This document shows positions 1 through 64,000 of a stretch of 64,000 nt of DNA, one piece after another. This stretch comes from Streptomyces sp. HUAS ZL42 (lineage in GTDB: Bacteria; Actinomycetota; Actinomycetes; Streptomycetales; Streptomycetaceae): positions 6,545,001 to 6,609,000 of the forward strand of contig NZ_CP160403.1 in the NCBI RefSeq assembly GCF_040782645.1, read 5' to 3'. How positions within the stretch are numbered: position 1 is the stretch's first letter; every line of letters starts with the position of its first letter. The position numbers and the translations under genes are program-made. The notes beneath the pieces are model-generated. The model did no database searches and was not told where the DNA came from. It saw nothing but the letters and a program-made list of their open reading frames with translations.

Positions 1-117
1 GCCGGCTACTTCACTCTCGGTTGCCTCATCTCCCTCGTCGTTGCCCTGCGGATGGGCGGCGGACGGGACCGGGTTCCCGTCGCGACCCCGGAGGAGTCCC
101 TGACGGAGACCGTCTGA
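1..117 (+). CDS. C-terminal end of a membrane transporter (partial)
   Basis: The reading frame is open from the window edge and stops at 115-117. The 38 visible residues begin with a hydrophobic stretch (AGYFTLGCLISLVVALRMG) and end in a short hydrophilic tail. This looks like the last membrane helix and cytoplasmic tail of a polytopic transporter, possibly a major facilitator. The family cannot be fixed from so little sequence. Two strong hairpins follow directly, so it is the last gene of its transcript. Confidence 0.55.
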   Translation, partial: AGYFTLGCLISLVVALRMGGGRDRVPVATPEESLTETV

Positions 118-134
118 CCGGCGGATCGCCTCGC

Positions 135-169
135 ACGGCCCGTCGACGCACGACCCGTCGACGGGCCGT
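135..169 (+). terminator. Hairpin terminator after the transporter fragment
   Basis: A 14-bp perfect stem (ACGGCCCGTCGACG pairing with CGTCGACGGGCCGT) encloses a 7-nt loop. It starts 18 nt after the stop codon of the upstream gene. No U-tract follows, which is common for Streptomyces terminators. Confidence 0.75.
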
Positions 170-190
170 CGGCTCCGCCCGGGTGACGGC

Positions 191-216
191 CGCCTGACGG
201 ACCGTCCCGTCAGGCG
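191..216 (+). terminator. Second hairpin in the same intergenic region
   Basis: A 10-bp stem (CGCCTGACGG pairing with CCGTCAGGCG) has a 6-nt loop. It lies just behind the first hairpin and probably forms a tandem terminator. From here to about 395 I see no gene. Confidence 0.55.
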
Positions 217-396
217 ACGGTCGCGCCTCTTTCCGCACCGCGGAGCCCGTCATGCCTCGGGAGTTCCTCAGCCGCCGTACGTCCCTTGCCGGGCGCGTAC
301 GGCGGCGCTGTTTCGCGCCTCTGACGCAGACCGCCCGCGCCATGTGCCGCCGACCCCGGGCCGGCCCCTCTTGTGGGTACTGCGGACACCACCCTC

Positions 397-440
397 TGGT
401 AAAACCGCTCTTCGGATCGTATGGTCCATTAACCGGACCA
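397..440 (+). promoter_or_regulatory. Candidate operators upstream of the alcohol dehydrogenase operon
   Basis: TGGTCC (422-427) and GGACCA (435-440) form an inverted repeat separated by 7 nt. A second small site, TGGTAAAACCG, lies at 397-407. Both are 25-70 nt upstream of the dehydrogenase start. The TGGT...ACCA shape resembles GntR- or IclR-type operators, but no cognate regulator gene lies beside this operon, so the assignment is inference. Confidence 0.4.
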
Positions 441-465
441 CGGTGGGAGATTCAGGGAGAAGATG

Positions 466-1452
466 ATGAGAGCAGCAGTTCTCACGGGCACCTGTCGCAT
501 AGAGACGGTGGAGGACTGGCCCGAGCCGTCCTGCGGACCGCACGACGTGGTCGTGGCGGTGGGCGGAGTCGGACTGTGCGGCACCGACCTCGCCGTCTTC
601 CACGGCAAGCGCCGTCCCCCCGCAATGCCGTGGGTGATGGGGCACGAGGGCTTCGGCCGTATCGTCGCCGCGGGGGCCGAGGTGCGGGACCGCACGGTCG
701 GACAGACGGTGGTCGTCGAGCCCAACTACGCCTGCCTGAAGTGTGTCGACTGTCTCCGCGGCCTGACCTCTGCCTGCCCTCACCGCGCCATCGTGGGCCT
801 CAACGCCCCCGGCGTCCTCGCCGAACGGATCGCGCTCCCCGGGCAGTTCGCCCACCCCGTCCCCGACGCCCTGTCCGGCGCCGACCTCGCCAGCGCCGAG
901 CCGTACACCGTCGCCCGGTCCGCCGTACGGCGCAGCGGGGTCACTGCGGGGGATCGCTGCCTCGTCGTCGGAGCCGGGGCGCAGGGCCTGCTGGTCTGCC
1001 TCATCCTCGCCCGCCTCGGCGCATGGCCGGTGGTCGTGGAGCCGCATCCGCAGCGCGCTGCCCGTGCTCAGCGTCTCGGCGCACTCGCCGACGACGGACG
1101 TACCGGATTCAGCTTCGTCTTCGAGACGTCCGGCCACGCACCCGCGCTGCGCCCCGCCCTGGATCGGGCGGCGCCCGGCGCCACCGTGGTGCTGGTCGGC
1201 CTCAATGCCGACCCCCTCCCCCTCACCACCGACGACCTGGTACGCCGCCAGTTGGTGATCAGGGGCTCCATGATCTACGACCATCCCCACGACTTCGCCG
1301 ATGCCATGGCCGAACTCGGCAGTGCCCGGCCCGGACGTGCCGTCGACTGCCGGTACCCGCTGGAGCAGGCCCAGGAAGCCTTCGCCGGAGCAGGCCGACG
1401 GGCCGGCAAGACCTGGATCAGCCTCGGAGGGTTCGGAGGCGCGGATGCGTAA
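466..1452 (+). CDS. Zinc-binding alcohol dehydrogenase (MDR family)
   Basis: A 328-residue medium-chain dehydrogenase/reductase predicted to oxidise a sugar or polyol-type alcohol with NAD(P). The catalytic zinc region (GLCGTDLAVFHG, then MGHEGFG) is near residues 36-65. A four-cysteine structural-zinc loop (CLKCVDCLRGLTSACP) follows. A glycine-rich nucleotide fold (VVGAGAQGLL) lies in the middle. Two ATGs are adjacent; the second (466) is preferred because GGGAG at 455-459 is 6 nt away. The gene overlaps the next one by 8 nt (ATGCGTAA), so the two are translationally coupled. With the QuiC-like neighbour and the MHS permease it may act in quinate/shikimate-type catabolism. Its substrate cannot be read from the sequence. 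Confidence 0.85.
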   Translation: MRAAVLTGTCRIETVEDWPEPSCGPHDVVVAVGGVGLCGTDLAVFHGKRRPPAMPWVMGHEGFGRIVAAGAEVRDRTVGQTVVVEPNYACLKCVDCLRGLTSACPHRAIVGLNAPGVLAERIALPGQFAHPVPDALSGADLASAEPYTVARSAVRRSGVTAGDRCLVVGAGAQGLLVCLILARLGAWPVVVEPHPQRAARAQRLGALADDGRTGFSFVFETSGHAPALRPALDRAAPGATVVLVGLNADPLPLTTDDLVRRQLVIRGSMIYDHPHDFADAMAELGSARPGRAVDCRYPLEQAQEAFAGAGRRAGKTWISLGGFGGADA

Positions 1453-3209
1453 GTCCATCGCCACCGTCTGCCTGAGCGGCTCGCTGAGCGAGAAGCTCAC
1501 CGCCGCCGCACGCGCGGGCTTCCACGGCGTGGAGATCTTCGAGAACGACCTGCTCGCCAGCCGACTGAGCCCCGAACAGGTCCGCGAGCGCGCGGCCGAC
1601 CTGGGACTGGCCATCGAGCTCTACCAACCGATGCGCGACATCGAGGCCGTCTCCCGCGAACAGTTCGCCCGCAATCTGCGCCGCGCCGAGCGCAAGTTCG
1701 AGGTCATGCGCCGACTCGGTGCCGATCTGCTGCTGGTGTGCTCCAACAATCTCCGGGCACACCGTGGACGACGACGCACTCGCCGCCGAGCAGCTGCGCC
1801 TCCTGGCCGAACGCGCCCACGGACACGGCATCCGCGTCGCCTACGAGGCGCTCGCCTGGGGACGGCATGTCAGCACCTATGACCACGCCTGGCGCATCGT
1901 CCAGAAGGCGGACCACCCGGCCCTCGGCGTCTGCCTGGACAGTTTTCACATCCTCTCCCGCGGCTCGGACCCCACCGGCATCCAGCGGATCCCCGCGGGG
2001 AAGATCTTCTTTCTCCAGCTGGCCGATGCTCCTGTCCTGGCCATGGACGTACTGCAGTGGAGCCGCCACCACCGCTGCTTCCCCGGTCAGGGTGGGCTCG
2101 ATGTGGCCGGCCTGGTCCGTCACGTGGTCAACGCCGGCTACCGGGGCCCGCTGTCCCTCGAGGTCTTCAACGACGTCTTCCGCCAGTCCGAGGCGGGCCC
2201 CACCGCCACCGACGCCCTGCGCTCCCTCATCGCGTTGGAGAAGCGCGCGGGCATCTGCGCGCCATCAGCCACGGTCACGCAGCCCTCCGGCATCGCCTTC
2301 GCCGAAATCGCCAGTCCGGACCCACAACCCGTGACCGCGACTCTGAGTGCCCTCGGATTCCGACGCACCAGGAATCAGGCAGCGGGAAACCGGGCGGAGC
2401 TGTGGGAGTCGAACGACGCCCGAGTCCTGGTCGACAGCGGCTCCGCCACCCGACGCGACGGCACTTCGCTGACCGGCATCGGGCTGCGCAGCCCCGACCC
2501 CGACGCGCTCGTCGACCGCGCCGCGTCCCTGCTGGTACCCGTTCCGGCCGGGCGCGGGGAGCGGGATGTCTCATCGCACGCCATCAGCGCCCCGGACGGC
2601 GGGAAGCTGTTCCTGTGCGCCACCGACGACCGTGCGACCGGGGCTTGCGAGGCCAGGACCGGCGCAACCGGCGCACTTCTCGGCGTCGACCACGTGGCGC
2701 TCACCCACACCGGCGCCCAGTTCGACCAGGCGGTCCTCTTTCACCGCAGCGTGCTCGGGCTGCAACCGCACGAGAGCGTGGAGGTGGCCGACCCCTACGG
2801 GCTGCTGCGCAGCCGGGCGCTCTCCAACGACGACGGCCGTCTGCGCCTCGTACTGAACCTGGCGCCTGCCTCCGACGGCGACGAGCACCCGACGCAGCAC
2901 ATCGCGTTCGTCACCGACGACATCCTGGCCGCCGCCCGCCGGTTCCGGGCCGCGGGTGCCGAACCGCTGGCGATCCCCGCCAACTATCACGACGATCTCG
3001 ACGCCCGCTACGACCTGGACCCGGCAGAGCTGGCCGCCTACCGGGAGTTCGGCATCCTGTACGACCGCGACGAACACGGCGGCGAGTTCCACCACTTCTA
3101 CACCGCGACTGTCGGACGGGTCTTCTTCGAAGTCGTCCAGCGCAGCGGAGGCTACGACGGCTACGGCGCCGCCAACGCCTACATCCGTCTTGCCGCTCAG
3201 CGCAGTTGA
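1445..3209 (+). pseudogene. quiC: QuiC-like 3-dehydroshikimate dehydratase (TIM barrel + HPPD-like domain), apparent frameshift
   Basis: The family joins an N-terminal sugar-phosphate isomerase/epimerase TIM barrel to a C-terminal 4-hydroxyphenylpyruvate-dioxygenase-like VOC domain and converts 3-dehydroshikimate to protocatechuate. The first frame gives MRKSIATV to LLVCSNN. After about 1740-1755 the homology continues one frame over (SGHTVDDDAL onward), which fits one extra base, and the first frame stops at 1882. Barrel metal-site segments (YEALAWGRH, CLDSFHIL, LQLAD, SLEVFND) and the VOC ligand triad (DHVAL, QHIAF, FFEVVQR) are all intact. The joined length of about 588 residues is normal for the family. 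A single shift in an otherwise intact gene is either a fresh mutation or a sequencing error. The gene is co-transcribed with the dehydrogenase it overlaps. Confidence 0.75.
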
Positions 3210-3309
3210 AGGCGGCGGGTCGGGGAGGAAGGCAGGAGCGACGTATGAGCGAGCGCCGATGGTGAGTGCTGCCTGCGCTGCCGGTAGGGATCTCGATGAT
3301 CAACCAGGT

Positions 3310-3332
3310 CCGTCCCCGGACACCGGGGACGG
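3310..3332. terminator. Bidirectional terminator between quiC-like gene and permease
   Basis: A 9-bp stem (CCGTCCCCG pairing with CGGGGACGG) with a 5-nt loop lies between two convergent genes. It probably ends both transcripts. Confidence 0.65.
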
Positions 3333-3357
3333 ACCCCCGGTGGGAGGACCTCCTCCC

Positions 3358-4692
3358 TCATCTGACCACCGGACGAACTGGCGGTGGGGCGGACTCGGGA
3401 GTGTTCGGTCGGCTGGGGTGCCCGGTGTGCAGGTTGAGGGCGACCGTGAAGGATATGCCGCATCCGATCAGGAGATACAGGGCGACAGGGACCCAGCTGC
3501 CCTGCGCCCACAGCACGAGGGTGCCGGCGATGAGGGGGGTGAAGCCTCCACCGATGACGCTGGCGAGCTGATAGCCGACGCCTGCGCCGCTGTACCGGAA
3601 GTCGCTGCCGAACATGTCGGTGAACAGGGGTTGCTGGACCGCGACGGCCAGGTCGTGGGCGCCGTTGACGAGCAGGATCGCGGTGACCAGGACCAGGATC
3701 GTCGAGCCGGACTGCAGAGCCGTGAAGAAGGGCAGGGCGCCGACGATGCCGAGACCCGCACCCCAGAGGTAGACGGAGCGGGGGTTGTAGCGGTCCGCGA
3801 GGTAGGCGAAGGCGGGGATGGTGACAAGGGCCAGCGAGCCGAGCACCAGATTGATGTCGAGCAGCGCGTCGCGGCTCAGACCGAATTCCTCGGTGCCGTA
3901 GCTGAGGGCGAAGGTGGTCACGCAGTAGAAGCTGAGCAGTTCGACGAAGCGCAGGCCGACGATGGCCAGGAAGCCGGAGGGGTGAGCCTTGACCGCGGCG
4001 ACCAGCGGCAGCCGCAGGCGCGGGGAGCGGGCGGCGGTGCGCTCGGTGAAGGCACGCGATTCGGGGACGGCTGCCCGCACGACGAGGCCGACGACGACGA
4101 TGGCGGCGCTGGCGAGGAAGGGAACCCGCCATCCCCACGCGCGGAAGTCCTGTTCGGGAAGGTGGGTGGACGTGAACCGGACGGCCGCGGTGGCCAGCAG
4201 CAGTCCGACCGAGGCGCCGATCTGTACGCCGCTGCTGTAGAGGGAGCGCCATTTGCGGGGTGCGTTCTCCACCGCCATGAGCGCGGCACCGCCCCACTCG
4301 CCGCCCACCGCGAAGCCCTGTGCGGCGCGCAGGACGACGAGGAGGACCGGAGCCCAGACCCCGATGTCGTCGTACGTGGGCAGGACGCCGATCAGAGTGG
4401 AGGAGAGGCCCATGACGAGCATGGTCAGGATCAGCATCCGCTTGCGGCCCACTCGGTCTCCGAAGTGACCGAAGACGATGCCGCCGAGGGGGCGGAAGAG
4501 AAAGCCGACACCGAAGGTGGACCAGGCGGCGAGGGTGGCGACGGAGGGGTCGGCGTCGGGGAAGAACAAGTCGTCGAACAGGAGGCCGGCGACGATCCCG
4601 TAGAGGAAGAAGTCGTACCAGTCGGCTACGGCCCCGACGAAACTGGCGATGGCTGCCCCCGCGCCGGGGCCGGATCTGGATCTGCGACTCAT
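3358..4692 (-). CDS. MHS-type MFS permease (metabolite:H+ symporter)
   Basis: A 444-residue, 12-helix major facilitator of the metabolite:H+ symporter group, whose known members carry alpha-ketoglutarate, shikimate, proline or citrate. Visible hallmarks are the N-terminal ADWYDFFLYG segment, the loop 2-3 motif GHFGDRVGRKR, and RAAQGFAVGGEWGGA in helix 5. The start at 4692 is chosen because GGAGG lies 5-6 nt upstream of MSRRSRSG; the 31 residues further upstream lack family similarity. It converges on the QuiC-like gene, which suggests uptake of shikimate, quinate or a related acid. Two copies of a CCGCTCTGYGG palindrome lie upstream. Confidence 0.88.
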   Translation of the reverse strand: MSRRSRSGPGAGAAIASFVGAVADWYDFFLYGIVAGLLFDDLFFPDADPSVATLAAWSTFGVGFLFRPLGGIVFGHFGDRVGRKRMLILTMLVMGLSSTLIGVLPTYDDIGVWAPVLLVVLRAAQGFAVGGEWGGAALMAVENAPRKWRSLYSSGVQIGASVGLLLATAAVRFTSTHLPEQDFRAWGWRVPFLASAAIVVVGLVVRAAVPESRAFTERTAARSPRLRLPLVAAVKAHPSGFLAIVGLRFVELLSFYCVTTFALSYGTEEFGLSRDALLDINLVLGSLALVTIPAFAYLADRYNPRSVYLWGAGLGIVGALPFFTALQSGSTILVLVTAILLVNGAHDLAVAVQQPLFTDMFGSDFRYSGAGVGYQLASVIGGGFTPLIAGTLVLWAQGSWVPVALYLLIGCGISFTVALNLHTGHPSRPNTPESAPPPVRPVVR

Positions 4693-4766
4693 GCCAACCT
4701 CCGTGGCGACAGGTGGTGGAAAGACCCCGTGGGGGCAAGGGCCTGGGTTCCGTTGAGGTCCACAGC

Positions 4767-4872
4767 GATCCGCTCTGTGGATCACATGTTCCGGACCGCA
4801 GTGAAATTACGCGGTGCTTCGGGCGCAGGCAAGGGTTTGGGGCGGAGAGATGGACCGCTCTGCGGATCTCTC
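4767..4872 (-). promoter_or_regulatory. Paired palindromic operators upstream of the MHS permease
   Basis: GATCC(GCTCTGT)GGATC lies at 4767-4783. A larger inverted repeat (GAGAGAT ... ATCTCTC, 4845-4872) contains the perfect 11-mer CCGCTCTGCGG. The two share the core CCGCTCTGYGG, 84 nt apart. The arrangement suggests a cooperative repressor or activator (IclR-like sites are often CCGC-N3-GCGG), but no regulator gene is adjacent. Confidence 0.45.
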
Positions 4873-5112
4873 GATCCTTTCAATGGACCCAAAGAGGGAG
4901 ACATTCGGCCGCCCAGGCGGTAGGTTGACGTTTTGTTGAGCCCGGGTGGTGCTCGGCCGTTCGTCGTGTCTGGGCAGGGAGCTTCCGCCTGGCGTGGCCT
5001 GGCCGTGGCGACCTGGGCGACGTGCCGTCGTGGATGTTGGTCGAGGACGCCCAGCGGAAACGGAGCCTCCGGGGCGGACGTCCCTCAGTCTTTGTGTCAG
5101 AGGAGTATGCGC
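4873..5112. other. Intergenic region without a gene
   Basis: Long frames run through this stretch on both strands, but none has a plausible start or recognisable similarity. The only clear element is AGGAG at 5101-5105, the ribosome-binding site of the next gene. Confidence 0.5.
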
Positions 5113-6183
5113 ATGCGCCCACTTGTGTCGATCGCCGCTGCACTGGTCATGAGCATGACTGGGTGTCTCGCTGTCGCCCAGGCGTCCCAGCAGCCTGCGT
5201 CCCCTCGTCTCCCGTCCTCGCCGACGCATGACTGTTCCGACCTGGTCAGCATCCGGGCCTTCTCCGACGACCTCGACAAGAAGACCCTGGACGGCGTCTA
5301 CGTCGGCAACCTGTCCGCCCTCGGCGTCGACCGGGGCGGCCGGATCACCGCGGTGTCCGACGAGTCGTACGTGTTCTCGCTCGACGTGCGAGAACACGCC
5401 GACTCACTGACCGCCGATGCGGTGGCAGTGACGGCCCTCACCGACCTGAACGGTGGGGCGCCGGACTCCGAGGGCCTGGCCATCGACCAGGACGGCACCC
5501 GGCTCGTCAGCTCGGAGACCGAACCTTCCGTGACCCGCTACGACCGCGACGGCACGGCCTTCGAGGCACTGCCCGTGCCGTTCCCCCTTGCCGTGGCACC
5601 GACAGGCCGCGCCGTGCGCAATCAGACCTTCGAAGGGCTGGCACTCCAGCCTGGCGGGAGAACCCTGATCGCCTCCATGGAGGGCGCCCTCTCCGGAGAC
5701 GAAGCCGGCGTGGTCCGCTTCCAGACATGGCACCGTGCGGGCCTGGGCGAACCGTTCGCGACCGGCGCCCAGTACGGCTACGAGGCTGATGCGGGCCTCG
5801 GGGTGGTGGAGTTGGCGGCCGCCGGGAACGGTCGGCTCCTTGTTCTGGAACGCGGCTTCACCGCAGGTGTCGGCAACACCGTCCGGCTGTATCTGGCCGA
5901 CCTGAGCCGGGCCGAGGACGTGAGCGCAACCGAGAGGATCGCCACAGACGGTGCGGTCCGCCTGGCTCGCAAGGCACTGCTGGCCGATCTCGTCGACTGT
6001 CCGCCCCTCGGCGCCACGGCCGAGCAGCCCCAGCCCAACCCGCTGCTGGACAACATCGAAGGCCTCACCGTGGTCGGCCGCACAGCCCACGGACGTCTGC
6101 GTGTCCTGCTGGTCAGCGACGACAACGAGCGGGAGTCGCAGATCACTCGCCTGTACTCCCTCGAGGTTCGCCTTCCTCGCTGA
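5113..6183 (+). CDS. Secreted esterase-like/phytase-like beta-propeller protein
   Basis: A 356-residue exported protein of the 'esterase-like activity of phytase' family, a predicted beta-propeller of poorly known substrate. The N-terminus (MRPLVSIAAALVMSMTGCLA) is a signal peptide with a weak lipobox (MTGC); cleavage after AQA is an alternative. Family features include GVYVGNLSALGVDRGG near residue 55, ...DSEGLAIDQDG, NQTFEGLALQPGGRTL, and the C-terminal DNIEGLTVVG ... LLVSDDNE. The start at 5113 is chosen over the ATG at 5107 because AGGAG lies 7 nt upstream. It stands alone. A short diverged copy of one internal segment lies just after it. Confidence 0.8.
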   Translation: MRPLVSIAAALVMSMTGCLAVAQASQQPASPRLPSSPTHDCSDLVSIRAFSDDLDKKTLDGVYVGNLSALGVDRGGRITAVSDESYVFSLDVREHADSLTADAVAVTALTDLNGGAPDSEGLAIDQDGTRLVSSETEPSVTRYDRDGTAFEALPVPFPLAVAPTGRAVRNQTFEGLALQPGGRTLIASMEGALSGDEAGVVRFQTWHRAGLGEPFATGAQYGYEADAGLGVVELAAAGNGRLLVLERGFTAGVGNTVRLYLADLSRAEDVSATERIATDGAVRLARKALLADLVDCPPLGATAEQPQPNPLLDNIEGLTVVGRTAHGRLRVLLVSDDNERESQITRLYSLEVRLPR

Positions 6184-6216
6184 GCACCCCAGGAGAGTGC
6201 CTGCCGAGCCGTCGGG

Positions 6217-6265
6217 CGCGGCCTCATCGCTGGTGTCGGCAACCCGCTCCGGCTGTATCCGGCCG
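6217..6265 (+). repeat. Diverged partial copy of the phytase-like gene
   Basis: This 49-nt segment resembles 5851-5899 inside the upstream gene. Its translation RGLIAGVGNPLRLYPA matches RGFTAGVGNTVRLYLA. It is a remnant of a paralogous copy, with no open gene around it. Confidence 0.55.
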
Positions 6266-6392
6266 CCGTCGGATGCATGCCACTCCGCTGCCGGCTCGGC
6301 CCACCGCTACGAACGGGACGACCAGCTGGGTGCTCTCCGTCGGCGGCGTCGCCCTGCGTTCTTCGGGGCTGGTGACGGTTCTTCCCACCGAG

Positions 6393-6902
6393 TCAGTAGT
6401 GGTATCGAGCCTGGACGATGATCAACTCATCGTCGGTAGGCTTGTACGGCCGGTCGCCGACCCGCAGCATGCGCAGGGAGTGGCAGGTCGGGTGGTAGGT
6501 GACCCGGTGCGGGAAGTGGGCGCCGACGTCGGTGACGTCGAGCACGTCGACGAGGAGTTCCGACAGCTCGTACACCGTCGGCACCACCCGCTCGACCGCC
6601 TCGGTGAGCGCGGGGTCCCCCAACTGGGCGGCCACTACGCGGTGGTGGTCGCGCACCATGCCCGCGCACGAGCCGGAAGGGGTGACCACGGCGTCGTAAC
6701 CCGCGAAGACCTTCGCGAAACGGCGCACCATGGGCAGAGTCCCGGGGCGGTGGCCGGTGTTGAAGTGCATCTGGCCGCAGGAGGTCTGGCCCTGCGGGAA
6801 CTCCACGGTGTGGCCGAGCCGGTCCAGCAGTTCGGTCACCGCGCGGCCGGTGCGGGGAAACATCATGTCGTTGAAACAGGTGATGAACAGAGCTCTGCGC
6901 AT
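6393..6902 (-). pseudogene. lutA: Truncated LutA (L-lactate oxidation Fe-S subunit)
   Basis: LutA is the cysteine-rich-domain subunit of the LutABC L-lactate dehydrogenase complex and normally has about 240 residues. Here the first 150 or so residues match (FITCFNDMMFPRTGRAV, QTSCGQMHFNTGHRPG, TPSGSCAGMVRDH, VTYHPTCHSLR). After VGDRP the sequence changes to an unrelated 18-residue tail beginning YKPTDDEL. The second cysteine cluster (ECCGFGG) is lost, and LutB and LutC are absent. L-fucose breakdown through the non-phosphorylated route yields L-lactate plus pyruvate, so lactate oxidation genes at the end of this operon make sense. The start overlaps the end of the lactonase gene by 40 nt. Non-functional as drawn. 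Confidence 0.75.
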
Positions 6903-7799
6903 GGTGCTTCCTGAGCGGCCGGGGAGCCGATGACGGTCAGGCCGTAGGTCCGCAGAGCGGTTCCGGTGAAGACCTCACGGCGTTCGGTGAGGTGGAGTGC
7001 GGCCGTCAACTCCCTTGCTGTTGCGACTACTTCGGCGTAGGTGGCGGCCAGTCGACAGACGGGCCAGTCGGAGCCGAACATCAGCCGCCGCGGGCCGAAG
7101 GCGTCCAGCACCGTGTCCGCGTACGGCCGGAGGTCCTCGACGCTCCACCGGTCCCAGTCGGCCTCGGTCACCATGCCGGAGAGCTTGCAGACGGTGTTGG
7201 GCAGTGCGGCCAGCAGGCGCACCGCGCCCGCCCACGGCCGCAGCTCGCCCGAGGCGATGGGAGGCTTGCCCGCGTGATCGAGTACGAACGTGAGGCCGGG
7301 AAGCAGGCGGCCTCACGGTCTCATACGCGGCCGCGAGCTGGTGGGGCCTGACGACCAGGTCGTACACGAGCCCCGCCTCGGCCACCGCGGCGAGCCCACG
7401 CAGCACGTCGGGCCGCATCAGCCAGCGAGGATCGGATTCGCCTTGTACCTGGTGGCGGATGCCCACCAGGTACTCACCTCCCGGCCCCTCCCGCAGCGCC
7501 GCGAGCGCGCGGGTGACATCAGGGGAGGTCAGGTCGGTCCAGCCCACGACGCCGGCCACCAGGTCGCTGCCCTGGGCCAACGCCAGGAACTCGGGTGTCT
7601 CCTCCGGCCCGTCGATCGTCTGGACCAGGACGGTCGCCGTGACGCCGGCGGCCCGGGCCTCGGACTCCAGATCGGCGAGCAGGAAGTCGCGGCGCAGCAG
7701 GGCGAGTTCCTGTCCGGTGATCCAGTCCTGGTCGCGGACGGAGAGGTCCCACACGTGGTGGTGTGCGTCGATGACGCCCTCAGCGGTGCTCGTCTCCAT
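6863..7799 (-). pseudogene. Amidohydrolase (L-fuconolactonase-type), frameshifted
   Basis: An amidohydrolase-fold lactonase expected to open L-fuconolactone. It begins METSTAEGVIDAHHHVWD, with the metal-binding HxH motif. The first frame runs to AAAYETVR near 7310. The homologous continuation, LPGLTFVLDHAGKPP, is one frame away and runs through VCKLSGMVTEADW and LMFGSDWPVC to a stop at 6863. The site reads gtg agg c cgc ctg, so removing one C restores the frame. All motifs survive on both sides, so this is a recent lesion or a base-calling error. It lies between the aldo/keto reductase and lutA in the leftward operon. Confidence 0.8.
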
Positions 7800-7810
7800 G
7801 GCGGTCACCC

Positions 7811-8812
7811 TCACGACTCCGGTGCGGCGGCGGGGACGGGGGCGTGCGGGGGCAGCAGCTCCTCGGCACGTAGTTCGTCCCAGAGCGCGGCCGGTACCGT
7901 TCGCCGCATCTGGTCCACCGTGTCCCGGACCTCCTGGGCGGAACGCGCACCGGACAGCACGCTCGCGACCGCCGGATGGCCGAGCGGGAAGCGCAGAGCG
8001 GCTGCGCGCAGCGGTACGCCGTGGCGGTCGGCGACCGCTTTCATGCGCAGCGCCCGGTCCAGTACATGTGGCGGGGTGGGCGCGTAGTCGTACATGGCCC
8101 CGGGTTTGGGGTCGGTGAGCAGACCCGAGTTGAACACCCCGCCCACGATGACACTCCTGCCGCGGGCGGCGGCCTCCGGCAGTACCTCCGCCAGTCCCTC
8201 CTGCTCCAGGAGGGTGTAGCGGCCGGCGAGCAGCACGACGTCGATGTCGGTCTCGCGCAGGAAGCGGGCGGGGAGCGCGCACTGGTTGACGCCGAGGCCG
8301 ATCACCTTGACGACGCCTTCGGCGCGCAGCCGTTCCAACGCCGGGTAGGCCTCGGTGAGGGCCTGCTCGGCGTGGTCGTCGGGGTCGTGGAGCAGGGCGA
8401 TGTCCACCCGGTCCAGGCCGAGGCGGTCCAGGCTCGATTCCAGGGAGCGCAGCACTCCGTCGGAGCTGAAGTCCCAGACCCGGCGGTGGGTTTCGGGCAC
8501 GGCGAAGCCCTGGGCGAGATCGTTGCCGTGGCTGCCTTCGGGGTTGGGTTCGAGCAGCCGTCCGACCTTGGTGGAGACGGTATATGTATCGCGGTCGCGG
8601 TCGCGCAGCGCGGCACCCAGGCGTCGCTCGGACAGCCCGAGCCCGTAGTGCGGGGCGGTGTCGAAGGTGCGTACGCCCGCGTCCCAGGCCGCCTCCACCG
8701 CGGCGGACGCGGCCTCGTCGGAGACCGGGCGGAAGAGGTTGCCGATGCCGGCGGCCCCGAACGACAGCTCGGTGACCCTGACACCGGTTCCGCCCAGCGT
8801 GGTCGTTCTCAT
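7811..8812 (-). CDS. Aldo/keto reductase, L-fucose dehydrogenase type
   Basis: A 333-residue aldo/keto reductase of the D-threo-aldose 1-dehydrogenase/L-fucose dehydrogenase group, which oxidises L-fucose to the lactone with NAD(P). Visible are LGGTGVRVTELSFGAAGIGNL at the N-terminus, the catalytic tetrad region (DTAPHYGLGLSE, with D and Y; STKVGR, with K; LLHDPDDH, with H) and the cofactor loop SGARSAQEV. The ATG overlaps the stop of the upstream chimeric gene (ATGA), showing operon translation. It is the first oxidation step of a non-phosphorylated L-fucose pathway whose lactonase and dehydratase lie in the same operon. It appears intact. Confidence 0.85.
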   Translation of the reverse strand: MRTTTLGGTGVRVTELSFGAAGIGNLFRPVSDEAASAAVEAAWDAGVRTFDTAPHYGLGLSERRLGAALRDRDRDTYTVSTKVGRLLEPNPEGSHGNDLAQGFAVPETHRRVWDFSSDGVLRSLESSLDRLGLDRVDIALLHDPDDHAEQALTEAYPALERLRAEGVVKVIGLGVNQCALPARFLRETDIDVVLLAGRYTLLEQEGLAEVLPEAAARGRSVIVGGVFNSGLLTDPKPGAMYDYAPTPPHVLDRALRMKAVADRHGVPLRAAALRFPLGHPAVASVLSGARSAQEVRDTVDQMRRTVPAALWDELRAEELLPPHAPVPAAAPES

Positions 8813-9318
8813 GAGCCGGCCGCCGGGCGCAGCCGGAACCCCTGCACGCCACCGTCGACGGCGAGGGCGATGCCGGTGACGGAGGCCGCGGCGGGGCTCG
8901 CCAGGTAGACCACGGCCGCTGCCACCTCGTCCGCGGTGACCAGGCGGCCCAGGGGCTGGCGTGCGTCGAGGGCTGCGCGTTCCGCCTCCGGGTCGTCGGC
9001 GGCGTCCAGGAGCCGGGTCACCCAGGGTGTGTCGGCGGTGCCGGGGTTGACCGTCTCGGCGGCGTGGTCGCGGTAGTTCAGGCCGACGCAGACGATCTTG
9101 CCAGGGTGGGCGAGAGGGGCACCGATCCGCAGACCGTCCGGGTCCAGCTCGGGCAGACTCCCCGCCACGACCTCCGCCCGGGCCCGGTCGACACCGTCCG
9201 AGGCGAGGAAGGCGCCGTCGATGTCGGAGGTCACGGGGGACAGGCCGAGCAGCCGGCCGTCCTCGGTGCGGACGGCGGGACGCTCCTCGCCGGGCGCGCC
9301 GACTCGTAGAAGTTTCAC
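8809..9318 (-). pseudogene. In-frame deletion chimera: FAH-family hydrolase N-terminus joined to SDR C-terminus
   Basis: Residues 1-85 or so (KLLRVGAPGEERPAVRTEDG to CVGLNYRDHAAET) match the start of fumarylacetoacetate-hydrolase-family enzymes that cleave 2,4-diketo-3-deoxy sugar acids. From VNPGTADTPWV onward the sequence is the last 85 or so residues of a short-chain dehydrogenase (RLVTADEVAAAVVYLASPAA, then SVTGIALAVDGG). The junction near 9060 is in frame. Lost are the FAH catalytic core and, from the SDR, the TGxxxGxG nucleotide site and the YxxxK catalytic pair, so neither activity can remain. The two genes would be the last two steps of L-fucose oxidation. The GTG start at 9318 has AAGGAG 7 nt upstream and overlaps the mutarotase stop. 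Confidence 0.8.
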
Positions 9319-9659
9319 CGGGCGTCTCCTTGCGATGGGTGCAGATGCCAGATCTCGGTCAGGTCGGACCAGCTGCCCCCGGTGCCGGTGTCGGCCCAGG
9401 CCTCCTGGCAGGGGTCGGTGAGCTTCCACCAGGCCTGGGTGGTCGCGTCGGTGCCGATCGCGGCCATGTCGGCCTCGAAGTCGTCGCCGTGGTACTCGAA
9501 GTAGGCGAACAGCGTGTCCTCGCGCAGGAAGATGCTGTAGTTGCGGATGTTCGCGGCCCGCAGCGCGGCCTCGACGCCCGGCCAGACCGCGGAGTGCAGC
9601 CGCAGATACAGCTCACGGTGTTCGGGCCGCAGGCGGATCGTCTGGGCAATCCGTTTCAT
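9315..9659 (-). CDS. rhaM: L-rhamnose/L-fucose mutarotase
   Basis: A 114-residue protein of the L-rhamnose mutarotase family, which interconverts anomers of 6-deoxyhexoses. Tyr18 and His22 (LYLRLHSAVWP) occupy the same positions as the catalytic residues of E. coli RhaM. The conserved WWKLTDP segment lies near residue 77. It follows the importer permeases with a short gap and overlaps the chimeric gene by 4 nt (GTGA). In this operon it would supply the correct anomer to the fucose dehydrogenase. The family name covers both rhamnose and fucose. Confidence 0.9.
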   Translation of the reverse strand: MKRIAQTIRLRPEHRELYLRLHSAVWPGVEAALRAANIRNYSIFLREDTLFAYFEYHGDDFEADMAAIGTDATTQAWWKLTDPCQEAWADTGTGGSWSDLTEIWHLHPSQGDAR

Positions 9660-9666
9660 CTGTGCC

Positions 9667-10632
9667 TCACTCCTTGGTCGCGCCGGCGAGCATGCCGGCC
9701 ACGAGGGCGCGCTGGGAGAAGAGGAAGACGATCAGCACGGGGACGATGGTGACCAGGGTGGCCAGGGCCAGTTCGGGCCGCATGATCTGGTTGCCGGTGC
9801 CGCTGGAGGTGTTGAACAGCGGCGAGGCGGCGAGCAGGTTGTTCAGCCCCACCTGCGCCGGATACTGCGAGCTGTCGGGGAGCATCACGAACGGCAGGAA
9901 GAAGTTGTTCCAGTTGCCGACGAAGTTGAAGAACCCGACCAGGGCGATCACCGGCTTGGCCAGCGGCATCGCGACGAGACGGAAGACCTGCCACTCCGAG
10001 CAGCCGTCGATCCGCGCGGCGGACAGCAGGTCGGCGGGGACGTTGGAGGAGAAGTAGATGTAGGTCAGGTAGACCCCGAACGGGAAGAAGGAGAAGGGCA
10101 GGATCACCGACCAGATCGTGCCGTCCAGGTGCACGGCGTTCATCCCCAGGTACAGGGGAAGCACCATCGCGGCCGTCGGCATGAGCATCACGAGCATGGT
10201 GATGGTCAACAGCATCCGGCGCCCGATGAACTGAGTGAGAGCCAGCGCGTACCCGGCGGGGATCGATGTCACCAGCGTGATGGCCAGTGCGCCGAACGTG
10301 TAGAGCGCCGAGTTCTTCAGCCAGGTGAGGATGGCGCCTTCCTGGAAGGCGTGGAGATGGTGCCAGGCGTCGGCGATCGCGGTGGGGGAGCCGAAGGAGA
10401 ACGGGTTGTCCCGCACGATCTGGCCGTCGGTCTTGGTCGTGGCCAGCAGGAGCCACACCACCGGCACACAGAAGAACAGCACAGCCAGGGCCATGACGAT
10501 GAGCCAGGCCAGCCGGGCGGCCAGTGAGCGTGGGCGGCGCGTCCGGTGCATGGGCTTCCTCGGGCTGGTGCGGGCGCCGGCGGTACGGGGCGGCGGGGTT
10601 CGGCGGGCTGTGGTCGTGGGAGCCGTGGTCAT
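9667..10632 (-). CDS. Sugar ABC transporter permease (MalG type)
   Basis: A 321-residue inner-membrane permease with six predicted helices. The EAA-loop segment (DLLSAARIDGCSEWQVFRLVAMPLA) is visible near residue 220 and would contact the ATPase. The N-terminal 50 residues are proline- and arginine-rich and cytosolic. The start overlaps the upstream permease stop (ATGA). No ATPase gene is present; Streptomyces CUT1 importers usually share a distant MsiK-type ATPase. By context the importer carries L-fucose or a fucoside. Confidence 0.88.
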   Translation of the reverse strand: MTTAPTTTARRTPPPRTAGARTSPRKPMHRTRRPRSLAARLAWLIVMALAVLFFCVPVVWLLLATTKTDGQIVRDNPFSFGSPTAIADAWHHLHAFQEGAILTWLKNSALYTFGALAITLVTSIPAGYALALTQFIGRRMLLTITMLVMLMPTAAMVLPLYLGMNAVHLDGTIWSVILPFSFFPFGVYLTYIYFSSNVPADLLSAARIDGCSEWQVFRLVAMPLAKPVIALVGFFNFVGNWNNFFLPFVMLPDSSQYPAQVGLNNLLAASPLFNTSSGTGNQIMRPELALATLVTIVPVLIVFLFSQRALVAGMLAGATKE

Positions 10633-11549
10633 CGTTCGTCCCTGTCGAACAGGCCGGTACGGAAGACGACGAGCGCCGCACAGGCCAGGCCAAGGATGAG
10701 GAGGTCGACGGAGAGCGCCGCCGCGCCGTTGAAGTCGCCCGCCTGGAAGGCGTACTGGTAGGACAGCTGGTTCGGTGACCAGCTGTCGGGGATCATGCCC
10801 CAGCTGGCGAGGGAGACCAGTTGCGGCTCGACGAAGAGCTGGGTGCCGGCCGCGAAGGCCAGGATCAGCATGTACGCGATCCACTTGGTGATCATGGGGA
10901 TCTGGATGCGCAGGGCGATCTGGAGCGTGCTGGCGCCGTCGATGCGGGCGGCCTCCAGGATTTCGTCCGGGATGCTGTTGAGCGCGCCGTACATGACCAC
11001 GATCCAGCCGCCGGCCCCGGTCCAGAAGGCGATGACGGTGAAGAGAACCGGCAGGTGGCCGGGGGCGTTGACCTGGGCGAGGGTGTTCCAGCCGAAGCCC
11101 TTGAGCAGCCAGCCGACGGGACTGGCGGCCGGGTCGAGGAGGATCAGGAAGAGCAGTACGCTCGCCACCCCGGCGAGGGCACCCGGCAGGTAGAAGAGGA
11201 ACCTCAGGGTGGTGGAGGCCCTGCGCATGCGGCCGTGCAGCATCAGGGAGAGCAGCACCACCAGGATCATCAGGCTGGCCAGCCAGATCACCAGGTACAG
11301 GCCGATGTGGAGGAAGGCCGGCCCGAAGCGGTAGTCGGTGAACGTCCGGGTGAAGTTGCCGATCCCGACGAGCTGGTTGCGGGAGTTGGACACTGCCAGC
11401 CACACCGCGTAACCGGTGGGCAGGACGCCGAAGGCGAGCAGGAGGAGGACGTAGCCGGAGACGAAGACGTAACCGGCGCGTCCGACCGGGTTGCGGGCCG
11501 AGCGGCCGCCGCGGCGGCCGCTCCGCTCCGTTGCGAGGTGGGTGGTCAT
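10629..11549 (-). CDS. Sugar ABC transporter permease (MalF type)
   Basis: A 306-residue permease of the CUT1 family, partner of the following permease. It has six predicted helices and an EAA motif (EAARIDGASTLQIALRIQIPMI) near residue 205. A GGRSARNPVGRAGYVFV segment precedes helix 1. It begins 13 nt after the binding-protein stop and ends in a 4-nt overlap with the second permease. Confidence 0.88.
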   Translation of the reverse strand: MTTHLATERSGRRGGRSARNPVGRAGYVFVSGYVLLLLAFGVLPTGYAVWLAVSNSRNQLVGIGNFTRTFTDYRFGPAFLHIGLYLVIWLASLMILVVLLSLMLHGRMRRASTTLRFLFYLPGALAGVASVLLFLILLDPAASPVGWLLKGFGWNTLAQVNAPGHLPVLFTVIAFWTGAGGWIVVMYGALNSIPDEILEAARIDGASTLQIALRIQIPMITKWIAYMLILAFAAGTQLFVEPQLVSLASWGMIPDSWSPNQLSYQYAFQAGDFNGAAALSVDLLILGLACAALVVFRTGLFDRDER

Positions 11550-11561
11550 CGGTCCGCTTCG

Positions 11562-12929
11562 CTAGTTGACGGTGTATCCGAGGGATTTGGCCTTGTCGGT
11601 GATGGCCGTCTGCCAGGTGCCCAGGGTGTCGGTGAGGGTCTTGCCCGAGTTCAGGGCCGGGACCACGGTGGAGGAGTAGATCGCTTCCTGGCTGTACTGG
11701 GTGGCGGACCAGCCGGGCCAGATGAGTTCCGCCGCCTCCTGGAAGACCGGGCCGACGTCCTGGGCGAAGTAGCCGGTCTTCTTCTGGCCGGCGAGCCAGG
11801 CGACGGCTGCCTCCTTGTACGCGGGGTACGTGCCCGCGGTGGCCTGGTACTCGTTGGAGGTCGTCATCCAGGTGACCAGGTCGGCGGACGCCTTGAGGTT
11901 CTTGCTGTGGGAGGAGACGAACCACAGCCCGCCGCCGACGTTGCCGGTGTAGTTCTTGGCGTCGCCCTCGAACTTCAGCGGCGAGGCGGCGGCGATCTGC
12001 CCCTTGGGGATCTTGAAGGTGGAGTTGAAGAGCACCTGGCCGTACCAGGAAGGGCCGGGGAGCATGAGGACCTTGCTCGCCTGGTTCTTGACGAAGCCGG
12101 CGCTGAAGACGGTGTCCTTGGACACCGAGCCCTTGGCGATCAGGCTGTCGAGCAGCTTGGCCATCCGGGTGCACTTGGCGTCCTGCAGGTCGACCTTGAC
12201 CTTCTTGGCGTCGGTCACTGTGCCGGCAGGGCACTGGCTCGCCCAGAAGTACACCTCGGGACTCCATGCGTCCCCGGCGGTTCCGACCAGGTAACCGGGG
12301 TGCTCCTCGGCGACCTTCTTGCCGAGTGCCTCGTACTCCTCCCAGGTGGTCGGCACGGAGTAGCCGAACTTCTTCATGAGCGCCTTGTTGTACCAGAGCA
12401 CGTTCTGCGCCAGGTCGTTGCGCAGGCAGTAGGTGGTGCCGTTGAAGGTGCAGGGGCCCAGCGAGCCGTGCGCGAAGCCCTTCAGCGTGGACTCGGGGAT
12501 CAGGCCCTTGTCGACGGGCGCCGCATAGGGGGTCTTGCCCTGGGAGGCCCAGGTGCCGTCGTTGACGTTGGCGCTGAAGGCGACGTCGGGCCAGCCGCTT
12601 CCGGTCCGGTCGAACAGCTGGACCTTGGTTTGCAGGTCATTGGCGCCGTTGGCGTCTCCGCTGTACGTGACGATCTTGATCTTCACGTCCGGGTGTGCCT
12701 TCTGATAGGCCTGCACGCCGGGGACTCGGGCGGCGTCCGCCCAGACCGTGATCTGGCTTCCTTCCTCCTGCTTCACAGGCTTGAAGGTCGCGGGGGAGGA
12801 GGACGTCCCGGCGGCTGCGGGATCCGCGCTGCCGCAGGCGGCGAGCGCGAGAAGGGAGACGGCGCCCAGGGCCGCACCGGCAACGCGTCTGACCTGGCGG
12901 CGGGAGGTGACGGGAACGTCGTTGTTCAT
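11562..12929 (-). CDS. Sugar ABC transporter substrate-binding lipoprotein
   Basis: A 455-residue extracellular binding protein. The signal peptide ends in a lipobox (LLALAACGS), so it is anchored at the outer face of the membrane. The body is a family 1 solute-binding protein (ITVWADAARVPGVQAYQKAHP, LWYNKALMKKFGYSVPTTWEEYEAL, WPGWSATQYSQEA). The start at 12929 (MNNDVPV) is favoured because GAGG lies 6-7 nt upstream; ATG 12941 is the alternative. As the first transporter gene of the fucose operon it sets specificity, which is inferred from its neighbours. Confidence 0.87.
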   Translation of the reverse strand: MNNDVPVTSRRQVRRVAGAALGAVSLLALAACGSADPAAAGTSSSPATFKPVKQEEGSQITVWADAARVPGVQAYQKAHPDVKIKIVTYSGDANGANDLQTKVQLFDRTGSGWPDVAFSANVNDGTWASQGKTPYAAPVDKGLIPESTLKGFAHGSLGPCTFNGTTYCLRNDLAQNVLWYNKALMKKFGYSVPTTWEEYEALGKKVAEEHPGYLVGTAGDAWSPEVYFWASQCPAGTVTDAKKVKVDLQDAKCTRMAKLLDSLIAKGSVSKDTVFSAGFVKNQASKVLMLPGPSWYGQVLFNSTFKIPKGQIAAASPLKFEGDAKNYTGNVGGGLWFVSSHSKNLKASADLVTWMTTSNEYQATAGTYPAYKEAAVAWLAGQKKTGYFAQDVGPVFQEAAELIWPGWSATQYSQEAIYSSTVVPALNSGKTLTDTLGTWQTAITDKAKSLGYTVN

Positions 12930-13077
12930 GACTGACCTCATGTCTGCGTTCTGCGGGGATCCGCGGGATGTCGGCGCAAGCACCGGAGAGGGTGAGGGGA
13001 GGTGTGGAGGGATCAGGTACCGAAGGCGTGGAGGGTCGGGTACGGGGCGATCGTGAGAGTGGGGTGGACTGGGCGGA

Positions 13078-14193
13078 TCAGGCCTTCGGCGGCGTCAAGG
13101 TCTCCTTGTCGACAAACCGCTGAAGGACGGGGGGGTAGTCCAGGCCGGCGGGCAGAGCCACGCCGGGCCCGGTGGGGGCGTGGACGAGTCCTTGGGCGTC
13201 GATGCCGCTCTCGCGGCTGATGGGATTGCCCATGACCAGGGACTCGTAGTAGGTGGTGTTCGAGATGGCCATGCACAGGTGTCGGTTGGGGATCTCCGGC
13301 CCGTGCACCTCGGCGCGCAGCCGGTAGGCGTCGGCGAGGTGGGCGGTGCGCATGGCGCCGGTGAAGCCGCCGCGCAGTTGGGTGGAGGCGCGGACGCCGA
13401 AGGTGGCGGCGCCGGCCTGGATGAAGTCGGCCGAGTTCATGTGGGCCCCGTCGGAGGTCTCGGCCACCAGCAGGGGTACCGCCACCGCGTCGGAGAGGCG
13501 CTTGTACGCGGTGATGCTGAACTCCCGGATCGGCTCCTCGTACCAGAGGTAATCCGCGTCGGACAAGGCGTGTCCGAGGTAGATCGCGTCGGGGAGGTCG
13601 AATCCGGCGGACCCGTCGAACATCAGGGGGATCGCGTCCCCCACGTGTTCCCGCAGGGCCACCGACAGCCTGGCGTCGCGGCGTGCGTCGCCCCAGGCGT
13701 GCAGCTTGATGGCAGGGTATCCGAGCTCCAGGGCCTGGTCGGCGATGTCCAGGTACGCCTCCACCGAGGAGTAGGTGACGGTCGAGGCGTAGGCGGGGAT
13801 CGAGGTGCGGAAACCGCCCAGCATCTGCCAGGTGGGCCGGTCCGCGAGCCTGCCGGCCAGGTCCCACAGCGCGGTGTCGACGAGGCCGAGCAGGTAGAGG
13901 GGCAGCTCCTCGGTGCGGTCCAGCTCCCACATGCGATGCCACAGCCATTCCCGCTGCAGCGGGTCCTGGCCCACGAGCTCCTTGCGCAGGAAGCGGTCCA
14001 GCAGGTCCGCCAGGATGACGGCGCTGCCCCGGCGGGGGGCCATCGCGACGCCCTCGGCCCCTTCGTCGGTGCAGATCCGCAGCACCGCGGCCTCGCCGTC
14101 CGGCGGGCTGCCCAGCAACCCGTCACGCCAGACGAACGGCGGACTGGCGCCCGGAATCCGGACCGGATAGCTCTCCACATCGGCAATGCGCAC
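13078..14193 (-). CDS. Enolase-superfamily sugar acid dehydratase (L-fuconate dehydratase candidate)
   Basis: A 371-residue mandelate racemase/muconate lactonising enzyme-type protein. Metal-binding acids appear as DGSAGFD, YEEPIRE and VAETSDG. The general-acid/base positions are KLH after the second strand (AIKLHAWGDARRD) and VHGPE late in the barrel. The GTG start at 14193 has AAGGGG 8 nt upstream. It is the first gene of the leftward fucose operon, separated by 148 nt from the binding protein. The operon content (mutarotase, dehydrogenase, lactonase) points to dehydration of L-fuconate, but another 6-deoxy sugar acid such as rhamnonate is possible. Reading the active site as KxH rather than KxK supports an acid-sugar dehydratase. 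Confidence 0.75.
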   Translation of the reverse strand: MRIADVESYPVRIPGASPPFVWRDGLLGSPPDGEAAVLRICTDEGAEGVAMAPRRGSAVILADLLDRFLRKELVGQDPLQREWLWHRMWELDRTEELPLYLLGLVDTALWDLAGRLADRPTWQMLGGFRTSIPAYASTVTYSSVEAYLDIADQALELGYPAIKLHAWGDARRDARLSVALREHVGDAIPLMFDGSAGFDLPDAIYLGHALSDADYLWYEEPIREFSITAYKRLSDAVAVPLLVAETSDGAHMNSADFIQAGAATFGVRASTQLRGGFTGAMRTAHLADAYRLRAEVHGPEIPNRHLCMAISNTTYYESLVMGNPISRESGIDAQGLVHAPTGPGVALPAGLDYPPVLQRFVDKETLTPPKA

Positions 14194-14235
14194 GGTCGTT
14201 ACCCCTTGCAGTGGCAGCTACTGCTGCGAAATTTT

Positions 14236-14269
14236 CGTGTAACGTAAGTCGTCATACGAATGCTGTCAA
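14236..14269 (-). promoter_or_regulatory. Promoter/operator of the fucose operon (GntR site)
   Basis: Read on the minus strand, TTGACA (14269-14264) is a -35 box and TACGTT, 17 nt further on, is a fair -10 box. Between them lies TCGTATGACGA (14249-14259), a perfect T-CGT-ATG-ACG-A inverted repeat. It fits the TNGTNNNACNA consensus of FadR-type GntR repressors. A nearly identical 31-nt block recurs at 15180 before the secreted beta-helix gene. The site is beside the GntR gene itself. Confidence 0.75.
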
Positions 14270-14319
14270 GGTGTGCGGAGCGTAGAATCAGCGATCGTCC
14301 ACACCGGTGAGGGGGCCCT

Positions 14320-15084
14320 ATGGCGAAGAGCGGTCGAAGCGGCGTCGAGGATCCGTCGGCCCTGAAACCCTGGCCCAGGCGCCCGGCGCGGCTGGCCCAT
14401 GCCGTGGTGGAGTCCCTCACCGACAGCATCGTCTCGGGTGCCATCCCTCCCGGCTCCACCTTGCCGGTCGAACCCGAACTGTGCGAGACGTTCGGCGTCA
14501 GCCGCATCACGATCCGTGAGGCGGTCAAGTCGCTGGAGGCCAAGGGGCTGGTTCGGGCCCGGCAGGGTTCCGGCACCACGGTCACACAGTCCGAGGAGTG
14601 GAATCTCCTGGATCCTGTCGTGCTGGCGGCCACCGTCCAGCACGACGACGAACTCGTCGTGCTGGACCAGCTTGTCGGCGTGCGTTCGGCTCTTGAGGCG
14701 CAGATGGCGGCCCAGGCCGCCGAGCTCGCCACCGATGACGATCTCCGGGAGGTCGAGAGGCTGCTCGGCCGCCTCGACGAGGAGATCGCCACTCCCGCCC
14801 GGTTCGTCGAGACCGATGTGCTCTTCCATGACCGGATCATGCAGGCGTCCCGGAACAGGCTGGGTCGTTCCATCATCCGGACCGTCCACACCCAGGCCCG
14901 CAGTACGTTCCTGTACACCGGCACTCCTGACGGCCACGCCTGCGAGCTGGCGAACGCCGAGCACCGCCGGATCGCCGAGCGGCTTCTGGCCCGCGATCCC
15001 CAGGGCGCAGCGCAGGCCATGACGGCCCATATCGAAGCGGCCTGGAGCCGCCGCCGTATCCCGCACCCCGGTCTCACCGGTTGA
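14320..15084 (+). CDS. FadR-type GntR regulator of the fucose locus
   Basis: A 254-residue repressor. The winged helix (LAHAVVESLTDSIVSGAIPPG ... FGVSRITIREAVKSLEAKGLV) spans residues 25-90. A C-terminal all-helical FCD effector domain has the metal/ligand residues seen in FVETDVLFHDRIMQAS and the closing histidines (EHRRIAERL, MTAHIEAAW). It is divergent from the enolase gene, with the operator in between, and is followed by a strong terminator. The likely effector is a pathway sugar acid. The same operator before the beta-helix gene makes it the probable master switch of uptake, catabolism and secretion. Confidence 0.88.
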   Translation: MAKSGRSGVEDPSALKPWPRRPARLAHAVVESLTDSIVSGAIPPGSTLPVEPELCETFGVSRITIREAVKSLEAKGLVRARQGSGTTVTQSEEWNLLDPVVLAATVQHDDELVVLDQLVGVRSALEAQMAAQAAELATDDDLREVERLLGRLDEEIATPARFVETDVLFHDRIMQASRNRLGRSIIRTVHTQARSTFLYTGTPDGHACELANAEHRRIAERLLARDPQGAAQAMTAHIEAAWSRRRIPHPGLTG

Positions 15085-15111
15085 GCGCATCCCGGCCCTT
15101 GCGTGCGCCGG

Positions 15112-15145
15112 AACCCGCCCCCGAGCTGTCAGCCGGGGGCGGGTT
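15112..15145 (+). terminator. Rho-independent terminator after the GntR gene
   Basis: A 12-bp stem (AACCCGCCCCCG pairing with CGGGGGCGGGTT) with a 10-nt loop is followed by TCTTT. It insulates the next promoter from the regulator gene. Confidence 0.9.
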
Positions 15146-15179
15146 TCTTTCGTGGTGCAGTCTATTTCTGCGCCCTGTA

Positions 15180-15212
15180 TTGACAGCATACGTATGACGA
15201 CTAACGTTACGT
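15180..15212 (+). promoter_or_regulatory. Promoter/operator copy upstream of the secreted GH141-like gene
   Basis: TTGACA (15180-15185) and TAACGT, 16 nt downstream, form a good vegetative promoter. ACGTATGACGA (15190-15200) matches the GntR site at 14249-14259 at 10 of 11 positions. The first 31 nt of the block agree with the fucose operon promoter at 29 positions, a clear sign of shared control. Confidence 0.75.
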
Positions 15213-15305
15213 CGCCGTATCACCTCCGCAATCGCCGCAGGGCCGTATCCCCCTGAGTGGGAGGACGCCCCGCGCGTGCCCTCTCGCACCTTCGGAAGGT
15301 CTCAG

Positions 15306-18300
15306 ATGCGCCCAACCCGCTCCCGCGCCGCGCTGCGTGACCGGCTCAGACCATGTCTGGCCGCACTCGCGCTCCTCACCGCCTCTGCCGGGGCCGTCGT
15401 CGCGCAGGCCGTGCCCGCGTCCGCCGCCACTTCCGCGACGCTCCATGTGTCCCCCAACGGCACCGGTACGGCCTGCTCGACCAGCCAGCCGTGCTCCCTC
15501 ACCCAGGCCAAGACCAACGTCCGGGCCATGAACAACTCCATGACGGGGGACATCGTCGTGGAGGTCGCCGACGGCACGTACCGGCTGACGGCCCCCCTCA
15601 CCTTCACCGCGGCGGACTCCGGCACCGGCGGTTACTCGGTGGTCTGGAAGGCCGCGCTGGGCGCCCGTCCGGTCATCACCGGCGCGCAGCGGGCCACGGG
15701 CTGGACGCTGCACGACTCGGCGAAGAACATCTGGCAGGCCGGCGTCGGGACCGGGTTCGACACCCGGCAGCTGTACGTCGACGGCGTCCTGGCGACCAGG
15801 GCCCGCTCCTCGATCAGCCGCGCCGACCTGACCGCGACCACCAGCGGCTACACCTTCACCAACACCGCGCTGAACTACCTCAACAACCTGGCCACTCCGA
15901 GCCGCACCGAGATCCACGGCATCGGATCCTTCACCGACCGCTACGCCCCGGTGTCCGGCATCAGCAACGGCACCATCACCATGGAGCAGCCGGCCTGGGA
16001 CGACAACACCTTTGGCTACGACACCCTGACCAAGCCCTTCCGGTCGGCAGCGCTCTACATCGAGAACGCCTACGAACTCCTCGACGCGGCCGGCGAGTGG
16101 TACCTCGACACGAGCTCCGGCACCCTGTACTACAAGCCGCTCGCGGGGCAGAACATGAGCACCGCGGACGTCGAGGTGCCGAAGCTGGAGTCGCTCGTCG
16201 ACGTCGGGGGGAGCTATGCCTCTCCCGCCACCCACATCACGTTCTCAGGGCTGCAGTTCTCGGGCACCAGCTGGCTGGGCCCCAGCACTCACGGCTACGC
16301 CAGCCAGCAGACCGGCGCGTACCTCACCGGTACCTGGGACCGTCCCTCCGACGCGCTGACCTCCTGCCAGGGCGGCTGCCCGCTCTTCGAGGCGACCCGC
16401 CCTCACTGGGACCAGATGCCGGCCGCCGTCCAGGTGTCGGCCGCCGACCACATCACCTTCACCGGCAACCGGTTCACGCAACTCGGGCAGGTGGGCCTCG
16501 GCATCGGCCAGGACGCCAACGCCCACGCCACCGGGGTCGGCCTCGGTGCCGACACCGTCACCGCCACCGGCAACGTCTTCACCCAGGACGCGGGCGGAGG
16601 CATCGTCGTCGGCGGGCTCCAGGCGGACGCGCATCACCCCAGTGACAGCCGGATGACCAACAAGAACATCACGCTGAGCAACAACCTCATCCACGACGTG
16701 GCGATCGACTACCGGGACATGTCGGCCATCCTGGCCACCTACGTCAACGGCGCGACCATCTCGCACAACGAGGTGTACAACCTGCCCTACTCGGGGCTGA
16801 CCATCGGTTACGGCTGGGGCGTCAACGACCCGGGCGGCAGCCAGGACTACGTGAACCGCGGTCTGTACGACTACCAGCCCGTCTATACGACCCCCACCAC
16901 CGCCGCGAACAACCACATCACCGACAACTACCTGCACGACATCATGCAGCAGATGAACGACGGCGGTTGTCTGTACACCCTGTCGGCGTCGCCGGGCAGC
17001 ACCTTCGAACGCAACTACTGCCACAGCAACAACAACTACTACGGCTTCTACCACGACGAGGGATCCAGGAACTTCACGGACACCAACAACGTCTTCCGCA
17101 ACGTGGGCCGGTGGGCCCACCAGAACGGCAGCTCCACCAACAACACCGGTGCCCTCACCCTCCAGGACAACTGGTCGACCACGCCCTCGACCAACGTCTT
17201 CGACGGTGGCCGCGGCGATGTGGTGAGCGGCACGGTGGTGGTCTCCGACGGCAACTGGCCCTCCGGCGCCCGCACGGTCATGGACAACGCGGGCATCCAG
17301 CCCCAGTACCGGCCCCTGACCACGGACCCTGTCACGGCCCCCTACAGCAGCTATTCCTCCACTCCCGCCTTGACCGGCCAGAGCGGCGGTAGCTTCACCG
17401 TCACCGACGCGGGAGCCGACATCTGGGGTGCCGGCGGACAGCACGACGACGCCTACGGCACCGCCTACCTGGCGAACTCCGCTGTCGCCGGCACCTCGGT
17501 GATCGCGCGGGTCGACAACATCGACAACACCAACGGCTGGGCCAAGGCGGGCGTCGTCCTGCGCAACAGCCTCACCGGCAACGGCTCTTCCCCGGGATAC
17601 GTGGTCGCCGCGGCGACCCCGAGCCACGGCGTGTGCTTCCAGTGGGACTCCACCGCGGACGGCTACCTGGACCAGTTGTCGTGTACGTCCTCGACGGTCA
17701 AGGCGCCGGTGTGGGTGCGGCTCACCCGCACGGCCACCCAGGTGTCCGCCTTCTATTCCACCGACGGATCCAGCTTCACGCAGATCGGCTCGGCGGTCAC
17801 CCTGCCGTCCATGGCCGCCACTCAGGACGCCGGTGTCATCCACAGCGCCCACAGCACCACCGTCGGCAGCGCGGCCTTCAGCAACCTGCGGATCGTCACC
17901 TCGCCCTTCAAGGCCTACGGCTCCATCCCGGCCGCGGTGGGCCAGAGCCAGGGAGTGACCTCCCTGACCAACGCGGGCATCGACGTATGGGCCACGAGCG
18001 CGCTGCACGACGACGACTACTCCGCGGCCTACCAGTCGGGCGTGGCGGGAACGTCGTCGACCGTCACCGTCCATGTCGACAGCCAGGACAACACCAATGC
18101 CTGGGGCAAGGCCGGCCTGATGCTGCGCAACGACATCACCGGCACCGGCTCCTCCACCGGATACGTCGTCCTCGTCGCCACGCCGGGCAAGGGCATCACG
18201 TTGTCGTCGGACTCCGACAGTGACGGCTACCTCGACTCCAACACCACCAAGACCGGCACTGCCGCCATCGCCCCGGTCTGGCTCCGCCTGGTCAGGAACG

Positions 18301-18464
18301 GCGACTCGGTCACCGGCTCCTTCTCGGCCAACGGGACCACCTGGACCACGGTGGGTACGGCGACGCTGACCGGTGCGAACAGCGCCTTGGACGCGGGCAT
18401 GTTCTTCAGTGCTCACGGCGGAGCGCCCGGCACCGCGAAGTTCAGCCAGTTCTCCGTGAGCTGA
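15306..18464 (+). CDS. Secreted GH141-like parallel beta-helix protein with tandem C-terminal modules
   Basis: A 1052-residue exported protein. The signal peptide ends VPASAATS. Residues 45-700 form a right-handed parallel beta-helix of the type seen in GH141, a family with alpha-L-fucosidase and xylanase members (LHVSPNGTGTACSTSQ, then GTYRLTAPLTF). Short N-rich coils repeat (NKNITLSNNLIHDV, NNHITDNYLHDI, NNYYGFYHDEG). Two tandem modules of about 165 residues end the protein; each has HDD.Y, a DNTN.WxKAG segment and DGYLD, and resembles DUF1349/concanavalin-like folds. The start at 15306 has GGAAGG 6 nt upstream. It shares its promoter/operator with the fucose operon, which favours a fucoside substrate. 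Substrate assignment is inference. Confidence 0.75.
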   Translation: MRPTRSRAALRDRLRPCLAALALLTASAGAVVAQAVPASAATSATLHVSPNGTGTACSTSQPCSLTQAKTNVRAMNNSMTGDIVVEVADGTYRLTAPLTFTAADSGTGGYSVVWKAALGARPVITGAQRATGWTLHDSAKNIWQAGVGTGFDTRQLYVDGVLATRARSSISRADLTATTSGYTFTNTALNYLNNLATPSRTEIHGIGSFTDRYAPVSGISNGTITMEQPAWDDNTFGYDTLTKPFRSAALYIENAYELLDAAGEWYLDTSSGTLYYKPLAGQNMSTADVEVPKLESLVDVGGSYASPATHITFSGLQFSGTSWLGPSTHGYASQQTGAYLTGTWDRPSDALTSCQGGCPLFEATRPHWDQMPAAVQVSAADHITFTGNRFTQLGQVGLGIGQDANAHATGVGLGADTVTATGNVFTQDAGGGIVVGGLQADAHHPSDSRMTNKNITLSNNLIHDVAIDYRDMSAILATYVNGATISHNEVYNLPYSGLTIGYGWGVNDPGGSQDYVNRGLYDYQPVYTTPTTAANNHITDNYLHDIMQQMNDGGCLYTLSASPGSTFERNYCHSNNNYYGFYHDEGSRNFTDTNNVFRNVGRWAHQNGSSTNNTGALTLQDNWSTTPSTNVFDGGRGDVVSGTVVVSDGNWPSGARTVMDNAGIQPQYRPLTTDPVTAPYSSYSSTPALTGQSGGSFTVTDAGADIWGAGGQHDDAYGTAYLANSAVAGTSVIARVDNIDNTNGWAKAGVVLRNSLTGNGSSPGYVVAAATPSHGVCFQWDSTADGYLDQLSCTSSTVKAPVWVRLTRTATQVSAFYSTDGSSFTQIGSAVTLPSMAATQDAGVIHSAHSTTVGSAAFSNLRIVTSPFKAYGSIPAAVGQSQGVTSLTNAGIDVWATSALHDDDYSAAYQSGVAGTSSTVTVHVDSQDNTNAWGKAGLMLRNDITGTGSSTGYVVLVATPGKGITLSSDSDSDGYLDSNTTKTGTAAIAPVWLRLVRNGDSVTGSFSANGTTWTTVGTATLTGANSALDAGMFFSAHGGAPGTAKFSQFSVS

Positions 18465-18474
18465 CGAAGCGGAT

Positions 18475-18513
18475 CTGAGTGACCGTTGGCGGATCCCGCC
18501 ACCGGTCACTCAG
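18475..18513 (+). terminator. Rho-independent terminator after the first beta-helix gene
   Basis: CTGAGTGACCG and CGGTCACTCAG pair, extended inside by TGGCGG/CCGCCA around an ATC loop, and TTCTT follows. The remaining 245 nt up to the next gene show no open gene. Confidence 0.9.
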
Positions 18514-18759
18514 TTCTTCCGAGGACTGCCCGTGCCGGGCAGGCTCCCACGCCGCGTCCCTGACGAGGGAAGCTCGCACCGCTTCTGTCGCTGCGAAGTC
18601 ACCCCCGATCCGCGAGGTTGTGCCGCTCACCGACGCTCCTGAGCCCTCGGGACGCTCGAGGCCGGACGCTGAAGATCCACGTCAACCGCACTGACAACAC
18701 CCCCGGAGCCGCCACATGAACACTTTCCCGACCGTCCGCACCAGCAGGAGGGGGAGACG

Positions 18760-21700
18760 ATGAAGCCCGTCACCTCCACCATCCGCAAGCTGTCAGCAGT
18801 GCTTGCGACGGCTCTCCCCGCGGTGCTGCTGACCTCCCTCACGACGCCGACCCCGGCCTCGGCCGCCACCCAGGCGACGTACTACGTCGCCCCCAACGGC
18901 AGCGACACCAACGCCGGGACGATTACGGCACCGTTCAAGACCCTGCAGCACGCCCGGGACGTCGTGCGCACGGTGAACAACAACATGACCGGGGACATCA
19001 ACGTCCTTCTCCGCGGCGGCACCTACCCGGTGAGCAGCACGATCAACTTCACCTCGGCCGACTCCGGCACCAACGGGCACCAGATCGTGTACGCCGCCTA
19101 CCCGGGCGAGAAGCCGGTCCTGGACGGGGGCGTTCAGCTGTCCGGCTGGACCCAGCACAGCGGGAACATCTGGAAGGCCACCCTCAACCGCGACAACAAG
19201 CTCCGCGCCCTCTACGTCAACGGCAAGCGCGCCCAGATGGCCTCGAAGACGATCAACACGGCCGGATGCTACGGGACCTACACCGTCACGGCCGGCCAGG
19301 CTCCCTGGGCCTGGGAGTCGGGTTCGCAGTGCGACGGGGCCAAGTACAGCCTCTCCGACCTGCCGGCCATCGCGTCCAACCAGGACGACGTCGAGATCGT
19401 GTCGGCCACGACCTGGACCACGGCCATCGTGGGCGTCCGTCAGATCACCACGAGCTCGGACGGCGCCAACCGCGTGGCCCTGTTCCAGCAGCCGGGTGCG
19501 GCCATCGCCCAGGCAGCGCCGTACGGCCCGTTCAAAGTCGGTGGCAGTCATACGTTCATGAACGCGTACGAGTTCTTGGACAAGCCGGGCGAGTTCTACT
19601 TCAACAAGACCACCCACACGCTGTACTACTACAAGTCCAGCTCCGAGGACATGACCACGGCGAAGGTCTTCGCGCCGAACAGCGTGTCCACTCTCCTCAA
19701 GATCGCCGGCACGTCGAGGACCGACCACGCGCGGAACATCACGTTCTCCGGGCTCACGGTCGAGCACTCCGACTGGAACCTGGTCAATGTCGCTGGCTCC
19801 GTCTTCCGGCAGAGTCAGCAGGGCAACACCGTCTCGACCGTGTACGCGAGGAAGAACTTCCACGCCTACACCTACCGCAACGTCGACCTGCCGCCGGGCA
19901 TCATCCAGATCGAGAACGCCGACGGCATCACCCTGCGGCGCAACACGGTGCAGCACACGGGCGCCGACGGAATCACCCTGGCCAACGACGTGACCGACTC
20001 GCAGCTGACCGGCAACGTCACGAATGACATAGCCGGCTCCGCGATCACCGTGGGGCACCCCCAGCACGTGTACATCGGGGACTACACCTCGACCAACAAC
20101 GAGAAGTACCCGGTGAACGTCGAGGGAGTCTGCAAGAACATCTCGATCACGAACAACTACCTCTACGAAAGCGGGGCGTTGTTCGAGGCCTCCAGCCCCG
20201 TGTCGGCGTACTTCGTGGACTCCCTGTCCGTGGAGCACAACCGGATCGAGAAGTCCCCGTGGGCGGGCATCACGCTCGGCTGGGGATGGTGGAACTTCGA
20301 CGGTTCGACGAACTCCATCAATCCCGGGAACCCGACCACCACGGCGAAGAACAACACCATCAGGTACAACCAGCTCCTCGACACGATGCAGGTGCTCGGC
20401 GACTCCGCTCCCATCTACACGCTGGGCAGCCAGCCGGGAACGGAGATCAGCGGCAACTACATCAAGGGCGTCCCTGCCGGCCACAAGTACGGCCTGCACC
20501 CCGATGAAGGCTCCGCCTTCATCAACTACCACGACAACGTGTTCGACGTCGACCCGGGCCTGGCGTACACCGTCAACTCCGGCACCTGGGGCCGGCAGCA
20601 CGACCTGAGCATCACCAACAACTACGGCACCGTCAACAAGATCGCCGGCAGGAACGTCCCGAACAGCACGATCCAGGACGTGCGGGGGTACGGGGACAAC
20701 GTGTGGCCGTCGCAGGCGTACAGCATCGCCCTGAACGCGGGTCTGGAGGACGCCTACAAGAACCTCGTCCCCCAGAGCAGAGTGGCTCTCCAGGACTACA
20801 CCCTGCCCGCGAGCACGTTCGCCGGCACGGGCGTGATGACCATTCCGGTGCGCAGCCCCGCAGACGCGACCAAGACGCTCTGGCTGGCTCCCTCCGGTAC
20901 GACGACGTTCGCCGCCGGTCCCACCATGACCAGCGCGAGCGGCACCTCGACGAGCATCAGAGTCCCGCAGGCGGTGGGTGACTACCGGCTCTACGTCGTG
21001 GACGCCCAGGGGAACGCGTCCGCCGCGTCGAACGCCCTCGTGCGGCAGCGCTGGAACCACGTCGACGACAAGGCCGCGGGCGTGACCTACTCCGGGACCT
21101 GGTCGAACTGGAACGACACGAGGGACATGAACGGGTCCGAGAAGGTCACGAGCACCGCGGGCAACTACGCCGAGTTCTCGTTCACCGGCTCGGGCGTGCG
21201 GTACCTCAGCATGACGCAGCCGAACATGGGCAAGGTGGACGTCTACATCGACGGCACCCTGACCCAGGCGGGCATCGACGCCTACGCCCCGACGGTGACG
21301 AAGCAGGTGCCGCTGTTCGAGAAGACAAACCTGGCCGCGGGCCCGCACACGATCAGGGTGGTGTGCACCGGGACGAAGAACACCGCCTCCTCCAGCACCG
21401 TCTGCGCGGTGGACGCGTTCGCCTCCATCCAGTTCCCCGCGACGAACGCCAACTACAAGATGGTCAACAAGAGCAGCAACAAGGCGGTCGATGTGTCAGG
21501 CGGATCGCTGACCGCCGGAGCCAACATCATCCAGTGGACCGACACCGGAGCCGGGAACCAGAACTGGCGCTTCGTCCCTGTGGGTGACGGCAGTTACAAG
21601 GTCGTCAGCCGGAACAGTGCCCTGCTCATGGACGTCAGCGGTGCTTCCACCGCGGACGGCGCGTCCATCATCCAGTCGTCCGACACCAACGCCGCGAACC

Positions 21701-21858
21701 AGCACTGGACACTGGTCGCCACCGGAACCGGCTACTACAAGATCAAGAACGTGAACAGCGACAAGGTGCTCGACGTGTCCTCGGGAGGCACTCAACTCGT
21801 CCAGACGACGGACACGAACGCCGACAGCCAGCTGTGGAAGGTGGTGAACGTGGACTGA
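18760..21858 (+). CDS. Secreted GH141-like beta-helix protein with ricin-type lectin domain
   Basis: A 1032-residue exported protein, paralogous to the preceding one in its N-terminal half (YYVAPNGSDTNAGTI; GTYPVSSTINFTSADSGTNGH; IVYAAYPGEKPVLDGG). The signal peptide ends PASAAT. The beta-helix spans about residues 35-680. A jelly-roll-like module (WNHVDDKAAGVTYSGTW to DAFASI) covers about 765-890. A ricin B-type beta-trefoil (CBM13-like) fills the last 140 residues, with three QxW-type repeats (NQNW, NQHW, SQLW). The ribosome-binding site AGGAGG is 8-9 nt upstream. The fucose-type operator was not found upstream, so its control may differ. A plant cell wall fucoside or pectin side chain is the likely target, by family and context only. 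Confidence 0.75.
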   Translation: MKPVTSTIRKLSAVLATALPAVLLTSLTTPTPASAATQATYYVAPNGSDTNAGTITAPFKTLQHARDVVRTVNNNMTGDINVLLRGGTYPVSSTINFTSADSGTNGHQIVYAAYPGEKPVLDGGVQLSGWTQHSGNIWKATLNRDNKLRALYVNGKRAQMASKTINTAGCYGTYTVTAGQAPWAWESGSQCDGAKYSLSDLPAIASNQDDVEIVSATTWTTAIVGVRQITTSSDGANRVALFQQPGAAIAQAAPYGPFKVGGSHTFMNAYEFLDKPGEFYFNKTTHTLYYYKSSSEDMTTAKVFAPNSVSTLLKIAGTSRTDHARNITFSGLTVEHSDWNLVNVAGSVFRQSQQGNTVSTVYARKNFHAYTYRNVDLPPGIIQIENADGITLRRNTVQHTGADGITLANDVTDSQLTGNVTNDIAGSAITVGHPQHVYIGDYTSTNNEKYPVNVEGVCKNISITNNYLYESGALFEASSPVSAYFVDSLSVEHNRIEKSPWAGITLGWGWWNFDGSTNSINPGNPTTTAKNNTIRYNQLLDTMQVLGDSAPIYTLGSQPGTEISGNYIKGVPAGHKYGLHPDEGSAFINYHDNVFDVDPGLAYTVNSGTWGRQHDLSITNNYGTVNKIAGRNVPNSTIQDVRGYGDNVWPSQAYSIALNAGLEDAYKNLVPQSRVALQDYTLPASTFAGTGVMTIPVRSPADATKTLWLAPSGTTTFAAGPTMTSASGTSTSIRVPQAVGDYRLYVVDAQGNASAASNALVRQRWNHVDDKAAGVTYSGTWSNWNDTRDMNGSEKVTSTAGNYAEFSFTGSGVRYLSMTQPNMGKVDVYIDGTLTQAGIDAYAPTVTKQVPLFEKTNLAAGPHTIRVVCTGTKNTASSSTVCAVDAFASIQFPATNANYKMVNKSSNKAVDVSGGSLTAGANIIQWTDTGAGNQNWRFVPVGDGSYKVVSRNSALLMDVSGASTADGASIIQSSDTNAANQHWTLVATGTGYYKIKNVNSDKVLDVSSGGTQLVQTTDTNADSQLWKVVNVD

Positions 21859-21882
21859 TCCGGTACGCCACCACGTACCGCG

Positions 21883-21922
21883 CACCCTGCCCGGCAGCCC
21901 CAGTGAGCTGCCGGGCGGGGTG
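21883..21922 (+). terminator. Terminator after the second beta-helix gene
   Basis: A long stem (CACCCTGCCCGGCAGC against GCTGCCGGGCGGGGTG) closes a short loop, and CTTCT follows. One mismatch interrupts the stem. Confidence 0.85.
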
Positions 21923-21944
21923 TCTTCTGCTCCGGGGCCTGTCT

Positions 21945-22365
21945 CAGGCCGGGGCTGTGCCCTCTACTACGGCATCACCAGCACGTTCGGGTACTCGCCC
22001 GGCGTGGCCGTGCTGCACTCGAAGGACCTGGTCAACTGGCGCACTCGGTGGCGCGGTGGGTGATCTCACCCGTATCGGGCCGGAGTTGAACTGGGACCGG
22101 ATGAACCGCTACGGCCGTGGTGTGTGGGCCGGGGCCCTCCGCTATCACGCGGGCCGGTACTGGGTGTACTTCAACACCCCCGACGAGGGCTTCTTCATGA
22201 CGTCGGCCCCCTCGCCGGCCGGGCCGTGGGATCCGCTGACGGCGGTATGGCGGACCTCCGGCAGGGCTACCTGGTCGCCACGCACTACTCGGACAGCTAC
22301 AAGATCAACCTGTTCAATCTGTCCGCGGACGGCAAGTCGCTGGACTCCAAAAGACACGGCTGAGC
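21945..22365 (+). pseudogene. Decayed GH43 glycosidase fragment
   Basis: Three frame-broken pieces match family 43 glycosidases in order: YYGITSTFGYSPGVAVLHSKD (frame of 21959), GDLTRIGPELNWDRMNRYGRG to GPWDPLTAVWRTSG (shifted frame), and RQGYLVATHYSDSYKINLFN (shifted again). The N-terminus with the first catalytic Asp and the whole C-terminal half are missing. Family 43 enzymes are usually arabinofuranosidases or xylosidases. It ends where an IS5-type remnant begins. Confidence 0.65.
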
Positions 22366-22444
22366 GTCGTCGCTGTCCCAGCGATCTGTCCGATACCCGC
22401 TGGGAGTTGGTCGAACCGATCCTGACCGCCCGGCGGGCCGAACC
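22362..22444 (+). mobile_element. IS5-type transposase N-terminal remnant
   Basis: The translation RRRCPSDLSDTRWELVEPIL matches the first residues of IS5-family transposases common in Streptomyces. Only about 28 codons remain. It sits exactly between a truncated GH43 and a truncated GH51 gene, so it likely marks the deletion that removed both missing halves. Confidence 0.65.
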
Positions 22445-22457
22445 ACGGCCGCCATCT

Positions 22458-23054
22458 TCATCGCTCCGGCCGTACGGGCGCCAGCTTGCCGTAGTCGTCG
22501 GCGTTCAGGAAACCGGTCTGCCAGGGCCCGTCCATCTCGTTGCCGAGACACCACATGCGGATGTTGTGCGGCTCCGGCGTGCCGTTGGCGATACGCAGGT
22601 CCGAAAGCGCCGTACCGGAGGGGTGGTTGGCGTATTCGAGCAGGTCCAGGGCGGGCAGGATGCCGCGGGTGCCGAGGTTCACCGCCAGCATCATCTCGGA
22701 GTCGGTGAGCTTGAGCCAGCGGGCGAACTCGTCCAGGCCGACCTGGTTCGACTCCAGCGAATGCCAGGCGAGGTCGCGGCGGACCGGGCGCTTGTCGCGT
22801 GGGCCGACCGAGTCCTCCCAGCGGAAGCCGGAGACGAAGTTGCCGCCGGGGTAGCGGACGGTCCTGGTGCCCAGCTCTCTGACCAGTTCGACGACGTCCA
22901 TACGGAACCCGTCGTCGTTCGCGCTCGGGTGTTCCGGCTCGTAGAGCCCGGTGTACACGCAGCGGCCGAGGTGTTCGACGAACGAGCCGAAGGTGCGGCG
23001 TCGGACAGGAGCGATGACGGCCTGCTTGTCGAGAGTGACGTGGGCGCGGGGCAA
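22458..23054 (-). pseudogene. GH51 alpha-L-arabinofuranosidase, C-terminally truncated
   Basis: About 198 residues of a family normally about 500 long. It shows the GH51 N-terminus (FGSFVEHLGRCVYTGLYEPEHP, shortened here to its ends), RTVRYPGGNFVSGFRWEDSVG, AVNLGTRG, and WCLGNEMDGPWQTG, which contains the acid/base Glu of the GNE motif. It then ends abruptly after DDYGKLAP in an unrelated VRPER tail at the IS5 remnant. The nucleophile half is missing. The proposed TTG start at 23054 has AAGGA 8 nt upstream. It is the last gene of the LacI-controlled operon. Confidence 0.8.
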
Positions 23055-23101
23055 TGCAGTGGTCCTTCGCGGTTCAGGAGGGGTGTGGGGCAGCGAACGC
23101 G

Positions 23102-23980
23102 TTACTTGACGGCGGCTGCGGTCAGGCCCTTGCGCCAGAACCGCTGGAGGCTGACGAAGGCGATGAGCAGAGGGATCAGTGACAGGAACGCACCGGTGAT
23201 CGGCAGCAGCGGCGGCACTCCGTTGGCGAACTCCGCGCGCCACTGCACCAGACCCACCGTGACGGGCTGCAGTGAGGGGGTGTTGAGCATGAGCGAGGGC
23301 AGCAGGTAGTTGTTCCAGATGGCGACGAACTGGAACAGGAAGACGGTCACCAGGGCCGGGGACATCAGCGGCAGGGCGATCCGGAAGAAGGTGCGCCGTT
23401 CGCCTGCTCCGTCGAGCCTTGCGGCCTCGAGGAGTTCGTCCGGGACGGACGCCGCGGCGAAGATCCGGCACAGGTAGACGCCGAACGGGCTGACACAGCT
23501 GGGCAGCAGCACCGACCAGTAGGAGTTGGTGATGTCCAGCTTGGCCATGAGCAGGAACAGCGGCAGGGCGAACATCGGCGCCGGGATGAGGACCGAGGCG
23601 AGGATGACGTTGAACACGCTTTCGCGGCCGCGGAAGGTGAACTTGGAGAGCGCGTAGCCGGCCATCGCGGACAGCAGGGTGCCGACGGTGGCGCCGACCA
23701 GGCTGTACAGCGCGCTGTTGGCGAGCCAGGTGGAGAAGATGCCGCCCTCGAAGCTGAACACGTTCCTGATGTTGGTGACCAGGTCGAAGTGGGAGAACCA
23801 CAGGGGCATACCGGTGTAGAGGTAGCCCGATTCCTTGGTCGAGGAGACGAACAGCCACCACAGCGGGATCAGCGTGTACAGGGCCATCAGGCCCAGTACG
23901 CCGTTGACGACGGCCTTGCTCGCGATGTCGGCGCGGCGGCGGGCGGGCCGGGTCGGTCGGCCGGCCGAAATCACGCTCAT
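23102..23980 (-). CDS. Sugar ABC transporter permease (MalG type), galactoside operon
   Basis: A 292-residue CUT1 permease with six predicted helices and an EAA loop (LLEAARLDGAGERRTFFRIALPLM) near residue 195. LIPLWWLFVSSTKESGYLY follows helix 1. The start overlaps the upstream permease stop (ATGA). It works with the next two genes to import a galactoside or arabinoside. No ATPase is encoded nearby. Confidence 0.88.
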   Translation of the reverse strand: MSVISAGRPTRPARRRADIASKAVVNGVLGLMALYTLIPLWWLFVSSTKESGYLYTGMPLWFSHFDLVTNIRNVFSFEGGIFSTWLANSALYSLVGATVGTLLSAMAGYALSKFTFRGRESVFNVILASVLIPAPMFALPLFLLMAKLDITNSYWSVLLPSCVSPFGVYLCRIFAAASVPDELLEAARLDGAGERRTFFRIALPLMSPALVTVFLFQFVAIWNNYLLPSLMLNTPSLQPVTVGLVQWRAEFANGVPPLLPITGAFLSLIPLLIAFVSLQRFWRKGLTAAAVK

Positions 23981-24957
23981 GCCATCGCTCCCTTGCGCTG
24001 GTTGTACTTGAGGAATCCGAACGAGAGCACGAGGGTGATCAACGCGAGAATGACGGACTGGGCGGCCGCCAGGTTCTGGCCGCCCACGTCCATGGCCACG
24101 GTCGTGTTCATGATCGGGGAGAACTTCGGGTCGACGCCCGGGATGCGCGCGCCGACCAAGACGGCCGGTTCGGTGTACATCTGCGCCGTGCCGATGATGG
24201 AGAAGACCGTGGTGAGCACCAGCGCGGGACGCACCAGCGGGATCTTCACCGCCCATGCCAGGCGCCATCCGGTGCAGCCGTCGAGCGCGGCGGCCTCCAT
24301 CACCTCGGCCGGGATCGTCTGCAGCGCGGAGTAGATGATCAGCATGTTGTAGCCGGTCCAGCCCCACGTGATCATGTGCCCGATCGAGACCGGAACCCAG
24401 GACGGCGACAGGAAGTCGGTGTCGATCCCGATGTGGGACAGCGGTTCGGTGAACGGCGAGAGGTCTTTGACCAGGAGGAAGGACCACATCAGCGCGGCGA
24501 TCGCACCCGGCAGCGCGTAGGGCAGGAAGAACGTGAGCCGGAAGGTCTTGCGCAGTCGGGCCGAGCGGGAGTCGAGCAGGAGCGCGAGCAGGAGGGCCAG
24601 ACCCAGCATGATCGGGACCTGGACGCAGCCGAAGAGCACGACCCGGACGATCGACGCGACGAAGTCGTGGTCGCCGAAGGCGTCGGTGTAGTTGGACAGC
24701 CCCGTGAACTCACTGGACTGCGCACCGCCGAACAGCCCGGCGCGGCGGACGGTGAAGAAGCTCTGGTATATCGCGTAGCCGATCGGCGCGACCATCATGG
24801 TCACAAAGAGGACCGCGAACGGAGCCAGGAAACCCGACGCGGTCAACGCGCTGCGGCGGCCGGCGCGCAGCGGCCGACCGGCGGGGGAGGCGCGGCGGGT
24901 GACCGCGGGCGCCGACCGCGGCGGTGACGCGGTCCGGGTGCTGCTGGGACTGCTCAT
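23977..24957 (-). CDS. Sugar ABC transporter permease (MalF type), galactoside operon
   Basis: A 326-residue CUT1 permease. A basic, serine-rich cytosolic N-terminus of about 35 residues precedes helix 1 (SGFLAPFAVLFVTMMVAPIGY). The EAA motif (VMEAAALDGCTGWRLAWAVKIPLV) lies near residue 235. It follows the binding protein by 100 nt and overlaps the second permease by 4 nt. Confidence 0.88.
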   Translation of the reverse strand: MSSPSSTRTASPPRSAPAVTRRASPAGRPLRAGRRSALTASGFLAPFAVLFVTMMVAPIGYAIYQSFFTVRRAGLFGGAQSSEFTGLSNYTDAFGDHDFVASIVRVVLFGCVQVPIMLGLALLLALLLDSRSARLRKTFRLTFFLPYALPGAIAALMWSFLLVKDLSPFTEPLSHIGIDTDFLSPSWVPVSIGHMITWGWTGYNMLIIYSALQTIPAEVMEAAALDGCTGWRLAWAVKIPLVRPALVLTTVFSIIGTAQMYTEPAVLVGARIPGVDPKFSPIMNTTVAMDVGGQNLAAAQSVILALITLVLSFGFLKYNQRKGAMA

Positions 24958-25057
24958 GGAAACCTCGCTGGGCGGTTCGTCGTCAGGGAGCGGATCCCCG
25001 CGGCGTCGGATACGGGCGGCCGCGGGAATCCATCGGGGCGGCGGGTGTCCCGCTGCC

Positions 25058-26362
25058 TCAGTTGGTCACCGACAGTCCGAGCTTCTTGATCGCGGCGACC
25101 GTCGAGGCCTGGACCTTGGTGACCGCGTCCGGCAGGGTGCCCTGACCGATGGCACCGGTGAAGTCCGTCTCGACCTGCTGGAAGGTCGGGCCGTTGGTCC
25201 AGGTGCTGGGCACCTGCGCGGCGGAGGCCTTGTACACGTCACCGACCTTCTGACCGCCGAAGAACGGGTCACCGCCCGTGAGCGACGGGTCGTCCTGTCC
25301 GGCCTTCGACGCCGGGTACAGCCCGCTTTCGATGCCCGTCTTCACGGCCTGCGGGTCACTGGACAGAAAATCGGCGAACTGCACTGCTTCGCGGGGCGTC
25401 TTGCAGCCGGTCATCACCGAGGTGGCCGAGCCGCCGCTGCTGGCGCTCTTGCCGTCGCCGGCCTCCCAGGTCGGCATCGGGGCGACCCTCCACTTGCCGG
25501 CCTCGCCCTTCAGGTCCGACTTCAGACCGCCTGCGGCCCAGGCCGCGCCGACGAACGTCAGCACCTTGCCCGCTTCGGAGGCCTTGTTGAACTGCGGGTC
25601 CCAGGCGCTGCCGTGCTTCGCCACCAGACCCTGGTCCTTCAGGTCCTGCCAGTAGGAGGCGACCTTGCGGGTGCCGGGGTTGTCGATGCTGACGGTCCAG
25701 CTGTCTCCCTGGGTTGAGTACCAGGACTGACCGGTCTGCAGGGTGAAGGACGCCAAACCGCTGGCGTCGCCGAGTATGGTGCCGAACTTCACACTGGGGT
25801 CGGCGGCGGTGACCTTCTCGGCGTCGGCCTTGTACTCGGCCCAGGTGGCCGGCGGCTTGCTGATGCCGTACTTGGCGAACAGGTCCTTGCGGTAGAAGAG
25901 GACCATCGGGCCGACGTCCACCGGAACCCCGTAGATCTTGTCGCCGACGCTGGAGGCGGAGACGGCCGACGGGACGTACTTGTCCATGTCGGCGCTCGCG
26001 TACTTCGTGATGTCCATGATCGTGTTCTTCACGAGCATCGACGGGATGGTCTGGTACTCGATCTGGGCCAGACACGGGCCCTTGCCGGCGGTGATCGCGT
26101 TGCTGATCTGGGTGTAGCCGCCCTTGGGGCCCGACGGGATCTTCTTGAAGGTGACCTTGATGTCCGGGTGGGCGGCGTTCCACTGGTCGACGATCTTCTC
26201 GTAGCCGGCCCAGCCCCAGAACTCCATGCTCACCGGCCCGCCCTGGCCCGATCCCTCGGCGGAGTCGTTCTTGTCGCTGCTGCACGCGCCGACGCCGAGT
26301 GCCATGATGGCCGCGGTGGCGAGCGCCAGGAGCCTGCGGGTGCGTATGGTGGTGCGGTCCAT
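25058..26362 (-). CDS. Sugar ABC transporter substrate-binding lipoprotein, galactoside operon
   Basis: A 434-residue extracellular binding protein. The signal peptide carries a lipobox (ALGVGACSS). Typical family 1 segments are MEFWGWAGYEKIVDQWNAAHP, LFYRKDLFAKYGISKPPATW and NKASEAGKVLTFVGAAWAAG. The ATG at 26362 is preferred because the residues before it have no signal-like character; AAGGG lies about 11 nt upstream, which is rather far. It lies between the beta-galactosidase and the permeases. Ligand by context: a beta-galactoside or arabinogalacto-oligosaccharide. Confidence 0.87.
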   Translation of the reverse strand: MDRTTIRTRRLLALATAAIMALGVGACSSDKNDSAEGSGQGGPVSMEFWGWAGYEKIVDQWNAAHPDIKVTFKKIPSGPKGGYTQISNAITAGKGPCLAQIEYQTIPSMLVKNTIMDITKYASADMDKYVPSAVSASSVGDKIYGVPVDVGPMVLFYRKDLFAKYGISKPPATWAEYKADAEKVTAADPSVKFGTILGDASGLASFTLQTGQSWYSTQGDSWTVSIDNPGTRKVASYWQDLKDQGLVAKHGSAWDPQFNKASEAGKVLTFVGAAWAAGGLKSDLKGEAGKWRVAPMPTWEAGDGKSASSGGSATSVMTGCKTPREAVQFADFLSSDPQAVKTGIESGLYPASKAGQDDPSLTGGDPFFGGQKVGDVYKASAAQVPSTWTNGPTFQQVETDFTGAIGQGTLPDAVTKVQASTVAAIKKLGLSVTN

Positions 26363-26430
26363 GTGAGGGAAACCCTTCGTGACGGGGACTGACTTTGCTG
26401 GACTGTCGGTGGGCGGGCGGCCAGGCCCGC

Positions 26431-29415
<2,985 letters not shown>

Positions 29416-29488
29416 TCAAAATGCCCCGTGGTGGCGGGAGATGGCTGGAAAGGACTGCGCCGGCGGCTATGGGGTGTGCCGTGGCAGG

Positions 29489-30508
29489 TCAGGCGGTGCC
29501 GGGCGCCGAGCGGTCGCCCCGGGCGGGGCCGCTGCTGTCCCGGATGGTCAGGGTCGGGCGCAGCAGCGATACGACGTTGGTCGGCGGCCGGCCGGAATCG
29601 ACGGCTCGCAGCAGGAGTTCGACGGCCTGCTGGGCCATCTCGCGTTTGGGGAAGGTGACCGTGGTCAATGCCGGTCGGATCCGCCCGACTTGGGCGATGT
29701 CGTCGAAGCCCACGACGCTGACGTCGTCGGGAACCCGCCGCCCGGACCGGACCACCGCTTCTATGGCACCGACGGCCAGGACGTCGTGGGTGGCGAAGAT
29801 CGCCGTCAGCTCCGGATCCGCCTCCAGCGCCGCGCAGGCCGCGGCGAAGCCGCCGGCGGCGTCGTCGCTGGTGCAGGCGAACACCATGCGGTCGTCCAGC
29901 CCGTCGGCGGCGAACGCGCGGCGCAACCCCACGACGCGCGGCGTGTGCGCGGGGAGGTCGGCGATCACCGCGACCTTCCGGTGGCCGAGATCCCGCAGGT
30001 GGCACCCGGCCAGAAACCCTGCGTGCTGGTAGTCGATGGACACCACCGGCAGTGTGGTCGGCGGGTCGCCCTCCCAGGCGAACAGCGCGACCGGGAAGTT
30101 GGCCTCGGCGAGCATCGGCAGCTGCTGTTCGACGCCGTTGTCCCCGGCGACCAGCAGTGCGTCCACCGAGCGGGCAGTGAGGTTCTCCAGGTGGGCCCGG
30201 GTGTAGTCGGGATCGTCGCGCGTCGTGGCGAGCAGCAGGTTGTATCCGTGGCCGACCAGGAGGTTCTCCACCTCCTCGACCACCTCCGAATAGAACGCGT
30301 TGGCCACCGACGGCACGAACAGCCCCACCGTCGACGTGCTGCCCGTGCGCAGTGAGCGCGCCACCAGGTTCGGCTTGTAGCCGAGTTCGGCGATCGCCTT
30401 GTTCACCTTCGCCAGGGTCTCCGGCCGTACCTTCTTGCCCGAAACCACGTTGGAGACGGTCTGTTTGGTGACGCCCGCCCTCGCGGCCACATCCGCCATT
30501 GTCACCAC
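29489..30508 (-). CDS. LacI-family repressor of the galactoside operon
   Basis: A 339-residue regulator. The helix-turn-helix (MADVAARAGVTKQTVSNVVSG) is followed by a hinge helix (NLVARSLRTG) and a periplasmic-binding-like sensor (VGLFVPSVANAFYSEV; IFATHDVLAVGAIEA; DVSVVGFDDIAQVGRIRPAL). The GTG at 30508 is chosen as start because GGGGAG is 5 nt upstream; the ATG at 30526 would lie inside a palindrome. It is the first gene of the leftward operon and so probably represses itself together with the GH2 gene and importer. Confidence 0.88.
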   Translation of the reverse strand: MVTMADVAARAGVTKQTVSNVVSGKKVRPETLAKVNKAIAELGYKPNLVARSLRTGSTSTVGLFVPSVANAFYSEVVEEVENLLVGHGYNLLLATTRDDPDYTRAHLENLTARSVDALLVAGDNGVEQQLPMLAEANFPVALFAWEGDPPTTLPVVSIDYQHAGFLAGCHLRDLGHRKVAVIADLPAHTPRVVGLRRAFAADGLDDRMVFACTSDDAAGGFAAACAALEADPELTAIFATHDVLAVGAIEAVVRSGRRVPDDVSVVGFDDIAQVGRIRPALTTVTFPKREMAQQAVELLLRAVDSGRPPTNVVSLLRPTLTIRDSSGPARGDRSAPGTA

Positions 30509-30518
30509 GTAGGCTCCC

Positions 30519-30532
30519 CGAAACATTTATCG
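30519..30532 (-). promoter_or_regulatory. Candidate LacI operator
   Basis: CGATAAATGTTTCG on the minus strand is an imperfect 14-bp palindrome (5 of 7 positions symmetric). It sits just upstream of the LacI gene ribosome-binding site, a usual place for autorepression. Confidence 0.35.
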
Positions 30533-30676
30533 ATCCACGAAAGTGGCGTCAGCGTAGGGCGGTTGTCGCGGCAGGGCAAGACTTTGCGCCATGGCCGTGA
30601 TTCGGCCGTTACGGAGCACGGTGGGGGCGCCATGGGCAGGTCGTGATTGTTTTCGCGACTTGACGTGCGCGGAGCA

Positions 30677-30706
30677 TTGACGGTTCCGGAAATGCGGCAG
30701 TAACGT
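30677..30706 (+). promoter_or_regulatory. Candidate promoter for the pectin-lyase-fold enzyme
   Basis: TTGACG (30677-30682) and TAACGT (30701-30706) are separated by 18 nt. They match the vegetative Streptomyces -35/-10 pattern. A leader of about 240 nt would precede the start at 30950; the stretch 30707-30949 holds no recognisable gene. Confidence 0.45.
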
Positions 30707-30949
30707 CCCCGCCACGCCAGATCTCATGGATCGGTCAACGTGGTGCTGTTGTCACTCTGGCCCACCGCGCGCAACAACACTCGATGTCACCTTGCGCCCC
30801 GCGCTCGGTGCGTCGGGGTGGTCCTCTCGGCCGCGACGGCCCCAACGGCCGCGGTCCGGCCGCAGCATCGCGAATGCTCCGCGCCGTCTCCAGCAGGCGG
30901 CGAGCGCCTGAACAGACCTGGAAAGGTCTCGTCCGGAGGAGAGACAGGC

Positions 30950-33757
30950 ATGAACCGACCGGCCGGCGGCGACGCCGACCCGAACCCCGCCCCGGCGCGA
31001 CGCAGATCGCGCGTGAAGCGCTTCATCGCGGCCGCTGCCGGCGCCACCATCACGGCGGCGAGCCTCATGCTCACCGGCACCGTCCCCGCACACGCCGCCA
31101 CCACCGTCCACACGTACGCACCGACGGGAGTGGGAGGCGGTACGACGACGTCCCCGGACGTGGCGTCCACCAAGTACCAGGTGCAAGTCGCCGGAACGCC
31201 GGTCCAGGCTGTCCAGTACACCGCGAACCGCCACAACTTCGACATCGCGCGCTTCGCGTCGGACTCCCGGACACCGACGATCACGGTCACGCTGCCCAGC
31301 ACCACGATCGACACGGTGAACATCTATCCGGCCCGCTACTACCCGTCCGGCAGCGTCTCGGTGAGCGCGGACAAGCACACCCTGACGTTCCAGATGTCAG
31401 CCGACGCCGGGTTGAACCAAGCGATCGTGATGGTCAACGGCGACTCGACCAACGCCACGGGACAGCCCTACCTGGCGGTCATCAACGACCCTCTGGAAGA
31501 CCCGGCGCGGCGCCCGAACACCACGAGCGCACCGGACGGTTCCGGCGTCAACCTGCAGACCGGTGTCCTCAACTTCCAGGAGTTCGCCGCGAAGTACCTC
31601 GCGGCGAACCCGAACAGCGCGGCTCAGAAGGCTCCCGCCGCGACGACGAGCTCCATGGCCGGCAAGACCGTCAACGGCACCGCCATCCCCGCCGGTCAGC
31701 AAACCTCGGCCGGTAGCCTGGTGAGCGCGAGCAGCGTCAATGTGCGGTACCCGAATGTGCGGGTGATGGCCGCAGGCGACGTCACGTACGCCCTGCAGGC
31801 CGCCATCGACACCATCAAAGCCAACCCCACGGCGCTCAACACGCTCTACTTCCCGAACGGCACGTACGTGTCGTCCGGTCTCCTGGTCAACGGTCTGGAC
31901 GGCAGCAGGCTCAAGGGCGGCAAGCTGAAGATCTACACCGACGAAGGCGCCCTGCTGAAGAACCGCGTCCAGGCGTACATGGAGGCGTTCGAGCCGGCGG
32001 TCGGGATCATCCACTCGAGCAACATCGAAATCTCCGGCCGCGGCGTCTTCGACGGCAACGGCGTGGCGAACTACAACGCCCGCGGCATCGGTGACTCACA
32101 TGACGCCTACCGCAGCCAGCACCAGGGCGGCGTCATGGTCATGCACTCGTCGGACATCACGTTCAACGACACCTACGTGCGCGACGCGAAGCAGTGGAAC
32201 TATGAGACCCACAGCGCCAACAGGGTGACGTTCAACAACATCAAGGCCCTCACCCCGTACGGCCAGCCATGGATCGACGGGACGGACTTCGCGAGCGGCC
32301 AGGACATCACCGCCAACGGCGTCTTCACCCTCGGCAACGACGACGCGTTCGCCTCCGGCCACTACAACCCCAGCGACGGATTCACCCCGCTGGCCCCCGG
32401 CGTGTGGAACAACTTCCAGCTCGGCACCTCCACGCCCGACGTCCAGGGCTATGTCAACGCGGTAGGCGCCCACGACACCGTCGCCGACGAGCTCGGGTTC
32501 GACAACTACCACTGGGACAACCAGGACTCGAAGAACATCTCGGTCAGCAACACGCTGAACTGGTCCGTCGGTGCCGGCAACTCGATCCGAATCGGATGGA
32601 ATTCGTACGGATACCGGCTCAACAACTACACGTTCGACAACTTCAACTCCGTGTCGGCGCCGGCCGGCGGCATCTTCACGCAGAACAGCCCCAAACCGTA
32701 CCCGCGCATCTCGAGCATCGTGATAAAGAACAGCTCGTTCGACACCTCCCGGTACACGTCGGGACCGATCAGGCTCAACGGCGGCAACGGGTCCACCCAG
32801 ACCATCACCGCCGACGATCAGGCGACCTACGGGCTCGCCCCCAACCCCGACGGGTCGGGCACCACGTACACGTACACCAAGACCCCGATCAGCACCTTCA
32901 AACTCGACAACGTGTGGTTCTCGCAGCAGAAGACGAACAGCAGCCCGTTGAACGGCGCCACGAACGTGACGCTGAACAACCTCCGCGTCGCCGGCCAACT
33001 CGTCAGATACACCAGCCAGTTCCCGCTGACGACGAGCGGGATCGGCACGCTGACCACCACCTACACGGACGCGAACGGCCAGACCCAGAACGTCAAGGCC
33101 GGCGCCCTCACCAGCGGCGACACCTGGGTGGGTGCGTGGTGGGGCGACCAGACCAAGAACAACTCCTCGGACCTGACCCTCATCACCCGCAACACCGGGG
33201 TCGGCCTGATGGGCGAGCAGTACACCACAGGATCCGGGGACGGAAAGCTCTCCTACATCCAGTTCCCCCTCAACAGCCTCACCAAGGCACCGAGCCAGGC
33301 GACACTCCATCTCACCTACGTCGGCCACCGCTATTCGTCGGTCCCGTCGACTGACACCGACCAACTCCTCGTGCAACCCGTCAGCGACACCACGTGCACC
33401 GGCGGCGGCACGTCCTGCCCTATCAACACGATGACCTGGCAGAACCGGCCGAGCTTCACCGCCACGACCTCCTCCGTCGCCAAGTCGGCCACCTTCACCC
33501 TTGGTTCGACCCTCATCCCCGAGGGCGGCGGTACCCACCAGGGCAACGCCATCGACGGCCGCGACATCACCGTCGACATCACCGCCTTCGTCCAGAACGC
33601 TTACGCGGCCAACCAGTCCACGCTCCTGCTCGCCGTCTGCAACGCGGGGGGCACGAACCACGAGCTCCGCTTCGTCAGCTCGGAAGGCGCCACCGGCTCC
33701 GGGAAGCTCACCAACGGGACCGCCGAGATGGCGCCCGGGGTGACCGTGACCCCGTAG
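30950..33757 (+). CDS. Secreted pectin-lyase-fold (GH28/GH49-like) hydrolase with C-terminal CBM96-like domain
   Basis: A 935-residue exported protein. A twin-arginine-poor, basic N-region (RRRSRVKRF) precedes a signal helix ending PAHAAT. Residues 40-180 form a beta-sandwich (HTYAPTGVGG to YLAVINDP) like the N-domain of GH49-type enzymes. The beta-helix (about 250-690) shows LYFPNGTYVSSG, ISGRGVFDGNG, GNDDAFASGH and GNSIRIGWNSYG. The paired Asp in NDDAF is a plausible catalytic site for GH28/GH49 hydrolases. The last 190 residues look like a DNRLRE/CBM96-type domain (LHLTYVGHRYSS, ITAFVQNAYAANQSTLLLAV). GGAGGAGAG lies 8 nt or more upstream of the ATG. Exact family and substrate are uncertain. 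Confidence 0.75.
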   Translation: MNRPAGGDADPNPAPARRRSRVKRFIAAAAGATITAASLMLTGTVPAHAATTVHTYAPTGVGGGTTTSPDVASTKYQVQVAGTPVQAVQYTANRHNFDIARFASDSRTPTITVTLPSTTIDTVNIYPARYYPSGSVSVSADKHTLTFQMSADAGLNQAIVMVNGDSTNATGQPYLAVINDPLEDPARRPNTTSAPDGSGVNLQTGVLNFQEFAAKYLAANPNSAAQKAPAATTSSMAGKTVNGTAIPAGQQTSAGSLVSASSVNVRYPNVRVMAAGDVTYALQAAIDTIKANPTALNTLYFPNGTYVSSGLLVNGLDGSRLKGGKLKIYTDEGALLKNRVQAYMEAFEPAVGIIHSSNIEISGRGVFDGNGVANYNARGIGDSHDAYRSQHQGGVMVMHSSDITFNDTYVRDAKQWNYETHSANRVTFNNIKALTPYGQPWIDGTDFASGQDITANGVFTLGNDDAFASGHYNPSDGFTPLAPGVWNNFQLGTSTPDVQGYVNAVGAHDTVADELGFDNYHWDNQDSKNISVSNTLNWSVGAGNSIRIGWNSYGYRLNNYTFDNFNSVSAPAGGIFTQNSPKPYPRISSIVIKNSSFDTSRYTSGPIRLNGGNGSTQTITADDQATYGLAPNPDGSGTTYTYTKTPISTFKLDNVWFSQQKTNSSPLNGATNVTLNNLRVAGQLVRYTSQFPLTTSGIGTLTTTYTDANGQTQNVKAGALTSGDTWVGAWWGDQTKNNSSDLTLITRNTGVGLMGEQYTTGSGDGKLSYIQFPLNSLTKAPSQATLHLTYVGHRYSSVPSTDTDQLLVQPVSDTTCTGGGTSCPINTMTWQNRPSFTATTSSVAKSATFTLGSTLIPEGGGTHQGNAIDGRDITVDITAFVQNAYAANQSTLLLAVCNAGGTNHELRFVSSEGATGSGKLTNGTAEMAPGVTVTP

Positions 33758-33763
33758 ACACTC

Positions 33764-33798
33764 GAGGCCGGTCCGTCCCCGCGGGACGGGCCGGCCTC
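33764..33798 (+). terminator. Terminator between the two secreted hydrolases
   Basis: GAGGCCGG and CCGGCCTC pair, continued by CCGTCCC/GGGACGG around a CGC loop with one bulge. It starts 7 nt after the stop codon. Confidence 0.85.
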
Positions 33799-33932
33799 AG
33801 CCGTCCCGTTCTGCCGTCGACGGCTGATGCAGCCACCGCATGTCTGACAAAGCGCTGTTGTTCACCACCGCACCCGCACCGGTGGCACCCCTGTGCCCAG
33901 TTGTACTCACCGTCCGACAACGGAGTCGACCC

Positions 33933-36830
33933 ATGCCACTGCCCGACCTTCCCCTCAACCGTCGGCGTTTCCTCACCACGGCCGCCCTCGCCGCCGGCGC
34001 CGCGGCCCTGCCCGGCTTCGTCTTCGCCTCCCAGGCCGCCGCGGCCGTACCGCCCCAGGTCACCCTGCCCGACCGCGGCATCTGGGACAACGCCACCGCC
34101 TCCGCCTGGACCGACGGGTTCCTGAGCGGAAACGGCGAGTACGGGGCCGTCTACCACGGGGCGCCGACGCTCGAGAAGATGATCTTCAATCATCACCGGT
34201 TCGTGCTGCCCAACGGCAGCCGGAGCGTCATGCCCCCCGTGATCTCGCCGTATCTCGAGACCGCCCGGGACCAGGCGCTGGCCGGCGACTACTCCGGTGC
34301 CTCCACGACCTTCGCCCACGGCTGGAGCCTGCGCTGGACCCAGAGCTTCCACCCCGGCTACGAACTCCAGCTCAGCACCCCGGGCATGACCACCGTCAAC
34401 GACTTCGCCCGCATCACCGACTTCCGCACCGGCGAGATCACCCACACCTGGACCGACCAGTACGGCACCTGGAAGCGCCACGTCTTCGTCTCCCGCGCCG
34501 ACCAGGTCATCGTCCACGAGCTGCTGCCTGCCACCGGCCGCACCGTGGACACCACCATCAGCGTCAACACCGCTCTCGCGGGCGTGCCGACCAGAGTGTC
34601 CTTCTCCACCACCGCCACCGTCACCAGCGGCGACGGCTACCTGAACCTGCGCGGCACCTACCCCTCCGGCGGTGCCTACGGCTACGAGGGCGTCACCCGC
34701 GTCGTGGTCTCCGGCAGCGGCTCCTCCGTCACCGCCGACGGACAGACCCTGGTGGTCGCCAAGGCCACCAAGGTGCTGCTGCTGACCAAGCTCGGCCGCT
34801 ACGAGACCTCCACCGGCTGGAACAGCCGGCCCCTGCAGACCGCCCTCGCCGCGCTGACGGCCGACTACGCCACCCTCCTGGGCCGCCACGCACCGAAGCA
34901 CCAGGCCATGTACGACCGCTCCAGCATCGACCTCGACGTCTCCGCCGCCGACCGCCGGCTGGCCACCAGCGAGCTCATAGCCCGCCAGAACAGCAACGCG
35001 TCCGTCATCGACGTCGCACTGCTGGAGCGGATGTACGACTCCGGCCGCTATCTCTTCATCAGTTCCAGTGGTGTCCTGCCACCACGCCTGACCGGCATCT
35101 GGACGGGCACCTGGAACGGCTCCTGGGCCGACGACTTCACCACCGACGCCAACATCAACCTGCAGGTCGCCGGCGGCAACATCCTCGACCTCACCGACGC
35201 CATGCAGGGCTACTTCGACCTGATCCTCGGACAGCTGCAGCACTGGCGCGACAACGCCACCAACCTCTACGCCGCCCGCGGCTTCCTCGCCCCGTCCCGG
35301 ACCGACGGCGAGTACGGGCACATGCTGCACTTCAACAGCGGCAGCTTCCCCGGCGAGGCCTGGACCGGCGGCGCCGACTGGCTGCTCTACCCGCTTCTGG
35401 AGTACTACCAGGTCACCGGCGACAGCGTCTTCCTGAAGAACAAGCTCGGCCCGGCCCTGATGGAACTGGCCCTGTTCTACGAGGACTTCCTCACCCGCAC
35501 CGACTCCAGCGGCAAGGCCGTCTTCGTCCCCTCCTACTCCATGGAGAACACCCCGCTCAGCACCGGCCAGGCGTTCTCCATCAACGCCACCGGCGACATC
35601 ATGGCCGGCCGGCACGCCCTCCAGGCCGCGATCGACGCGGCCAACACCCTCGGCCTGGAGCAGGGCAGCGGCCAGGGCGTGCAACGCTGGACCGCCCTGC
35701 TCGCGAAGCTGCCCGACTACACCGTCAACAGCGACGGGGCGCTCGCCGAGTGGTCCTGGCCGGGCCTGACCGACCGCTACAACCACCGGCACGTCCAGCA
35801 CCTGTACGGCGCCTGGCCGCTGCACGAGATCAACCCCGAGGACAAGCCCGACCTGGTCAAGTACGCCCGCACGGCCCTGGACAAGCGAGTCGACCAGAAT
35901 TATTCCGCCCACGGCAGCCTCCACCGGGCGCTGGCCCGCGCCCGCCTGAAGGACGGCCCCGGCGTCTACGGCAACCTGCTGAAGATCTACGGCAAGAACA
36001 TGGTGTGGCGGAGTCTGATGACCTCCCACAACCCCAACCTGGACATCTACAACTGCGACGCCGCCAACACCATCCCCGCCGTCCTCGGCGAAGCACTCGT
36101 CTACACCCGCCCCGGTGTCCTTGAGATCCTCCCCGCCCTGCCCGATCAGCTCACGAAGGGCACCATCAACGGCGTCCGCGGCCGCAACCGCATCACCATC
36201 CAGTCGCTGTCCTGGGACACGGCGGCCCGCACGGCCACCGTCACGCTCACCTCCGACACCGACCAGAACATCACCTTCATCTGCCGGCGCGGCATCACAT
36301 CCATCAGCACCGGCGCGACGGTCACCACGTCGTCGCTGGGCAACCACGCCCGCATCGTGTCGCTGACCGCAGGAACGAGCACCACGATCACGATCGGCCT
36401 GCTGACCGGCCCCTTCAAGCTGGTCAACCGCAAGAGCGGCAAGGTCATGGACGTCTCCGGCTCCTCCACCTCCGACGGCGGGCCCGTCATCCAGTACACG
36501 TGGTCCGGCAGCGCCAACCAACAGTGGAAGCTGCTCCCCGAGCACGACGGGTCCTACCGCCTGTCCAACGTCAACAGCGGCAAGGTGCTCGACGTCCCGG
36601 GCAGCTCCACCAGCGCCGGCACAGCCCTGGACCAGTGGTCGGACACCAACGACACCATCCAGTGGTGGAAGCTCGTTCCAGCGGCCACCAGCGGCTACTA
36701 CCGCCTCGTCAACGTCAGAAGCGGGCTGTGCGCGGACGTGCAGAGTGGATCCACCGCCGACGGCGCCAAGGTCATCCAGTGGCCCGCCAACGGCGGCTCC
36801 AACCAGGAATGGCAGCCAGTGGGGCTGTGA
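33933..36830 (+). CDS. Tat-exported GH95-like alpha-L-fucosidase with ricin-type lectin domain
   Basis: A 965-residue enzyme. The N-terminus has a twin-arginine signal (NRRRFLTTAALAAG, cleaved after SQAAAA). The GH95 fold spans about residues 45-810. Positions matching the catalytic residues known from bifidobacterial AfcA are visible: Asn407 and Asn409 (TTDANINLQ), Glu538 (PSYSMENTP) and Asp709 (IYNCDAANT). The usual IDGNFG segment is altered to NCDAANT, so this is a divergent branch and could be an alpha-L-galactosidase. A beta-trefoil (about 825-965) carries QxW repeats (NQQW, NQEW). GGAG lies 7 nt before the ATG at 33933. Together with the beta-helix proteins and the fucose operon it supports fucoside release outside the cell. 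Confidence 0.85.
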   Translation: MPLPDLPLNRRRFLTTAALAAGAAALPGFVFASQAAAAVPPQVTLPDRGIWDNATASAWTDGFLSGNGEYGAVYHGAPTLEKMIFNHHRFVLPNGSRSVMPPVISPYLETARDQALAGDYSGASTTFAHGWSLRWTQSFHPGYELQLSTPGMTTVNDFARITDFRTGEITHTWTDQYGTWKRHVFVSRADQVIVHELLPATGRTVDTTISVNTALAGVPTRVSFSTTATVTSGDGYLNLRGTYPSGGAYGYEGVTRVVVSGSGSSVTADGQTLVVAKATKVLLLTKLGRYETSTGWNSRPLQTALAALTADYATLLGRHAPKHQAMYDRSSIDLDVSAADRRLATSELIARQNSNASVIDVALLERMYDSGRYLFISSSGVLPPRLTGIWTGTWNGSWADDFTTDANINLQVAGGNILDLTDAMQGYFDLILGQLQHWRDNATNLYAARGFLAPSRTDGEYGHMLHFNSGSFPGEAWTGGADWLLYPLLEYYQVTGDSVFLKNKLGPALMELALFYEDFLTRTDSSGKAVFVPSYSMENTPLSTGQAFSINATGDIMAGRHALQAAIDAANTLGLEQGSGQGVQRWTALLAKLPDYTVNSDGALAEWSWPGLTDRYNHRHVQHLYGAWPLHEINPEDKPDLVKYARTALDKRVDQNYSAHGSLHRALARARLKDGPGVYGNLLKIYGKNMVWRSLMTSHNPNLDIYNCDAANTIPAVLGEALVYTRPGVLEILPALPDQLTKGTINGVRGRNRITIQSLSWDTAARTATVTLTSDTDQNITFICRRGITSISTGATVTTSSLGNHARIVSLTAGTSTTITIGLLTGPFKLVNRKSGKVMDVSGSSTSDGGPVIQYTWSGSANQQWKLLPEHDGSYRLSNVNSGKVLDVPGSSTSAGTALDQWSDTNDTIQWWKLVPAATSGYYRLVNVRSGLCADVQSGSTADGAKVIQWPANGGSNQEWQPVGL

Positions 36831-36848
36831 CGGCCCTGGGCACGTGAC

Positions 36849-36872
36849 CGGCGGCGATCCGACTCGCCGCCG
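36849..36872 (+). terminator. Terminator after the GH95 gene
   Basis: A 9-bp stem (CGGCGGCGA pairing with TCGCCGCCG) with a 6-nt loop begins 18 nt after the stop. No U-tract follows. Confidence 0.65.
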
Positions 36873-36959
36873 CGGCCTGGCTCCGGCATCACAGGATGGC
36901 CAGGTGGCGGCCGGACAACGGCACGGGCCGACTGGCTGGTAGTCATGACCGCGATGCTC

Positions 36960-37197
36960 AAGGGCGGTTCGATGCAGCGGTAGCGACGGATCGTGACATG
37001 AAGGATCGTGGCCGTCACCCGAGTGGCTCGTGCGCCAGCCGCCGGGTCACGGTGTCACGCGGTGTGCCTTGGCAATCGCAGAGGTGGCACCGCTGATCGG
37101 ACTCGACGACCCGGCACGCCAGAACCGCACGATCCGTGGTGAGTCGCTGGCCGGTGACTTCGGGCCCAAGCTCGTCAAGGCGGCAGAACGTAGTCAT
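36960..37197 (-). mobile_element. ISL3-family transposase remnant
   Basis: The translation from the ATG at 37197 shows MTTFCRLDELGPEVTGQRL, a cysteine-rich segment (CRVVESDQRCHLCDCQG) and RDTVTRRLAHEPLG. After a frameshift ILHVTIRRYRC follows. This order is the N-terminal zinc-binding region of ISL3-type transposases. The catalytic part is absent. Nearby sequence to 37380 holds no credible gene. Confidence 0.65.
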
Positions 37198-37338
37198 GTC
37201 GGCGTGGGCGAAGGGAACCCCGCGGGAGACCTCGACGCCTACCCGGCCACCGACGCGGAGCGAGCTGCCACCGCCGGTGGACACAAGTTCCTGACGGTTG
37301 ATGATCTGAAGTCAACCAGGGAGGTGAATCGTTCCGTG

Positions 37339-37373
37339 TCGGCCCCGGTCGCACCAAGGGGGACCGGGGCCGA
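37339..37373 (-). terminator. Terminator downstream of the aldo/keto reductase
   Basis: A perfect 12-bp stem (TCGGCCCCGGTC pairing with GACCGGGGCCGA) closes an 11-nt loop. It lies 54 nt beyond the stop of the leftward gene. Confidence 0.75.
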
Positions 37374-37426
37374 GACTTGAACGGTGGGTTCGGTCGTGGC
37401 TTGTGGGCCGTTCAGTTCTGGGGCAT

Positions 37427-38299
37427 TCAGCGGCCGATGCCGTCCAGTTCGGTCAAGTCCTCATGGGAGAGGGAGAGTCCCGCGCCGGCGATGTTCTCGC
37501 GCAGGTGTGCCGTCGATGACGTGCCGGGGATGAGCATGATGTTCGGTGATCGCTGCAGCAGCCAGGCCAGCGCGACGGACATCGGTGTCGCCTTCATTCG
37601 AGCGGCGACCGCCGAGAGCGCGGAGGACTGCAGTGGGGTAAAGCCCCCGAGGGGGAAGAAGGGCACGTACGCGACGCCGTCGGTGGCGAGCCGGTCGATG
37701 AGCTTGTCGTCGTGGCGGTGGGCGAGGTTGTACATGTTCTGCACGCACACGATCGGCGCGATGCTCTGTGCCTCGGTGACCTGCTCCTCGGTGGCGTTGC
37801 TGACCCCGAGGTGGCGGATCAGGCCCTGCTGCCGGAGTTCGACGAGCGTCTCGAACGCCTCGGCGAGCGAGCCGGGCTGGGGACCTTCGGCGTTGCCGAG
37901 TCGGAGGTTGACCAGATCGAGTACGTCGAGCCGGAGGGACGTGAGGTTGTCGTGGACCTGGCGGCGCAGATCTTCGGGACGCCGGGCCGTGGGCCAGCCA
38001 CCCTGTGCGTCGCGGGTCGCGCCCACCTTGGTCACGATGCGCAGCGACTCGGGATAGGGGTGCAGTGCCTCGCGGATCAACTCGTTGGTGACCCGCGGCC
38101 CGTAGGCATCGCTGGTGTCGATGTGGGTGACACCGAGATCGACCGCTTCCCGCAGAACGGCCAGGGCACCCTCGCGATCGGCCGGCGGCCCCATCACCCA
38201 CGGGCCGGCCAGTTGCATGGCGCCGTAGCCGAACCGGGTGACGGTCAGGTCACCCAGAGGCCAGGTGCCGCCGGGAAGAGAGAGGGAGGGTGTGCTCAT
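37427..38299 (-). CDS. Aldo/keto reductase (YdbC/oxidoreductase type)
   Basis: A 290-residue aldo/keto reductase that reduces an unknown aldehyde or ketone with NADPH. The start at 38299 (MSTPSLSLPGG) fits the family length; the 38 residues further upstream have no similarity. The tetrad residues are visible as HIDTSDAYGP (D, Y) and VTKVG (K); the His position is replaced by an Asn-type segment (DLVNLRLGN), as in some members. The C-terminal cofactor loop is LIPGTSSTAHLRENI. It is divergent from an HxlR regulator, with a perfect palindrome between, so redox or aldehyde-stress control is likely. Confidence 0.85.
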   Translation of the reverse strand: MSTPSLSLPGGTWPLGDLTVTRFGYGAMQLAGPWVMGPPADREGALAVLREAVDLGVTHIDTSDAYGPRVTNELIREALHPYPESLRIVTKVGATRDAQGGWPTARRPEDLRRQVHDNLTSLRLDVLDLVNLRLGNAEGPQPGSLAEAFETLVELRQQGLIRHLGVSNATEEQVTEAQSIAPIVCVQNMYNLAHRHDDKLIDRLATDGVAYVPFFPLGGFTPLQSSALSAVAARMKATPMSVALAWLLQRSPNIMLIPGTSSTAHLRENIAGAGLSLSHEDLTELDGIGR

Positions 38300-38367
38300 C
38301 TCGTTGCCTTTCGTCGTGCACTTGAGGGGTGGCGCCTGCTGCCTCCATGCATCAGCATCGGAGAGAA

Positions 38368-38384
38368 ACTTCCTGTCAGGAAGT
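38368..38384. promoter_or_regulatory. Palindromic operator between the aldo/keto reductase and the HxlR gene
   Basis: ACTTCCTGTCAGGAAGT is a perfect palindrome with 8-bp arms around one central base. It lies between two divergent starts, 48 nt before HxlR and 69 nt before the reductase. It is the expected site for the HxlR protein. Confidence 0.65.
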
Positions 38385-38431
38385 AGGCACTTCGGAGTGC
38401 GTAACCCACCCATTGGTGAGAGGTGTGATCA

Positions 38432-38878
38432 GTGACGACGATGAAGGCGGCCCAGAAGAGGGCTCAGGCCAAGGTGGAGTACAACGCGTTCCTGGCAGCA
38501 TGCCCCAGCCGTCAGCTGCTCGACCGAATCTCGGACAAGTGGGTCGTCCTGATCCTGTGTGCGCTGGGCGGCGACAACGGTTCCGGCCGGCCTGGTGCAG
38601 CACACGCAGACGCTCCGAAGGCGATGCGTTACTCCGAGATCTCTCGTCTTCTGGCCGGGGTCAGCCAGAAGATGCTGACCCAGACACTACGGTCGCTGGA
38701 GCAAGATGGATTGCTCACCCGCACCGTGACGCCAACTGTCCCTGTCACCGTCTCCTACGAGCTGACCGACCTCGGCCTCTCGCTCCACCACATGACGCGC
38801 GGGCTCAGGAACTGGGCGCAGACACACATGGCCCAGGTCCTCGCAAACCGCGAGAACTACGACGTTCGCACCCCCTGA
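38432..38878 (+). CDS. HxlR-family winged-helix regulator
   Basis: A 148-residue regulator of the MarR-like HxlR family. CPSRQLLDRISDKWVVLIL carries the N-terminal cysteine that senses thiol-reactive compounds in characterised members. The winged helix follows (MRYSEISRLLAGVSQKMLTQ, then LRSLEQDGLLTRTV). An insertion of about 18 residues (GDNGSGRPGAAHADAPK) separates helix 1 from the recognition region. The GTG at 38432 fits. It is divergent from the reductase it likely controls. Confidence 0.85.
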   Translation: MTTMKAAQKRAQAKVEYNAFLAACPSRQLLDRISDKWVVLILCALGGDNGSGRPGAAHADAPKAMRYSEISRLLAGVSQKMLTQTLRSLEQDGLLTRTVTPTVPVTVSYELTDLGLSLHHMTRGLRNWAQTHMAQVLANRENYDVRTP

Positions 38879-38944
38879 CGACTCACATCCAGCCGTCCAA
38901 CGACTCCAAACTCTCGGCGCTACACCCTCAACTGCGAAGAGCCG

Positions 38945-39120
38945 GTATCTGGGGACGCGGTGAGCGGTCTGGAGGTGGGGGAAGGCTCACTCACCGCCGT
39001 GCTGCACGGTACGACGCCCACAAGGTGGAGCTCACCCTCGGCGAGGACGAGGGGCTCTCGGGGTGGTGCGACTGCCCGTACGGGCAGGAGGGCAACTTCT
39101 GCAAGCACTGTGCGGGATAG
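38945..39120 (+). pseudogene. SWIM zinc-finger protein fragment
   Basis: DAVSGLEVGEGSLTAVLHGT in one frame is followed, after a one-base loss, by DAHKVELTLGEDEG and GWCDCPYGQEGNFCKHC in another. This is the SWIM zinc motif (CxC...CxH) of a protein normally several hundred residues long. It stops at 39120, directly before a BlaI-type operator. Clearly non-functional. Confidence 0.7.
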
Positions 39121-39211
39121 TTCGCGGCGAGCAGAAGCGGCTGCTCATCGGCACCTCCCGGCGACGAGGCTGGAAGGGGGCTTGTTGAGCGATCACGTTC
39201 CAGGAGAGACT

Positions 39212-39227
39212 TCTACAGCACCGTAGA
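39212..39227 (+). promoter_or_regulatory. BlaI-type operator upstream of tatA
   Basis: TCTACAGCACCGTAGA has the TCTAC-N6-GTAGA form. It lies 64 nt before the tatA start and shares the pattern with three other sites in this window. Confidence 0.65.
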
Positions 39228-39290
39228 TGGTGATGCGGGGTCGGTCCGTCATATCGGCAGCCCGTCCGCCACTGGGAGAGAGCAGACCTG

Positions 39291-39515
39291 ATGTTCGGCT
39301 TGAGTGAACTGGCCCTAATCCTCGTCGTTGTCATCGTGGTCCTCGGCATCAAGAAACTGCCGGAGCTGACGCGTTCGGCGGGTACAGCGGCCCGGATCTT
39401 CAAGAGCGAGGCCAAGGCTCTGAAAGAGCAGGACTCCCCTGATACGCCGTCTGGGACGGGACGAGTCGTCTCAGGCGCGGCCGCCGAGCGCGACGAGCCG
39501 TCCTCGCGTTCCTGA
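39291..39515 (+). CDS. tatA: Twin-arginine translocase subunit TatA/TatE
   Basis: A 74-residue protein. One N-terminal membrane helix (MFGLSELALILVVVIVVLGI) is followed by the hinge KKLPEL and an amphipathic helix (TRSAGTAARIFKSEAKALK), then a polar tail. This is the pore-forming subunit of Tat export. It stands alone, without tatBC, so it is probably an extra, conditionally expressed copy. The BlaI-type site upstream suggests stress induction. The GH95 enzyme in this window uses a Tat signal, but no direct link is shown. Confidence 0.88.
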   Translation: MFGLSELALILVVVIVVLGIKKLPELTRSAGTAARIFKSEAKALKEQDSPDTPSGTGRVVSGAAAERDEPSSRS

Positions 39516-39584
39516 ATCTCCCGGGGGACCGTTGCCCGTGCTCAAGTCTGTTCGGAACGGCGTGCGGCGCTTGGCTGTTCCGTG

Positions 39585-39666
39585 ACCCGGCCCACCCCGT
39601 CCGGTACGCGAGGACCACTGCCTGGACACGGTCGCGCAGTTGGAGCTTCGACCGGATGCGTCAGGC
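39585..39666 (-). pseudogene. C-terminal scrap of a LuxR/NarL-type response regulator
   Basis: On the minus strand TRIRSKLQLRDRVQAVVLAY followed by RTGW matches the end of NarL-type helix-turn-helix domains. No receiver or start is present. Confidence 0.55.
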
Positions 39667-39725
39667 ATGCGGTTTGACGGATTCTGAGTGGGTGTGACTC
39701 GCAGGCTCCGGCCAAGTGGCCGGTC

Positions 39726-39845
39726 AGTTCCGACGATACCGATCGCTGTCGTGCCGATCAGGCCGCCCGGATCGCGTCCGGGCAGCACGGCCTTGGCTAT
39801 CGCCCCGGCGAGCAACCCCAGAACCAGCCACGCGATGACACCCAT
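39726..39845 (-). pseudogene. GlsB/YeaQ-type membrane protein, N-terminal fragment
   Basis: MGVIAWLVLGLLAGAIAKAV followed by LPGRDPGGLIGTT is the first half of a small (about 85-residue) stress-linked membrane protein. After IGIVGT the sequence is unrelated. It diverges from blaI, with the BlaI-type operator at 39912 between them. Confidence 0.65.
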
Positions 39846-39911
39846 GTCTCCTGATCTCCTCTCGTCGGTCTCTCCGCATGCCGCGGAAGGAGACGTGTCG
39901 GCAGCCTAGCT

Positions 39912-39927
39912 TCTACAATTTTGTAGA
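39912..39927. promoter_or_regulatory. BlaI-type operator upstream of blaI
   Basis: TCTACAATTTTGTAGA is the most symmetric of the four sites: seven base pairs per arm around TT. It is placed for autoregulation of blaI and could also have governed the divergent GlsB fragment. Confidence 0.75.
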
Positions 39928-40027
39928 GGATAAGCGGGGAGGGCTGCCCGCTGTCAGCGGAGCGGTGTCGGAGGCCTATTACGATGGACCGCTCGTGAAC
40001 TGCTGGGCAGTGGAAGGGAGACAGGCT

Positions 40028-40417
40028 GTGACGAACCAGCGGCAGGGTCCCCGGCGCCGGGGACAGGGCGAGTTGGAAGGGCTGGTTCTGTCGGCCCTGC
40101 GCGATGCGGACGGTCCGGCGAGTGCGGGCTGGGTGCAGGAGCGGCTCGGCGGGGACCTCGCCTACACCACCGTGATCACCATCCTCACGCGGCTGCTGGC
40201 CAAGGGTGCGGTGACCCGCGAGCGTGCGGGCCGGTCCTTCGCGTGGACGCCGGTGTCCGACCAGGCGGGGCTCGCGGCGCACAAGATGCGCAAGCTGCTG
40301 GACGGCGAGAGCGACCGGGAAGCGGTACTGGCCAGCTTCGTCACCTCACTGGAGCCGGGCGACGAACGCCTCCTGCGGGAACTGCTGAGTCGCGCGAAGG
40401 CTGAAGGGGAAGACTGA
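40028..40417 (+). CDS. blaI: BlaI/MecI/CopY-family repressor
   Basis: A 129-residue winged-helix repressor. GELEGLVLSALRDADGPASA starts the DNA-binding domain, and the recognition region is YTTVITILTRLLAKGAVTRERAG. The C-terminal dimerisation helix (AAHKMRKLLDGESDREAVLASF) includes the region cleaved by BlaR1-type proteases in relatives. The GTG at 40028 is favoured: GGGAG lies 7-8 nt upstream. The M56 peptidase gene starts 7 nt after its stop, a standard repressor/antirepressor pair. Confidence 0.9.
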   Translation: MTNQRQGPRRRGQGELEGLVLSALRDADGPASAGWVQERLGGDLAYTTVITILTRLLAKGAVTRERAGRSFAWTPVSDQAGLAAHKMRKLLDGESDREAVLASFVTSLEPGDERLLRELLSRAKAEGED

Positions 40418-40423
40418 AGCCTC

Positions 40424-41356
40424 ATGGGGGTTTTCGTCTTTCTTCCGCTGGTGCTGCCGCTCACGGCGTGGCCGATCGCCCGCCTGGCCGAGCAGCACCT
40501 GCATCCCCGCACCGCCACGCGGCTGCTGACTGGGCTGGCCGGTGCCATGGCGACGTGCAGCTCTGTGTGCCTGGGATTGCTGATGGTGGTGGGTACCGCC
40601 CAGTTGCCCGGGAACCCGCTGCCCGACGGATGGTCGGACCCGGAGGTGCGTGAGGCGGTGCCATACGACGAGATCGCCGGGCGGGTGGCCGTACCCGCCC
40701 TGTTCGTGGTGGTGGCTGCGTGCGGAGGAACCTTGTGGCGCCACTGGCGGATGCGTCGTCGGGCCCACCGGGCGCTGGCCAGTCTTCCAGGGACCGAGGT
40801 GGCGGTGCTGCCCGACGAAGTTCCCTACGCGTACGCGCTGCCCGGCAGGGCGCGCGACCGGATCGTGGTGACGACGGCGCTGCTGTCCTGCCTCGAACCT
40901 GCCGAGCGCCGCGCCCTGTTCGCCCACGAACGCGCGCACCTCACCGCCCGCCATCACCGCTTCCTGCTCGCCGTCCGACTGGCTGCGCACGCCAATCCGT
41001 TCCTGTATCCGCTGCGCACGGCGGTGTCCTATACGACGGAACGGTGGGCGGACGAGGTGGCAGCCGAGGTGGTCGGAAGGCGCCGCACTGTGGCGCGCGC
41101 GATCGGCAAGGCGGCCCTGGTCTCCCGCGGCATTCCCGTGCCCACGCTCGCGGGGTTCGCCGCGCCCGGGCCCGTACCGCGCCGGGTGGCCGCCCTCCTC
41201 GCCCCTGCACCCGCGGCGCGTAACTGGCCGTCCGTATTCACCGCAGTGGGGGCGGCGGCGTGGACGGCGGCCGCCGGTACGGCCGTATCGGCCATGTCGT
41301 CCGCGAACTCCGCCCTGACGCTGGCCCTGATCCTGCACGCGGCGACACCTCTCTAG
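40424..41356 (+). CDS. M56-family membrane metallopeptidase (BlaR1-like, no penicillin-binding sensor)
   Basis: A 310-residue membrane protease. Helices lie at about residues 1-20, 33-58, 88-107 and 270-300. The zinc site is HERAH (in LFAHERAHLTARHH, about residue 168), with a downstream ERWADEVA Glu. In BlaR1/MecR1 this domain inactivates the partner repressor after signal capture. Here the C-terminal beta-lactam sensor is missing, so the trigger is unknown; similar short M56 proteins are common in actinobacteria. It is co-transcribed with blaI. Confidence 0.88.
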   Translation: MGVFVFLPLVLPLTAWPIARLAEQHLHPRTATRLLTGLAGAMATCSSVCLGLLMVVGTAQLPGNPLPDGWSDPEVREAVPYDEIAGRVAVPALFVVVAACGGTLWRHWRMRRRAHRALASLPGTEVAVLPDEVPYAYALPGRARDRIVVTTALLSCLEPAERRALFAHERAHLTARHHRFLLAVRLAAHANPFLYPLRTAVSYTTERWADEVAAEVVGRRRTVARAIGKAALVSRGIPVPTLAGFAAPGPVPRRVAALLAPAPAARNWPSVFTAVGAAAWTAAAGTAVSAMSSANSALTLALILHAATPL

Positions 41357-41429
41357 GGGCCGCCCGAACCGGGCAGTACGTCGGGCCAGTACTTCTGGAT
41401 GACCGGCCCGACGCACGTGCCGCGCTCGA

Positions 41430-41885
41430 TCAGAGGTCGAACTCGTGGGGCGGCAGTTCGAGGGTGAAGCACGCCTCGCGGACGACGGCTTGCTCGGTCT
41501 TGTCGAAGTCGCCGTCGGCGCCGCCGATGACGATGCCGATCTGGATGACGGCACGCGCCTCGGCGGGCTTCTTCTTCGCCTTGGCGATCTCCTGCAGCAC
41601 GCTGACCTTGCCGAAGGCGAAGTCGGCGGTGAGCTTGTCGAGGTTGTCGTCGAAGCGCCGTTGCAGGTCCGTGGCGTCGAAGTTCTGCAGTACCTCGTTG
41701 GTGGCGATGAGTTGCGCCACACGCTGACGCTCGGAGGGGTCGATGGTGCCGTCGGCGGCGGCGACCAGCGCGCACATCGCCATGCTCGCGTCGCGGAATG
41801 CGCCGCTCTTGAGGTCGTTCTTCTTCGCCACGAGCTGGGTCTGCATCGTCGACGCGGACTCCTTGATGCGGTCCCACAGGGCCAT
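41430..41885 (-). CDS. terB: TerB-family tellurite-resistance protein
   Basis: A 151-residue all-helical cytosolic protein. SMAMCALVAAADGTIDPSER near residues 34-53 and the late GIVIGGADGDFDKTEQAVVR are the two acidic, probably metal-binding TerB motifs. GGAG lies 5 nt upstream of the ATG. It converges on the M56 gene. A BlaI-type operator lies 66-82 nt upstream. TerB proteins belong to stress systems around the membrane; the role here is not known. Confidence 0.88.
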   Translation of the reverse strand: MALWDRIKESASTMQTQLVAKKNDLKSGAFRDASMAMCALVAAADGTIDPSERQRVAQLIATNEVLQNFDATDLQRRFDDNLDKLTADFAFGKVSVLQEIAKAKKKPAEARAVIQIGIVIGGADGDFDKTEQAVVREACFTLELPPHEFDL

Positions 41886-41951
41886 GAGAACTCCATACGT
41901 TCGAGTTGAAGGCCCGGTCCGCCCCAGCGGCGGGCCGGCTTCCCATGAATA

Positions 41952-41967
41952 TCTACAGCAACGTAGA
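41952..41967 (-). promoter_or_regulatory. BlaI-type operator upstream of terB
   Basis: TCTACAGCAACGTAGA differs from the tatA site at one base. It lies 67 nt before the terB start. The remaining sequence to the end of spo0M (42124) shows no gene. Confidence 0.65.
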
Positions 41968-42123
41968 AACTAGCGGCCCGACGCATAAGTTCCGGCCGAC
42001 TCGAGGATCTTCACTCCGAGAGCAGGGCTTCGACCGATCGGGGGCCGCGATCGCCTCCAATGAATCGCTGACCAGTTCCTGCGGACGATCAGCGCCTGAC
42101 CGTCGGCGGCCTCGGCCGGCGGC

Positions 42124-43119
42124 TCAGCCCTCGTCCCCCTCGTCCCCTTCCTCGCCCTCGAAGAAGTCACCGATCTCGTCGACGACTTCGGCCGCGACCA
42201 TCCCTCCGACGACACCCACGGCCAGGCCCGCCGCCCCGGCGGCGACCGCGGTGCCGATGCCGGGTCCGGAGCGGTGGCCGTCGTGGTGACGGTCGTCGAA
42301 GCCGTGGCCGTGGTGCACTTCGTGCCCGTACGCGGCGTGGGAGCCGTACGACGTCCGGTGCTCGACCAGCTGCCGGATCCAGCCATCGACTTCGGTGTTC
42401 CAGTCGCGCGCGTCGTGGTGTCCGATGGTGAAGCGGGTGAGCGCGTCTCGTCCATCTGAGAACAGGCCACCGCGCTTGTCGGCCTCCAGGACCACCTCCA
42501 TGCCGCCGGGGTTGGCGAGGAAGGTCACCTCGATCTCGTTGACCTGGTGCGCGTACTGCGGTGCCGGGGTGAGCTCGATCTCCTGGTAGAAGGGCAGCTG
42601 CTGTCCCGTACCGCCGATGCGGCCGTATTCCAGGTCGGCGGACCTGAAGCCGAAGCCGAGCTGTCCGAGGGCCTCCAGGATGGCTTCCTGGACGGGCAGC
42701 GGAGCGACGGCGAGCTGGTCCAGGTCGCCCTGGTCCTTCGCACCGGCCACCGACAACTCGGTCCGTACGCCGAGCACGATCCCCAGGCCCTGCCCGTACA
42801 GCTCGGTGATCGGGGTCTCCCACGGCAGCGTCACGCTGAACGGCACGCTGCGTTCCTCGGCCTCAGCCAACCGGAAGCCGCCACCGACGATGAACCGGTC
42901 GAAGGTGACGACACCCTCGCTCTCGCCCTCCTCGTGCTCGGCCTCGACGCGCGCCACCAGGTCCACGGCAATGTGCTCGATGTCGAAGTCGGCACCGCCG
43001 CCCTTGAGATGGATCTGACCGGTGAGCGCGCCACCGGGGCGGGCCGCACCCGGATCGACGACCGTGTCGACCGTGGGACCGCCCACGCCGAGCGAACCGA
43101 GCAGTCGTTTGAACACCAT
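42124..43119 (-). CDS. spo0M: Spo0M-family sporulation-control protein
   Basis: A 331-residue arrestin-fold protein. MVFKRLLGSLGVGGPTVDTV is the typical Spo0M start, followed by PGGALTGQIHLKGG, RSVPFSVTLPWETPIT and the C-terminal sandwich (LPFYQEIELTP; VNEIEVTFLANPGGMEVVLE). A His-rich linker (HEVHHGHGFDDRHHDGH) and a Gly/Ala hydrophobic stretch precede an acidic tail (FFEGEEGDEGDEG). The hydrophobic tail hints at membrane association. The ATG at 43119 has AAGGAG about 11 nt upstream. A BlaI-type operator is 100 nt upstream. Confidence 0.88.
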   Translation of the reverse strand: MVFKRLLGSLGVGGPTVDTVVDPGAARPGGALTGQIHLKGGGADFDIEHIAVDLVARVEAEHEEGESEGVVTFDRFIVGGGFRLAEAEERSVPFSVTLPWETPITELYGQGLGIVLGVRTELSVAGAKDQGDLDQLAVAPLPVQEAILEALGQLGFGFRSADLEYGRIGGTGQQLPFYQEIELTPAPQYAHQVNEIEVTFLANPGGMEVVLEADKRGGLFSDGRDALTRFTIGHHDARDWNTEVDGWIRQLVEHRTSYGSHAAYGHEVHHGHGFDDRHHDGHRSGPGIGTAVAAGAAGLAVGVVGGMVAAEVVDEIGDFFEGEEGDEGDEG

Positions 43120-43218
43120 CGCGGCGTTCACTCCTTTTCGTGCGTCCGTCTTGTCGGGTAGTGCCGTCGCCGCTCGTCGGGTCCGGCACGCGGAACAACC
43201 GGAAGGGCCCGGGCGTTC

Positions 43219-43234
43219 TCTACAGGCGAGTAGA
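43219..43234 (-). promoter_or_regulatory. BlaI-type operator upstream of spo0M
   Basis: TCTACAGGCGAGTAGA keeps TCTAC and GTAGA with 6 nt between. It lies 100-115 nt before the spo0M start. Confidence 0.6.
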
Positions 43235-43516
43235 AGCATAGGGTTGCCCGTCCCGTAGGAGGCGGCGGCGCGGCCCCCAGCGCGGGAAAGTCCGAAAACT
43301 GCCGCAACCTGGCGGTCGTCAGGGGCTTGACCGGCGCGCTTTTCTTGCCCTTTACCATGAGCCGAGGGCTGCTGATGCCCCGAACCCAGCAGGGTCCTCT
43401 CGACCCTCCGAACCACGAAGGAGCCACGGTCCCGCAATGGGTGAGCCTCCCAGTACCAGCCGTGCCACAGCCCGTCGCCCGCGCCATGCCGCCACTGACG
43501 GATCGGGGGTGGCACG

Positions 43517-44851
43517 GTGACCGAGGTCCTGCTGCTCCTGCTGGCCCTCCTGCTCACACTGGCCTGCGCGGTGTTCGTCGCGGCCGAGTTCTCCCTGACC
43601 ACCGTCGAGCGCGGCGACCTGGAGCGGGCTGCCGAGGCGGGTGAGCGCGGCGCCGAGGGTGCGCTGAAGGCCGTACGCCGGCTGACGGTCCAGCTCTCCG
43701 GAGCTCAGCTCGGCATAACCGTCACCTCGCTGGTCATCGGCATGCTCGCCGAGCCGTCCCTCGCGGCGCTCCTCAACGGCCCCTTTCAGGCCGTCGGCCT
43801 GGGCGGTGCCGCCTCGGCGGTGGCGAGCGTGCTGGGCGTGGCCGTGTCCACCGTGGTGCTGATGGTGGTGGGCGAGCTGGTGCCGAAGAACTGGGCGATC
43901 TCCCGGCCGCTGGCCGTCGCCAAAGTGGTCGCAGGTCCCCAGCGGGGGTTCACGGCCGCCTTCGGCCCCTTCATCCGGCACTTGAACAACACCGCGAACC
44001 GGTTCGTACGCCGCTTCGGCCTGGAGCCCGCCGAAGAGCTGGCCTCCGCGCGCAGCCCCGAGGAGCTGATCGCGCTGGCCCGGCACTCGGCCGCCGAGGG
44101 CGCCCTGGAGGCGGACTCCGCCGAACTCTTCGTGCGCACCCTGCACCTGAGCGAGCTGACTGCCGAGAACGTGATGACCCCGCGCGTCGACGTGAAGGCC
44201 CTCGAAGCACACGCGACGGCCGCGGATGCGGCAAACCTCACCCACGCCACCGGCCTGTCCCGCTTCCCGGTCTACCGCGACAGCCTGGACCAGGTCATCG
44301 GCACCGTCCACATCCGCGACGTCCTCGCCCTGGAACCGGAGAGGCGGCCCGTCACCCAGGTCACCGAGCTGGCCACCGCACCCCTGCTGGTGCCCGACAG
44401 CCTCACCGCCGACCGGCTGCTCGAGCGACTACGGGCCACCCGCACCATGGCCGTCGTCATCGACGAGTACGGCGGCACAGCGGGCGTGGCGACGATGGAG
44501 GACATCGTCGAGGAGGTCGTCGGCGAGGTCCGCGACGAGCACGACCCCGTCGAGGTCCCCGACCTGCTACCCGCCCCCGCCACAACGGAAGGCCGCGCGG
44601 TGTGGGAGGCGGACGGCGGCGTCCGCCTCGACCAGCTCACCGGCATAGGACTGACCGCGCCCGAGGGGCCGTACGAGACCGTGGCCGGACTGATCGCCAC
44701 CCGCCTCGCCCGCATCCCCGCCAAGGGGGACACCGTCGACCTCGACGGCTGGCAGCTGGATGTCCTGGATGTCGAGCACCACCGCGCCGACCGGATCCGC
44801 ATCACCCAACCGGCCCAGGTGCCGGCCCAGGCAGGGGAGGAGCCCCGATGA
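43517..44851 (+). CDS. CNNM/CorC-type membrane protein with CBS pair (first of two)
   Basis: A 444-residue 'hemolysin' family protein, related to Mg2+/Co2+ efflux proteins. The DUF21 membrane domain has LACAVFVAAEFSLTTVERGDL near residue 18, AQLGITVTSLVIG, and VVGELVPKNWA. A CBS pair follows (VMTPRVDVKALE; MAVVIDEYGGTAGVATMEDI), then a C-terminal transporter-associated domain (LPAEGxY-like; LDVLDVEHHRADRIRI). The GTG start fits the family. It overlaps the second copy by 4 nt (ATGA), and the two probably form a heteromer. Confidence 0.9.
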   Translation: MTEVLLLLLALLLTLACAVFVAAEFSLTTVERGDLERAAEAGERGAEGALKAVRRLTVQLSGAQLGITVTSLVIGMLAEPSLAALLNGPFQAVGLGGAASAVASVLGVAVSTVVLMVVGELVPKNWAISRPLAVAKVVAGPQRGFTAAFGPFIRHLNNTANRFVRRFGLEPAEELASARSPEELIALARHSAAEGALEADSAELFVRTLHLSELTAENVMTPRVDVKALEAHATAADAANLTHATGLSRFPVYRDSLDQVIGTVHIRDVLALEPERRPVTQVTELATAPLLVPDSLTADRLLERLRATRTMAVVIDEYGGTAGVATMEDIVEEVVGEVRDEHDPVEVPDLLPAPATTEGRAVWEADGGVRLDQLTGIGLTAPEGPYETVAGLIATRLARIPAKGDTVDLDGWQLDVLDVEHHRADRIRITQPAQVPAQAGEEPR

Positions 44852-45870
44852 CCGTGCTGCAGCTCGCCATCGGCGCCCTGACGCTGCTGACCAACGCCTT
44901 CTTCGTGGGCGGCGAGTTCGCCCTTATCTCGGTGCGCCGCAGCCAGATCGAACCGCGCGCGAAGGAGGGGAACAAGCGAGCCCGGATGACCCTGTGGGGC
45001 CTGGAGCACCTCTCCGCGATGCTGGCCACCGCCCAGCTCGGCATCACCGTCTCCTCACTGGTGCTGGGCGCGGTCGCCGAGCCGGCCATCGCGCACCTGT
45101 TGGAGCCCGGCTTCGAGGCGGTGCACCTCCCGCACGGCCTGGTGCACCCGGTCGCCTTCGTCATCGCGCTCAGCGCGGCGACGTACCTGCACATGCTGAT
45201 CGGCGAGATGGTCCCGAAGAACATCGCCCTGGCCGCGCCCGTCCCCACCGCGCTGCTGCTCGGCCCGCCTCTGGTCGCCCTCACCCGGGCGCTCCGACCG
45301 GTCGTCTTCGGCATCAACGCCTTCGCCAACACACTGCTGAAGCTGCTGCGCGTCGAACCCAAGGACGAGGTCGAGTCCGTCTTCACCGACGACCAGCTCG
45401 TCCGCATGGTCGTCGACTCCAGAGAGGCCGGCCTGCTCAGCCCGGCCGACGGCGAACGGCTGCGCGACGCGCTGGAACTGGGCACCCGCCCAGTGGGCGA
45501 AATCCTCGTCCCCGCGCAGAAGATGCGCACGGTCGGACACACGATCACCCCTGCCGAGCTGGAGCGGACCGCGGCCGCCGCGGGTTACTCACGCTTCCCC
45601 GTCACCGGCCCCAACGGCACGCTGTTGGGCTATCTGCACATCAAGGACACCTTGGGCGTCACCGACCGCGATCAGCCGTTCCCGCGTACTGCCCTGCACC
45701 CCATCACCGGGGTCCGTATCGACACGCCGCTGGACGACGCCCTCACCGCCCTGCGTGCCGATGGCAGCCACCTGGCCGCGGTGGCCGGCGACACGGGCGC
45801 GGTCCTCGGCTTCGTGACCATGGAGGACGTCCTGTCCGAGCTGGTCGGCCCGGCCCCGGCCACCGACTGA
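44848..45870 (+). CDS. CNNM/CorC-type membrane protein with CBS pair (second of two)
   Basis: A 340-residue paralog of the preceding protein. DUF21 motifs are TNAFFVGGEFALISVRRSQI, TAQLGITVSSLVLGAVAEP and LIGEMVPKNIA. CBS repeats follow (ILVPAQKMRTVGHTI; LAAVAGDTGAVLGFVTMEDV). It lacks the C-terminal transporter-associated domain of its partner, a usual asymmetry in actinobacterial pairs. Ends without an obvious terminator before a convergent small gene. Confidence 0.9.
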   Translation: MTVLQLAIGALTLLTNAFFVGGEFALISVRRSQIEPRAKEGNKRARMTLWGLEHLSAMLATAQLGITVSSLVLGAVAEPAIAHLLEPGFEAVHLPHGLVHPVAFVIALSAATYLHMLIGEMVPKNIALAAPVPTALLLGPPLVALTRALRPVVFGINAFANTLLKLLRVEPKDEVESVFTDDQLVRMVVDSREAGLLSPADGERLRDALELGTRPVGEILVPAQKMRTVGHTITPAELERTAAAAGYSRFPVTGPNGTLLGYLHIKDTLGVTDRDQPFPRTALHPITGVRIDTPLDDALTALRADGSHLAAVAGDTGAVLGFVTMEDVLSELVGPAPATD

Positions 45871-45886
45871 CCGCCGGCCCGGCCGG

Positions 45887-46234
45887 TCAGCTCCTGCGGC
45901 GGGTTGCCAGCCAGAGGCAGATGGTGGGAGGCAGGGCACTCCCCACCGCTGTGACCAGGGCTGCAGTCGCGAGCGGCTCGCTGAGGGTGGGCAGGACGGC
46001 GCTGCGTACCCGGTCGGCGGCCCGCACGGTGACCTCGCAGCCCTGCTCGGTCATGGTGATGCTGTCGCCCAGTCCGTAGCCGGTATCGAAACACTCCTTG
46101 GTGGCGGTGGCGTCGGCGACGAACCACAGCAATGCCGCCAGGGCGGCGAGCCCAAGCGCCGCCGCCGGCCCCACCCTGCGCAGGAGGCGGTCGTGATCGT
46201 AAGCCCGTCGGCCCTGCTGATCGTGTGCGGTCAT
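45887..46234 (-). CDS. Small membrane protein of unknown function
   Basis: A 115-residue protein not assigned to a family. One helix (AALGLAALAALLWFVADA) lies at about residues 24-42 and a second (ATAALVTAVGSALPPTICLW) at about 90-108. Between them is a soluble loop with two cysteines (KECFDTG, EQGCEV), likely outside the cell and disulfide-bonded. GAGGA lies about 9 nt before the ATG. It converges on the CNNM pair. Confidence 0.55.
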   Translation of the reverse strand: MTAHDQQGRRAYDHDRLLRRVGPAAALGLAALAALLWFVADATATKECFDTGYGLGDSITMTEQGCEVTVRAADRVRSAVLPTLSEPLATAALVTAVGSALPPTICLWLATRRRS

Positions 46235-46322
46235 ACGTTCATCGTCCTCGGGAAGCGGGGGCAGTTTGTTGGCGGGCCGTCCGGGGAGTCATTGGCTCGC
46301 CCGTTGTCGGCGTACAACCGAA

Positions 46323-46336
46323 CGTTCACGTGAACG
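46323..46336. promoter_or_regulatory. Perfect 14-bp palindrome, possible orphan operator
   Basis: CGTTCACGTGAACG is fully symmetric. It lies 89 nt upstream of the small membrane protein start and ahead of a broken regulator gene. No partner is identified. Confidence 0.3.
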
Positions 46337-46519
46337 CCGCACCCGTCCGCTGAGGAGCTCCGGGTCCGTGCGGTTCACGCCCCATAGGCGGCTGCTGCGC
46401 GGTGGGAAGCTCGTGGTGACCGCGGTGATCGCGAGCACAGGCGGCTTGCGCCACTGGGGCCTCCGGGGTCGGGACAATGCGCCAGGGCCATCGCCTCGAC
46501 CTCGCCGTCCATGCGCGCC

Positions 46520-46700
46520 TGATCGGCCGGAAGCCGGCGTGGAGCCGGGGGAGGTGGCGGATGGTGCCACGGCCCTGGAGGCGGTGCCCCGACTGCGGCC
46601 CGATGTGGTCCTGATGGATGCACGGATACCGGGCACCCTCGACATCGAGGCGACCCGCCGGCTTCGTCATGCGTTCACCGGACTCAGAGCGGGTGCCTCC
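46520..46700 (+). pseudogene. Receiver-domain scrap of a NarL-type response regulator
   Basis: The translation GEVADGATALEAVPRLRPDV followed by VLMDARIPG and DIEATRRLR matches the middle of a receiver domain, including the phospho-acceptor Asp. Both ends are missing, and the usual MPGMDG is degraded. No other gene is seen between 46235 and 46830. Confidence 0.6.
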
Positions 46701-46830
46701 AGCGCTTTGCCTTTTGGCGGCGTCGGCAGGACAAGGGCTTGATCATTGCCGGCGTGAGCAGCCGCGTTGGGCGGGCATCGCTCGGGCGGTGGCACGGAAC
46801 TCCCCGAACCGCGGGTGAAGTGGCCGCAGT

Positions 46831-49071
46831 TCATCGCCGGTCAGAGGCATCGTGGGGTTGCCGTGCCGCCTCGCCGGACTCGAGTTGCCGGCCCACGAGC
46901 CTCGCGTAGTGACCGTCTCGCCGAAGCAGGTCGTGATGGCTCCCCCGCTCCACGATGGTCCCCTGGTCGAGCACCAGGATGGTGTCGGCGTCGCGGATCG
47001 TGCTCAAGCGGTGCGCGATGATGACCTGGGTACAGGCCAGGGTGCGCAGGTTCTGCGCGACTTTCTGCTCGGTCTCGACGTCCAGGTGACTCGTGGCCTC
47101 GTCGAGCAGGATGATCGCCGGGTTGTGGGCGATCGCTCGTGCGATGGCCAGTCGCTGTCGCTGACCGCCGGACAGGGCGCTCCCGCCCTCGGAGACGAAG
47201 GTGTCGTACTGCATTGGCATAGCCATGATGTCGTCGTGTATGGCGGCCAGCTCGGCGGCCGCGACCACTCGCTCTCGCTTGATCAGTGGGTTGCTGAGCG
47301 CGATGTTGGACCATATCGATCCGCTGAACAGCGCGCTCTCCTGAAGCACGACGCCGAACTGGCGTCGCAGCTCCTGCAGGTTGACTTCCCGCAGCGAGAC
47401 ACCGTCGTAGAGGATGTCCCCCTCGGTGGGGACGTAGAGTCCCAGCAGCAGTTTCCCCAGCGTGCTCTTGCCCGATCCGGAGAGCCCGACGATCGCGATC
47501 CTCTCTCCGGGCCGTACGGTCAGGTCGATGTCGCGCAGCACCTGGGGGCCCGTCTGCGCGTACCGGAAACCGACCCCGTCCACCCGCAGGTGGCCCGACA
47601 GCCGTGGGGCGGGCCGTGCCGCCTGCCGTAGCTGTTCCGGCTCCTCCTCGGTCACGTCACGGATGCGGTCGAGGTTGGCGCTGACGAGCTGGAACTGCTG
47701 GGCGCTGTCCACGAGTGTGGTGAGCGGCGCGAAGAAGGCGGCAGCCAGAGCCAGGAGCGCCACCATCGTGCCGACGCTGATCGATCCGTTGAGGACCTGT
47801 GTGGCACCCACCCACAACAAGGCAAGCTGTCCGAACAAGGGCAGGGACCCCAGGATCGAGGCCACGGCGCCGGAGACGTAGTTCTGGCGCAGCGAAATGT
47901 TGAGGTGGTCGAAGAACAGGTTCGACCAGCGGCCGAAGGCCTGTTCCTCGGCTCCGGCCGCCTTCAGCGTTCCCATCCCGACCATCGCTTCGCCCAGATA
48001 TCCCTGGGACTTTCCGAAAGCGGTCAGCTCTCGGCCCGCCAGCCTGCTGACCGGGCCATTACTGAGCATGAGCACTACCGCCCCCAGCAGGCCGACGCCG
48101 AGCGTGAGCGCGCCGAAGGGCGGGGACTGCCAGAAGAGGAGGAGCAGGTAGAACATCACCAGCCCGCTGTCCATGACGCTGGACAGGAGCTGGTTGCTCA
48201 GCAGTTCGCGCAGCATGGCGTTGCTGGCCACCCGGGACAGCAGATCACCGGTCGACCGCTGCTGGAAGTACTTGTAGGGCAGTTCGAGCAGATGCTCGAC
48301 GAAGCCGAGCATCATGCTGACGTCGATACGCGCGCGCAGGTGCACCAACAGCCATTCCCGCAGCAGCGTCGTGACGGTCTGGGCGACGAAGATCGCCACG
48401 ATGCCGATCGCCAGGACCGGCATGACGTCGTCCATCCGGAAGGGGAGGATCTGGTCCAGCACCACCTTGGTCAGGATCGGCAGCACGAGCCCGAGCAGGA
48501 TCAGCAGCAGGGACACCCCGAGCAGTTGCACAGATGTCCCGGGCGCCTGCCGCAGGTACTTCAGCGCGAACGTCCGGAAAGTCGCGCGGTGGGGAATGGC
48601 CGGACGGCGGTCGAAGGCCACCCCGGGTTCGAGGAGAATGACCACCCCTGTGAACCCGGCGTCGAACTCGTTCTCCGTCAGCCGACAGCGCCCTCTGGCG
48701 GGGTCCACCACGTCGACGTACTTGCGCGACCACCGCTCGACGACGAGGAAATGGGTGAACTCCCAGTGGACGATCGCGGGGAGTGCGACGAAACGGAGGT
48801 CGTTCCGCGGCAGCGAGACGGTCCTCACCCGCATCCCATGGTCGCGGGCGGTCCTGACGATCTCCAGTGCGGAGAGGCCGTCGCGGCCGACACCGCAGCG
48901 CGTCCGCATCTCCGACAGGGAGATCCCGCAGTCGTAGTAGTTGAGCACCATCGTCAGGCAGGCGAGGCCGCACTCCATCTCACTCATCTGCCTGACTTCG
49001 GGAACTCTCCTCCGGTGTGTTGTGCGGGTCCTGCCGGTCCGGGTGCGGAGCAAGGCAAACAGGTTCGTCAT
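46831..49071 (-). CDS. lanT: LanT: peptidase-containing ABC exporter of the lanthipeptide
   Basis: A 746-residue bifunctional exporter. An N-terminal C39 peptidase (residues 1-135) has Cys34 (SEMECGLACLTMVL), His107 (HWEFTHFLVVE) and Asp123 (VVDP), with the oxyanion Gln28, and would cut the leader after GG. Six membrane helices span about 160-450. The ATPase carries Walker A GLSGSGKST, signature LSGGQRQRLAIARAI, Walker B IILLDEATSHLD and the H-loop IIAHRLSTI. The ATG overlaps the stop of the HlyD-like gene (ATGA). It completes a minimal class II export route: maturation, leader removal and secretion. Confidence 0.92.
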   Translation of the reverse strand: MTNLFALLRTRTGRTRTTHRRRVPEVRQMSEMECGLACLTMVLNYYDCGISLSEMRTRCGVGRDGLSALEIVRTARDHGMRVRTVSLPRNDLRFVALPAIVHWEFTHFLVVERWSRKYVDVVDPARGRCRLTENEFDAGFTGVVILLEPGVAFDRRPAIPHRATFRTFALKYLRQAPGTSVQLLGVSLLLILLGLVLPILTKVVLDQILPFRMDDVMPVLAIGIVAIFVAQTVTTLLREWLLVHLRARIDVSMMLGFVEHLLELPYKYFQQRSTGDLLSRVASNAMLRELLSNQLLSSVMDSGLVMFYLLLLFWQSPPFGALTLGVGLLGAVVLMLSNGPVSRLAGRELTAFGKSQGYLGEAMVGMGTLKAAGAEEQAFGRWSNLFFDHLNISLRQNYVSGAVASILGSLPLFGQLALLWVGATQVLNGSISVGTMVALLALAAAFFAPLTTLVDSAQQFQLVSANLDRIRDVTEEEPEQLRQAARPAPRLSGHLRVDGVGFRYAQTGPQVLRDIDLTVRPGERIAIVGLSGSGKSTLGKLLLGLYVPTEGDILYDGVSLREVNLQELRRQFGVVLQESALFSGSIWSNIALSNPLIKRERVVAAAELAAIHDDIMAMPMQYDTFVSEGGSALSGGQRQRLAIARAIAHNPAIILLDEATSHLDVETEQKVAQNLRTLACTQVIIAHRLSTIRDADTILVLDQGTIVERGSHHDLLRRDGHYARLVGRQLESGEAARQPHDASDRR

Positions 49072-49643
49072 GAGGCACCGCCGGCCGCGTCGCCCAGTCC
49101 GGGGAAGAGTGTCAGGAGCCGTTGCGCCCCGGTCTGCAGCCGGGCTGTCAGGAGGCTCCCGCCATAGGTGGCCGGTGGCAGCGACTGTTCGAGCCGCACG
49201 ATCACGACTTTCCAGGGCTGCCGAACGGTATCGGCCCCGGGTTCGAATCGGTATTTCTCTCGCGCCGTGTCCGGGCTCGTCAGGCCCGGCTCGACCCTGA
49301 CGACAGTACCCGAGGCAGACGGACCCGACGAGCCGATTCGGCCGCGGACCTGCTGGCCGACGCGCACGTCCACCGATTGATCCTCCGGCAGGAACAGGGC
49401 GGCCGCGGTCGTTCCGCCGCTCGGTCCGGCCCCGGCGCCGCCCTGGAGGATCGTGCCCTGGGCGCCGACGTAGGTGGGCACCCGTATGGACCAGGCCAGT
49501 GCCGTCACGGCGATCAGCACGCCAAGCAGCAGCCACAGGCAGACGATGACCGGCCGCAGGGTGAGGTGAGGCACGATGTCCTTCGCCGTGCCTCGCCGGT
49601 AGGCCTGGATGGCGTTCTCCCGGAAGATCACCCGCTGGGCCAC
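49068..49643 (-). CDS. HlyD-like accessory membrane protein of the lanthipeptide exporter
   Basis: A 191-residue protein with one membrane helix (PVIVCLWLLLGVLIAVTALAW, about 31-51). A short extracellular beta-rich part follows (FLPEDQSVDVRVGQQVRGRI, a barrel-sandwich half-motif, and RVEPGLTSPD). It resembles NHLM/HlyD-type secretion subunits but lacks the long coiled coil, as expected in a monoderm. It lies 18 nt after LanM and overlaps LanT by 4 nt, so it probably works with the exporter. Confidence 0.75.
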   Translation of the reverse strand: MAQRVIFRENAIQAYRRGTAKDIVPHLTLRPVIVCLWLLLGVLIAVTALAWSIRVPTYVGAQGTILQGGAGAGPSGGTTAAALFLPEDQSVDVRVGQQVRGRIGSSGPSASGTVVRVEPGLTSPDTAREKYRFEPGADTVRQPWKVVIVRLEQSLPPATYGGSLLTARLQTGAQRLLTLFPGLGDAAGGAS

Positions 49644-49661
49644 GACCAGTGATCCTTTCTC

Positions 49662-52600
49662 TCAGCCCCGCGCTTGCCATCGGGGAGGAGCCAGGAGAAG
49701 AACGGATGGCATCTTTTCGGGCTCGGCCAGCCGGAGCAGCTCGTACCCGATCCCCGCCAGTCCGGTCATGAGTCCGGGCGTCTCCACCCTGAGGGGCACT
49801 CCCGTGAGGAAGCCGTTGGCCTCGATACTCGCCACGACCGACGCCGTCGCTCGTTCCAGAGCGTCATGATCCTCAGGCCTGTTCAGCATCCGCGCCGCCG
49901 TCAGGAGAAGCTCGAGGTTCCCGAGCGCGCCGTGGCACAGCGAGTGGCCCATGGCGAAGCCGTACTGTGTCGTGGCGCTCAGGGCGATGTCGATCTCGTC
50001 TCGTGTCGTCGCGTCGGCCAGCTGATCCAGGGCGGCGAGGCGCGCCAGGCCGATCCCCGGGGCGCCGTGGCACCAGGCCACCATGCTCTTGTGAGGTGGC
50101 TCGCCGGCCGGATCCACCGGGTCGGTCCGGATGCTCCGGGGCGGGAAGACACGCAGGTCGGCCCAGTTGTTCAGTTCGGGAACGAACAGGCTGCGGTCGT
50201 AGCCGAGAGCGCTGAGAGCAGCCTGGCGGAAGCGGTCCTCGCCGCTTCGGGCAGCCAGTTGCAGAAGGCTCAACGCGATGCCCGCGGTGCCGTGCGAGAA
50301 CCCGCCCAGCGGCGGCTGATCCTCGAGCGTCGTCCAGGCGATCCCTCGAGGCACGGGCTGCGCCGTGGCCAGGAGCCGCTCGCCGCAGCGGACCGCCACG
50401 TCCAAGGTGCGCGCCGAGGGGCGGACCGTGTGCAGGCTGAGCAACGAGAGGATGCACCCGGCCGAACCGTGGATCACATCCAGCGAACGGTCCCTGGAGA
50501 TGAGCGAGGGCAGTCTCGCGACCAGTTCGGACGCTTCGTCGAAAAGATCCCGCTCGGCCCACAGGCCACCCAGGCTCGTCAGGGCGTAGACGACCGAGGC
50601 CAGGCCGTCGAACGCTCCGACCGTCGGCGGGGCTTCCCCCGCGTCCAGCTGCTCCCGGAGCCACTCTCTCGCTTGGGCTCGTGCCGCTGTCAGTGCCCGG
50701 CGTGCGAGCAGCGTGACGGACGGCTCGCCGGTGATCGCCCCCAGGTAGCCCAGGAAGAGTGCGATTCCGCTGGTCCCGGAGTAGAGGTCGCTGCCCGCAG
50801 GGAAGAGGCCCCAGGTCGATTCGTCCAGAGGGGCCAGGCCGAGCCAGTACGCGCTGTCCTCGTTCTGGTGGGAGAGCTCGCCGAGACGTCTCCCGACGGC
50901 GCTCGCCAGTGCCAGCAGCTGTTCTCGCTGCACCGACTGGGCCGCCCGGGAAGGACGATCCACCGACGGGACTTGTGCCGGCTGGTTGATCCGGTTCTCG
51001 GGATCCATGAACAGCGTGGCGAGCGACGCCTTGATGATCCAGGTCTGCTTGGCCAGGTCGTCGTCGCCCAGCTGCTCCACTCGCTGCCGGACCAGATCGA
51101 GGCTGGGCCCGTCGAAGAAGTCCTCGATGCGCTCTCCCTCCGTTGTGAGGACCGCTTGGCTGCCTGGGCAGGTGCGGAACAGCGGGATGTCACCGTGCCA
51201 CAGATCCTGATGCTCCGCCGGGATGAGCGGAACGAGAGCGGGATGCTGCGCCGCTTGTACCCACAGGTGATCGAAGAAGCGATCACGTTCGAGCGCGTCA
51301 CGCAGCAGATCCGGATGGAAGCTCTCGTACCAGAGGAGGCCGTAGACGTTCGTCGAGCGGACGACGGCGCGTGTCTCGTCATGCGCGAAGCGTGGGACCT
51401 GTTCCGACAGCAGAGCTGCCCTGTTCTCAAGGAGCAGACGGTACATTCCGGTGAAGCCTGCGAGCACGGCGTCCTTGTACTCCGAGACCTTGACTTCCTG
51501 GTCGCCCAGACGGGGCCGGTTCTCGCTCTCGGGCAGCTCGGCACGCCGCCGGCCCACCCGCATCTCGTCCGTCCCCGGTTTTTCCCAGCTGACAAGCCGA
51601 TGCGGGTTCATCTGCCCCGCCTGCCCGCCCAGGCCGCTCATGTCCACGCCGATGGAATCCTGGTCGGCCCACACGCGCCGCGGCAACAGCCCGACCTCTG
51701 ATACGGAACGATCCAGTGCTCCCGCCGCAAGGTTCGCCGCGGCCGGTCCCTCGGCGTGGACGCGAGGGTGGAACAGCGCCTCCAGGTCCACGAGCATCGG
51801 ATGCTCACCTGCGGCAACCAGGTTCTCGTTGTGCAGGTCGGCGGCGTCCAAGACGTACAGCAGCGCCAGGTAGCTTCCCTGACGCCGGTAGAAACGCACG
51901 ACCTCTTCCTCGCATGTGCAGGAGGCCGCGTCAACGAATTCCGACCAGCCGTGGTTGCCGCGGTCGAGCAGCTTCAGCGGCCGCAGACCGGGCTCGGCCC
52001 CTCGGTCGTTCAACCAGGACAGCAACTCCTGGAAGTGCACGTCCACACCCAGCGACCTCGGCTTGTACAGCAGTTTCATCCCCGAGCCGAACCGCAGCTG
52101 GAGCACACTGCGGCCCCGACGATGCCGGTCACCCTTTTCGGCCTCCACGTCGACCAGTGGTCCAGGATCGCCGACCGGGGCAAAGGTCGTGCGGATGGAC
52201 TGCCAGTCCGCGCACAGATGGGTCAGGAACTCGTACAGGTAATCGGCCCACTGTTGTGTCGTGAGCACCAGTTGGCGTGCAAGCACCGGGTACTTGGCGA
52301 GGAGCCCCACGATCGAGTCGTCCTGGCCGAGCCGCCGGATGAAGTCCTGGAAGCGTTGTTCCGCTGTGTCGCCTCTCAGGCGTCCTCCCAAGCGCGCGAG
52401 GTGCAGCTCGAGCAGGAGCGGTTTACTGAGCTGGAAGAGGATGCGGGGCGCGAGATTCGCCACGAACATCCCTGGGAGTATTTTCGTTTCGAAGGGGAGG
52501 AACTCGACCTCTCCGCGCAGCCCGCGCACTTGTTCCTGGAGACGGTCCACAAAGTGCCGGAGAAGAGGGCTGATCGCCGGCAGGCTTCCAGCGAGAGGGT

Positions 52601-52973
52601 GATCGGCCAGTGTTGTTTCGAGCAGGGGCGACAACTCCTCGGCGGAATCCGGGTGCGTGAATGCCTGCTGGAGAACGATCAGCCAGCCGGGGGTGGTCTG
52701 GATGCGGGCCTTCAGGCTTTCCGCGGGCTCCGCCAGCAGAGCCAGCAGATCGCGTTCGGCGAGGGAGTCGAGCGCCAGTCGCTCGGCGAACAACTGTCCC
52801 TGCTCGAAGGGCTTCTGGCTCTTCCAGGCGTGCAGACGGCCTCGCGCGCGCTCGAGGAGGAGGTCCGAAGCGGGAGGCGTCCCCGTTCCGCGGGCACTCC
52901 GTGTGCCACCGCGTTCGGAGAGGGGCAACGCCCGGTACCACTCAGCTGCCTGCCACACCTCTTCCGCTCTCAT
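49662..52973 (-). CDS. lanM: LanM: class II lanthipeptide synthetase
   Basis: A 1103-residue bifunctional enzyme. The N-terminal dehydratase (DUF4135-type, about residues 100-640) phosphorylates and eliminates Ser/Thr of the precursor; kinase-like residues are in KLLYKPRSLGVD, DAADLHNENLVA and MLVDLEALFHP. The C-terminal LanC-like cyclase (about 690-1100) shows the zinc ligands Cys (MVAWCHGAPGIG) and Cys-His (HSLCHGALGN), plus the GxSHGxAG repeat (GGFSHGTAGIAL; SDLYSGTSGIAL). The ATG at 52973 (MRAEEVWQ) is preferred, with GGGAG 10 nt upstream. It follows lanA after 183 nt that contain a hairpin. Confidence 0.95.
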   Translation of the reverse strand: MRAEEVWQAAEWYRALPLSERGGTRSARGTGTPPASDLLLERARGRLHAWKSQKPFEQGQLFAERLALDSLAERDLLALLAEPAESLKARIQTTPGWLIVLQQAFTHPDSAEELSPLLETTLADHPLAGSLPAISPLLRHFVDRLQEQVRGLRGEVEFLPFETKILPGMFVANLAPRILFQLSKPLLLELHLARLGGRLRGDTAEQRFQDFIRRLGQDDSIVGLLAKYPVLARQLVLTTQQWADYLYEFLTHLCADWQSIRTTFAPVGDPGPLVDVEAEKGDRHRRGRSVLQLRFGSGMKLLYKPRSLGVDVHFQELLSWLNDRGAEPGLRPLKLLDRGNHGWSEFVDAASCTCEEEVVRFYRRQGSYLALLYVLDAADLHNENLVAAGEHPMLVDLEALFHPRVHAEGPAAANLAAGALDRSVSEVGLLPRRVWADQDSIGVDMSGLGGQAGQMNPHRLVSWEKPGTDEMRVGRRRAELPESENRPRLGDQEVKVSEYKDAVLAGFTGMYRLLLENRAALLSEQVPRFAHDETRAVVRSTNVYGLLWYESFHPDLLRDALERDRFFDHLWVQAAQHPALVPLIPAEHQDLWHGDIPLFRTCPGSQAVLTTEGERIEDFFDGPSLDLVRQRVEQLGDDDLAKQTWIIKASLATLFMDPENRINQPAQVPSVDRPSRAAQSVQREQLLALASAVGRRLGELSHQNEDSAYWLGLAPLDESTWGLFPAGSDLYSGTSGIALFLGYLGAITGEPSVTLLARRALTAARAQAREWLREQLDAGEAPPTVGAFDGLASVVYALTSLGGLWAERDLFDEASELVARLPSLISRDRSLDVIHGSAGCILSLLSLHTVRPSARTLDVAVRCGERLLATAQPVPRGIAWTTLEDQPPLGGFSHGTAGIALSLLQLAARSGEDRFRQAALSALGYDRSLFVPELNNWADLRVFPPRSIRTDPVDPAGEPPHKSMVAWCHGAPGIGLARLAALDQLADATTRDEIDIALSATTQYGFAMGHSLCHGALGNLELLLTAARMLNRPEDHDALERATASVVASIEANGFLTGVPLRVETPGLMTGLAGIGYELLRLAEPEKMPSVLLLAPPRWQARG

Positions 52974-53014
52974 GACCCAGCGGCTCCCTCGACGTCTGCC
53001 GGTGCCCAGCACAA

Positions 53015-53047
53015 CGAGGGCTGCTGGACAGCGTCTGGCAGCCCTCG
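53015..53047 (-). terminator. Hairpin between lanA and lanM (possible attenuator)
   Basis: A perfect 10-bp stem (CGAGGGCTGC pairing with GCAGCCCTCG) encloses a 13-nt loop. It lies 110 nt after the lanA stop and 42 nt before lanM. Such partial terminators let more precursor than enzyme be made in known lanthipeptide operons; here that is inferred. Confidence 0.55.
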
Positions 53048-53156
53048 CCTCGCCGGACGTACAAGAGGCGGTCGCGTGTTAGAGCGCAGGAGCCGGATGA
53101 TCAGCCGGGCCGGGCGCAGTCACCTCCGCGACAGCTCGTACGCCAGTACCCCGCCG

Positions 53157-53387
53157 TTATGCCTGGCACTCGCTGCAGGGGTTCTGCGAGTTGCCGCGAG
53201 TACAGGTCTTCGTGTTACACCCGGCGCTGTTTCCGCTCTGGACGCCACCCAGAACCTTGCCCAGCTCCGCGTCGGTCAGCTCGATGACGCCCGCCGGGTT
53301 CTCCGGCAGGTCGGCCAGTTCTGCAGCGCTCAGGCTGCCCCGGTACTCCGGGTCCTCCCAGGCCCGGACAGTCTTGCGGAGACTCAT
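53157..53387 (-). CDS. lanA: LanA: mersacidin-type lanthipeptide precursor
   Basis: A 76-residue precursor. The leader (1-48) begins MSLRKTVRAWEDPEYRGSL, contains LADLPENPAG and ELTDAELGKV, and ends in LGG, the double-glycine site for the LanT peptidase. This leader is typical of the mersacidin/lichenicidin group. The core is 28 residues starting VQSGNSAGCN and ending PCSECQA. It has four Cys (core positions 9, 14, 23, 26) and seven Ser/Thr (3, 6, 11, 13, 15, 19, 24), enough for up to four rings; two Cys pairs lie as CSEC and C-N4-C. The ATG at 53387 has AGGAAG about 6-9 nt upstream; an in-frame GTG at 53435 lacks a ribosome site. I do not recognise the core as a known lantibiotic. Confidence 0.9.
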   Translation of the reverse strand: MSLRKTVRAWEDPEYRGSLSAAELADLPENPAGVIELTDAELGKVLGGVQSGNSAGCNTKTCTRGNSQNPCSECQA

Positions 53388-53563
53388 GGCACTCTTCCTG
53401 TCTTGCTCGACTTTCTTGACGACCGTGAGATTCACCGCCGTTCAGCGGCGCCAATACCGCATCCCAAAACGAGGGGACGCCTGTTGAAGAATCGGCAGTG
53501 TCGCACCGCCCGCTGACGACGCGTCGGAAACACAGATGCCGCGAGAGGTGCACCGGTCGTTTG

Positions 53564-53577
53564 ACCCGTATACGGGT
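53564..53577. promoter_or_regulatory. Perfect palindrome upstream of lanA
   Basis: ACCCGTATACGGGT is a perfect 14-bp palindrome about 180 nt upstream of the lanA start. It could be the operator that gates the cluster. No cluster-specific regulator gene is present. Confidence 0.4.
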
Positions 53578-53630
53578 GAGATGAATCTGCGATTCGGGAA
53601 CACGGAATGCCATCCGAACGCTTATCTTTT

Positions 53631-53909
53631 TCAACCCTTACCCGCGCTTCCGCGGCATGTCAAGGCGGTGGCCCATCCGGTGACTGGGAGGCCTTTCTCG
53701 GTGGCGCTGGGTGGCCGCCGACTCGACGCACGTGGGGTCACCGAGCATCGGAGACCCGGCTTCCACTGGAATGTCTGCGGCACGCGCTGGGCTTCAGGAT
53801 GGTCGCCGGCCGTGTCCAGGTGAACTCGTCGCCTTCCGTCGGCCAGCCGCTCAATCCGCGCGACGGACACCGCGTCGAGGTCGAGCAGCAACGTCGTATC
53901 GTTGAGCAA
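53631..53909 (-). mobile_element. ISL3-family transposase N-terminal remnant
   Basis: LNDTTLLLDLDAVSVARIER followed by LADGRRRVHLDTAGD matches the first residues of ISL3-type transposases. The rest is frame-scrambled. It marks a boundary beside the lanthipeptide cluster. It differs from the remnant at 36960. Confidence 0.5.
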
Positions 53910-54004
53910 GCCCGTGGCTCGTGCATGATCGTTCTGCCTCGAGAGCAGAGATGATCACGCAGGTCCACGGGCGTCCTGCATCCGGGGCCGTGCCCGAATG
54001 CGTC

Positions 54005-54613
54005 ATGACAATCCGCCGGGTGTGGTTCGCTGCTGGGGTGACTCAGGACTTGGAGATCGTCGCATTCGAATCCGCCGAGGCATTCCAGGCATGGCTCGGC
54101 GAGAACCACGCCGTCTCGCCGGGCATCTGGCTCAAGCTTCGCAAGAAGGGCCCAGGAATCGTCGCGCTGGACTACGCCCAGGCGCTCGACGTGGCACTCT
54201 GCTACGGCTGGATCGACGGCCAGAAGGCCAAGTTCGACGACCAGTGGTGGCTCCAGCGGTTCACCTCGCGCAAGCCGAGCAGCAAGTGGTCCAAGGTCAA
54301 CCGGGACAAGGCGGCAGCCCTGATCGAGCAGGGCCGGATGCGTCCGCCGGGGCAGGCCGAGGTCGACCGCGCCAAGGCGGACGGCCGCTGGGAGGCGGCC
54401 TACGACGGCGCGAAGACCGCCACGGTGCCGGACGACCTCGCGGCGGCCCTGACCGCCGACCCGGCCGCGGCGGAGTTCTTCGAGACACTGGACCGGCAGA
54501 ACCGCTACGCGATCCTCTACCGGGTCCAGGACGCCAAGAAGGCCGAGACCCGGGCGCGCCGGATCGAGAAGTACGTGGCGATGCTGGCGAAGGGCGAGAA
54601 GCTGTACCCGTAG
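54005..54613 (+). CDS. YdeI/OmdA-family protein
   Basis: A 202-residue cytosolic protein. Family features are VAFESAEAFQAWLGENHA, GIWLKLRKKGPG, ALDVALCYGWIDGQ and RFTSRKPSSKWSKVN, then an Arg/Lys/Glu-rich C-terminus (AKKAETRARRIEKYVAMLAKGEK). The GTG at 54038 is an equally good start. The Pfam family is named 'bacteriocin-protection' from enterobacterial work on peptide resistance. Its place beside a lanthipeptide cluster is suggestive, but YdeI genes are common elsewhere, so an immunity role is speculation. Confidence 0.82.
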   Translation: MTIRRVWFAAGVTQDLEIVAFESAEAFQAWLGENHAVSPGIWLKLRKKGPGIVALDYAQALDVALCYGWIDGQKAKFDDQWWLQRFTSRKPSSKWSKVNRDKAAALIEQGRMRPPGQAEVDRAKADGRWEAAYDGAKTATVPDDLAAALTADPAAAEFFETLDRQNRYAILYRVQDAKKAETRARRIEKYVAMLAKGEKLYP

Positions 54614-54929
54614 TCACGGAGAGGGACCGTGGCCGTGTGGTGCCCCGGGGTCCCGACGCGCCTGCGGCCCCGGCAGCAGCCGCTGGCTGTGGACATGCCG
54701 TTTGCGGTCCTGGTCGGACAGCTCGCCACGGCGTACGCCAAGCGTTCCTGAGCTTGGTCGGACCAACGGTGCCGACTGACCGGGCCAGGGACGTGCCGAC
54801 CAGCCGTCCGAGCGCGAACGTCATGCCGGCGGCGAGGATGATCTCCAACCTCGAGCCAAGACAAGAAGTGTGCGCGGTTTGCCGGGTCCGCAGGGCCCAG
54901 CCGAGGGCGTCTTCGGCGAGCTACTTGAC
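54614..54929. other. Intergenic scraps without a recognisable gene
   Basis: One frame gives AVDMPFAVLVGQLATAYAKRS ending in a stop at 54750 (start side lost), which looks like the tail of an unknown gene. On the other strand a short hydrophobic piece (EIILAAGMTFALGRLVG) is visible near 54840. Neither can be named. Confidence 0.35.
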
Positions 54930-55235
54930 ACCAGTCGAGCTCCCTACCGTCACGGGACGCCGTGGCATGCAGCAGAGCGACGGTGTGCGCGTCATTGGCC
55001 AGCACATCGTGGAGTTGTGTGCGCTAGGTGGCGCCGGACAGTCGGAAGTCGAACTCAGATGCAGCAAAGGTGGAGTTCACGGCCCTGAAAGTCGCCCGCC
55101 AGCGGGGATTGGCCGGGGATGTGCCACCGCACGTCGGGGTCGAACACCTTCACCAGGGCGTCCACGTCGCCTGCCGAGACGACGTGCATGGCGCGCCTGA
55201 ACACAGCGATGTCGGGATGTTCGGCCTTAAGTCAT
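54930..55235 (-). pseudogene. Decayed SnoaL/NTF2-like protein
   Basis: From the ATG at 55235 one extra T breaks the frame (atg act t aag gcc). Downstream the homology reads AEHPDIAVFRRAM, SAGDVDALVKVFDPDVRWH and SPLAGDFQGRE before a stop. A second piece, LANDAHTVALLHATASRDGR and ELDW, follows in another frame. These are the first and third quarters of a SnoaL-like fold of about 130 residues. Non-functional. Confidence 0.65.
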
Positions 55236-55370
55236 GACGCTGATCCGCCCCCCCGCCGAGGATGACGCCGCCCGTATACAGGATCGTTAGGCTGATCGCG
55301 TGGGCCCGTCGGGGGTCTGTGGCCCGTCCCCGGCGGTCAGAGCCCGGTTCGCCGTGTCCAAGGAGGCCCC

Positions 55371-56330
55371 ATGCCCGTGGCACGCCTGCTCGGCGCCTCC
55401 ATCGCCCTGATGGCGGTGCTGCTCGCTGGGTGCACCGGAAACGATGAGCCGCCCCGGCCGTCCGGTGAGATCAGCGTGGCCACCGGCAACCCGGGCGGCG
55501 TCTACGCGGAGTACGGGGCCGGATACGCCGATCTCATCGAGCGTCGGCTGCCCGACGTGTCCGCCCGTGTCCTGTACACCGGGGGCAGCGTCGACAACCT
55601 GCGACGGCTGGGCACGGGCGAGGCGCAGGTGGCCCTCACGCTCGCCGACAGCGCCGCGGACGCCCTCGCCGGGCGGGCGCCGTTCAAGGGGCGGGTACCC
55701 GTGATGGCGCTCGCCGCGCTCTACGACAACTACCTGCAACTGGTGGTCCCCGCGGACAGCCCGGTACGCAGTGTGAAGGAGCTGCGCGGGCTGCGCGTCT
55801 CCATGGGCGCCAAGGGCTCGGGCACCGCGTTGCAGGCCGAACGCGTCCTGAAGGCCGCGGGGCTCTCTCCGGGCGAAGATGTGAGCGCAGAGCGCCTCGA
55901 TGTGCGGGAGGCGACGGCCGCCCTGGCCGCCGGGCGGATCGACGCCTTCTTGTGGAGCGGCGGCCTGCCCACCGCGGCGATCACCGAGCTCCGCCGGACG
56001 TTTCCCATCCGCCTCGTCGACCTCGGCGACGTGGTCGCCGATCTCACCCGGTCCTACGGCGAGCTCTACACGGAGACCACCGTGCCTGCCGTCGTCTACG
56101 GGGCGCAGAGTGCGGTGACCACCGTGAGCTTGCCGAACTTTCTGGTGGTGCGGAGGGACATGCCGGACGCGGAGGCGTACTGGCTGACCCGGCTGCTGTT
56201 CGAGGGGCAGTCCCAGCTCATCCGCGCCCACCCGGAGGCCCGTCGGCTGGACCGGCGTACGGCGATCGCCACCCATCCGCTGGACCTGCACCCGGGCGCG
56301 GCGCGGTGGTTCCGCGAGTCGCACCCCTGA
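55371..56330 (+). CDS. TAXI-family TRAP solute-binding lipoprotein (accessory copy)
   Basis: A 319-residue extracellular binding protein with a lipobox (AVLLAGCTG). TAXI features: ISVATGNPGGVYAEYGAGYA, YTGGSVDNLRRLGTGEAQVA, RVSMGAKGSGTALQAERVLKA and IDAFLWSGGLPTAAI. It is about 35% like the second TAXI protein (60895) by eye, so the two may bind different or related ligands. It lies alone, converging on the histidine kinase gene. It may deliver ligand information to the kinase rather than to the permease; this is inference from layout. Confidence 0.85.
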   Translation: MPVARLLGASIALMAVLLAGCTGNDEPPRPSGEISVATGNPGGVYAEYGAGYADLIERRLPDVSARVLYTGGSVDNLRRLGTGEAQVALTLADSAADALAGRAPFKGRVPVMALAALYDNYLQLVVPADSPVRSVKELRGLRVSMGAKGSGTALQAERVLKAAGLSPGEDVSAERLDVREATAALAAGRIDAFLWSGGLPTAAITELRRTFPIRLVDLGDVVADLTRSYGELYTETTVPAVVYGAQSAVTTVSLPNFLVVRRDMPDAEAYWLTRLLFEGQSQLIRAHPEARRLDRRTAIATHPLDLHPGAARWFRESHP

Positions 56331-56348
56331 CACCGGCCGACGTTCTGG

Positions 56349-57779
56349 TCAGGGTGCCGCGACGGGGGGTGGGGGAGCACTGGGCAACCGTACGGTGGCC
56401 GCGAGTCCGTGCGGCTCGGCCGCCGCCAGGCGAAGTTCGCCGCCGCCCGCCTCCACCACCATGCGGGTGAGGGCGAGGCCGAGTCCCGTACCCCGGACGT
56501 TCTGGTGGCGTGTGCTGCGCCAGAACCTCCCGCCTGCCTGAGCCAGTTCCTCGGCGGTCAGCCCGGAGCCGCCGTCGCGGACCGTCACCTCCACCACACC
56601 GTCGTCCTGCCCGCCGTGTGCCCCAGCACCGTCACCGCCCGGAGCCCGGGCGACCGAGACGTCCACCGGGGTGCCGTCGCCGAACTTGAGCGCGTTGTCG
56701 AGCAGGGTGTCCAGCGCGTGGTCGAGGCAGTCGGGCAGGGACAGCGCGCCCACGCCATCGGGAACCCGCATCGTGAGCGGCACGTCCTCCGCCTCGTAGG
56801 CCGTCCGCCAGGCGTCGACCCGGTGGACGACCACGGCCGTTACGTCGACGGGCCGGCGTTCCGCCTCGGACGCCTCGGTCCTGGCCATGCGCAGCAGCCC
56901 GTCGAGGATCTCGCCGAACCGGTCGGTCTCCTCCACGGCGAAGTGGAGTTCGTGCAGGCCACGTGGGTCGTTCACGAACTCCTCGAGGTTCTCCACCCGC
57001 AGCCGGAGCGCGGTCAGCGGATTGCGCAGCTGGTGGGAGGCCTGTGCCACGAATGCGCGCTGCTGCTCCTGCGAGGCGTGCATGCTGTCCGCCATCGCGT
57101 TGAAGCTGTTGGCGAGGCGGCGCAGTTCCGGAGCGCCCACCCGTTCCGAGACCTTGGTCTTCAGCCGCCCCAGGGCGACCTCGTGCGTGGCGCGGTCCAG
57201 TTCGTGGACCGGGCGGAGCACCCACCGGACGACCGGGGCCGCGACCGCGACGACGACGGCGGCGAGTGCGGCGAGGCTGCCCAGGACGACAAGGGTCACG
57301 TGGTCGGCGACCTCGGAACGGGCCCGGTCGGTGGGCGAGACGATGAGTACGGCGCCGAGCACCCGGCCGTCGCGCTTGACCGGCTCCGCCAGGACGAACG
57401 GGCGATGGTCCCACGGCCAGACCACGCTGGGCTGCAGCGCGGGCCGGTCGGCCAGGGCTCTCAGCAGCGCCGACCGAACCTGCGGCTCCGCCAGGTCGAG
57501 GGGGCGGGGGGCGACGACGATCTCGCTGTCCGCGTCGATGACGGCGACCCGCGAGTCGTACAGGGCCGTGTAGCGGTCCGCGGCGGCCTCCAGGCGGCCG
57601 GTCCGTCCCGATTCGAGGGCGGTGGCCGCCATGTCGGCGAACCATGCGCCGTCCTCGACCCGTCCGATGAACGAACGCTGGACCGTACGCTCCGCGGTGG
57701 CCCGCACCAAGGGCAGGCTGAGCGCCACGATGAGGCCCGCGACCAGGGCGAAGACGATGACGAGGAGTCGGCGGCGCAT
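56349..57779 (-). CDS. Sensor histidine kinase
   Basis: A 476-residue membrane kinase. Helix 1 spans about residues 5-25 and helix 2 about 160-186, enclosing an extracellular sensor of 130 residues (ADRYTALYDSRVAVIDADSE; WPWDHRPFVLAEPVKRDGRV). A HAMP linker follows (RPVHELDRATHEVALGRL). The phospho-acceptor is His249 (QASHQLRNPL). ATPase boxes: N LDTLLDNALKFG, G1 VRDGGSGLTAEEL, G2 GTGLGLALTRMVV. It follows the response regulator by 15 nt and surely pairs with it. The TAXI genes on both sides point to control of the TRAP transporter. Confidence 0.92.
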   Translation of the reverse strand: MRRRLLVIVFALVAGLIVALSLPLVRATAERTVQRSFIGRVEDGAWFADMAATALESGRTGRLEAAADRYTALYDSRVAVIDADSEIVVAPRPLDLAEPQVRSALLRALADRPALQPSVVWPWDHRPFVLAEPVKRDGRVLGAVLIVSPTDRARSEVADHVTLVVLGSLAALAAVVVAVAAPVVRWVLRPVHELDRATHEVALGRLKTKVSERVGAPELRRLANSFNAMADSMHASQEQQRAFVAQASHQLRNPLTALRLRVENLEEFVNDPRGLHELHFAVEETDRFGEILDGLLRMARTEASEAERRPVDVTAVVVHRVDAWRTAYEAEDVPLTMRVPDGVGALSLPDCLDHALDTLLDNALKFGDGTPVDVSVARAPGGDGAGAHGGQDDGVVEVTVRDGGSGLTAEELAQAGGRFWRSTRHQNVRGTGLGLALTRMVVEAGGGELRLAAAEPHGLAATVRLPSAPPPPVAAP

Positions 57780-57794
57780 CGGTGATCAGCGTGC

Positions 57795-58580
57795 TCAGGC
57801 GTCGGCCGCCGTGGGCGGCGAGGCAGGGGTCGGGCAGTCCGAGTTCGGGGCAGGAGCCGCATCAGGGGCGGTGTCCGGGGCCAGGGGCGCAGCCGGAACC
57901 GTGTGCGGGGCCACCCCGTCGGCGGTTGCGAGGCGGTAGCCGAAGCCGCGCACTGTCCGCACCACGCTTCCCGCCCGCCCCAACTTGCCGCGCAGGGTGG
58001 CCACATGCACGTCGAGCGTGCGGGACATGCCGTCGTACGTCGTCTGCCACACCTCGACGACGATGCGGTCCCGGGGCACGGCGGCACCGTCGGCGCGCAC
58101 CAGCACGGCCAGCACCTCGAACTCCTTGCGGGTGAGGGGCACCGGCTGCCCGTCCAGGGTGACCGCGCGCCGCCCGAGGTCGATCTCGAGGCCGTCGACG
58201 GTGACGAGCCGGGTCTCGTGGGCGCGGTGGCTCATGCTGCGCCGGAGCACCGCCTCGATACGGGCGAGCAGCTCGGCGGTGCCGAAGGGTTTCACCACGT
58301 AGTCGTCGGCGCCGCTGCGCAGCCCCCGTACCCGGTCGGGTTCGCCTCCCCGCGCGGTCACCGCGATCACCGGGATCCCGCCCCGGGCACGTAGCTCCCG
58401 GCACACCTCGATACCGTCCCGGTCCGGCAGGCCCAGGTCCAGCAGGACCAGATCGACGGCGGGCGCGGCCAGTGCGTCCGCGGCGTTGGCCGCGCGCCGC
58501 ACCTCGTAGCCGTTGCGACGCAGCGCACCCGCCAGGGCGTCGGCGACCCGATTGTCGTCTTCGACCAGGAGTATCCGCAC
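57795..58580 (-). CDS. OmpR-family response regulator
   Basis: A 261-residue regulator. The receiver has acidic residues EDD (8-10), phospho-acceptor Asp48 (LVLLDLGLPD) and Lys in DDYVVKPFG. The winged helix is LTRKEFEVLAVLVRADGAAV to DVHVATLRGKLGRAG and VRTVRGFGYRLA. A 45-residue proline/alanine tail follows, longer than usual. It is divergent from the TRAP permease; the shared intergenic region contains a palindromic element. Confidence 0.92.
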   Translation of the reverse strand: MRILLVEDDNRVADALAGALRRNGYEVRRAANAADALAAPAVDLVLLDLGLPDRDGIEVCRELRARGGIPVIAVTARGGEPDRVRGLRSGADDYVVKPFGTAELLARIEAVLRRSMSHRAHETRLVTVDGLEIDLGRRAVTLDGQPVPLTRKEFEVLAVLVRADGAAVPRDRIVVEVWQTTYDGMSRTLDVHVATLRGKLGRAGSVVRTVRGFGYRLATADGVAPHTVPAAPLAPDTAPDAAPAPNSDCPTPASPPTAADA

Positions 58581-58689
58581 CGCAGCCCCCTGTTCTCGTG
58601 CGCCGGACCCTGAGCCCCGTCAGGGCACGAAGGCCAGGGGCAGCGCGGGTGTCGGCCGTCGGGAAGAGCGTAGAAGTGATCCCCGTCAC

Positions 58690-58712
58690 CCAACCCTAAA
58701 CCTAGGTTAAGA
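58690..58712. promoter_or_regulatory. Candidate regulator site between response regulator and TRAP permease
   Basis: AACCTAGGTT (58699-58708) is a perfect palindrome within ACCCTAAACCTAGGTTAAG, in an AT-rich patch that stands out from the surrounding GC. It is the best candidate for binding by the adjacent OmpR-type regulator. Confidence 0.5.
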
Positions 58713-58795
58713 CCGCAGGCGTTCTCTGTTGCCGGCTTATGACGGCTGCCAGCTTGGGGTTACAGCGAAGCACCCAGCCCCAGGAGATGGCCGAG

Positions 58796-60898
58796 ATGAG
58801 CATGGCAACGGCGCCGACCGAGCCGCAGCAGCGGACCGCTGAGGATCTGGTGGCCGAGTTCGACCAGGAACGGCCGGCCCGGAAACTCTCCCCGCGGGTG
58901 TCCGTGCCGGTGTCCCTGGCATGCGCGGCCCTGTCGGTCTTCGTGCTCTACGCGATCTTCTTCCCGCTGGCCAAGGGCAGCCAGTACTACCTGACGATCT
59001 TCCTGGCCGCGACGCTGCCGCTGGTCTTCCTGACCTACCGCGGCACGGTGCGGGTACCGGCGGTGCTGCTTCCCTGGCGGCGCGGCGCCGGCGCCCACAA
59101 GGAAACCGGCCAACCCGCACGGCGCGACGACCCCGGCTGGTTCGACTGGCTGCTCGCTGCGGCCGCGCTCGCCGTGTGCGTATACCCGCTGCTGGAGTTC
59201 GACCCCTTCATCGAGCGGCGGCAGCTGCCCACCTCCCTCGACGTGCTGGCCGGGCTCGTCCTCATCGTGCTCGTCCTGGAGGCGTGCCGCCGCACCACCG
59301 GCTGGGTGCTGCCGGCCTTCTGCGCGGCCTTCCTGCTCTACGCCTACTACGGCGGGCTGCTGCCGTACGACTGGTCCCTGGCGCACGGCGGGTTCGACAT
59401 CGACGCGATCGCGGCCCACTTCTTCATGGGCACCGACGGGGTGTACGGCGTACCGCTGAACGTGGCCGGTACCTACATCGTGCTGTTCACCATCTTCGGC
59501 GCGGTCCTCGACCTCTCCGGCGCGGGCAAGTTCTTCATCGACCTGTCGTTCGCGGCCTTCCGCGGCTCCCGCAGCGCCCCCGGCCGTACGGTGACCGCCG
59601 CCGGCTTCCTGCTCGGCACCGTCTCCGGGTCCGGCACCGCGACCGCGGTCAGCCTCGGCTCGGTCGCCTGGCCCGTGCTGCGCCGGGCGGGCTACCGCAA
59701 GGAGCAGGGCGGCGGCGTGCTCGCGGCGGCGGGCATCGGCGCCATCCTCTCCCCGCCCACCCTGGGCGCCGCGGCGTTCATCATCGCCGAGTACCTGCGG
59801 GAGAGTTACCTCACCGTCCTGCTCTACGCCCTGGTGCCCACCCTCCTCTACTACTTGGGCATCCTCCTCGCGGTGGAGATCGACGCCCGCAAGCACCAGG
59901 CGCAGCCAGTGGTGGGGGAGAAGGGCACGTCGGCGCTGAGGCTGCTGGGCCGGTTCGGTTACCACTTCCTCTCCCTTTTCATGATCGTCGGTTTCATGGC
60001 GGCGGGCCTCCCCCCGTTCAAGGCGGTGGTCTACGCGACGGCCCTGCAGTTCCTGGTCTCGTTCCTCGACGCCGAGCACCGGATGACGCCGCGGCGGCTG
60101 TACGCGGCGCTCGCCGACGGCTGCCGGTCCGTGCTTCCGGTGGTCGCCACCTGCGCCGCGGCGGGCATCATCGTCGCCGTCGTCACCCAGACGGGGCTCG
60201 GCCTCAACCTGGCGTCGGTGATCGTCGACGCCGCCGGACTCTTCGGTGACGACAAGACGGTGGAACTGGTCCTCACGGTCGTGTTCGCGGCGGTCTCGGT
60301 CTCCATCCTCGGCCTCGCCGTCCCGGTCACCGCTTCCTTCATCATCGCCGCGGTGATCATCGCGCCGGCGCTGCTCTCGCTGGGGATCGCCACCCACGAG
60401 GCGTACATGTTCATCTTCTACTACGCCGTGCTGTCCGAGGTGAGCCCGCCGACGGCGCTCGCGGCGGCGGCGGCCGCTGCCATCACCGGGGGCAACCCGA
60501 TGCGCACCATGGTGGCGACCTGGAAGTACTCGCTGCCCGCGTTCCTGGTGCCGTTCGCCTTCGTCCTCACCGACAACGGCTCCCAACTGCTCGGCACGGG
60601 AAGCCTGTCGGGCATCGCCTGGACCACCGCGGTCTCCGCCCTCGCCGTCGCCGCGCTGGCCGCAGCCACCGGAGGGTGGCTGCTCGGCCCGGCCGGGCGG
60701 GTGGAACGCGCGCTGTGCGCCGCCGCCGCGCTCTGCCTCCTCTACCTCGAACCCGTCGCGATCACCGCGGGTGTCGTGGCCCTCGTGCTCGCCCTCGGCG
60801 TCCATCTCGTACGCCGCAGGCAGAAGACCCCTGCGGTTCCCACCACCGGTGAGAACCGTCAGGCGGACACCATCATGGAAGGACACCTGCCCTCATGA
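58796..60898 (+). CDS. TRAP transporter fused permease (TAXI type, DctQM)
   Basis: A 700-residue membrane protein in which the small and large TRAP permease subunits are fused, the usual form for TAXI systems. The Q part spans about 55-250 with four helices. The M part has conserved segments GTDGVYGVPLNVAGTYIVLF, VSGSGTATAVSLGSVAWPVL, GGVLAAAGIGAILSPPTLGA and SEVSPPTALAAAAAAAITGG. It moves an organic acid using a Na+ or H+ gradient. The ATG at 58796 is preferred, with AGGAG 9 nt upstream. It overlaps the following binding-protein gene by 4 nt (ATGA). Confidence 0.92.
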   Translation: MSMATAPTEPQQRTAEDLVAEFDQERPARKLSPRVSVPVSLACAALSVFVLYAIFFPLAKGSQYYLTIFLAATLPLVFLTYRGTVRVPAVLLPWRRGAGAHKETGQPARRDDPGWFDWLLAAAALAVCVYPLLEFDPFIERRQLPTSLDVLAGLVLIVLVLEACRRTTGWVLPAFCAAFLLYAYYGGLLPYDWSLAHGGFDIDAIAAHFFMGTDGVYGVPLNVAGTYIVLFTIFGAVLDLSGAGKFFIDLSFAAFRGSRSAPGRTVTAAGFLLGTVSGSGTATAVSLGSVAWPVLRRAGYRKEQGGGVLAAAGIGAILSPPTLGAAAFIIAEYLRESYLTVLLYALVPTLLYYLGILLAVEIDARKHQAQPVVGEKGTSALRLLGRFGYHFLSLFMIVGFMAAGLPPFKAVVYATALQFLVSFLDAEHRMTPRRLYAALADGCRSVLPVVATCAAAGIIVAVVTQTGLGLNLASVIVDAAGLFGDDKTVELVLTVVFAAVSVSILGLAVPVTASFIIAAVIIAPALLSLGIATHEAYMFIFYYAVLSEVSPPTALAAAAAAAITGGNPMRTMVATWKYSLPAFLVPFAFVLTDNGSQLLGTGSLSGIAWTTAVSALAVAALAAATGGWLLGPAGRVERALCAAAALCLLYLEPVAITAGVVALVLALGVHLVRRRQKTPAVPTTGENRQADTIMEGHLPS

Positions 60899-61893
60899 AG
60901 CATCGGATGCGTGCCACACGCCTCGTCGTCGCCGCCCTTGTCACCGCTCTCGCCGCCACCGCCTGCGGCGGCGGGAAGCAGACCGAGAACACGGCCGCAA
61001 GCGGCGGAAAAGGTGGTCGGCTCACGATCGCGACCGGCGCCACCACCGGCGTCTACTACCAGATCGGTGGCGGCCTCGCGGAGCTGATCTCCGACAACCT
61101 CGACGGCTACCGGGCCACCGCGACCTCCACCGGCGCGTCGGTGCAGAACATCCAGGGCCTCGCGGCCGGCACCTACGACATCGCGTTCTCCCTGATGGAC
61201 ACAGCCGACGACGCCGTCGAGGGCACGGAGTCGTTCGACGCCCCCCAGGAGATCGAGGCCCTGACCCGGCTGTACCCGAACTACACCCAGGTCCTGGTCC
61301 GGGCCGATTCCGGGATCAAGTCCCTTGAGGACATGAAAGGCAAGAGAGTGTCCACCGGGGCGCCCAATTCCGGCACGGAAGTGATCGCCAACCGTCTGCT
61401 GAAGGCCGCCGGGCTGGACCCGGCCAAGGACGTCACGGCTGAGCGCCTCGCTCTGCCCGAGTCCGTCGACGCCATGAAGGACAGCACCATCGACGCGCTG
61501 TTCTGGTCCGGCGGACTGCCCAGCGGCGGTATCACCGATCTCACGACCAGCCTCAAGAAAGACGTCCGTCTCCTGGACGTCACCCCGCACTTGCCCGCTC
61601 TGAACCAGGAGTACGGCGACGTCTACCAGAAGGGCTCCATCCCGGCGTCCGTATACAACCAGTCCGAGGACGTGCCGACGATCGTGGTTGCGAACGTGCT
61701 GCTCGTGAAGAAGGGCTTCGACCCGGAACTGGCCGCGGACATCGTCAACCTGATCTACGAGAAGAAGAGCGAGCTGGAGAAGGTGAACGCGGCAGCGACC
61801 GAGATCGAACTCGCCAAGGCGCAGGCCGTCTCACCCGTCCCGCTGAACGCCGGTGCGGAGAACGCCCTGAAGGCGCTGGCCCAGAAGTCCTGA
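60895..61893 (+). CDS. TAXI-family TRAP solute-binding lipoprotein (transport partner)
   Basis: A 332-residue extracellular binding protein. The signal peptide has a lipobox (ALAATACGG). TAXI features: LTIATGATTGVYYQIGGGLA, STGASVQNIQGLAAGTYDIA, KRVSTGAPNSGTEVIANRLL and IDALFWSGGLPSGGI. Overlap with the permease shows that it is the dedicated ligand donor. TAXI systems characterised so far take up dicarboxylates or amino acids such as glutamate; the ligand here is unknown. Confidence 0.92.
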   Translation: MKHRMRATRLVVAALVTALAATACGGGKQTENTAASGGKGGRLTIATGATTGVYYQIGGGLAELISDNLDGYRATATSTGASVQNIQGLAAGTYDIAFSLMDTADDAVEGTESFDAPQEIEALTRLYPNYTQVLVRADSGIKSLEDMKGKRVSTGAPNSGTEVIANRLLKAAGLDPAKDVTAERLALPESVDAMKDSTIDALFWSGGLPSGGITDLTTSLKKDVRLLDVTPHLPALNQEYGDVYQKGSIPASVYNQSEDVPTIVVANVLLVKKGFDPELAADIVNLIYEKKSELEKVNAAATEIELAKAQAVSPVPLNAGAENALKALAQKS

Positions 61894-61909
61894 GCCTGCC
61901 TCGCGGGCA

Positions 61910-61949
61910 GGGGCCGGTCCACGTCCGTGCACACCACGGGACCGGCCCC
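61910..61949 (+). terminator. Terminator after the TRAP operon
   Basis: A perfect 11-bp stem (GGGGCCGGTCC pairing with GGACCGGCCCC) spans an 18-nt loop. It begins 17 nt after the stop codon. Confidence 0.75.
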
Positions 61950-62089
61950 CCAACCGCCGGGCACCCTGGCGCCGCCGAGGAGGAGCAGAGCCTCCAGAAC
62001 GGCCGGAGGACCGACCGGTCCTTCCTCCACGAGGCACGGCGCCAATTTTCCCGCCCCTGCCGGAGCGGGCCGCCCACCAAGGAATGATC

Positions 62090-62527
62090 ATGACGGACAT
62101 CCCGGGACAGTCACTGTTCCACAGCTTCCGGGTCTCCCCGGAGGACCCGGCGACCGTGCCCAAGGCCCGTCGGTTGCTCCTGGCGGTGGTCCGCGACTGG
62201 AATCTCCCACTGGCGGACGAGACGCGCGACGACCTCGGGCTGCTCTCAAGCGAGGTGATCGCCAACGCGGTGCGCCACACCACCGGGCCGTGCTCGGTGA
62301 CGGTGCGCTGGACGGGGGTCCGGCTGCGGGTGGAGGTGACCGACACGGTGGCCGGGCTGCCGACACAGCGTGGTCACGAGTTGTACGCCGAGAGCGGCCG
62401 GGGGCTGGTGCTGGTCGCGTCGGTGGCGGCGAGTTGGGGCAGCGCCCGCACCGCCACAGGCAAGGTCGTCTGGTTCGAGGTGGCGCCCGGGACGCCGACC
62501 GCTGACCTTGACCTGCTGGCGTCGTAA
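62090..62527 (+). CDS. RsbW-like ATP-binding protein (HATPase, anti-sigma type)
   Basis: A 145-residue histidine-kinase-like ATPase of the anti-sigma/SpoIIAB group that is very abundant in Streptomyces. The N box is SSEVIANAVRHT, G1 is VEVTDTVAG, G2 is ESGRGLVLVASVA. AAGGA lies 6 nt before the ATG at 62090. It has no kinase or receiver partner nearby. Such proteins bind a sigma factor or anti-anti-sigma partner; which one is not visible. Confidence 0.85.
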   Translation: MTDIPGQSLFHSFRVSPEDPATVPKARRLLLAVVRDWNLPLADETRDDLGLLSSEVIANAVRHTTGPCSVTVRWTGVRLRVEVTDTVAGLPTQRGHELYAESGRGLVLVASVAASWGSARTATGKVVWFEVAPGTPTADLDLLAS

Positions 62528-62582
62528 CGCCGGCGATCGCCGGGTTCTGCACGTATCACGGAACACTTTCCTCACAGCTGGG

Positions 62583-63761
62583 ATGAAGATGATCTTGAGA
62601 ACGTTCGGCTGGTCGTTCGCGGTCACGGCGCTCGGTCTCGCGTTCGCCGCGTGGCAGTGGGGCTGGGAGGCCTTCGGGATCGTGCTGATCCTGTCGGTCC
62701 TGGAGATCTCGCTGTCCTTCGACAACGCGGTCGTCAACGCCGGAATCCTGAAGAAGATGAACGCCTTCTGGCAGAAGATCTTCCTCACCCTGGGCATTCT
62801 GATCGCGGTGTTCGGCATGCGGCTGGTCTTCCCGGTCGTCATCGTCGCCATCAGCGCCAAGGTCGGGCCGATCGAGGCGGTGCAGCTCGCCCTCGACGAG
62901 CCGGACCGCTACGAGGACCTGGTCACCGACGCACACCCGGCGATCGCCGCCTTCGGTGGCATGTTCCTGCTGATGATCTTCCTCGACTTCATCTTCGAGG
63001 ACCGCGACATCCAGTGGCTGGCCTGGATCGAGCGCCCGCTGGCCAAGCTCGGCAAGGTCGACATGCTCTCGGTCTGCATCGCGCTCATCGTCCTGATGGT
63101 CTCCGCGATGACCTTCGCCACCCAGGCGCACGTCAGCACGGGGCACGCGGACAAGTCCGCCACCGTGCTGCTCTCCGGTGTCGCCGGTCTGATCACCTAC
63201 CTCGTGGTCGGCGGTCTCTCCGGGTACTTCGAGGACAGGCTCGAAGAAGAGGAGGAACACGAGCACGAGGAGGAGGAGAAGGCCCGGGCCGAGGGCAGGC
63301 CCGTCTCGGCGGTCGCCCTCGCCGGCAAGGCCGCGTTCTTCCTCTTCCTCTACCTGGAGGTCCTGGACGCGTCCTTCTCCTTCGACGGCGTGATCGGCGC
63401 GTTCGCCATCACCAACCACATCTTCTGGATGGCGCTCGGCCTCGGCATCGGCGCGATGTACGTCCGGTCGCTCACGGTCTACCTGGTCCGCCAGGGCACC
63501 CTCGACGACTACGTCTACCTGGAGCACGGCGCCCACTACGCCATCGGCGCCCTCGCCGCGATCCTGCTGATCACCATCCAGCACCAGATCAGCGAGATCA
63601 TCACCGGCCTGGTCGGAGTGATCCTGATCGCGGCGTCGTTCCTCTCGTCCGTCCGCCGCAACAAGGCAGTCCCGGCGAAGGAGGACGTGTCAGGAGTGGA
63701 CACACCATGCGCCCGGCGACCCCATGCCGGCTTCTCGGCGACGGTGAATCGTGACCTCTGA
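62583..63761 (+). CDS. DUF475/TerC-like integral membrane protein
   Basis: A 392-residue membrane protein with about nine helices. The TerC-like motif VLEISLSFDNAVVNAGILKK is near residue 40 and its repeat EVLDASFSFDGVIGAFAITN near residue 265; the paired Asp residues probably bind a cation such as Mn2+. A charged Glu/His-rich cytosolic loop (EEEEEHEHEEEEKARAEG) lies near residue 225. The last 30 residues (KEDVSGVDTPCARRPHAG) look unlike the family and may be read-through of a shifted end. No gene is visible from 63762 to the window edge. Confidence 0.85.
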   Translation: MKMILRTFGWSFAVTALGLAFAAWQWGWEAFGIVLILSVLEISLSFDNAVVNAGILKKMNAFWQKIFLTLGILIAVFGMRLVFPVVIVAISAKVGPIEAVQLALDEPDRYEDLVTDAHPAIAAFGGMFLLMIFLDFIFEDRDIQWLAWIERPLAKLGKVDMLSVCIALIVLMVSAMTFATQAHVSTGHADKSATVLLSGVAGLITYLVVGGLSGYFEDRLEEEEEHEHEEEEKARAEGRPVSAVALAGKAAFFLFLYLEVLDASFSFDGVIGAFAITNHIFWMALGLGIGAMYVRSLTVYLVRQGTLDDYVYLEHGAHYAIGALAAILLITIQHQISEIITGLVGVILIAASFLSSVRRNKAVPAKEDVSGVDTPCARRPHAGFSATVNRDL

Positions 63762-64000
63762 CACGGTGATCGCCCAGCGGATGGGCCGGGAGCCTCTCCC
63801 GGCCCGCCACCGGCGCAGCCACCGCCCGCCTCCGAAGAGCCTCCCTGCGCCGACGGCGACAACCGCCGTGCACCATCCCGGTTCCCTCGCGCAGGGATCA
63901 ACGACTCGGAACCCCTACCGCTCCGAATCAGCAACTGCTGTCACTCCCTGACCCCGACCGGCGTCCCGGTCAGAACCGTTCCGAGGATCGGCGCGTCGGT

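Follow-up and report, generated by a model that had tools for sequence, protein, structure and literature searches.

A conserved palindrome suggests a BlaI-protease switch over tatA, terB and spo0M in Streptomyces

The DNA analysed here, referred to as the window, is a stretch of 64,000 nt from Streptomyces sp. HUAS ZL42 (assembly GCF_040782645.1, contig NZ_CP160403.1, positions 6,545,001-6,609,000, forward strand), and the coordinates below are positions within it. A sequence-only reading had proposed that palindromes of the form TCTAC-N6-GTAGA at 39212, 39912, 41952 and 43219 precede tatA, blaI, terB and spo0M; all four were found to be exact and to lie outside genes, at 63, 100, 66 and 99 bp from the respective gene starts. 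The first, TCTACAGCACCGTAGA (39212..39227), stands before a tatA-like gene of 74 aa (39291..39515, plus strand; Pfam TatA_B_E, 52 bits), and the second, TCTACAATTTTGTAGA (39912..39927), before blaI (40028..40417, plus strand), which codes for a repressor of 129 aa; the latter palindrome is the sole site of the strict form TCTACA-N4-TGTAGA in the HUAS ZL42 genome, the outer arm base being imperfect in the other three of the four sites of the cluster. A gene for a membrane zinc protease of the M48/M56 type (310 aa; 40424..41356, plus strand) begins 6 bp past blaI. On the minus strand follow terB (151 aa; 41430..41885; Pfam TerB, 98 bits) with TCTACAGCAACGTAGA (41952..41967) upstream, and spo0M (331 aa; 42124..43119; Pfam Spo0M, 259 bits) with TCTACAGGCGAGTAGA (43219..43234), which is directly abutted by a minus-strand -10-like element, TATGCT. 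Divergent from spo0M, and 282 bp from this last palindrome, lies a CNNM/CBS transporter-like gene (43517..44851, plus strand), which was found repeatedly near a palindrome in relatives and whose membership of the regulon is uncertain.

The gene identities given in the sequence-only reading were borne out by Pfam, except that the protein called M56 matches M48 better (63 vs 21 bits): the Peptidase_M48 score is over its cut-off, whereas the Peptidase_M56 score of 20.9 bits falls under the cut-off of 31. Among its orthologues, M48 was matched in 36/36 and M56 (E<=0.001) in 5/36. The zinc-site motifs HERAH, at residue 168, and ERWAD, at residue 206, contain the HExxH and ExxxD residues H168, E169, H172, E206 and D210, invariant in all 36 aligned proteases (drawn from 64 relatives plus the window). 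It had also been claimed that this protein lacks a penicillin-binding sensor, and indeed the 310-aa chain ends shortly past its last helix, with Pfam matches to M48/M56 only in the 36 sequences. The structure model resembles ZMPSTE24/Ste24p and BlaR1 (best Foldseek E-value 0.028); a loop at about residues 60-85 is highly conserved, and as a candidate sensor it has low confidence in the model (block means of 55-71 over residues 61-90).

The repressor reached 81 bits against Penicillinase_R (PF03965; cut-off 22.6), and with the NCBIfam CopY model (cut-off 122) it scored only 24 bits. Cysteine is absent from its sequence, which therefore holds no CopY-type CXC motif. By sequence, its nearest solved relative is 2g9w, which we take to be M. 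tuberculosis BlaI Rv1846c. Phe104 is invariant in 18/18 aligned BlaI sequences (out of 80 relatives plus the window), with Phe at the equivalent position in 2g9w; in S. aureus, the cut in BlaI falls between Asn101 and Phe102, according to an excerpt of PMC9834060. In HUAS ZL42, four further Penicillinase_R matches showed no TAC-N8-GTA at the gene; two of these were rejected as BlaI, being weak matches (26.5 and 25.3 bits) to proteins unlike it.

The tatA-like gene is one of three Tat-family matches in the genome. Its product scored 49.3 bits with TIGR01411, below the cut-off of 53.9, and reached no NCBIfam cut-off. F-G is the TatA hinge motif, and among 24 distinct relatives of the protein the hinge-position glycine was present in 8 and missing in 16, with F-G in 3. 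Thus, of the suggested extra Tat pore subunit, the TatA_B_E domain stands, while its role as a pore subunit is uncertain given the glycine missing in those 16 relatives.

Within the window, allowing up to 2 mismatches, 15 palindrome matches were found vs 7.7 expected, a number reached in 2/100 shuffles. As these figures from the window by itself could not settle the matter, the search was widened to the full genome and to the genus. The genome-wide scan for the 16-bp pattern, which had been put forward as a check, returned five exact TCTAC-N6-GTAGA sites in 9.87 Mb, four of them within 4 kb; by a simple placement estimate, the chance of such clustering is about 1e-9. A reversed control pattern gave 6 sites as compared to the 5 real ones, hence the number of sites is ordinary, but their clustering and position are not. 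Elsewhere in the genome, 20 one-mismatch places were fetched among the 22 listed for TCTACA-N5-GTAGA, and 19 of the 20 sit inside predicted genes.

Across 121 Streptomyces genomes the strict form was matched 199 times, against 3 for the reversed control. It occurred in 75 of the 96 genomes in which a BlaI relative was detected (E <= 1e-20) and in none of the 25 without (Fisher 1.3e-13, uncorrected for kinship). At 80 loci of blaI orthologues, a sample overlapping the 121 genomes (locus L015 and contig 38 of genome G095 share size and sites), at least one TCTAC-N6-GTAGA site was present in 76, in 57 such a site was no more than 450 bp upstream of blaI, and the protease gene adjoined blaI in 77. 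In S. cupreus PSKA01 (locus L017), each of tatA, blaI, terB and spo0M has its site, and the locus is also carried by S. antibioticus DSM 40234 (L014). BlaI relatives of 47-51% identity, in three genomes, also have a site just upstream, and in two genomes outside the first sample the one site fetched from each stands before terD and before tatA, respectively. The strict site was missing in 21 of the 96 genomes, 12 of which have a close BlaI: in three of these 12 a one-mismatch intergenic site precedes terB or spo0M, in one the only one-mismatch site is inside a predicted gene, and in eight nothing usable was found near blaI in the 5-7.4 kb examined. Outside Streptomyces, 9/137 genomes sampled at class level had a strict site; of the nine sites fetched, one per genome, one precedes a BlaI gene (locus L322, from another family, 45 bp away) with no site before any other of the recurrent families; the circuit therefore seems to have its centre in Streptomyces.

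The genes that follow the palindrome belong to few families. In the 121 genomes, 177/198 strict sites, the one of HUAS ZL42 itself not counted, precede one of 14 recurring families, which include terD, blaI, terB, spo0M, tatA, LCP ligase, VTT/DedA, UppP and PAP2; since these very sites helped to define the families, this fraction is optimistic, and since paired palindromes share one gene at several loci, the promoters are fewer than 198. Together with terD, blaI was the commonest neighbour (52/198 sites). An acyltransferase and glsB are also among the targets in other species, CNNM/CBS transporter-like and ion-channel families recur near sites, and neither a beta-lactamase nor a recognisable copper exporter was found among the recurrent families. 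A target occurring only once, at locus L122, has a transglycosylase domain and is of the type involved in wall building. Sites over 20 kb away from any listed blaI were pooled with those on a different contig from it, and 57 of these 68 precede a recurrent family, although 3 of the 57 are actually beside a blaI relative; blaI positions were those among the matches listed, and 1/198 sites had no matched coordinate. Genes were called by a simple GC-position script, families were obtained by blastp clustering at 1e-8, and distances in these multi-locus surveys, L322 included, were measured from the centre of the palindrome; genes could be assigned for 138/151 locus sites (135/147 in the 80 loci and 3/4 in the window, where tatA was missed). 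With genes below 200 bp or at locus ends left out, the share of recurrent families in the 80 loci was 181/195 at less than 300 bp from the palindrome, 23/104 at 300-1000 bp, 69/243 at 1000-3000 bp and 27/633 at 3 kb or more, the raised share out to 3000 bp reflecting the clustering of the targets. The regulon extends well beyond the four genes of the cluster.

A -10-like element directly adjoins the palindrome, or overlaps with it, in many promoters. For spo0M, TANNNT stops right at the palindrome in 42/48 promoters; for terB, it extends over the first palindrome base in 46/74; for blaI, only 19/96 promoters have TANNNT abutting the palindrome; in the terD, tatA and LCP promoters the right-arm TANNNT is partly built in, because the palindrome itself supplies TA. 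A sigma-E-like promoter for terB was considered and discarded as not general, GAAC being found 25 bases before the palindrome in 15/74 cases only.

The comparison thus lends strong support to the proposal that tatA, terB and spo0M are co-regulated with blaI through the palindrome, as predicted from sequence. We hold it to be quite probable that BlaI controls these genes through this element, with the protease as the off-switch. A BlaI dimer would bind operators resembling TCTACA-N4-TGTAGA and repress its own operon together with dispersed membrane and envelope genes, while the protease would remain inactive as long as the envelope is undisturbed. Once activated, it would cleave BlaI, probably at the bond preceding the conserved Phe104; the target promoters would then open together, that of blaI and the protease included, thereby resetting the switch. 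As the protease carries no penicillin-binding domain, the input is probably the state of the membrane or of a lipid carrier, for which the membrane helices and the loop around residues 60-85 could act as the sensor. The envelope stress guessed at in the sequence-only reading gains support from the further target families UppP, PAP2, VTT/DedA and LCP, an envelope theme built on protein families, and we consider envelope or lipid-carrier state the somewhat favoured signal.

Several alternatives were weighed against this. The same BlaI regulon might be released by a protease sensing metal, most likely copper, as has been put forward for the cyanobacterial PetP/PetR, with the Ter proteins as part of a metal or oxidant response. 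For this speak the copper-controlled BlaI/BlaR1-type pair PetR/PetP and the metal-responsive CopY repressors of the same family (excerpts of PMC7896320 and PMC7253601, respectively), the naming of terB for tellurite resistance in Pfam and the recurrence of the CNNM/CBS transporter-like and ion-channel families; we regard it as unlikely, given the UppP, PAP2, VTT/DedA and LCP families among the targets, the lack of a copper exporter among the recurrent ones and a BlaI devoid of the CXC motif. A classical beta-lactam switch, whose sensor would be a separate penicillin-binding protein and whose secondary targets would be the genes listed here, would agree with the kinship to BlaI/BlaR1 and with the transglycosylase-domain target of L122, but no beta-lactamase occurs among the families recurring at the 198 sites and the protease ends shortly past its last helix, which makes this explanation improbable.

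Improbable is also that another regulator, which happens to co-occur with blaI, binds the palindrome, BlaI being just one of its targets. Some close BlaI loci do lack the palindrome, and binding by BlaI is a prediction; nevertheless, the strict site is absent from all 25 genomes without BlaI, blaI is with terD its commonest neighbour, the site stands upstream of BlaI relatives of 47-51% identity and of the BlaI gene in L322, and a TACA/TGTA half-site is the one reported for BlaI/MecI/CopY in an excerpt of PMC7253601. Finally, the parity between exact sites and reversed control in the HUAS ZL42 genome would suit a chance or functionless repeated element, a reading of negligible probability that is already contradicted, at the level of comparative data, by the clustering, the intergenic position and the recurrence throughout the genus.

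We thus favour a BlaI-protease switch that controls its own expression and serves a dispersed regulon for envelope stress, one similar to a portion of the sigma-W effector set of Bacillus. A broader proposal, which we put forward tentatively, is that of a widespread Streptomyces envelope-integrity regulon, focused on the undecaprenyl-phosphate carrier cycle and on membrane repair, under a minimal one-protein receptor that would destroy BlaI, a counterpart of sigma-W reached independently; here a BlaR1-like protease with no drug sensor would read the membrane via a short, near-invariant external loop, and the effector overlap with sigma-W would consist of Spo0M and TerD-like proteins. A description of this regulon was not found among the matches listed in full-text literature searches (titles and abstract starts, subscription journals being mostly outside). 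The recurrence of these sites upstream of a shared set of gene families across many Streptomyces species makes a new stress-response circuit testable, and provides a testable regulon and operator for families of uncertain function, namely TerB, TerD, Spo0M and lone TatA-like proteins, tying them to lipid-carrier and wall-ligase enzyme families. It also suggests that the penicillin-resistance switch BlaI-BlaR has a further role, that of a general stress circuit, in an antibiotic-making genus, and a sensor-less protease could allow the core BlaR1 signalling step to be studied without the drug-binding domain.

In Bacillus subtilis, sigma-W governs an envelope-stress response, and the yceC-yceH operon presumably encodes TerD-like proteins. 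Both spo0M, as a core member, and this operon are under sigma-W control according to an excerpt of PMC3498285; the regulator there is a sigma factor, in place of the repressor-protease pair found here. The likeness to Mycobacterium BlaI (Rv1846c), for whose regulon Sala 2009 is said to be the founding paper, lies in the nearest solved relative, 2g9w, if we identify it rightly. That repressor also controls genes other than beta-lactamase ones, among them sigC, ATP-synthase genes and Rv2151c, whereas the portions of PMC8265638 and PMC12565901 consulted list no family from the present set as its target. The S. aureus BlaI-BlaR1 and MecI-MecR1 systems share with the present one the order of repressor and membrane zinc protease, the HExxH and ExxxD motifs of the latter, the TACA/TGTA half-sites and, for BlaR1, the resemblance of the protease model; however, the extracellular penicillin-binding sensor domain of BlaR1/MecR1 is missing here, and the targets are envelope and stress genes, many of them chromosomally dispersed, with no beta-lactamase among the recurrent ones. 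CopY/CopR copper repressors belong to the same DNA-binding family and use the same half-sites (PMC7253601, in part), but TACA and TGTA are separated by 2 bases in the cop consensus TACANNTGTA given there and by 4 in our palindrome, which goes with a repressor lacking the CXC metal motif and having a partner protease. In Clostridium thermocellum, BlaI_0696 and BlaI_1845 are autoregulated, as is predicted for the present BlaI, encoded with BlaR1 genes and in charge of small inverted-repeat regulons, although with the half-sites GTCTAT and GACTAT, ordered site pairs and regulons of three and one operons (excerpt of PMC8457756). PetR-PetP of Synechocystis joins a BlaI-type regulator to a BlaR1-type protease that degrades it in response to a non-beta-lactam signal, as would be the case here, with a small regulon; it differs as a copper-controlled plastocyanin/cytochrome c6 switch over four proteins, as far as described in an excerpt of PMC7896320, a commentary.

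The four exact palindromes of form TCTAC-N6-GTAGA claimed in the sequence-only reading are present at 39212, 39912, 41952 and 43219 of the window, at genes for a TatA-like protein, BlaI, a membrane zinc protease, TerB and Spo0M, the protease gene starting 6 bp after blaI. The host genome is a single contig of 9.87 Mb, with the window at 6.545–6.609 Mb; its scan for the exact palindrome, proposed in the same reading, returned 5 sites in all, 4 of them within the window cluster, and the probability that four of five genome sites fall within 4 kb by chance is roughly 1e-9. The fifth, TCTACTCGTGCGTAGA (position 6024598 of the same genome; 1501–1516 of the fetched stretch L006), is intergenic, is not of the strict form TCTACA-N4-TGTAGA and lies 78 bp, counted from its centre, before the start of a gene for a 188-aa membrane protein. 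On the minus strand at 39702–39845, divergent from blaI, is what is left of a glsB/YeaQ-like gene (Transgly_assoc family); in three other fetched stretches (L226, L015, L089) a longer GlsB-like reading frame and blaI share one palindrome. A tandem pair of CNNM/CBS transporter-like genes occupies 43517–45870; the spo0M palindrome is 282 bp from the start of the first of them, which it may or may not control.

The sites recur around blaI in other Streptomyces. The best 80 of 219 blaI relatives, Streptomyces genes of 79–93% identity (one record is labelled Kitasatospora), were analysed with their surroundings: TCTAC-N6-GTAGA is present in 76 of the 80 loci, with 147 copies over 1.47 Mb, a palindrome lies no more than 450 bp upstream of blaI in 57, and the protease gene adjoins blaI in 77. 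The order of the genes around blaI varies by species, and the sites accompany terB, spo0M, tatA, a terD gene and others. In a genus-wide sample of 121 genomes (our own and 120 further Streptomyces), the strict form occurred 199 times, against 3 for the reversed control. A BlaI relative at E ≤ 1e-20 was found in 96 genomes, 75 of which carry the strict site, compared to none of the 25 genomes without such a relative (Fisher 1.3e-13, kinship of the genomes being ignored). When the cut was tightened to 1e-36, the site was found in 66 of 78 genomes with BlaI and in 9 of 43 without, and all these nine have more distant BlaI relatives. A full-length terB of at least 77% identity is kept in 4 of the 25 BlaI-less genomes, and in none of these four does a strict site lie upstream of it.

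To identify the target genes, we read the 198 strict sites outside our own genome with their surroundings. A gene of a recurrent family follows within 300 bp in 177 cases, and 12 sites have no gene assigned. The families, named after Pfam, were TerD and BlaI (52 sites each), TerB (45), Spo0M (16), TatA (14), Acyl_transf_3 (12), LCP (10), VTT/DedA (9), CNNM (6), a small protein with no family assigned (5), PAP2 (5, two clusters), and ion channel, UppP/BacA and GlsB-like (4 each). Of the 68 sites that are over 20 kb away from any listed blaI, or on a different contig, 57 precede recurrent families; as a background, these families account for 27 of the 633 genes of the 80 loci whose distance to a palindrome is 3 kb or more. 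On single contigs, the distance from the listed blaI reaches 49 kb for a terD site and about 320 kb for a spo0M site (genome G096), 120 kb for a terB site (G057) and 3.6 Mb for a site common to UppP and an acyltransferase (G064). The substrates of the UppP, PAP2, VTT and LCP families are undecaprenyl-phosphate carriers or wall-attached polymers. The tatA product had been read as an extra Tat pore subunit; the gene is indeed TatA-like, but among 24 distinct TatA sequences from the regulon (L050 and L183 are examples), the hinge glycine of Tat is found in only 8 and F-G in 3, which suggests a role other than translocation pore. In some promoter regions (L269, L270, L201, L286, L177) a pair of palindromes, their starts separated by 16–125 bp, lies between divergently read genes: acyltransferase/terB, blaI/DedA, blaI/terD, LCP/terD. 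In a single case (L122:1112–1127), a strict palindrome separates the gene of a BlaI relative (52% identity) from a divergent gene whose product has a transglycosylase domain.

The position of the palindromes was compared with that of TANNNT elements, which we infer to be promoter parts, in counts that take in the window's own sites. In 42 of 48 spo0M promoters the last base of TANNNT directly adjoins the palindrome (TATGCT in 31), and in terB promoters it overlaps the first palindrome base in 46 of 74. It falls over the right arm in terD (65/84), tatA (24/30) and LCP (16/19) promoters, the TA coming from the palindrome itself; blaI promoters have an abutting TANNNT in 19 of 96. A protein bound at such promoters would cover the −10 region or the start site, as fits a repressor.

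Twelve genomes have a close BlaI and no strict site. In the stretches fetched around blaI, three of them have intergenic sites with a single mismatch ahead of terB or spo0M, and in another (L294) the sole one-mismatch site falls inside a predicted gene. In the remaining eight (L290, L291, L292, L293, L295, L296, L298, L299) no usable palindrome was found in about 7 kb around blaI, so that some BlaI–protease pairs would use another operator or regulate elsewhere; the protease gene is nearby in six of the eight, and the operator has possibly diverged there. In the accessible text of PMC7253601, the core of a cop-type operator is insufficient for binding in related repressors. Beyond Streptomyces few genomes have the strict site (9 of 137 at class level); in another family (L322) it precedes a BlaI gene. 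Two genomes from another actinobacterial family (L318, L320) have strict palindromes ahead of a gene that, judged by eye, is glycosyltransferase-like.

BlaI has a clear Penicillinase_R domain, and its nearest solved relative is 2g9w, which we take to be the mycobacterial BlaI Rv1846c. All 18 aligned BlaI sequences have Phe104, and 2g9w has its counterpart. S. aureus BlaI is cleaved between Asn101 and Phe102, as given in the available part of PMC9834060. The partner had been called an M56 protein: an HExxH/ExxxD protease it is, with the HERAH-type HExxH and ExxxD kept in 36 of 36 aligned orthologues, but the M56 assignment falls below the cut-off, all 36 matching Peptidase_M48 and 5 also M56. 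The claimed lack of a penicillin-binding sensor was borne out, the chain ending shortly after the last helix with the drug sensor absent. The predicted structure (mean pLDDT 74.8) resembles ZMPSTE24/Ste24p and BlaR1 in Foldseek, the top matches being of high probability with a best E-value of 0.028. Residues 61–80, between two hydrophobic segments, have conservation of 0.99 and 0.95 per ten, the catalytic helix (161–170) of 0.99, and the N-terminus and residues 191–200 and 251–260 are similar (0.97–0.99). By the BlaR1 topology in the same part of PMC9834060, the loop at 61–80 would lie outside the cell, and it is our leading sensor candidate. BlaI binding, BlaI cleavage and induction are all predicted here.

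The way of working of the window pair would be like that of BlaI–BlaR1; unlike BlaR1, the protease has no sensor domain and does not reach the M56 cut-off. BlaI circuits with a non-beta-lactam role have been reported in mycobacteria (PMC8265638, PMC12565901) and in cyanobacteria (PMC7896320), in the portions of these papers available, and our literature search, in keeping with the sequence-only reading, which knew of no described system of this kind, found no description of this regulon among the papers listed. In the Bacillus sigma-W regulon, spo0M is a core target and yceC-H are included, according to the available text of PMC3498285; on that text, its targets overlap with those of the palindrome regulon, and of the outside evidence it is this overlap that points best to envelope stress as the possible signal.
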